Of a stretch of 23,016 bases of DNA, positions 1 to 23,016 are shown in pieces. Within the stretch, counting starts at the first letter, position 1; each line of letters starts with the position of its first letter. The position numbers and the translations under genes are program-made. The notes under the pieces were generated by a model. The model saw only the letters and a program-made list of their open reading frames with translations. It did not search any database and was not told the DNA's origin. This stretch comes from a virus, in IMG/VR virus record IMGVR_UViG_3300037628_000586, positions 1 to 23,016 of that record; one strand, written 5' to 3'.

Positions 1-661
1 CTCCTGGGGTTTTAATACCAAGTTGTTTTAATGTTCGATCAGTTTTAACACCGAATTGCTCTTCGAAGAGTTCTTTTAAAAATCCTGATTTTATTTCTTT
101 TCGAGCTGCTTTTTCTGCCAGTCGGGTAGTTCTACCAATACCGGTTCCTCTGCGAATTAAAGCTTCAGTTCCAACACCGGTAGTCATGCCTGTCAAAAGA
201 TTAATTGGAAGTTTTACTGCTCCAGGGACACCGGCTTCTGTCATAGCCTTATCAATGTAATCCTGCGCTGTACCAACTACAGGTTCTGCGGCTAGAGCCA
301 TTGCTCCTGCTCGTATTGCCGCTTTGGTTGTTTTACCAATAACGGCCCCAGCACCGAACCCACCAGCTCCAGCCATAATAGGATCAACCCACGGCTCCTC
401 CGTTGAACCCTTAATGATATCTTCAAGGACTTCCGGGGAGACTTCTGCAATCCTTGCTTGACGTTCTTCAGGGGAGAGTTCCCAAAATTCCGGGGTTTTG
501 ACTTGATCAGTTACTGAAGGGGTTGGGATTTCCTGTTCAATAGGAATCAGCTTGGATGATAATTTGACTTTCGGTTCAGTTGGTTGAGGTTCCTCAACAG
601 GAACAAGCCTACCCCTTTTTATTTCAATTTCTTCTTCTCCTGTGGGGATAAGCTTTGCCAT
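1..661 (-). CDS. Partial large virion-associated protein (N-terminal ~220 aa), possible ejection or polyvalent protein
   Basis: The frame is open from an ATG at 661 to the window edge, so the C-terminus is missing. An AAGGAG ribosome site lies just upstream. Residues 1-60 are charged and Pro/Glu-rich. They are followed by a segment like EFWELSPEERQARIAEVSPE, then a Gly/Ala-rich weakly hydrophobic stretch (about 95-165) with GAGGFGAGAVIG, and then a Lys/Arg-rich region. This pattern (disordered start, amphipathic Ala/Gly helices) fits internal or ejection proteins, or the start of very large polyvalent phage proteins, which often sit at this end of a podovirus late operon. No catalytic motif is visible in the part present. 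The function is inferred from position and composition only. Confidence 0.75.
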   Translation of the reverse strand, partial: MAKLIPTGEEEIEIKRGRLVPVEEPQPTEPKVKLSSKLIPIEQEIPTPSVTDQVKTPEFWELSPEERQARIAEVSPEVLEDIIKGSTEEPWVDPIMAGAGGFGAGAVIGKTTKAAIRAGAMALAAEPVVGTAQDYIDKAMTEAGVPGAVKLPINLLTGMTTGVGTEALIRRGTGIGRTTRLAEKAARKEIKSGFLKELFEEQFGVKTDRTLKQLGIKTPG

Positions 662-669
662 GAATCTCC

Positions 670-1599
670 TTAATCAATATCGTAAAAAAACTGCTTGCCG
701 TCTGGCGAAATTACCTTAAACATTTCTCGTCTTTCATCCCATTCGCCAAGGGTGAAGTCGTCCATTTCAGAATCTTTGTTGAATTCGTACTCTGCAAGAC
801 CCTGATGTAGACCTTGAGTTTTTGCTAAGTCTGGGTCACGTTCATATAGAATATTCAAATCTTTCTGTAATTCTACCTCAAGGTCTTTAATAGCCTGTTT
901 ACGTCCTTCTTCTCCCAATGCTTCAGTCAGTATATTTTCCCCTGTTCTGATTCCTGCGATTCTACTTACAGTCCCACGAATATTATCTATCATATTCTCT
1001 GACGATAATTCTTTTGGGTCTTTGCGACCGGCAGGTTCAGGTTTGACAACCTTAACAGGATTTCTCCATTTGGGTTCGTTTTGGGCGTCAAGACCAACGA
1101 ATGTACCCTCATATTCTTCGCCATCATCACCGATAAATCTCTGTTTGCTGCCGATTTTATAAGGAGGTGTAACTTCTTCACCGAAATCCCTAGCAAACGG
1201 AGACAATTCTTCAAAAGCTCCCCTTGCTGCACCAGCACCAACACCCTCTTCAGCGGCAAACGAAAGAATATCCTGTCCAAGCTCAGCTTGTGTTGGTGGT
1301 AATCCAGTATCAATCTGTCCGGGAATTTGTGATGGTAACGCAAGAGATGTTGCTTCCCTAAGAAACTGTTCTTCACCGAGACCACCACGTTGAGTTCTGG
1401 CAAATTCGAGAATATCAGCAGCCATAGTAGGATCTTGAATCTCACCTGAAAGCCGTCTGACAGCAGCGTTTATCTCATCTCTACTGCCAGCTTGATCGAT
1501 TGCCGTAAGTATTTCAACGGCAGACTTACCTCTACGCTGTTCGCGTCGTGCTTTCTTTTGTTCAAGAAATTGGGCTATTAATGCTCGTCCACTTCCCAT
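670..1599 (-). CDS. Hypothetical late protein, 309 aa, probably virion-associated
   Basis: A 309-aa soluble protein with no signal peptide or membrane segment. The N-terminus is strongly helical and charged (QKKARREQRRGK). The middle (about 95-140) is Ala/Gly-rich, and an SH3-like-looking beta stretch follows (YKIGSKQRFIGDDGEEYEG, about 155-180). The C-terminal half is acidic and helical. A GGAG ribosome site precedes the ATG, and the gene is packed 2 bp from its upstream neighbour and 8 bp from the next gene. In podoviruses this position, after the tail genes and among genes for long helical proteins, usually holds internal or ejected virion proteins. I do not recognise the family. Confidence 0.8.
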   Translation of the reverse strand: MGSGRALIAQFLEQKKARREQRRGKSAVEILTAIDQAGSRDEINAAVRRLSGEIQDPTMAADILEFARTQRGGLGEEQFLREATSLALPSQIPGQIDTGLPPTQAELGQDILSFAAEEGVGAGAARGAFEELSPFARDFGEEVTPPYKIGSKQRFIGDDGEEYEGTFVGLDAQNEPKWRNPVKVVKPEPAGRKDPKELSSENMIDNIRGTVSRIAGIRTGENILTEALGEEGRKQAIKDLEVELQKDLNILYERDPDLAKTQGLHQGLAEYEFNKDSEMDDFTLGEWDERREMFKVISPDGKQFFYDID

Positions 1600-1601
1600 A
1601 A

Positions 1602-1886
1602 TTATCTCCGTGGTAAACGCCGGGGATTAAACCGTAGTCCGAATCGATCAAGGAAACCCGGAGGGGGAGCAAATGACGCTCTTCCCTGTCCACGAAATGT
1701 CCCTAGTTGATCGTATGGAGTACGCTGAAGAGCATCTTGCACTCTTGTTTCTTCCAAGGTAGCATTGTCTTCTTCGGCAACATCAGCGGAAGTATCTCTT
1801 GCAGCAGTTCTTGATCCTCCGCTCTTAGTTTTTTCATTAATCTTTGACCGAAGAATACTTCTGAAAATATCTCCAAAACCCGGCAT
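1602..1886 (-). CDS. Hypothetical small late protein, 94 aa
   Basis: A 94-aa protein with a very good AAGGAG ribosome site upstream of its ATG. The N-terminus (FGDIFRSILRSKINEKTK) could form an amphipathic helix. The middle is polar and acidic, and the C-terminus is rich in Pro, Phe, Gly and Arg, ending in RFGLRFNPRRLPRR. No family is recognised. It lies in the same polycistronic late unit as the flanking putative virion proteins, with an 11-bp gap to the upstream gene, so it may be a minor virion component or a chaperone for one. Confidence 0.7.
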   Translation of the reverse strand: MPGFGDIFRSILRSKINEKTKSGGSRTAARDTSADVAEEDNATLEETRVQDALQRTPYDQLGTFRGQGRASFAPPPGFLDRFGLRFNPRRLPRR

Positions 1887-1897
1887 ATTATTCTCCT

Positions 1898-2638
1898 TTA
1901 AAAACCTGCCCGCTGTTCGAATACGTTAGTAGCTCCAACTTGTCCACCAGTTGCACCATAAAGTTCTTGTAGATATCTCAATGGAGCCCATCTGGATTCA
2001 TATTCTCTTGCGGCTTGCTCTGCCTGAAACACATTTCGAGCCGCAATATCTTCCGCCTCAAGCCCGAATCGTGCAGTAGTTGCTTCTGCTCCAGCAGCAG
2101 CAAATTGAGGAAGGAATCTTTCTGTTACTTCCTGTTGAGCCTCTTCTGCAAGCCCAGACGTATATAGACCACGTTCCGTGATACTTTGCTCTGCACGTTC
2201 ACGCTCAAGTTCTTGAATTCTTTCAAGTGGGGCGAATCGGCTAGTTCGAATGGCTTCTTCAAGACGACCAAAATCACCACCTTCGAAGGAAGCGAATTCT
2301 GGGGCAACATATTGAGGGGCGTTGAATAGTTGTGAGGCTTGATAAGGATCAGCTACCCCAAGCCCTTCGCCGGGTCTTACCGGATCACCAAAAAGAGCTT
2401 TTTCTGTGCCTCCCGCAAGATATGTCGCTCCCCCACCTCCCCTAAACCCTGGATCACTAATATCGGTAAAACCGCCACCAGCGGCTGTAGTATAACCTCC
2501 CCCAGCACCCGCTATAGGTGTCGTTTGTCCAGAAAGAGCGGACCCAATCAGGGCAAGCTGAGAATTAAAAATAGCTGCTCTTTCTGATGCGCTGAGTGGT
2601 CTGTCTTGGGTTTTTTCTTTGCTATGTCCACCTTCCAT
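1898..2638 (-). CDS. Gly-rich / helical putative internal virion protein, 246 aa
   Basis: The protein has two distinct halves. Residues about 35-95 are extremely Gly-rich, with runs such as GAGGGYTTAAGGGF and FRGGGGATYLAGG. From about residue 125 it becomes a long Glu/Ala/Arg-rich helical region (RIQELERERAEQSITERGLYTSGLAEE is one part) that continues nearly to the C-terminus. A flexible Gly-rich segment joined to a long helical segment is typical of podovirus ejection or internal proteins. No enzyme motif is visible. The ribosome site AGGGAG lies upstream of the ATG, 1 bp after the upstream gene's stop codon. Confidence 0.75.
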   Translation of the reverse strand: MEGGHSKEKTQDRPLSASERAAIFNSQLALIGSALSGQTTPIAGAGGGYTTAAGGGFTDISDPGFRGGGGATYLAGGTEKALFGDPVRPGEGLGVADPYQASQLFNAPQYVAPEFASFEGGDFGRLEEAIRTSRFAPLERIQELERERAEQSITERGLYTSGLAEEAQQEVTERFLPQFAAAGAEATTARFGLEAEDIAARNVFQAEQAAREYESRWAPLRYLQELYGATGGQVGATNVFEQRAGF

Positions 2639-2639
2639 G

Positions 2640-3062
2640 TTATGACTCCCTACACTTACATACGCGGTTGTTTCTTTTATGTTGATGCCAGTAACATCCG
2701 CGAATCCTGTGCTCTTCTTTTTGTCGTAACCTCCGAATCATTTTCCTTGCGTCTCCAACTTCCCCTCTGCTGCCAACTTCTGATACATACATATAGTCCC
2801 CAGATACTGCATTGGTTGGCATTATTCTATGATCCGACATGACAGGCAAAAATTCTTCCAGAGACTCCTTATCAAGCATCCAATAACTTATAAAATATCT
2901 AATCCCTTTTTCATCTTCTTCCATAATGAATTGTCCTGCTGCCAATGACATTAACACACTTCTCTGTAAATAATCAAGAGAGATATCTGGATACGGGCCA
3001 CCGGTACTGATTAGAAAGGCAATGATTCTCTCTGTAAGATTGTCTGCTTGTTCGAAAGTCAT
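2640..3062 (-). CDS. GNAT/acyltransferase-like phage protein, 140 aa
   Basis: The first ~40 residues are helical. They are followed by a beta hairpin pattern (GQFIMEEDEKGIRYFISYWML, split around residues 43-63), a second strand (YMYVSEVGSRGE) leading into a basic helix (ARKMIRRLRQKEE), and a final RGCYWHQHKRNNRVCK strand. This order resembles the core of GNAT-type N-acyltransferases, where a strand-loop-helix binds the acyl donor. It also recalls the T7 gp13 family and HlyC-like acyltransferases carried in phage structural regions. The assignment is by visual motif order only. The start overlaps the upstream stop by ATGA, indicating coupled translation. Confidence 0.7.
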   Translation of the reverse strand: MTFEQADNLTERIIAFLISTGGPYPDISLDYLQRSVLMSLAAGQFIMEEDEKGIRYFISYWMLDKESLEEFLPVMSDHRIMPTNAVSGDYMYVSEVGSRGEVGDARKMIRRLRQKEEHRIRGCYWHQHKRNNRVCKCRES

Positions 3063-3676
3063 GGCTCCTCGTATAATAGGTCACCGTCAAGCTTGTGTGG
3101 TGTGCCATTTCTATCTACGCGATAATGTAGATTTAAAAAAGAAGCAAATGCATCTCCAGTATATGTATCATTTGCATGGGTCGCATCCCTAAATAATCGC
3201 GCTTTTATTAATGTTCCAGCCTGAACGGTGTCACCTGGGATAGCTTCAGATTCTGGGCATTCAATAATCTGATGATAAGGATAAACTTCTGCCGCCGCCT
3301 GTTCAAGGTAGAATGTTCTTGTCATTGTAAAACCAGACATCATATTAGCGAGGATTAGCTCAATACCCCATCTAACAATGCCTGCTGTTGCGTCAGCGGG
3401 AAGCCAATGCACATGAATAAAAACAGGTTTTTGTGGATTCATGTTGTGATGTAAATGAAAATCAACCCAACATTGATTCATTTTTGATGTTGGCTCAAAA
3501 GCGTATCCAAAATGATTGCCGTTGAATGCTTTCCAAGTAGGATCATTTGCTCCTGTGCCCTTAACAATGATCGGGCCAAGTTCGTCCTCCCATCCTTCCT
3601 TGACATAATAAACAATATCATCAATCTGACGATCAAGAAGGTTTTCGATAAATTTTCCGAGCTTAAATAAACCCAT
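3059..3676 (-). CDS. Putative virion structural beta-protein, 205 aa
   Basis: A 205-aa protein that is mostly beta-strand in pattern. It has His-rich segments VDFHLHHNM and FIHVHWLP, near the middle, and ends with a FASFLNLHYRVDRNGTPHK strand. I recall phage proteins with the same recurring IHVHW...DIHYQ layout among the tail genes of marine and freshwater podoviruses, where they are treated as virion proteins of unknown role. It is coupled to its neighbours by TAATG at the start and ATGA at the end. The first ~30 residues could form a helix that anchors it to the tail. The structural role is an inference from fold pattern and position. Confidence 0.75.
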   Translation of the reverse strand: MGLFKLGKFIENLLDRQIDDIVYYVKEGWEDELGPIIVKGTGANDPTWKAFNGNHFGYAFEPTSKMNQCWVDFHLHHNMNPQKPVFIHVHWLPADATAGIVRWGIELILANMMSGFTMTRTFYLEQAAAEVYPYHQIIECPESEAIPGDTVQAGTLIKARLFRDATHANDTYTGDAFASFLNLHYRVDRNGTPHKLDGDLLYEEP

Positions 3677-3942
3677 TAATCGTCATCCTCGGAAAGAACC
3701 CAACGAGTTGCCATTATACCCATAAGCTGTGAAAACCATCCAGGCTGTTCCGGGTGGCCTCGGTCGTCTGAAGTGACTTTTGATCCATCTGATTCTTCGA
3801 CAATAAGAAGAGCCCCATGTTTATTGACAACCTGATATTCACCATGAGGACCAGATAGGGACGCTTCATATGAATTCATACGTTCGGTCCAGGCGCAACT
3901 GAAAAGAAAAAACGTAATTGTCAATAAAATCAATGTTTTCAT
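3676..3942 (-). CDS. Small phage lipoprotein, 88 aa
   Basis: It begins with a lipoprotein signal peptide: Lys2, a hydrophobic core, and a lipobox ending in FLFSC with Cys16 as the predicted lipidated residue. The mature part is about 73 aa, polar, and very acidic at the C-terminus (SEDDD). It is therefore expected in the inner or outer membrane of a Gram-negative host, facing the periplasm. It is coupled to a second lipoprotein gene upstream by an ATGA overlap. It could be an outer-membrane spanin or a superinfection-exclusion lipoprotein. It lacks the Pro-rich body typical of Rz1 and no partner inner-membrane spanin was identified, so the role is open. Confidence 0.75.
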   Translation of the reverse strand: MKTLILLTITFFLFSCAWTERMNSYEASLSGPHGEYQVVNKHGALLIVEESDGSKVTSDDRGHPEQPGWFSQLMGIMATRWVLSEDDD

Positions 3943-4121
3943 TTTAACCCCGTCGCCATGTCAGCAAAAGCCTCTGCATCATCCAGAGCTTCTTTTATAA
4001 GATCGTCGAAGAAGGTATCGTTGATTGGTGTTTTTATTTCAGTGTCAGGTCTTACTTCTTCACAAACAGTTGAACACCCAACAACAAAGACCAATACAAA
4101 GATCAGGATAAACATCCTCAT
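3939..4121 (-). CDS. Very small phage lipoprotein, 60 aa
   Basis: It starts MRMFILIFVLVFVVGC, a short signal peptide with lipobox VVGC and Cys16 as the predicted lipidated residue. The mature chain is about 45 aa, acidic, and carries a second Cys four residues later. The size is near that of Rz1-type outer-membrane spanins, but there is no clear Pro-rich region. The start codon overlaps the upstream stop (TAATG) and the stop overlaps the next lipoprotein start (ATGA). The pair is therefore translated together, which suggests they work as a unit at the envelope. Confidence 0.7.
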   Translation of the reverse strand: MRMFILIFVLVFVVGCSTVCEEVRPDTEIKTPINDTFFDDLIKEALDDAEAFADMATGLK

Positions 4122-4543
4122 TATTTTTTCCTTTTTGGTGAAATGACGATTTTCTTCATATTTTTCGGATCAGCCGCCGACGCCGCGAGACGAGCAACAG
4201 CACGATACCATACATATGCTCTCAGTTTCAACATACCGTCCTCAAGACAGAGACTGTACAGCAGTTTATCTGCATAACCCCTGGATTTTTTATCGAGAGC
4301 TTGCCATCTGATCAACTGGTATAGAGCGTCATGAACCAGTGAAGCCCTCATTGACGAATCAGAATCAATCGTTGGGCCGCTAGCACCGTCCCAGGAATAT
4401 CCGCTACGGATTCTTAACAAGCCATCACGAAGTAGTGTGATATATTCTGTAACAATATCCTTGTCAGGGAAAAGTTCTGTGTAGAATTCGAATGTTTCTG
4501 CCAATTGATATTTATAACCTTTACGGTATTTTATTTGTTTCAT
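4121..4543 (-). CDS. DUF1353 family protein, 140 aa
   Basis: The central signature GYSWDGASGPTIDSDSSMRA followed by SLVHDALYQLIR is the hallmark of the DUF1353 family, found in many tailed phages and prophages close to tail or lysis genes. The conserved Asp, Ser and His-Asp residues look like an active or metal site, but no activity is established to my knowledge. The C-terminal part is helical and basic (KKIVISPKRKK). GGAG lies 6 nt before the ATG. It sits between the tailspike and the two lipoproteins, so a link to the cell envelope is possible but unproven. Confidence 0.85.
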   Translation of the reverse strand: MKQIKYRKGYKYQLAETFEFYTELFPDKDIVTEYITLLRDGLLRIRSGYSWDGASGPTIDSDSSMRASLVHDALYQLIRWQALDKKSRGYADKLLYSLCLEDGMLKLRAYVWYRAVARLAASAADPKNMKKIVISPKRKK

Positions 4544-4558
4544 AATGGCTCCATAAGA

Positions 4559-6850
4559 TTAATAAGTCCACGAAATACTAATAATTTCTATATTTCCGTT
4601 GTTCGTGCTTCTGTTTAACGCAATAGCTGAAGTAGTATCGGAAAAGGCTGGACCAGTAAACGTATATGTTAATTCTTGGAATTGCTCATCAAGAGCCAAT
4701 CCCGTAGACCCAGAAGAGCCGCTGGAAGATGTAAACAATGAAGACAGGGTATCTCCTGATGACGAATCTGTCCTAGCAATAATCGATACCGTAATTGTTG
4801 CACTATTATAAAAATATCTATTTTCATCCTCGTTCGGCATAATTTTAACGAGTTGCCCACCTATCAACGTAGTTGGCATTATTAAACTTTTACCTTTTAT
4901 TCTGGCTGTCGTTGTAAAGTTATAAGGAAGAAACGCCGCTGTGTTTTGTGCATTAACCGTGAATCCTCCCAGTGTACGTTCGACGTTTCCAGAAGATTTG
5001 TATCCATCCCATTCATCTCCCCACGATGATCCAGAAATCTCCATATACGTATTATTGTAACCATCGAAGTTCATTTGCACATCGTTGTTAGTTGTCTCAA
5101 AAACACTAGTACCTAAATTAAATGTTGCTGGATTTTTATCAGTAACAATGATTGTTCTTGCCTCACTTGGATCAATCCTATGGACATACTGAACGAGGTG
5201 TTGTCCATCAATCCTGTTATTTCGAATATCAATAGTAAAGGCATTATCTTGAACATTAGAACCGAAGGTCGGAGTGTCTGTCAATGATACATCAACAATT
5301 ATCCCTGACCCACTAGCACCCTGCTGTTCAAAATAATTATCATGTATCTGTACATGACGGCTTGAGGTTCTAATAAATGAAGCATCAGTATTAGTGCCTA
5401 ACACCATATCGTTACCAAATATATTATTCTGAGAACCAAAAGTTTGACCAGATACATCTAGTATTCCAACAGATTGAAATGATTGAAGTCGATTATTTGA
5501 TATTTCATTTATATCGCATCCATTTAAAACTATATCTCTATCAAATGTCCCAATAAAATTACAATCCGTTATTTTCGTATCAAACATTTTTGATGCAGTA
5601 AACGCGTCTCCTGTGTTGGTAGTTACGTTTTTAAAATCAATCCGTTGAAAATAGCCTTGAATAAATGGCGAATCTCCTGATCCATTAGCCAAAAATGTCG
5701 CTGTGTCGTTGATTTGAATACAATAATCTGCCATTAAAGTAACGTCTGTTAAGAAAAAACCGTATCGTCCTCCAGCTCCAGCAGGTTGCCATTTAATCAG
5801 AGTTTTCCCTGCATCAGTTCTAATAACTACATCTTTTTTACTTGTACCATATATGAATTTACCGTCAGGGGGATTAAGGGTATCTGAAACATAATAATCC
5901 CCATTAGGAAAAAGAAGACTGTCGTTGCCGGTATAATCAAGAGCGGCCTGAATACTCAATAGATCATCAGTCACATCGTCTCCAACAGCTCCCCATTCCT
6001 TGACATTTTCAAGGGGATAGGATAAGAGCCATGCGGCAGAGCCATCTCCACCAGACGGAACAATAATCGACCCTCCATCGTCAGTATAAGTACCAGGAGC
6101 AGCACCCGTAACCTTATAGCGTAAAGAACCGCCTCCACCATCGCCCCTAGTATAATAACCAAGAACAATCATATTGTCCACGGAAGATGTAATATCAACA
6201 TCTCGAAGATCGGCAATATTATAAACAGATGAATCTACAATAGAATCCCAGAAAGGAATCTTCCCCACTTGTCTTAAAAGTGTTGCACCAATCATAGCTG
6301 GATTAACAGATCCATCGTCAGATAATGGACGTATGATTGATATGTTTACCTCAGAGATAGGATCAGTAAGAACTGCGTCTGAAATAGTGATAAGAGTATT
6401 ATCGTTAGTGCTATTGTAAACAGCGGTAGAAACATCGCTATAGACCGTTGATCCAGATAATATAGCTTCAACACGACGATCCTCAAGAAAAACATCTGTC
6501 TGGTCGTCATCCAGAAAAAATTTTGACGTAGTATTATAAGTTGCTGTTGCTGTTGAAATATATTCATTACCACCAGAAATAGTAACGTCTTTATGAGTAC
6601 CGTCTTGGTTATGTTGAACATTCATCCTTGTTGTAGGGCTTGAAGTAGAACCTTCTAGAGAATTCAGCTCAATGATATTGTCGTTTACTGCACCATAAAC
6701 AATATCAAAATTTTGGTTTACCTCTGTTGCGTCCGCAACAGTACCGTTACTGAAAGCATATGGTTTAACAATTGGTGCCACTGCTGAAAGTGAATAGAGT
6801 GGAAATAAAAACATAAATAGAATTAGAGTTAAAAATAACTTCTTAATCAT
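4559..6850 (-). CDS. Tailspike / receptor-binding protein with pectate-lyase-like beta-helix, 763 aa
   Basis: Residues 1-24 look like a classical Sec signal peptide (Lys3-4, a Leu/Phe-rich core, then SLSA), which is unusual for a phage tail protein. Residues 30-55 (AFSNGTVADATEVNQNFD) match a short motif common near the start of phage tail fibres. Residues 228-275 contain GYYTRGDGGGG and a DDGG...GGDGSAAW stretch. From about 283 (VKEWGAVGDDVTDD) a pectate-lyase-type parallel beta-helix begins, with many N-rich repeat turns to about 590. The final ~170 residues look like a beta-sandwich. It probably binds or degrades host surface polysaccharide. The start overlaps the nozzle gene stop by ATGA, and GGAG precedes it. 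Confidence 0.88.
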   Translation of the reverse strand: MIKKLFLTLILFMFLFPLYSLSAVAPIVKPYAFSNGTVADATEVNQNFDIVYGAVNDNIIELNSLEGSTSSPTTRMNVQHNQDGTHKDVTISGGNEYISTATATYNTTSKFFLDDDQTDVFLEDRRVEAILSGSTVYSDVSTAVYNSTNDNTLITISDAVLTDPISEVNISIIRPLSDDGSVNPAMIGATLLRQVGKIPFWDSIVDSSVYNIADLRDVDITSSVDNMIVLGYYTRGDGGGGSLRYKVTGAAPGTYTDDGGSIIVPSGGDGSAAWLLSYPLENVKEWGAVGDDVTDDLLSIQAALDYTGNDSLLFPNGDYYVSDTLNPPDGKFIYGTSKKDVVIRTDAGKTLIKWQPAGAGGRYGFFLTDVTLMADYCIQINDTATFLANGSGDSPFIQGYFQRIDFKNVTTNTGDAFTASKMFDTKITDCNFIGTFDRDIVLNGCDINEISNNRLQSFQSVGILDVSGQTFGSQNNIFGNDMVLGTNTDASFIRTSSRHVQIHDNYFEQQGASGSGIIVDVSLTDTPTFGSNVQDNAFTIDIRNNRIDGQHLVQYVHRIDPSEARTIIVTDKNPATFNLGTSVFETTNNDVQMNFDGYNNTYMEISGSSWGDEWDGYKSSGNVERTLGGFTVNAQNTAAFLPYNFTTTARIKGKSLIMPTTLIGGQLVKIMPNEDENRYFYNSATITVSIIARTDSSSGDTLSSLFTSSSGSSGSTGLALDEQFQELTYTFTGPAFSDTTSAIALNRSTNNGNIEIISISWTY

Positions 6851-8340
6851 GGCATATCTCCTACTATTCTGTATCTAGTTGTAAAGCCAAAAAATTTTAT
6901 TCTGACTGTTGTTATGATTTCAAAACCTATTCTTTTTCCTCTTGCTAAATCAAGAAAAAATAAATCGCTTATTCTTGCAGAATCCCCCCAATTTGCATTT
7001 CCCCATTCATCAACACCCCATGTTAATTCCCTATTATCATATGACCTTGAAAACATTTCACCTTTCACAAAATCAACATCCCATTTATAGTAAATCCTAA
7101 ACAACGGTGATACGCCAACAGGCTCAAGAGTAGGTCTAAATATCCTCCAGATTTTATCAAAAGATGTCCCATTGTCTCGATAAGGAAACGTTATCCTAGT
7201 AGTAATAGGACTGCCATCATCGTCATCTCCAATATTCCCATAAACAAAACCATCTGAAGCATCTCCAAAAAGGAGTGTGCCAGGATCGTCTTTATCATTT
7301 GCTTCTTCAAAACAAGCTGCATTTATTTTTTTCCATGTCGTTATTGCTCCATTATAATCCCCATGGATAACGAGTGTATTTAATTCTGTATCGCCAAGCC
7401 ACAGAACAGCTCTTCGTTCTCCTGTATGAGCAATCATAAATGTTGATTGTTTCTGTGCGATGCTCATTTGATCAAAGAGGGGGGTATGTGTCTCAGATAG
7501 AGGAGAAATGCTATTCAATGAAAATGAATACAAATTATCATTGCCAAGAAATACACCTTCGTCGATTATAGCATCGGTCGATATTGCCCCAGTATTAGCC
7601 AACGGTGCGAGAGGTATTCTGAAATTATCCTTATTGGTCCCAAATAGAGGCCAAACTGTTTTCTGTTTAAATATCATCAGACCTTCAGCTTGCGCGGACA
7701 GGCCGATAATCCTATCACCATCACCATCTCTAACTTTGATGACATTGAGAGCAGGCCATGAATCATAGTCTTCACGATCACTAAAGCGAAGGAAACTTGG
7801 ATTATCTTCATCTACTGCCCATGCACGACTTGCATAAATTGCCAATATTTTCGACTTAGGTGGGGAGCCAAGTAAGTCGGTCGTTGTTGTTCCGTCGAAC
7901 CTGAACAAATTGTCAACACCATTTCCGAGAATCAATTGGTCTTTCCAGACTACCTTGCGGAGTTTTGCTGAGTCAACAGTTCTGACAGAAGCGTCGAAGG
8001 TTGCGAACGGTGTCGATCCATCCCATGACTTTGGACGCAATTCGGTCCCATGTTGAGCTACAAGATATTTTGATCCATCTTCTTTACTATAGCGGTGTAG
8101 AGAAATAATACTACCAGAGCCAAGAGAGGTTGTGTTTACTTTAGTTTTACCGAGTCTTGTCTGAAAAGGAACTTCTGGGGAAAGAACACAATTATATGCA
8201 CGAATAACTTGATTGTCGGCTATAAATTCAGGAGCTGTTTTTAGGTTTTCACCACCAGAAAAATCGGTATCAGATGTTGGTCTCCAATCGTCCTCGTCCA
8301 GTTGCATACTTGGAACAACGATTGGTTTTTTCCTTCTCAT
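6847..8340 (-). CDS. Tail nozzle protein, P22 gp10 / T7 gp12-like beta-propeller, 497 aa
   Basis: The N-terminal motif FSGGENLKTAPEFIADNQVI then RAYNCVLSPEVPFQTRLGKTK is the familiar opening of podovirus tail tubular protein B and P22 gp10-like proteins. The body contains repeated beta-propeller blades with F/W-rich strands (for example RAWAVDEDNPSFLRFSDRED and a WPLFG turn). The length is close to P22 gp10. The protein forms the lower tail tube to which tailspikes attach. Its order directly after the adaptor gene and before the tailspike supports this. The start overlaps the adaptor stop by ATGA, with GAGGGAT as ribosome site. Confidence 0.88.
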   Translation of the reverse strand: MRRKKPIVVPSMQLDEDDWRPTSDTDFSGGENLKTAPEFIADNQVIRAYNCVLSPEVPFQTRLGKTKVNTTSLGSGSIISLHRYSKEDGSKYLVAQHGTELRPKSWDGSTPFATFDASVRTVDSAKLRKVVWKDQLILGNGVDNLFRFDGTTTTDLLGSPPKSKILAIYASRAWAVDEDNPSFLRFSDREDYDSWPALNVIKVRDGDGDRIIGLSAQAEGLMIFKQKTVWPLFGTNKDNFRIPLAPLANTGAISTDAIIDEGVFLGNDNLYSFSLNSISPLSETHTPLFDQMSIAQKQSTFMIAHTGERRAVLWLGDTELNTLVIHGDYNGAITTWKKINAACFEEANDKDDPGTLLFGDASDGFVYGNIGDDDDGSPITTRITFPYRDNGTSFDKIWRIFRPTLEPVGVSPLFRIYYKWDVDFVKGEMFSRSYDNRELTWGVDEWGNANWGDSARISDLFFLDLARGKRIGFEIITTVRIKFFGFTTRYRIVGDMP

Positions 8341-8984
8341 CGTTTATCCCTCAAGTATCCTTGGGTTGAATTTCTAGGGGTTGGGTTTTGAGTGTTTTCC
8401 CACTTCTTGATACGCGAAACTTCTTCGGCATCAAGTTGGACCGATACGATCAATCGATCATCAACGTCAAATTCGTAGTAAGCGGAAAGGAGAGTTCTTT
8501 CGAATAAGGGAAGGAAATATTCTGGCCAAACAGTATCATCGGTATTATCTGCCACAATAGGCACAAGACGATAATAAGCAAGTTCGTTGAGAATACCTAG
8601 AGCACCATACCTGAAATAGATTTTAGTAGAATCCTCAAAAAAACCAATAGCCTTACGATCATCAGTAGAGGTTGTATCTTCTTCAAGATCGAATCTTTCC
8701 TGGACGCTGAGACGGTCGTTTTTCTGGAGAACAAATCCTGACTGAGTGTCTGACGAGAATTGCTGTGCAAAACGGAATTTCCCGTAGGTAGCTGCTGTTT
8801 TTGTAATAGTGTTATCAGTTATTGTAATACTGGTCTCAGATAATTCAAGAGCAAGCCAGTCACGCTCTAGGAACGCCTGCTGAAAAGCGGTATTCAGCCA
8901 GGACAACATTCTCACCCTAAGAGTAACACTGTTATCCTGGGTATGCGTCATTGCTGAATCAATAATTTGTTTTCCGTTTAACAT
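8337..8984 (-). CDS. Tail adaptor protein, P22 gp4 / T7 gp11-like, 215 aa
   Basis: A 215-aa protein with an N-terminal helical part (AMTHTQDNSVTLRVRMLSWL), a middle beta part, and a C-terminal helical part (LPLFERTLLSAYYEFDVDD, then a long helix with basic end). This is the pattern of the head-to-tail adaptor ring that sits beneath the portal and receives the nozzle. The length and placement directly before the gp10-like gene agree. The conserved Leu-Asn-Thr-Ala-Phe in the first helix is typical. The ribosome site GGAAGGTG lies upstream of the ATG. Confidence 0.82.
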   Translation of the reverse strand: MLNGKQIIDSAMTHTQDNSVTLRVRMLSWLNTAFQQAFLERDWLALELSETSITITDNTITKTAATYGKFRFAQQFSSDTQSGFVLQKNDRLSVQERFDLEEDTTSTDDRKAIGFFEDSTKIYFRYGALGILNELAYYRLVPIVADNTDDTVWPEYFLPLFERTLLSAYYEFDVDDRLIVSVQLDAEEVSRIKKWENTQNPTPRNSTQGYLRDKR

Positions 8985-8993
8985 GACACCTTC

Positions 8994-9332
8994 CTAGAAA
9001 AGTTTGATATCTCCAGCATCTTCGTTCTTGGCTTTGGTAGATTTTTCAGTGTTAGTATTGGAAGATTTTTCGGTTTTGACCGGTTCTTTGACAGGCTCTT
9101 TGGCCTCTCTAAGCAATCTCCTCGCTTCGAGTTTTGCACGAGTAACGATATCCTTGGCCCTCTTCCTGACATCCAGATCGTCAGGAGACAAATCGACCAG
9201 TTTTATACCTTCACGACGGGCCTTAGTGAGTAGATCTTTTCCGATACGCTTGGCCTCGGTTATTCGGGAGCTGGCCCTTTTAGCCAGCTCCCGTTTTGCC
9301 GCATCTCTACTCCATGATAAACAGAGAGCCAT
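8994..9332 (-). CDS. Basic helical late protein, 112 aa
   Basis: The chain is rich in Lys, Arg and Ala with long predicted helices (WSRDAAKRELAKRASSRI, then KARREGIKLVDLSPDDLD, and RAKLEARRLLREAKEPVK). The C-terminus is disordered and rich in Lys, Ser, Thr and Asn. No family is recognised. It lies between the decoration-like gene and the tail adaptor, 9 bp before the latter. The upstream ribosome site is weak, so it may depend on coupling to the preceding gene, whose stop is 2 bp away. It could be a DNA-binding virion protein or a head-completion factor. Confidence 0.65.
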   Translation of the reverse strand: MALCLSWSRDAAKRELAKRASSRITEAKRIGKDLLTKARREGIKLVDLSPDDLDVRKRAKDIVTRAKLEARRLLREAKEPVKEPVKTEKSSNTNTEKSTKAKNEDAGDIKLF

Positions 9333-9334
9333 AA

Positions 9335-9646
9335 TTACACACCATACTGAACGTAGGTGATCTTGTACAGCTCGTCAGCGGTCGGGGTAATCCCGGCAGC
9401 AGTCGGGTTCGTGAAAATAATGGAAACAGTATCGGCGGCTTTGATACGAAAACCTGCGATACCGAGACCGGCCTGATGGGTCGGTTTTTCGACAGCCAAA
9501 AGCATATCGGTCGTCAAGAGACCAGTAACAGTGAGGTCACGTTCAACAGTAGTGATAGTCGCAACTTCCGCCTGTGTACCAACATCAACCAGAATTTCGC
9601 GAATAGAGGTTTGATTTCCAGCGTCTCTTTTATCTCCAGCAGCCAC
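9335..9646 (-). CDS. Small decoration or head-stabilising protein, 103 aa
   Basis: A 103-aa beta-rich protein encoded directly after the major capsid gene. The pattern of alternating strands (TIREILVDVG-like opening, then VATITTVERDLTVTGL and DTVSIIFTNPTAAG) and its size resemble phage decoration and head-fibre-base proteins. The start is a GTG at 9646, supported by a strong GGAGG exactly 6 nt upstream; no ATG competes. The strong ribosome site suggests high expression, as expected for a protein present in many copies per capsid. Function is inferred from location and size. Confidence 0.75.
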   Translation of the reverse strand: MAAGDKRDAGNQTSIREILVDVGTQAEVATITTVERDLTVTGLLTTDMLLAVEKPTHQAGLGIAGFRIKAADTVSIIFTNPTAAGITPTADELYKITYVQYGV

Positions 9647-9673
9647 AATGGGCCTCCTTTCAAAACGTTTTAG

Positions 9674-9700
9674 CGGGGGTGATGACTATCACCACCCCCG
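9674..9700 (-). terminator. Strong GC hairpin after the major capsid gene (possible partial terminator or stability stem)
   Basis: A nine-to-ten-pair stem GGGGGTGAT / ATCACC-A-CCCCC (one bulged A) closes a GACT loop, 8 bp after the capsid stop codon. No long T-run follows on the minus strand (the sequence after it is GCTAAAACGTTTT), so it is not a classic intrinsic terminator. It may lower read-through or protect the 3' end of the capsid message. A 10-bp palindrome AAAACGTTTT (9662-9671) lies next to it. Confidence 0.6.
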
Positions 9701-9707
9701 GCAGAAT

Positions 9708-10718
9708 TTAGTTAACTACCAGTTCGACCACACCGAGGAATTTATTATCGGCAGCAACCTTACTCCAATTACCAGCGGTGTAAAGTGCGGCATTGGTCGG
9801 GTTGGTGTCGGTGACGTTCCACTTAACCAACTTGCAATGCGGAACGAAGTGCATGTTGGTAGAGACGACATCCTGGAGGGCCAGAATATCGCGATCCGTC
9901 TCGGTCATGATATCACGCTGCATACCATAATACATTGCACCTTTTTTCATCAGGTAACAACTATAGAGCGGATACGTCGGAGTGCCAGAATTCACATACA
10001 CGTTATCACTAACGATAATATCCAGACCCATGTACTGACCAGGAACCTTACCGTTGGTCTTATCAACCATCATGGTGGACTGGTTCATGGTAACAGTGCC
10101 AGGATCGTGCCGCTCAGGATAAACAATCAGTTTTTCCTTGAGCATATCACCGTAAACCTTCGCATGAACAACGATAGCGGAAAGTTGACCCACGGCATCG
10201 CCAAGAGAAAGAATGGCGGCGTCGATAACGTTAGTGCTTGCGATAGTCACCTTCGTACTCGAAATAACACCAACTTGCAGGCGGTGAGTATCTTTCAGCG
10301 TACCGGCAGAAGCATCGAAAATGCCGCGCAGGACTGAGATGATATGGTCGTTGGATTTCTTGCCCCACCATTTTGCAATGAGACGAGAAATTTCCTTCAT
10401 CGGGTCATCCCCGGAAAGGATGTGTGCCAAGTCACGGCTTGCCCATGCGTGTCCACGGTGACAGACAACACCGATGTCTTTCCCAGTTGTGATTTTACTT
10501 GGAACCATCGATTCATCGTCGGTCAGAACTTCATCGTCATCATCGAAGTCCACGTAGAACGGGATTTCTGCGAAATGGCCACCTTCACGGATATCTTTGT
10601 TGCCATAGTCCCTTGAAGCGAGACCGAGCGAAACGAAGTCCATGTAAGGAACGACTTGAGCTTGAACCATCTCCGAAAGAATTTCGGGGACGATTACATC
10701 AGCGATTCTTGTTGCCAT
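9708..10718 (-). CDS. Major capsid protein (HK97-fold, Gp13-like family), 336 aa
   Basis: Length and composition fit a phage coat protein. The HAWASRDLAHILSGDDPMKE motif (about 109-128), followed by ISRLIAKWWGKKSNDHIISV and a LRGIF turn, is typical of the Gp13-like group of HK97-fold capsid proteins. The N-terminal MATRIADVIVPEILSEMVQ helix and the E-loop-like acidic stretch FDDDDEVLTDDES (about 54-66) also fit. The C-terminal half (A- and P-domain) contains IVVHAKVYGDMLKE. It lies directly after the scaffold gene as expected. The start at 10718 is preceded by AAGGAG. It self-assembles with the scaffold around the portal. Confidence 0.9.
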   Translation of the reverse strand: MATRIADVIVPEILSEMVQAQVVPYMDFVSLGLASRDYGNKDIREGGHFAEIPFYVDFDDDDEVLTDDESMVPSKITTGKDIGVVCHRGHAWASRDLAHILSGDDPMKEISRLIAKWWGKKSNDHIISVLRGIFDASAGTLKDTHRLQVGVISSTKVTIASTNVIDAAILSLGDAVGQLSAIVVHAKVYGDMLKEKLIVYPERHDPGTVTMNQSTMMVDKTNGKVPGQYMGLDIIVSDNVYVNSGTPTYPLYSCYLMKKGAMYYGMQRDIMTETDRDILALQDVVSTNMHFVPHCKLVKWNVTDTNPTNAALYTAGNWSKVAADNKFLGVVELVVN

Positions 10719-10745
10719 ATGCCTTTCTCCTTATATTTCCAGGCG

Positions 10746-11759
10746 TTAAACCTGTTCGTCAATATGTTTGTCGTGCATACGTTTGTATTCCTTTGGATGC
10801 TTAGTCCGAAACGCATCACGTTCCTTGGGCTTCAAGCCAAGCCAATCGTCGTAGCTTTTCACCGAGATTTTATCACCACCACCGCCACCTTTACCACCGG
10901 GCTGATTGTTCTTGCCTTTTTCTTTTTTTTCTTTCTTTTCGGTGACTTCAGTATTTTCAGCTTCCATTTTGGTGGTGACCTTTCCATATGCAAAATTGAC
11001 TGCGGCTGTCGCTCCTTGGCGTTGAGCAATTTCAAGATACTGTCGGCCAATTAATTCGTCATCAGCAGCCATTTCCCAGAACATATCTCCAGCCTTATTG
11101 AACACTTCAACAGGAATTTTCTTGGTCTTGCGGAAGAATTCGGCGGCATCGGTTAATTCGTTTGCCATCGCTTCAGCAGATGTCGTAGAGTTTGCCGATT
11201 CGCTCTGGTTTTTTTCCCACTCCTGTTTCTTTGCTGCATTTTCATCGACCGCATCAAGGATTTTGGTTGCCTCACGTTGTTTCTGTGCGGCCTTAAAAAG
11301 ATCACCTGATTCAGTCAACGTATTGGCTTCACCTTGAAGCCTTTCAATTTCCTGCTTAACGGCAGTCATATTGAGTTCGATGAATGGTTTTTCCCCGGCA
11401 GATTGATCTTTCTTAAACTGCTCGAAAGCAGTTTTAAGCTCCCGGTTTTCTCTGGCTAACTCAGTAATACGGTCGTCGCGGTTTTTCTGGTGTCCGCCCT
11501 TTTCAGAACCTTCACCGTCATCATCGCCACCAGCACCGTCATCATCGCCAGTACCACCATCGTCGTCGCCAGCATCATCGCCAGCATCACCTTTGCCACT
11601 ATCCTGATCCGCACCAGAATCTTCATCGCCTTCGGCGGCAGTGCCATCGGTTTCTTCGTCTTCAAGGATTTCCCCATCTTCGACCTCGAATTCGAATTCG
11701 TCGCCACCATGATCCGCATCATGATTTTCGGGTACGGTCCCAGCTTCGGTTTTTGCCAT
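10746..11759 (-). CDS. Scaffolding protein, 337 aa
   Basis: It sits between the portal and capsid genes and has the composition of a phage scaffold: very acidic, disordered N-terminus (residues about 10-95, with D/G-rich repeats such as GDDAGDDDGGTGDDDG), a central helical coiled-coil region (about 95-235), and a Lys/Gly-rich linker. The C-terminal SYDDWLGLKPKERDAFRTKH segment resembles the coat-binding helices of scaffolds. The start is the ATG at 11759, which has GGGAGA at good spacing; an in-frame ATG 21 bp upstream has no ribosome site and is less likely. It is expected to guide capsid assembly and then leave. Confidence 0.82.
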   Translation of the reverse strand: MAKTEAGTVPENHDADHGGDEFEFEVEDGEILEDEETDGTAAEGDEDSGADQDSGKGDAGDDAGDDDGGTGDDDGAGGDDDGEGSEKGGHQKNRDDRITELARENRELKTAFEQFKKDQSAGEKPFIELNMTAVKQEIERLQGEANTLTESGDLFKAAQKQREATKILDAVDENAAKKQEWEKNQSESANSTTSAEAMANELTDAAEFFRKTKKIPVEVFNKAGDMFWEMAADDELIGRQYLEIAQRQGATAAVNFAYGKVTTKMEAENTEVTEKKEKKEKGKNNQPGGKGGGGGDKISVKSYDDWLGLKPKERDAFRTKHPKEYKRMHDKHIDEQV

Positions 11760-11778
11760 AATTTTTCTCCCAATCACC

Positions 11779-11794
11779 ACCGGATAATTCCGGT
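11779..11794 (-). other. Stem-loop upstream of the scaffold gene
   Basis: A perfect 6-bp inverted repeat ACCGGA / TCCGGT with a 4-nt loop, directly after the stop codon of the 112-aa gene and about 10 nt before the scaffold ribosome site. There is no T-run. It may affect message stability or ribosome access. Confidence 0.5.
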
Positions 11795-12133
11795 TTATTT
11801 GCGTCGATTCATTATTCTTCTATACCAATTAGAAAATTTCCATTTTTTCTGTTTATCTTGTTCATTCATAACACACTCAATGATGTTTGGCAAGACAGTG
11901 TTCAAAATATATCTTAGAGCTGCTATATTTCTGGCTGTCTCAAAATCTCCTGCGAGGACAGCTTTGTCATATTCAAGCAGCTTTTTTTTCGAGAGGGTAG
12001 ATAAGGCACGTACTATAAGTCCGGTTCCAGGATGTCGTAACCAATCCTTAACGACGATCTTTCGATCCTTGGTGTCTGTTTCTGGAAATGAGCCGGTTTT
12101 TACACCGAGTATATTCCATTTTCGTGCGCTCAA
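11795..12133 (-). CDS. Hypothetical protein between portal and scaffold, 112 aa
   Basis: A 112-aa basic, mostly helical protein. The first half holds a GSFPETDTKDRKIVVKDWLR stretch; the second half has a helix with LYSKK-like basic patches and ends in KWKFSNWYRRIMNRRK. No family or motif is recognised. Its start overlaps the portal stop by ATGA, so translation is coupled. Genes at this spot in P22-like phages can be small packaging or assembly factors, but nothing visible here decides that. Confidence 0.7.
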   Translation of the reverse strand: MSARKWNILGVKTGSFPETDTKDRKIVVKDWLRHPGTGLIVRALSTLSKKKLLEYDKAVLAGDFETARNIAALRYILNTVLPNIIECVMNEQDKQKKWKFSNWYRRIMNRRK

Positions 12134-14253
12134 TCGAATCCACCTTGTCCGCCTTGTTGGATACCACCACCGTCAGAAAGTCCTTCAGATGAGGTTTCAT
12201 CGGCAGGTCCAGACGGAACCTTTGCGCCACTTATTCCGCTTCCACCACCCGGCCTTTGGTCTCCATCAGCTGAATTGAGCACTGAGGTAGTTACACTTTC
12301 TGAGGCAATAATAAAGGCTTCAAGCACTTTCATTGTTACTGGGTGTAACTGCTCTGGATTTGAGAGTAATTGATTGAGAGAAACAAGATCGATGTTGAGA
12401 TTGCCTTTCAGTTCTGGCCCAGGAGGTTGAGGGGGTACTGATGGAGTAAACGCATCAGGATCATATCCAGCCAGAGTATTAAGCTGACGAGCAATCAACC
12501 CCATGTCGGTGGGTACTCCATTACCTTGTCTCCACGCAGCTAAATTGACCAATGTGTTTGCTTTTGCTTCTCTTGGAGCCGTCCCGAGACCGGCGTTTAT
12601 CTGAACGTCAAATTCAACATCAAGTTGGCGAATATCGATCTGTGGAGGACCGGATACACCACCTACTTGTGGAGTATTGAATGGGGTGGCTTCCCCGGTT
12701 TCCTGGTTTGGTTGGCCGGTAACGCGGCTACCTGCGATTCTTAAAATAGTTTCATCTGTTTCATAGGCAATAATCATTTGCCCAAGGAGATATAAAAGCG
12801 GACTGAAAAATGTTTCATTTCGAACGATTAACTGAACAGAGAGTTTTTCGTTCTGGCTTCCCAATGCTAATTGTACGGCACCAAGGGTTTTTCCTGTTCC
12901 GCGAGGAACAAGGTGTTTGCTGCCTGAACCAACAGGAACAACTTGTGCCATTTCAGATTCAAGGGAATCAGCTACTCGCATTGAATCTAAAATGCCTTCT
13001 TTTTGCTCAATCCTGTCATATTCGTCTCTATCTGCGTAAAACACTCTGGCGTTAAGCAGGTCATCAACCTCGATATCAGAATCATGATCAACTCGCCAAC
13101 GCCCTTGGATATCTATTTTTGCTTTATCGGCAATATTGTTTTTCTGATTAATGAGTTCATCTTCAAGTGGGGCAATTGTCTCTGGCTCTCCACGACCAAT
13201 CGACTCCCATAACTTCATCTTGTGAGTGCCTAGAACGGCTGGCAAACGATCAACACGACGACCGTTAAAAAACACGTCGTTGACGGAACGGCGACTTGAA
13301 ACTACCACTTCACCTTCGAAGGTGAATTGACACATCCATTTACCACCAACCTCTTTATCAAAACAGATCCAGATTTCAGCTTGATCATTGTGCTCAAGAC
13401 TGTCTGAGTCTTTATCTGGAACGGTAGTTTTGGAATCAACTCCCTCGGTGTGAACACGAACGTATCCTTGGGCCTGGGTTTTGTCGAATTTATCGAAAAC
13501 TTCTTGATTCGCAAGATTCTCCATCTCAACCATTGAACGTTTTACTTTTACGATGCACATCGAACCAAGATTGATATTGAGTAACGGTGCCTTATAATCC
13601 CAGATCAGATCTTGTCCTGGTTTGAGAGGATCGATCCAGAAACTATCCGTTACGACAATCTCTTCATCAATTTCCATGATGTGAACTGGAGCACCGATAG
13701 ATGCGAATTCAATGAATTGCTCTTCAGTGATTTCACGCATCGATTCAGGCGGTCCGCCTTCTTCACCAAAATGGAAAACCTCTTTTTTTTCAGTATAAGA
13801 TTCTTTGTTCCACCAGACAAATGCCGCTTCAAGCCCATCTGCAAACGCTGCTGTAAGACTACTGACATGCCACGTTACAAACGGGAATGTGTTTTTCATT
13901 CGGTATTTGAGTATTTCGGTGAGCCATCGGGCGAGGAGTTCTTTTTCTGGATCTACTGAACCACCTCTTGACGTAAATGTTATTGAGTCAGGGTCGGCAT
14001 GAAATTCCATGACGGCACGTTCTACTGCTGCATCTACCGTGGCGGTTGATTTAACGGAGGGTATTGCTGAAAGACCTCGTTTTTCTCGTTCCTCTTTATC
14101 TTTAACATCCATGCGATATCTGCGTCGATTATCGTCAAGTTTGCCTTTCAATCCACTCTCATACCAGGAATTAAACGAAGCTTCAAAATCTCGAAACTTT
14201 CCAAGCTTTTCTGCTTTTGTGTTTCTTCCGCTGCTATCTGCTGGTATTGACAA
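12130..14253 (-). CDS. Portal protein, P22-like, 707 aa
   Basis: The length matches the P22-type portal (about 725 aa). The helical N-terminal region (FNSWYESGLKGKLDDNRRRY) leads into a beta region, then a long wing or stem part with QKNNIADKAKIDIQGRW and VFYADRDEYDRI. The C-terminus is Gly/Ser/Pro-rich and disordered (DGDQRPGGGSGISG). It forms the dodecameric ring through which DNA enters. The preferred start is a TTG at 14253 with GGAG 6 nt upstream. Another in-frame TTG at 14265 lacks a ribosome site, and the next Met is far inside. It follows the large terminase, as in most podoviruses. Confidence 0.88.
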   Translation of the reverse strand: MSIPADSSGRNTKAEKLGKFRDFEASFNSWYESGLKGKLDDNRRRYRMDVKDKEEREKRGLSAIPSVKSTATVDAAVERAVMEFHADPDSITFTSRGGSVDPEKELLARWLTEILKYRMKNTFPFVTWHVSSLTAAFADGLEAAFVWWNKESYTEKKEVFHFGEEGGPPESMREITEEQFIEFASIGAPVHIMEIDEEIVVTDSFWIDPLKPGQDLIWDYKAPLLNINLGSMCIVKVKRSMVEMENLANQEVFDKFDKTQAQGYVRVHTEGVDSKTTVPDKDSDSLEHNDQAEIWICFDKEVGGKWMCQFTFEGEVVVSSRRSVNDVFFNGRRVDRLPAVLGTHKMKLWESIGRGEPETIAPLEDELINQKNNIADKAKIDIQGRWRVDHDSDIEVDDLLNARVFYADRDEYDRIEQKEGILDSMRVADSLESEMAQVVPVGSGSKHLVPRGTGKTLGAVQLALGSQNEKLSVQLIVRNETFFSPLLYLLGQMIIAYETDETILRIAGSRVTGQPNQETGEATPFNTPQVGGVSGPPQIDIRQLDVEFDVQINAGLGTAPREAKANTLVNLAAWRQGNGVPTDMGLIARQLNTLAGYDPDAFTPSVPPQPPGPELKGNLNIDLVSLNQLLSNPEQLHPVTMKVLEAFIIASESVTTSVLNSADGDQRPGGGSGISGAKVPSGPADETSSEGLSDGGGIQQGGQGGFD

Positions 14254-14269
14254 TGTTTTCTCCAAGAGG

Positions 14270-14302
14270 AAGAGGAGCCGACACGAATGCCGGACTCCTC
14301 TT
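14270..14302 (-). other. Leader hairpin just upstream of the portal ribosome site
   Basis: The plus-strand arms AAGAGGAG (14270-14277) and CTCCTCTT (14295-14302) are a perfect 8-bp inverted repeat, extended by an inner CCG/CGG pairing. On the minus strand the stem ends about 8 nt before the GGAG of the portal start. A second small stem, GACG...CGTC, lies upstream in the same leader. It could control portal translation or message stability. No T-run follows, so a terminator is unlikely. Confidence 0.55.
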
Positions 14303-14335
14303 TGACGAGGGACGCAACCACGTCGGGGTACTGTA

Positions 14336-14365
14336 TTAATAAAACAGATTATGTCTAAATGTCAA
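14336..14365 (-). promoter_or_regulatory. Putative sigma70-like promoter for the portal-onward operon
   Basis: A perfect TTGACA at 14365-14360, 4 nt after the large terminase stop, is followed at 18 nt by TATTAA (14341-14336). A transcript would start near 14330 and carry the hairpin leader. The block shares a bipartite element (CAGATTATG ... ATGTCAA on the plus strand) with the promoter before the 18370-18939 gene. Confidence 0.5.
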
Positions 14366-14368
14366 GGT

Positions 14369-16039
14369 TTATCTTCGATACACACCCTTCATATCGACTT
14401 TTCTTTTTTCCGTTTTATGCCGACCGCCACGGAATTTCCGGTCATCTCCAGCTTCAGTCATCATCAGGCAGTCGCTTTCATCCGGGGATTCCCAGTCCTG
14501 GCTGATTTTCATTTTCTTGATTTCTTTTTTCGAGCTTACAACAACCATGCCATTTTCTTCATGATATTTCATGCAACCTAATTGATCTATCAGATTCTGG
14601 TCAGGAGGAAGGGCGATCCTACCGTCTTCAAATCTGATCCGCAGTTTCCACCATAACTGATCACGGAGTTTTCTAAATCGTCTTCCTTCGAATTTTGGAT
14701 TCTCTTCTTCTGTGGGGCGTTTACGAACGTCAACGGAATAAATCTTCCGGTATCTCAATTCCTTGAGTCTGTCATGGACACCACACCCGACACCGATATT
14801 GTCAATGAAACATCCGTATCGGCCTTCATGCTCGTCGAGAACTTCAGCAACGATATTGGTGAACACCATTGTATCTGAGCCGTTAAATCGCAGGATCTCG
14901 TCTGACACTATTGGGCCATGCCTCTTCAGGACAACGGCACTATCGCCCCCGGCAGCAGGATCAACACCAATCATCCAGGGATCATTTATATCTGCTTCCA
15001 TCAGATTGTTTTCCCACCGTTCGACTGCCTCTTCAATTCGATCTTGAGGAATCAGGGTGTCGGCATCGGTCCTGGGTGGTAGACCACGAACTCGAATTCG
15101 ATATGGAGTGGAATCGCGACCGTATTTTTTCAGGAGGGTTTTGTTTCTGTTTTCCAGGACGGGCAGAAGATCAGAAGTCTCACCGTCCCAATGTAGTGGC
15201 AGAAACGGAGAGTTCTTCTTCTGACTATCAACGGCATATCCCTTCGAGCGGGTGGGATTGAATATGACCAGAATGAGATTAATAACACCGGTCAATGTAC
15301 CTTCGAGTGGTTTAAACACTCCGCTCTGGATACCGGACGCTTCGTCGGCCAAGATGAACATGTATTTCGCGTGTCGTCCACCGATACCTTCGGCTTGTTC
15401 TTCAACTGAATCTTTAACGTTAATTGTGACTGCCTCAAGAAAATGCGTTTCGCCGTCGTTCTTTTTTCCACCTACGATTTTTGCGAAGATCTTTTCAGAC
15501 TGGCGAACAAACATTTCGTCAAGCAGCCCATTCCTTTTTTTTCCGTCTTCATTATGAGATGAGGATAGTGAAGCTGTCTTACCCATTTCAGACCAGAAGA
15601 CGTTTTTCAATTGCTTTTTCGATGTGGCGGTTGCCATACATTTGCAGTCGCCTTGATCGTCACTGAAGACACTCAGAAACCACCACATCGCCAAGGCGCC
15701 GAAAAAATCTTTCCCTAAACCTTGACCGGACTGAATGGATATTCCGATGCGTGTTGCGTACCACGCTTCAGTCCACATTTCATCTTCGTCACCTTTGAGT
15801 TCTTCGCCCCTCCGTTTCTTCAGTTTTGCAGCGATGATTAGTCCCAGCTCGATAAAAGCTTTTTCCTGATCGGTAGTCAGGCCGGTTTTGGTAGGCGAGT
15901 CAACACCGGTAAGAGCCTTGAACTCTTTACGCAATGAATCACCGAAAAAATCGTCTACCCACTCTAGTGGTTGAGTCTGGTAGACGATATATCTTTCGGT
16001 TAATGCTTTAAGGGTTTTTTCTTCTTCGGAATTACTCAT
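14369..16039 (-). CDS. Terminase large subunit (packaging ATPase and nuclease), 556 aa
   Basis: The ATPase half has a Walker A-type loop SGQGLGKD (about 104-111), a Walker B YMFILADEAS with the Asp-Glu pair (about 232-233), and a coupling motif NPT. The nuclease half has MIGVDPAAGGDS, CFIDNIGVGCG and SPDESDC, supplying the three acidic metal ligands of the RNase-H-like fold. The length is normal for the family. The start is taken at the ATG at 16039, which overlaps the amidase stop. An in-frame ATG at 16057 lacks a ribosome site. It pumps DNA through the portal and cuts concatemers. The WEDD-like and HTH parts of the small subunit are encoded separately. Confidence 0.9.
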   Translation of the reverse strand: MSNSEEEKTLKALTERYIVYQTQPLEWVDDFFGDSLRKEFKALTGVDSPTKTGLTTDQEKAFIELGLIIAAKLKKRRGEELKGDEDEMWTEAWYATRIGISIQSGQGLGKDFFGALAMWWFLSVFSDDQGDCKCMATATSKKQLKNVFWSEMGKTASLSSSHNEDGKKRNGLLDEMFVRQSEKIFAKIVGGKKNDGETHFLEAVTINVKDSVEEQAEGIGGRHAKYMFILADEASGIQSGVFKPLEGTLTGVINLILVIFNPTRSKGYAVDSQKKNSPFLPLHWDGETSDLLPVLENRNKTLLKKYGRDSTPYRIRVRGLPPRTDADTLIPQDRIEEAVERWENNLMEADINDPWMIGVDPAAGGDSAVVLKRHGPIVSDEILRFNGSDTMVFTNIVAEVLDEHEGRYGCFIDNIGVGCGVHDRLKELRYRKIYSVDVRKRPTEEENPKFEGRRFRKLRDQLWWKLRIRFEDGRIALPPDQNLIDQLGCMKYHEENGMVVVSSKKEIKKMKISQDWESPDESDCLMMTEAGDDRKFRGGRHKTEKRKVDMKGVYRR

Positions 16040-16466
16040 GGAACCATTCGTAAACATTGAAACATGGGCATTTTTTCGTCACGCCCGGAAGATCGTTGTG
16101 GCCAACTGTGGCGGTGATTGTTGGAAACTGCGATTCAAGTTCAATACAGAGGTAGTTCAGCATCTTCATCTGGCGAAAAGTGAAGTTGAATTCAGGATTT
16201 CCATCGATATCTCTTCCACCAACCAGACAAATACCAACACTCTCTGTGTTAAAACCAGCAGCATGAGCACCCACTTCGTCACACACATCACCATCGCCAT
16301 CCAGATCCCGCCCGAGTTCCAAAGTACCGTCTCGGGGAATCACATAGGCGTATCCAATGGCGTCCCACCCCCGCTCTTCACGATGCCATCGGTCGATATC
16401 GCTGGCATGAATGTCCTGGCTGGGGTGGGTGTCGGAGCAATGGATGACAATCATTGTTTTAGTCAA
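16032..16466 (-). CDS. N-acetylmuramoyl-L-alanine amidase, T7 lysozyme-like endolysin, 144 aa
   Basis: It aligns by eye with T7 lysozyme through the whole chain: VIHCSDTHPSQDI at the start (His9 as a zinc ligand), IGYAYVIPRDGT (Tyr39 as catalytic candidate), GAHAAGFN, VGICLVGG, and GHNDLPGVTKKCPCFNV near the end (His123, Lys131 or Lys132, Cys133). It cleaves the amide bond between MurNAc and L-Ala in peptidoglycan for lysis. No signal peptide is seen, so a holin is needed. The TTG at 16466 has GGAGG at 5 nt; an ATG 12 bp upstream overlaps that ribosome site and is unlikely. A DLDGDGDVCDE insertion looks like a calcium-binding loop. The stop overlaps the large terminase start. Confidence 0.9.
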   Translation of the reverse strand: MTKTMIVIHCSDTHPSQDIHASDIDRWHREERGWDAIGYAYVIPRDGTLELGRDLDGDGDVCDEVGAHAAGFNTESVGICLVGGRDIDGNPEFNFTFRQMKMLNYLCIELESQFPTITATVGHNDLPGVTKKCPCFNVYEWFHE

Positions 16467-16478
16467 AATAACCTCCAA

Positions 16479-16553
16479 TGAGTGCTGGCAGGTGAACAGG
16501 ATTCACAAAATCCCTCTTAACGTTGCCTGCGCGTATCCTCTTAACAGCACTCA
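16479..16553 (-). other. Inverted repeat in the leader of the amidase gene
   Basis: The arms TGAGTGCTG (16479-16487) and CAGCACTCA (16545-16553) are a perfect 9-bp inverted repeat around a 57-nt loop. A smaller GCAGG/CCTGC pair lies inside. It fills the 95-bp gap between the acidic protein gene and the amidase start, so it could form a structured leader that tunes endolysin expression. Confidence 0.4.
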
Positions 16554-16561
16554 ACTGTGAA

Positions 16562-17347
16562 TTACTCTTCCGTGTCGGGACTGCGGGTGGTACGAGTGCC
16601 AGCCAGATGATTCTTCCTTGCCGGGGTTATTTTCCCGGCAGGCTTCGGATCGACCGGAGGGGAAATATATTCATCCAGGTCGCCAGCCATACCAATCTCG
16701 TCCTGCTCTTCGGCGGACATGACGGAGGTGTCGGGGGCGGTCGGGGGAATATCGTCCATCTGTGTGATTCCCATACCGAAGGTCGTTTCGACGGTTTCGA
16801 CTTCGGCGGCGATCATTTCGTGTTCATCAGAGACGACAGTACCAAAGGGAGCGTCAGATTCGGAAGCTGCTTTGTAGCCCGGTGCTTCATCGGCCAGGAC
16901 AAGTGAACCTTTTGCATCGTGTGCGGCTTTGGCTTCAGCTATACAACTCTGATCTTGGCCAACTTTGTCTTCACGATGAACAACATCACCGTGGATATCG
17001 TCAGAGGCCATCACGACTTCATCTTCGCAAAGAACAACGTCAAAACCCAATCTCGCTCGTTTCTGTAAATCAGCCACCAGAGCAACCGACGCACTCAACC
17101 GCGATTCCAGATCGTCAACTTCAGCGGCCAGCTTACTAATTTCCAGGTCCTTCTGATCCTTATTCCGTAGCGGTGAGAGAATAACGCCCATCGGGTTGAT
17201 AGCCAGTTCGCAAGTCAGATGACCGCCCCCGACAATCAGAAATCGGGCGGTGCGCTCCAGGCAGCGAGAATCGAAACGAATACTGTTTCCGTTGGCCAGT
17301 CCCTTCATCAGTTCAGCGATGCTCATGTCTTTTGTTACGTTACTCAT
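16562..17347 (-). CDS. Acidic protein with central coiled coil, 261 aa
   Basis: Residues 1-75 look folded, with a FLIVGGGHLTCELAINPMGV hydrophobic stretch (about 36-55). Residues about 82-114 form a likely coiled coil (KLAAEVDDLESRLSASVALV). The remainder, to the end, is very acidic and appears disordered, with Pro-rich and Ser/Thr-rich parts and a basic tail. The start overlaps the stop of the zinc-ribbon gene by ATGA and has AGGAG upstream. I do not recognise the family. It lies between early-late regulatory-looking genes and the endolysin, so either a regulatory or an assembly role is possible. Confidence 0.7.
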   Translation of the reverse strand: MSNVTKDMSIAELMKGLANGNSIRFDSRCLERTARFLIVGGGHLTCELAINPMGVILSPLRNKDQKDLEISKLAAEVDDLESRLSASVALVADLQKRARLGFDVVLCEDEVVMASDDIHGDVVHREDKVGQDQSCIAEAKAAHDAKGSLVLADEAPGYKAASESDAPFGTVVSDEHEMIAAEVETVETTFGMGITQMDDIPPTAPDTSVMSAEEQDEIGMAGDLDEYISPPVDPKPAGKITPARKNHLAGTRTTRSPDTEE

Positions 17348-17586
17348 TTGCGTCTCCTCTGGTTTGTTAGAAATTGTGTCATTTCTTCTGGTTTAATGGG
17401 GGTGAGAAGAAAAATATGTTTACAATGTTCACACTGAGAGGATCTAAAAAAATCGTTCTCAGGTAGTTTAGTGAGTTTGTGTCGTGTCTCACAACAAACA
17501 GGACACCAACCCCTTTCAACTAATCCCTGTTCGTGGTCTGTCATGACGGGAAATTTAAAACCAAAAAACATACTGTTTGCGTCCAT
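17344..17586 (-). CDS. Small zinc-ribbon protein, 80 aa
   Basis: Two Cys pairs, CPVC (about 28-31, followed by an extra Cys) and CEHC (about 52-55), are spaced as in a zinc ribbon. The rest of the protein is basic. Such small phage proteins often bind nucleic acid or host transcription proteins, but the target cannot be told here. The ATG has AAAGGAG just upstream. It is the first gene after a putative promoter (17614-17641) and is coupled by ATGA to the acidic coiled-coil gene. Confidence 0.75.
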   Translation of the reverse strand: MDANSMFFGFKFPVMTDHEQGLVERGWCPVCCETRHKLTKLPENDFFRSSQCEHCKHIFLLTPIKPEEMTQFLTNQRRRK

Positions 17587-17613
17587 CTCGTCTCCTTTCG
17601 TCTTTAGATATTG

Positions 17614-17641
17614 AGTTTACTTTAATTTTTGGGAAAGTCAA
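17614..17641 (-). promoter_or_regulatory. Putative sigma70-like promoter for the zinc-ribbon to large-terminase genes
   Basis: TTGACT (17641-17636) and TAAACT (17619-17614) are separated by 16 nt, upstream of the zinc-ribbon gene with a leader of about 20 nt. The TTGACT box is the last of three copies repeated by the adjacent 14-bp tandem repeat. Confidence 0.45.
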
Positions 17642-17678
17642 GAGTCATCAGTCAAGAGTCATCAGTCAAGGGTCATCA
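17637..17678. repeat. Three tandem copies of a 14-bp repeat
   Basis: GTCAAGAGTCATCA is repeated head to tail at 17637-17650, 17651-17664 and 17665-17678, the last with one change (A to G). The third copy contains the stop codon of the RMF-like gene. Read on the minus strand, each copy supplies a TTGAC box. Confidence 0.9.
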
Positions 17679-17818
17679 TATACCCAAGCATCATCTTCCT
17701 CTGCATCAAAAAATCCGTCACGCCAATTGTCCCATTGCGCGTCGGCATCGTCGTAGGGATTCATCTCTGAATCGTCACCTCGGTCGTAAGCCTCTCGTCC
17801 TTTGTCGTATGCAGTCAT
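17666..17818 (-). CDS. RMF/CrpP-like microprotein, 50 aa
   Basis: A 50-aa protein starting at an ATG directly after the stop codon of the upstream gene, with AAAGGGA as ribosome site. The pattern AYDKGREAYDRGD, NPYDDADAQW and WRDGFFDAEED matches the small RMF/CrpP-like group by its Gly-x-x-Ala helix, Asn-Pro-Tyr turn and Trp-x-x-Gly-Phe helix. RMF binds the ribosome and causes it to dimerise and go dormant. Many phages carry related short proteins of unknown role. Unlike the basic RMF, this one is strongly acidic, so ribosome binding is doubtful. Its 3' end lies inside a tandem repeat. Confidence 0.75.
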   Translation of the reverse strand: MTAYDKGREAYDRGDDSEMNPYDDADAQWDNWRDGFFDAEEDDAWVYDDP

Positions 17819-18187
17819 TTATTTTCCCTTTGGGACTACAGCGTCTATTACGGCATCAATACCTCCGCGTGAATAGACCTTACGAAGATAAGTTCTTCTC
17901 GCTGAATCTCTCCGTTTATATTTGGCTTCAAGTTCAGCACCCCAACATCTTTTTTTGAAATGCTTAAAATCTTTTATAAGATCTCCATTAAAAGCATCTC
18001 CAAACCAAAACTGACCTCTAGCCAATCTCACATATCGATGACAGAGTTTACATGTCCCAACCCATCTCGGACCACTAAAACCACAATGTTGCTCACGACG
18101 CCAAATAAGAGTATGTTTACTTAATCCTTTTTCGGTTTCGGCTTTTAATTGAGGAATTGTTTTTCTTTTACGAGAAACTATATCCAT
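17819..18187 (-). CDS. Basic Cys-containing protein, 122 aa
   Basis: A basic 122-aa protein with RKRKTIPQLKAETEKGLSKH at the start, a Cys/His cluster (HCGFSGPRWVGTCKLCHRYV, about 34-53) and a later Cys (about 81, KKRCWGAE). The arrangement could bind zinc. The start resembles the opening of NinG/Rap-type recombination proteins, but the DAGHF and CNxCN motifs of that family are missing, so I do not assign it. The C-terminus is basic and helical. GGGAGAG lies before the ATG and is partly covered by a small hairpin. The stop codon is followed at once by the RMF-like gene. Confidence 0.7.
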   Translation of the reverse strand: MDIVSRKRKTIPQLKAETEKGLSKHTLIWRREQHCGFSGPRWVGTCKLCHRYVRLARGQFWFGDAFNGDLIKDFKHFKKRCWGAELEAKYKRRDSARRTYLRKVYSRGGIDAVIDAVVPKGK

Positions 18188-18196
18188 TTTACTCTC

Positions 18197-18211
18197 CCAT
18201 ACCCTGTATGG
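18197..18211 (-). other. Hairpin overlapping the ribosome site of the 122-aa gene
   Basis: CCATAC (18197-18202) and GTATGG (18206-18211) form a perfect 6-bp stem with a 3-nt loop. On the minus strand its 3' arm covers the first two G of the GGGAGAG ribosome site. It could dampen translation or be bound by a regulator. Confidence 0.5.
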
Positions 18212-18369
18212 TCACTTTTAAAACTACAGAATCTAAACATAGGTACGATATAGATATATGCAGGTCGTAAGACGCCTCACCCCAAAGACCCCGGGGGGGG
18301 TGTCTCATTGTGTCATTCTTCCAGTTCTGGGCAAAAAAAGAAGGTGTTGTGCCTCATAAGCTATTAATA
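18212..18369. other. Intergenic region with a C4-G8 tract and a T-rich stretch
   Basis: No gene is visible here. The region holds CCCC followed by eight G (18289-18300), flanked by CACCCC and GGGGTG that could form a stem. It also holds an AT-rich patch near 18240-18260 and, on the minus strand, a run of seven T about 40 nt after the upstream gene's stop. There is no convincing stem before that T-run. One TTGTGC (18347-18352) matches the hexamer repeated in the divergent region. Confidence 0.5.
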
Positions 18370-18939
18370 TTACTCATCTTTATCCTCTATAGCTTGCCGC
18401 TTAATAGGCGGCAAGTCGTCATCGTCTTCCTTAATTAACACCGCATCCTCAACGCCAAGCATATACCCTGTGGCCCTTGCCATCGCCCTGGCTAACAGGT
18501 CTAGCGTGCTCCCTTCGGCGTCATGGCCACGCTCAAGGCGTTCTTTATCGTAGAATATACCGAAGATTGTCGCGCAGTCTCGGGGGCTCGCGTTTTTTAG
18601 CTTGTCGGAGGTAATCCCACTTAGTGCCGTCTGCTGCATACTGGCCAGCATGTCTGCTCTGTGCGTCTTGAACTCTTTCAGTCCGGGTATAATACCGGTC
18701 CATGTCGTGCTGTTGCGTGTGCAATGGGCCTTTAGATTAGTAGTCGTGCAACCGAAGAGGACCGATGCCTGCTCAAGTGTTAAATCAGGCTTAGCTATCT
18801 TGGCGAACTTGATCATCTCAAAAGTAAGACCCTTGTTGGAGGTAATGCTGACGTTATTGGTTGTCGGTTCTTCCGGTGTGATTTCGTCGGCTGGTTCAGT
18901 TGGTGAGTCGTTGAGAGGTAAGAAGTCGTTTGCGTCCAT
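18370..18939 (-). CDS. Putative terminase small subunit / HTH DNA-binding protein, 189 aa
   Basis: The N-terminal ~35 residues are acidic and disordered. Residues about 38-75 (FEMIKFAKIAKPDLTLEQAS then VLFGCTTTNLKAHCTR) look like a helix-turn-helix of the kind used by small terminases to bind pac or cos DNA. A helical core follows (KTHRADMLASMQQTALSGIT, then SPRDCATIFGIFYDKERLER), which resembles the oligomerisation region of these proteins. The C-terminus is acidic (EDDDD). It is the first gene of the leftward unit that contains the large terminase, which supports the call. A transcriptional regulator is the main alternative. No ribosome site precedes the ATG; a promoter ends just before it. 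Confidence 0.7.
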   Translation of the reverse strand: MDANDFLPLNDSPTEPADEITPEEPTTNNVSITSNKGLTFEMIKFAKIAKPDLTLEQASVLFGCTTTNLKAHCTRNSTTWTGIIPGLKEFKTHRADMLASMQQTALSGITSDKLKNASPRDCATIFGIFYDKERLERGHDAEGSTLDLLARAMARATGYMLGVEDAVLIKEDDDDLPPIKRQAIEDKDE

Positions 18940-18946
18940 AGTTGAA

Positions 18947-18975
18947 GTTTTAGCAGATTATGAGTGAGATGTCAA
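18947..18975 (-). promoter_or_regulatory. Putative promoter of the leftward operon, predicted leaderless start
   Basis: TTGACA (18975-18970) and TAAAAC (18952-18947) are spaced by 17 nt. Transcription would begin near 18940, one base before the ATG at 18939, and no ribosome site is present, so the message may be leaderless. The block carries the CAGATTATG ... ATGTCAA element also seen at 14345-14365. Confidence 0.5.
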
Positions 18976-19050
18976 CCAAACTAGGTGTGTATTCTAATCC
19001 TACAAAAAGCACAAGCGTATTCCTCAGTGATAACGTGCAGTTAAGCCATA

Positions 19051-19080
19051 AACGCACAAGCAAACACAAGCAAACACAAG
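19051..19080. repeat. 10-bp tandem repeats (iteron-like)
   Basis: CAAACACAAG occurs twice head to tail (19061-19080), preceded by a related copy AACGCACAAG (19051-19060). The 10-bp period places each copy on the same face of the helix, as expected for cooperative protein binding. Confidence 0.8.
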
Positions 19081-19092
19081 CGTTTGTGCTTT
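19075..19092. repeat. Left arm of an 18-bp perfect inverted repeat
   Basis: CACAAGCGTTTGTGCTTT is the exact reverse complement of 19299-19316. Each arm also contains an imperfect dyad, CACAA-N4-TTGTG, typical of a dimer binding site. Confidence 0.85.
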
Positions 19093-19176
19093 GAAATAGT
19101 CCGAAAAGCTCAATGATTTCAATGTCCTACACTACCCTATATATATAAAACACAAATAAACACATACACACACCCC

Positions 19177-19210
19177 TATACGCGCGCGCACGTGCGTACG
19201 CATGCGTACA
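19177..19210. other. 34-bp perfect alternating pyrimidine-purine tract (Z-DNA candidate)
   Basis: Every base from 19177 to 19210 alternates pyrimidine and purine, with a CGCGCGCG core. It contains the 10-bp palindrome CGCACGTGCG (19187-19196) and the 14-bp palindrome GTACGCATGCGTAC (19196-19209). It lies midway between the two arms of the 18-bp inverted repeat. Confidence 0.85.
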
Positions 19211-19298
19211 AGGGGGCTCTGTTTTGGCTGTGTTTCTGTGCTTTCTGTGTCGGCTGGCCTGATTGTGTAATGATATTATATAGTTAAGTAGGCACAAA

Positions 19299-19316
19299 AA
19301 AGCACAAACGCTTGTG
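19299..19316. repeat. Right arm of the 18-bp perfect inverted repeat
   Basis: AAAGCACAAACGCTTGTG pairs exactly with 19075-19092. With the next base it holds the near-palindrome GCACAA-ACGC-TTGTGC (19302-19317), matched at 14 of 16 positions. Confidence 0.85.
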
Positions 19317-19370
19317 CGCGGCTGTGTTTCGTTGTGCAAGTGCTTGATATTGTTGGGTATTATCCGTTGT

Positions 19371-19538
19371 ATGGTGTCAGATAATGAGAAAAGACGGTGT
19401 ACTGTGTATGGCGTTGTAATTGAGCGCACAAAGAAATGTGCTCTAGTTTGCTTAGTGATTCCACGTGGTTACAAAGAAAACGCACAAGATAATAATAAAC
19501 GTCGATTATCGGTTGACACCGTACACCGTAGGGTGTAG
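19371..19538 (+). CDS. Possible 55-aa early protein
   Basis: An open frame from an ATG at 19371 encodes a basic 55-aa peptide with the stretch VYGVVIERTKKCALVCLVIP, which is patterned like a folded protein with two beta strands. There is no good ribosome site, and the frame runs through the repeat-rich control region and overlaps the dyad at 19511-19547. It may be a real small early gene or only a chance open frame. No family is recognised. Confidence 0.25.
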   Translation: MVSDNEKRRCTVYGVVIERTKKCALVCLVIPRGYKENAQDNNKRRLSVDTVHRRV

Positions 19539-19547
19539 GGTTGACAC
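19511..19547 (+). promoter_or_regulatory. Dyad flanked by two TTGACA boxes, early-operon control site
   Basis: GGTTGACAC is repeated at 19511-19519 and 19539-19547 (28-bp period). Between them lies a perfect hairpin/dyad TACACC-GTAG-GGTGTA (19522-19537). The boxes look like -35 elements, but no good -10 is visible at 16-18 bp, so a regulator-dependent promoter or operator is possible. Confidence 0.45.
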
Positions 19548-19615
19548 AGAAGAAAAAGAAAGAAACTGAAACACCATACATAGTAGGGATCAAAACCGTA
19601 CTCAGTGGGGACGCT

Positions 19616-19807
19616 ATGAGAGACTACGAAGTGAAAATAATTAATAAAGACGGAAATGTTCTGACTAGCTTTGAACATTACACTCTCAAAGAAGCAAAAA
19701 ATTCAGCTAAAGATAAACTATTTGACCGTGAGTTGTATCTAGCTGGGATGGTGAGAACCGAAGTTTGGTTGAATGAAAACAGTTTGGTTGTTTATTGTAG
19801 AAAGTGA
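19616..19807 (+). CDS. Small early protein, 63 aa
   Basis: The first clear gene of the rightward unit. A 63-aa protein with a simple strand-helix-strand layout: DYEVKIINKDGNVLTSFEHY, a KEAKNSAKDKLFDRELY helix, then VRTEVWLNENSLVVYCRK. The start is the ATG at 19616, with GGGGA about 5 nt upstream. An in-frame TTG at 19541 would add 25 residues but lies on the TTGACA box and lacks a spaced ribosome site. No family is recognised. Tiny proteins at this position are often host-takeover factors. Confidence 0.65.
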   Translation: MRDYEVKIINKDGNVLTSFEHYTLKEAKNSAKDKLFDRELYLAGMVRTEVWLNENSLVVYCRK

Positions 19808-19814
19808 GTTTATC

Positions 19815-20051
19815 ATGAGACACAACACCTACAATAAAGCGTCAATCATCACCGCACATGGCGCGGCCTGCACCGTCTGTGACGACGTTTTGAGTCGCGG
19901 CACCGTGGCATATATCAACGGCTGGCGGGTTATCTGTTCCCGGTATTGCATGGCTAAGCAGGTGATGCGGGACAACTGCCAACGGAACGAAACCGCCATA
20001 ATGCAGCGGCGTTGGGTGCGGATTTTGCGGAAGAAAAGGGGGAGAGTATGA
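19815..20051 (+). CDS. Small zinc-binding early protein, 78 aa
   Basis: CTVCDDVLSRGTVAYINGWR followed by VICSRYC gives a CxxC ... CxxxC pattern about 18 residues apart, as in a compact zinc finger of the TRASH/MYM-like kind. The C-terminus is very basic (RRWVRILRKKRGRV), which suggests nucleic-acid binding. The ATG at 19815 is 7 bp after the previous stop, with a weak GTGAG ribosome site. The stop overlaps the next start by ATGA. Target unknown. Confidence 0.7.
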   Translation: MRHNTYNKASIITAHGAACTVCDDVLSRGTVAYINGWRVICSRYCMAKQVMRDNCQRNETAIMQRRWVRILRKKRGRV

Positions 20052-20356
20052 GAGAATTCACTCGCGATCAATTAATTTTTGTGGTTGACTCTATGCTGAT
20101 TGGTGCCTTAGATCAGTGTGAAGGGGAAGACGGTGAGTTTGGCCCCTACACTAACGGTGCCATTGAAAGTGCAGGAATGGCTATTGCTACACTTTACGTG
20201 CAATTGACCGGAGATTCCGACGGCCTTGGAATTCACGACGCCTTAGCTTGGGCTGGTAATTTTTACGAGGCTGTGCATTCAGGAAATCCCGTGGTTACTA
20301 GCAAACATGCAGAGCGATTTATTGACGGCCTTTTTTTTGATTATTTGCGAGGCTAA
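20048..20356 (+). CDS. Acidic early protein, 102 aa
   Basis: A 102-aa acidic, mostly helical protein. The start is the ATG at 20048, overlapping the previous stop (ATGA) with GGGGAG just upstream. The sequence has DQCEGEDGEFGPYTNGAIES in the first half and a second helical part, HDALAWAGNFYEAVHSGNPV. No signal peptide or membrane segment is present and no family is recognised. Acidic small early proteins of phages sometimes mimic DNA or bind host enzymes, but nothing here shows that. Confidence 0.7.
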   Translation: MREFTRDQLIFVVDSMLIGALDQCEGEDGEFGPYTNGAIESAGMAIATLYVQLTGDSDGLGIHDALAWAGNFYEAVHSGNPVVTSKHAERFIDGLFFDYLRG

Positions 20357-20359
20357 CCC

Positions 20360-20620
20360 ATGACTGACAAACGCTACTACAACACCGCCCTTGACTGTAT
20401 CCGCGACCGCTTCAAAAATGAGCGGTTCACACATTTCGCCGTCATGGCGTGGGCGGTAAATCGTGAACAGGTCCATCAGTGGGCGGAAGAATTTCAAGAC
20501 CTTAAACTATGTGGGTTTATTATTGTTACTCCACATATTGTCACTGATAACACTAACGGAAACGGGCCGGTTATTGGTTGTAGTTACAAACTGGCAGAGA
20601 CAGAAAAGGGTGAGTCATGA
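20360..20620 (+). CDS. Small early protein, 86 aa
   Basis: The chain has a helical first half (NTALDCIRDRFKNERFTHFA then VMAWAVNREQVHQWAEEFQD) and a beta-rich second half (LCGFIIVTPHIVTDNTN). It starts 3 bp after the preceding stop and its stop overlaps the next start by ATGA. No family is recognised. It is one member of the tightly packed early cassette. Confidence 0.7.
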   Translation: MTDKRYYNTALDCIRDRFKNERFTHFAVMAWAVNREQVHQWAEEFQDLKLCGFIIVTPHIVTDNTNGNGPVIGCSYKLAETEKGES

Positions 20621-20775
20621 AGGATTGTAGAATTTATGTTGTATTGATTATCGCGGCAATGTGGGCAACAATTGGGTTTATGTCTACTTGTCCCGGTGTC
20701 CCATCTCAAATGTCTGGCATTATTGCAATGATAGCAATGTTACCCACTACTGTTGCAATAGGTGTTTGTGTTTAA
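20617..20775 (+). CDS. Small membrane protein, 52 aa
   Basis: A 52-aa protein with two likely membrane segments (about residues 6-23 and 33-51) joined by a short loop containing Cys and Pro. Both ends would face the same side. It begins with an ATGA overlap to the previous gene and has an upstream AAAAGGG ribosome site. Two-segment phage membrane proteins can be holins, but the early position and lack of a charged tail make an envelope-exclusion or other role equally likely. Confidence 0.6.
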   Translation: MKDCRIYVVLIIAAMWATIGFMSTCPGVPSQMSGIIAMIAMLPTTVAIGVCV

Positions 20776-20797
20776 TTATTGACTGAAAGGCTTTATT

Positions 20798-20959
20798 ATG
20801 AACGAATCCCGAGTAACAAAAATCCTCCGCATTATCAACCAACTGGAAGAAGAAACGAAACACCGCGACAACTTCGGCAAGTTCCTGATGCGGAAAACCG
20901 ACGATTTTTTGGATGATCTGGAAATCTTCTTGAATCAATGCCGAAAAGCGAGGCGGTGA
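20798..20959 (+). CDS. Small helical early protein, 53 aa
   Basis: A 53-aa protein that appears to be two helices (SRVTKILRIINQLEEETKHR and MRKTDDFLDDLEIFLNQCRK), likely forming a hairpin or a dimer. The ribosome site GAAAGG lies 8 nt before the ATG. It sits in the intervening space between two neighbours, is regularly coding, and ends 3 bp before the next ATG. No family is recognised. Confidence 0.65.
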   Translation: MNESRVTKILRIINQLEEETKHRDNFGKFLMRKTDDFLDDLEIFLNQCRKARR

Positions 20960-20962
20960 ATC

Positions 20963-21190
20963 ATGGCCGGATATTTAAGCAAGTTTGAAGGCTTTGAAGT
21001 CAAGCCGGTTCGTTTTATATCGGAGAATGTTGTTGAGGAATGCGAACCAAGTGAGGCGGAAACGTGGGTTATTTACGGTCGCGGCTCAGAAAAACAGTTA
21101 GAGGTTGTTTGTGATTGTGAAACAGAGAACAAAGCCAACGCCGTTAGAATCGCGATAGAAGCGTATGTCCGTTTCCAGGTTCGGGCATGA
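20963..21190 (+). CDS. Small early protein, 75 aa
   Basis: A 75-aa acidic protein with two beta stretches and a C-terminal helix (ENKANAVRIAIEAYVRFQVR). The central part has paired Cys residues (VVCDCETE). It is ended by an ATGA overlap with the following membrane protein. No family is recognised. Confidence 0.7.
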   Translation: MAGYLSKFEGFEVKPVRFISENVVEECEPSEAETWVIYGRGSEKQLEVVCDCETENKANAVRIAIEAYVRFQVRA

Positions 21191-21393
21191 TTGGCGCACC
21201 GCCCGACATAATCACCGCGATTCTAACCCCTCAGATCATCATGGTTATAATCATGTTTCTAATCTGGGTGGCTCTCTTCCCGGTCGCAATTGCTCAAATG
21301 CTACTGTTTAAGAACAGGGGCGAAAGGCTAGGCTCATGCGTACTATACCTGTTTCTGGTGCTGCCGGTCATAACGTGGTTACTGGTGAAATAA
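21187..21393 (+). CDS. Small two-segment membrane protein, 68 aa (holin-like in size)
   Basis: Two hydrophobic segments span about residues 14-40 and 49-67, separated by a short basic loop (FKNRGERLG). Positive charges in the loop suggest that both ends are periplasmic and the loop is cytoplasmic. It is about the length of a class II holin but lacks a charged C-terminal tail, and it is far from the endolysin in the leftward unit. It may instead act on the host membrane early in infection. Coupled on both sides (ATGA at the start, TAATG at the end). Confidence 0.65.
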   Translation: MIGAPPDIITAILTPQIIMVIIMFLIWVALFPVAIAQMLLFKNRGERLGSCVLYLFLVLPVITWLLVK

Positions 21394-21470
21394 TGGAGTG
21401 TTGCGTGCATTGCGGATACCGAAAACCGGTGATCCTGGCACGGTGTCCTCGCTGCAAGGGCGATTGCTGA
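21393..21470 (+). CDS. 25-aa zinc-ribbon microprotein
   Basis: An ATG overlapping the previous stop (TAATG) opens a 25-aa frame, MECCVHCGYRKPVILARCPR then CKGDC. Its two CxxC knuckles (Cys4/Cys7 and Cys18/Cys21) have the spacing of a minimal rubredoxin-like zinc ribbon, and the chain contains almost nothing else. This strict pattern argues for a real gene despite its size. Expected to bind zinc; partner unknown. Confidence 0.6.
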   Translation: MECCVHCGYRKPVILARCPRCKGDC

Positions 21471-21481
21471 AAGGTGAAACA

Positions 21482-21847
21482 ATGAGACGCTACGGAAACA
21501 AACAGGTAACCGACGAGCAATTCGAGCAGTTATTGATTGCTCTGCCGATCTTGGAAGAAATGCTTGACAGATATCAGCGGGGTGATTTTTTGCAGGTTGG
21601 TGGGGTGTTTTGTCCCCTCTGTCGGGAGTTTGAAAGACATATAGATCGTGAGCAAAACTGTGATAATTGTCCTTGGTTTATTCTCTTTAAATGGCGAGGA
21701 AAAAGCCCGTGTAAATGTGAGCATTGGTCCCGGTCTCATGGTACAAATATTTACAGTTTAAGCCACAAAAGTTTTACCCTTCTCCGTCGTCTTCGCATCG
21801 CCATGTTAAAACGCTGGATAACTTGGATAAAAAAAGAAAGGGGTTAA
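21482..21847 (+). CDS. Cys-rich early protein, 121 aa
   Basis: The N-terminal 40 residues are helical. A Cys cluster follows: FCPLC (about 43-47), CDNC (about 60-63) and CKCEHW (about 77-82), probably binding one or two zinc ions. The C-terminus is basic and helical (SFTLLRRLRIAMLKRWITWI). The ATG at 21482 has AAAGGTG upstream; the protein ends 2 bp before the next ATG. The CPLC ... CxNCPW layout recurs in phage proteins of unknown function. Confidence 0.7.
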   Translation: MRRYGNKQVTDEQFEQLLIALPILEEMLDRYQRGDFLQVGGVFCPLCREFERHIDREQNCDNCPWFILFKWRGKSPCKCEHWSRSHGTNIYSLSHKSFTLLRRLRIAMLKRWITWIKKERG

Positions 21848-21849
21848 CC

Positions 21850-22032
21850 ATGCCACAAGAATCCAAAGGCAACATGAATAAAGCAGCGGCGAGACGATCC
21901 GCCAAACGCTCACCCGGTAAAACCGAGCGGAAGACGTGGACCACGATCCACAACAAAGAACGCCGACTGAAGCGGCACATTGACCGGCACCCCGGCGACA
22001 AGTGCGCGGGGCTGGCAATCAAGAACCTGTAA
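21850..22032 (+). CDS. Very basic peptide, 60 aa
   Basis: A 60-aa peptide rich in Lys, Arg and His (AAARRSAKRSPGKTERKTW and RRLKRHIDRHPGDKCAG). AAGGGG lies 7 nt before the ATG. It may bind DNA or RNA, or act on ribosomes, but no family is recognised. Probably a pair with the next gene, which is also basic. Confidence 0.65.
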   Translation: MPQESKGNMNKAAARRSAKRSPGKTERKTWTTIHNKERRLKRHIDRHPGDKCAGLAIKNL

Positions 22033-22041
22033 GGAGGACAC

Positions 22042-22254
22042 ATGCAAAAGCCCGTATTCAATCCTGAACATCTCGCCAATGCAGCTCTTCGCGCTTCTCG
22101 TCAGTTTTTGGCCAAAGCCCACGAGTTGAACTCCGTCAAAGGTGCCGCCAAGACCGGCAAGAAAAGCGGTAACAAGTACAGCCCACACCAAGGCGAAAGT
22201 GAAAAGGCCCGTCGTCGTCGGCAGATTGCTAAAGGAATGCTGAAAGTCGGTTAA
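22042..22254 (+). CDS. Basic peptide, 70 aa
   Basis: A 70-aa basic protein with a perfect AAGGAGG ribosome site, so likely well expressed. The N-terminal helix (NPEHLANAALRASRQFLAKA) is followed by a flexible Lys/Gly/Ser part and a C-terminal ESEKARRRRQIAKGMLKVG helix. A nucleic-acid-binding role is plausible. No family is recognised. Confidence 0.7.
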   Translation: MQKPVFNPEHLANAALRASRQFLAKAHELNSVKGAAKTGKKSGNKYSPHQGESEKARRRRQIAKGMLKVG

Positions 22255-22264
22255 CCGCTGGCCG

Positions 22265-22284
22265 GTGTCGCCTCTGGGCGGCAC
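22265..22284 (+). other. Strong hairpin in the gap after the 70-aa gene
   Basis: GTGTCGCC and GGCGGCAC pair over 8 bp (one G-U) with a TCTG loop. No T-run follows, so it is not a clear terminator. It may mark a processing or pause point in the early message. Confidence 0.5.
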
Positions 22285-22316
22285 TAACGAGCGACTAACC
22301 ATAGGAGAGTAAAGGT

Positions 22317-22616
22317 ATGAAATTAACATTCAAGTATCACGATATATTTAATCTAGCCATGAATAAGGGCGCAGAAACCGAGGCCATGAACCTGAATCCA
22401 TCCCGCGCTTTCAATCTCGTTCAGCATTATCAAACCGTATTTGAGATTGCAACGTTTCTGGAGGGCTTTAACCTTGGTCGTCAATATGTGTATTTCTGGC
22501 GCGAAGGTAAGAGCCTGTTAAATATGGCTATAAATGCCGGTGACATTGAGCCGGTAGATTTTAGCCCGGTATATCATGATGATAATACAGTGACTTTTGA
22601 GAAGATCGAGAAATAG
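22317..22616 (+). CDS. Small early protein, 99 aa
   Basis: A 99-aa protein with several aromatic residues and a helical core (AFNLVQHYQTVFEIATFLEG then FNLGRQYVYFWREGKSLLNM), ending in an acidic beta strand (DNTVTFEKIEK). AGGAG and AAAGG both lie upstream of the ATG. The preceding 62-bp gap holds a strong hairpin. No family is recognised. Confidence 0.7.
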   Translation: MKLTFKYHDIFNLAMNKGAETEAMNLNPSRAFNLVQHYQTVFEIATFLEGFNLGRQYVYFWREGKSLLNMAINAGDIEPVDFSPVYHDDNTVTFEKIEK

Positions 22617-22665
22617 CCCACAGCGCAAAACACAGGGCGTCAACCAATATCGAAAGGGGTAGATC

Positions 22666-23016
22666 ATGACCACATCAACCGAACTCCACGAAAAAACTCT
22701 TCAATCCATCCCGTCAGACTTCCCATTTCCTTTGTCTCCTGATGATCTCAGTTACGATCTGGCGACAAGGGCTCACAGTGGGACGAGTTTTTCACCAGAA
22801 TTACGAGGGCGACAAGAACAAGCCGGATATATTGGCGATATGGTCGGACTCTGGGAAAATCTAAAAGAAAAAGCAGATACACCGGAAAAACTGACGACAC
22901 TATCGACGGCTCTTGAGACTTACCGTGAAGGCTACCTAAAAAAAGATTCTGCCCATTTACAAGCAAAATCACGCTGCCTTTCTACTATGATCACCGGTCC
23001 ATCTGGGTTCAATGTT
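22666..23016 (+). CDS. Partial conserved phage/mobile-element protein (N-terminal 117 aa)
   Basis: The frame is open from an ATG at 22666 (AAAGGGG upstream) to the window edge. The motifs RAHSGTSFSPELRGRQEQAG (about 40-60), TYREGYLKKDSAHLQAKSR, and SRCLSTMITGPSGFNV near the cut end match a family I recall in phage and plasmid accessory regions, where a similar His-Ser-Gly-Thr-Ser-Phe and Met-Ile-Thr-Gly-Pro pair is strongly conserved. Its function is unknown to me. The missing C-terminus could hold further domains. Confidence 0.7.
   Translation, partial: MTTSTELHEKTLQSIPSDFPFPLSPDDLSYDLATRAHSGTSFSPELRGRQEQAGYIGDMVGLWENLKEKADTPEKLTTLSTALETYREGYLKKDSAHLQAKSRCLSTMITGPSGFNV

Follow-up and report, generated by a model that had tools for sequence, protein, structure and literature searches.

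Between the leftward and rightward gene arms of the IMG/VR virus record IMGVR_UViG_3300037628_000586, positions 19009–19487 hold an array of short GCACAA half-sites that is probably (we would say at roughly 60 %) the iteron part of the phage replication origin, working in the manner of PICI and SaPI origins and read by an initiator whose gene would lie past the end of the contig. The window analysed here is the whole virus record of 23 016 bp, which is probably a genome fragment. The ordered symmetry of the array, the presence of the same plan in other letters in a related locus (L215), and the location of other relatives' arrays beside or inside replication genes argue for an origin. Against it stand the lack of an initiator gene in the 23 kb fragment, the position of the array, which unlike those of most relatives does not adjoin a replication gene, and a centre of uneven AT content (38 % AT at 19175–19224). 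The initial annotation had already suggested a phage replication origin; this is the best supported reading, but its support comes by way of the relatives and not from the window sequence alone.

Clustering and geometry of the half-sites

GCACAA or its complement TTGTGC occurs 14 times as an exact copy in the 23 kb record, and nine of these copies lie within 19009–19487, at 19009, 19054, 19084 (minus), 19292, 19302, 19312 (minus), 19332 (minus), 19426 and 19482. The expectation for the record is 12, equivalent to about 0.25 by chance per 480 bp; local dinucleotide content predicts about 1.0 copies in the region against the nine observed, and 5000 dinucleotide shuffles of the region yielded six copies at most (mean 1.0). 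The hexamer ranks first for clustering among those of the record, and among 300 order-3 Markov simulations covering the whole record, two produced a hexamer cluster of eight copies and none a cluster of nine or more. The dense cluster of nine copies in about 480 bp, as first annotated, is thus confirmed by counts, shuffles and simulations alike, as is the presence of copies on both strands by their exact positions; the 10-bp tandem iterons described at 19051–19080 are real, and the hexamer is not equally common elsewhere, the remaining 22.5 kb having just five copies.

For the analysis of spacing, the half-site set comprised GCACAA and its one- and two-base variants ACACAA, ACACAG and GCACAT. 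Exactly 10 bp separates eight pairs of half-sites and 20 bp separates five; spacings of 6–9 or 11–16 bp do not occur. Random placement gives an expectation of 0.63 pairs at 10 bp, with a maximum of 5 in 20 000 trials. A protein bound at half-sites stepped in this way would occupy one face of the helix. The components of the array are as follows.

19009–19014, plus strand: single outlying half-site
19054–19089: left iteron block, half-sites at 19054 (plus), 19064 (plus, ACACAA), 19074 (plus, ACACAA) and 19084 (minus), in 10-bp steps
19074 (plus)/19084 (minus): palindrome ACACAAGCGTTTGTGC, formed by the last two half-sites of the left block
19292–19337: right iteron block, half-sites at 19292 (plus), 19302 (plus), 19312 (minus), 19322 (minus, ACACAG) and 19332 (minus), in 10-bp steps
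19302–19317: palindrome GCACAAACGCTTGTGC, in the right block
19426–19441: inverted half-site pair 10 bp apart, GCACAA at 19426 (plus) and GCACAT at 19436 (minus)
19482–19487, plus strand: single outlying half-site

The order plus, plus, plus, minus at 19054–19089 is mirrored by plus, minus, minus, minus at 19302–19337 about a centre at 19195.5, so that eight sites pair; the same symmetry is apparent as an inverted repeat of 39 nt, 82 % complementary, with arms 206 bp apart. The array lies outside the assigned genes, and the ORFs that cross it are short and unsupported. A role for the palindromes as intrinsic terminators was considered and rejected as the main one, most half-sites being outside hairpins.

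The centre of the array and its flanks

Several further elements lie between the two blocks or close to them.

18947–18975, minus strand: sigma-70-like site TTGACA-17-TAAAAC (10/12) for the leftward arm, its end immediately preceding the annotated start of terS; consensus match only
19139–19165: AT-rich stretch TATATATAAAACACAAATAAACACA between the blocks (50-bp windows 68 % AT), candidate melting site by its composition
19177–19210: alternating purine/pyrimidine tract of 34 bp, flanked by CCCCT/AGGGG, Z-DNA-prone by a sequence rule
19264–19291: second AT-rich stretch
19337–19349, minus strand: match TATCAAGCACTTG to the IHF consensus, directly next to the outermost half-site on the right; the window has four such matches, so the evidence is weak
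19366–19612: second repeat family, near GACACCATACA, with members at 19368 (minus), 19405 (minus), 19515 (plus) and 19570 (plus), separate from the GCACAA array

The centre of the 34-bp tract is 2 bp off the symmetry centre of the blocks, and the tract is the sole alternating run longer than 14 bp in the record, the second longest being 14 bp. It has a weak tendency to form a hairpin (z −1.7). The segment between the blocks is mixed in composition, with 68 % AT at 19100–19174 before the GC-richer stretch mentioned above, and any role of the centre in Z-DNA formation or melting is a guess from base composition and order. The mirror symmetry, the central tract and the IHF-consensus match were all absent from the initial annotation. 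The GACACCATACA-like repeats surround or overlap TTGACA boxes where the rightward arm starts, and constitute a separate candidate operator of that arm.

Mirror-image blocks about a central tract that contains CGCGCG, the right one adjoined by an IHF-like match, could also be read as the site of a recombinase or telomere enzyme, in which the blocks would be the arm sites of an attachment site or a protelomerase target and the alternating tract its core. This is the least likely of the readings considered, and we give it very little weight: the window has no recognisable integrase or protelomerase gene, the central tract falls short of a long perfect palindrome, and no array-bearing relative was seen with such an enzyme adjoining.

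There is no strict match to a DnaA box. Positions 18940–19610 gave no Rfam match, no DNA similarity to plasmids, and three short, marginal matches to phages (E 0.2–0.7). The perfect palindrome GCACAARCGYTTGTGC was scanned for in viral contigs, where its 23 matches are apparently due to chance and none is accompanied by the array. Cumulative GC skew, proposed earlier as a check for an origin here, does have a minimum and sign change near 18.5 kb, but these prove nothing, and the skew was not used as evidence because the minimum coincides with the change of coding strand.

Neighbouring genes

The leftward arm contains late genes, encoding an amidase, the large terminase subunit (TerL), a portal protein (PF23899) and a major capsid protein (PF20036). 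The two genes on which the comparisons below depend are the following.

14369–16057, minus strand: terL, terminase large subunit
18370–18939, minus strand: terS, terminase small subunit, first gene of the leftward arm, with a predicted helix-turn-helix and a helical domain

Family searches with the product of 18370–18939 returned no significant match, and no close relative emerged from scans for exact peptides of TerS, TerL and the capsid protein. Homologues in viral contigs came to light only when short hand-made variants of the conserved FGIFYDKERLERG motif served as the search device; tblastn with the unaltered protein of the window confirmed these matches, and a second scan with an alignment of 11 real sequences led to 60 loci. 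In more than 20 of the 60, a TerL related to that of the window (31–42 % identity) is encoded downstream of the homologue, typically within 0.3–2.6 kb; the L205 locus, for example, has the order terS, terL (37 % identical), portal-sized gene. Because its homologues adjoin terL upstream in more than 20 contigs, 18370–18939 is, by this homology and gene order, terS and not a regulator. A structure model of TerS built with 11 homologues has moderate confidence (pLDDT 70) and no significant match in the PDB; the fold predicted without an alignment is useless.

Between terS and terL (14369–18939) the window has the amidase gene and several small genes, some of them Zn-ribbon-like, while in most relatives the two terminase genes are far closer. 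At 18288–18302, in the gap that separates terS from the leftward gene after it, CCCC is followed by a run of G. At the other end of the window, the last, truncated ORF (22666–23016) has no Pfam match and a distant homologue (37 %) in the unannotated gut phage contig MT835776.

The array sits 70–550 bp upstream of terS, its neighbours being terS and some small unknown ORFs. The right arm, 3.5 kb of which precede the record end, has no recognisable initiator or repressor gene, and the rightward neighbours examined had no family match to a small repressor or excisionase. The earlier remark that the window has no known initiator gene is right, the record being a 23 kb fragment.

Since the array is exactly between the divergent arms, its main rival explanation is a switch operator, in which a small cooperative DNA-binding protein would coat the 10-bp-spaced half-sites and shut off or swap leftward (late) and rightward (early) transcription. 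The operator rows of P2 Cox and 186 Apl lie in switch regions of this kind, between divergent promoters. Such rows of short sites are known to hold a linear repressor multimer (PMC7250872); promoter-like sequences, consensus matches only, are present on the left (TTGACA-17-TAAAAC) and on the right (TTGACA boxes) of our array, and the arrays of two relatives, L113 and L217, are likewise at the point of divergence. However, neither a repressor gene nor a Cox/Apl-like or integrase gene was recognised in the window, few half-sites overlap the promoter-like sites, and the second repeat family (near 19368–19580) already resembles a rightward operator. Unlike the P2 and 186 rows, moreover, the window array forms mirror blocks about a special centre, and most relatives' arrays adjoin helicase genes and not divergent promoters. 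We consider the switch operator unlikely, although it has a better claim than the other two alternatives. The early/late switch that the initial annotation suggested would be of this kind; its one direct support is the position of the array between the divergent arms.

Arrays in related phages

No GCACAA array was found in any relative, and capsid and TerL alignments, in which relatives reach at most 38 and 33 % identity, respectively, contributed none. What is kept in related phages is the kind of array and sometimes its place, and not the letters of the hexamer. The locus closest in plan is L215, whose TerS is 32 % identical to that of the window over 175 residues and whose TerL is 38 % identical. 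Eleven copies of ATTACA occur there at 7632–7928, immediately before terS (about 7953), flanking a 26-bp alternating tract and a TATATATA / TATATATAATATATAT stretch; the tract is the sole alternating run longer than 14 bp in the 450-bp windows of the locus, the second longest being 14 bp. Upstream of the array is a gene for an 896-residue Toprim primase-helicase. An IS200/IS605-type pair (Y1 transposase and OrfB) at 5613–7269 splits this gene from the iteron array.

In other phages of the TerS family, arrays lie inside the helicase gene (L205, L227), at its 3' end (L204) or just before it (L250). The array of L217 is upstream of terS, beside leftward genes; it is AT-rich and of low complexity, and is weaker evidence. 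Most other loci with a TerS homologue had no array by the same scan, and a scan of genome contigs gave one MAG contig, without an array. Repeats of other forms were also seen. The otherwise unrelated contig L012 has, at 1716–1905, GTGCTCAAT repeats arranged in an array along with a GCACAAGCGCTTGTGC palindrome, and L210 has at its very end (1–138), about 1.2 kb before terS, about nine head-to-tail units of 15 bp (GGTTAGCCCTGGAAA-like), followed at 239–277 by two TGTTAC...GTAACA palindromes 20 bp apart.

The proximity of array and terS, with the window array beginning 70 bp upstream of the gene and those of L215 and L217 also upstream of it, invites a comparison with packaging sites: the helix-turn-helix circle of a TerS ring would bind the phased half-sites flanking a cut site beside its own gene. 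SPP1 pac likewise has repeats that adjoin terS and flank a central segment, with direct repeats spanning the terS start and pacL and pacR around the cut (PMC4737164). Yet the half-sites of the window are hexamers at a strict helical phase, the DNA-binding domain of SF6/SPP1 TerS has little preference for the pac repeats (PMC4737164), and the L205 array lies about 4 kb from terS, inside the helicase gene, in a locus whose terL is 37 % identical to ours. The arrays of relatives do not seem to track TerS; near-identical TerS proteins occur with different arrays in the AAA_25 group described below (97 % in L135/L144, 88 % in L145/L181), which bears on the window by analogy, the TerS family being another one. 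A pac site is accordingly disfavoured, and we think it improbable. The suggestion that the 18370–18939 product binds the array is likewise disfavoured: the product is TerS, and the mismatches between array and TerS in relatives argue against it.

Covariation of array and helicase C-terminus in one group of relatives

Among the contigs related by TerL, 17 carry the gene of an AAA_25 primase-helicase (PF13481). Hexamers clustered on both strands are present in 16 of the 17. An array lies just 3' of the AAA_25 gene in 15 of the 17 contigs, or 11 of 13 distinct arrays, compared with 9 of 85 random control windows (Fisher p 4e-10, about 1e-7 on distinct arrays); the shuffle test that defines an array is lenient, controls exceeding it in about 10 % of cases. 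The hexamers of the group vary, and include GGGACA, GTAGAC, ACTACA, GGAACA, TCGGAA and GTTACA as well as others.

Between phages with different hexamers, mean identity is 63 % for the helicase (RepA) core, 57 % for TerS and 83 % for TerL, and 30 % for the 110 C-terminal residues of the helicase. L170 and L194, which have GTAGAC in common, are 90 % identical in the core and 85 % in the C-terminus; this test of covariation includes two same-hexamer pairs only. L145 (TCGGAA) and L181 (GTTACA) share 87 % of the core, 88 % of TerS and 91 % of the next gene, and 25 % of the C-terminus, and L135 (AGACAA) and L144 (TACAAA) share 97 % of TerS and 43 % of the C-terminus. Arrays in this group thus vary together with the C-terminal part of the helicase, independently of TerS, which makes that C-terminus, most simply, the putative reader of the array there. 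In the gap 3' of the AAA_25 gene of L135, L144, L145 and L181 (e.g. 8150–8270 in L145), a central hairpin GAGAGTCT...AGACTCG is nearly unchanged, and around it the flanking iterons, together with the helicase C-terminus, have been exchanged.

The window is linked to the AAA_25 group by TerL (about 30 %) and a similar gene order only, and the transfer of function from the group to the window rests on the common plan of the arrays and on the intermediate case of L215. We infer three things in making it: that the window array functions as those of its relatives do, that its reader is a helicase initiator with a gene beyond the contig, and that melting occurs at the centre.

Working model and known systems

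Our working hypothesis is that the 6-bp iterons form an origin recognised by an initiator of the phage itself, probably a helicase or primase-helicase, whose gene would lie to the right of the contig end. A small DNA-reading domain of the initiator would bind each half-site along one face of the helix, and the mirror-image blocks would load the initiator from both sides. The segment between the blocks, AT-rich and with its 34-bp alternating tract, might then melt, allowing forks to leave in both directions. The occupied array may, in addition, block or switch the divergent promoters.

Origins in which repeated initiator sites lie beside an AT-rich stretch are familiar from lambda, where the initiator is the O protein. 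The window array resembles the lambda type as a repeated-site phage origin beside such a stretch, but the lambda iterons are longer, few, internally palindromic and inside the O gene, whereas ours are half-sites of 6 bp, arranged as mirror images between genes. Closer parallels exist with the satellite elements. PICI origins have an AT-rich region flanked by two sets of iterons (PMC6092414), and SaPI Rep recognises its iterons through a C-terminal domain (PMC7581432). The window array has in common with these origins many very short iterons, direct and inverted, in two sets about a central segment, and in relatives arrays are placed upstream of terS and 3' of a primase-helicase gene, the C-terminus of the enzyme differing along with the iteron. 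It differs in that the window belongs not to a satellite but to a phage, which itself encodes capsid, portal and terminase proteins, in its position between divergent arms with no rep gene adjoining (the 3' placement being met in the AAA_25 relatives), in the strict 10-bp steps of its half-sites and in the long alternating tract at its centre. Because the element is a phage, and because no rep gene precedes the array in the window, we do not file the array as a PICI/SaPI origin.

It is tempting to speculate more widely, and we do so tentatively, at somewhat less than even odds, that many uncultured tailed phages with this packaging module have a satellite-like origin in which the iterons are swapped jointly with the C-terminus of the helicase-initiator while the rest of the origin and its neighbours stay nearly unchanged, the result being mutually private origins; in the lineage of the window, the origin would lie between divergent arms and have a long Z-prone central tract. 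The occurrence of this plan among ordinary tailed phages, with an iteron that changes with the helicase C-terminus, would link the replication modules of satellites and phages. If this is true, origin specificity would be readable from sequence, each pair of array and helicase would be a natural experiment, and the separate replication of related phages within one cell could be explained.
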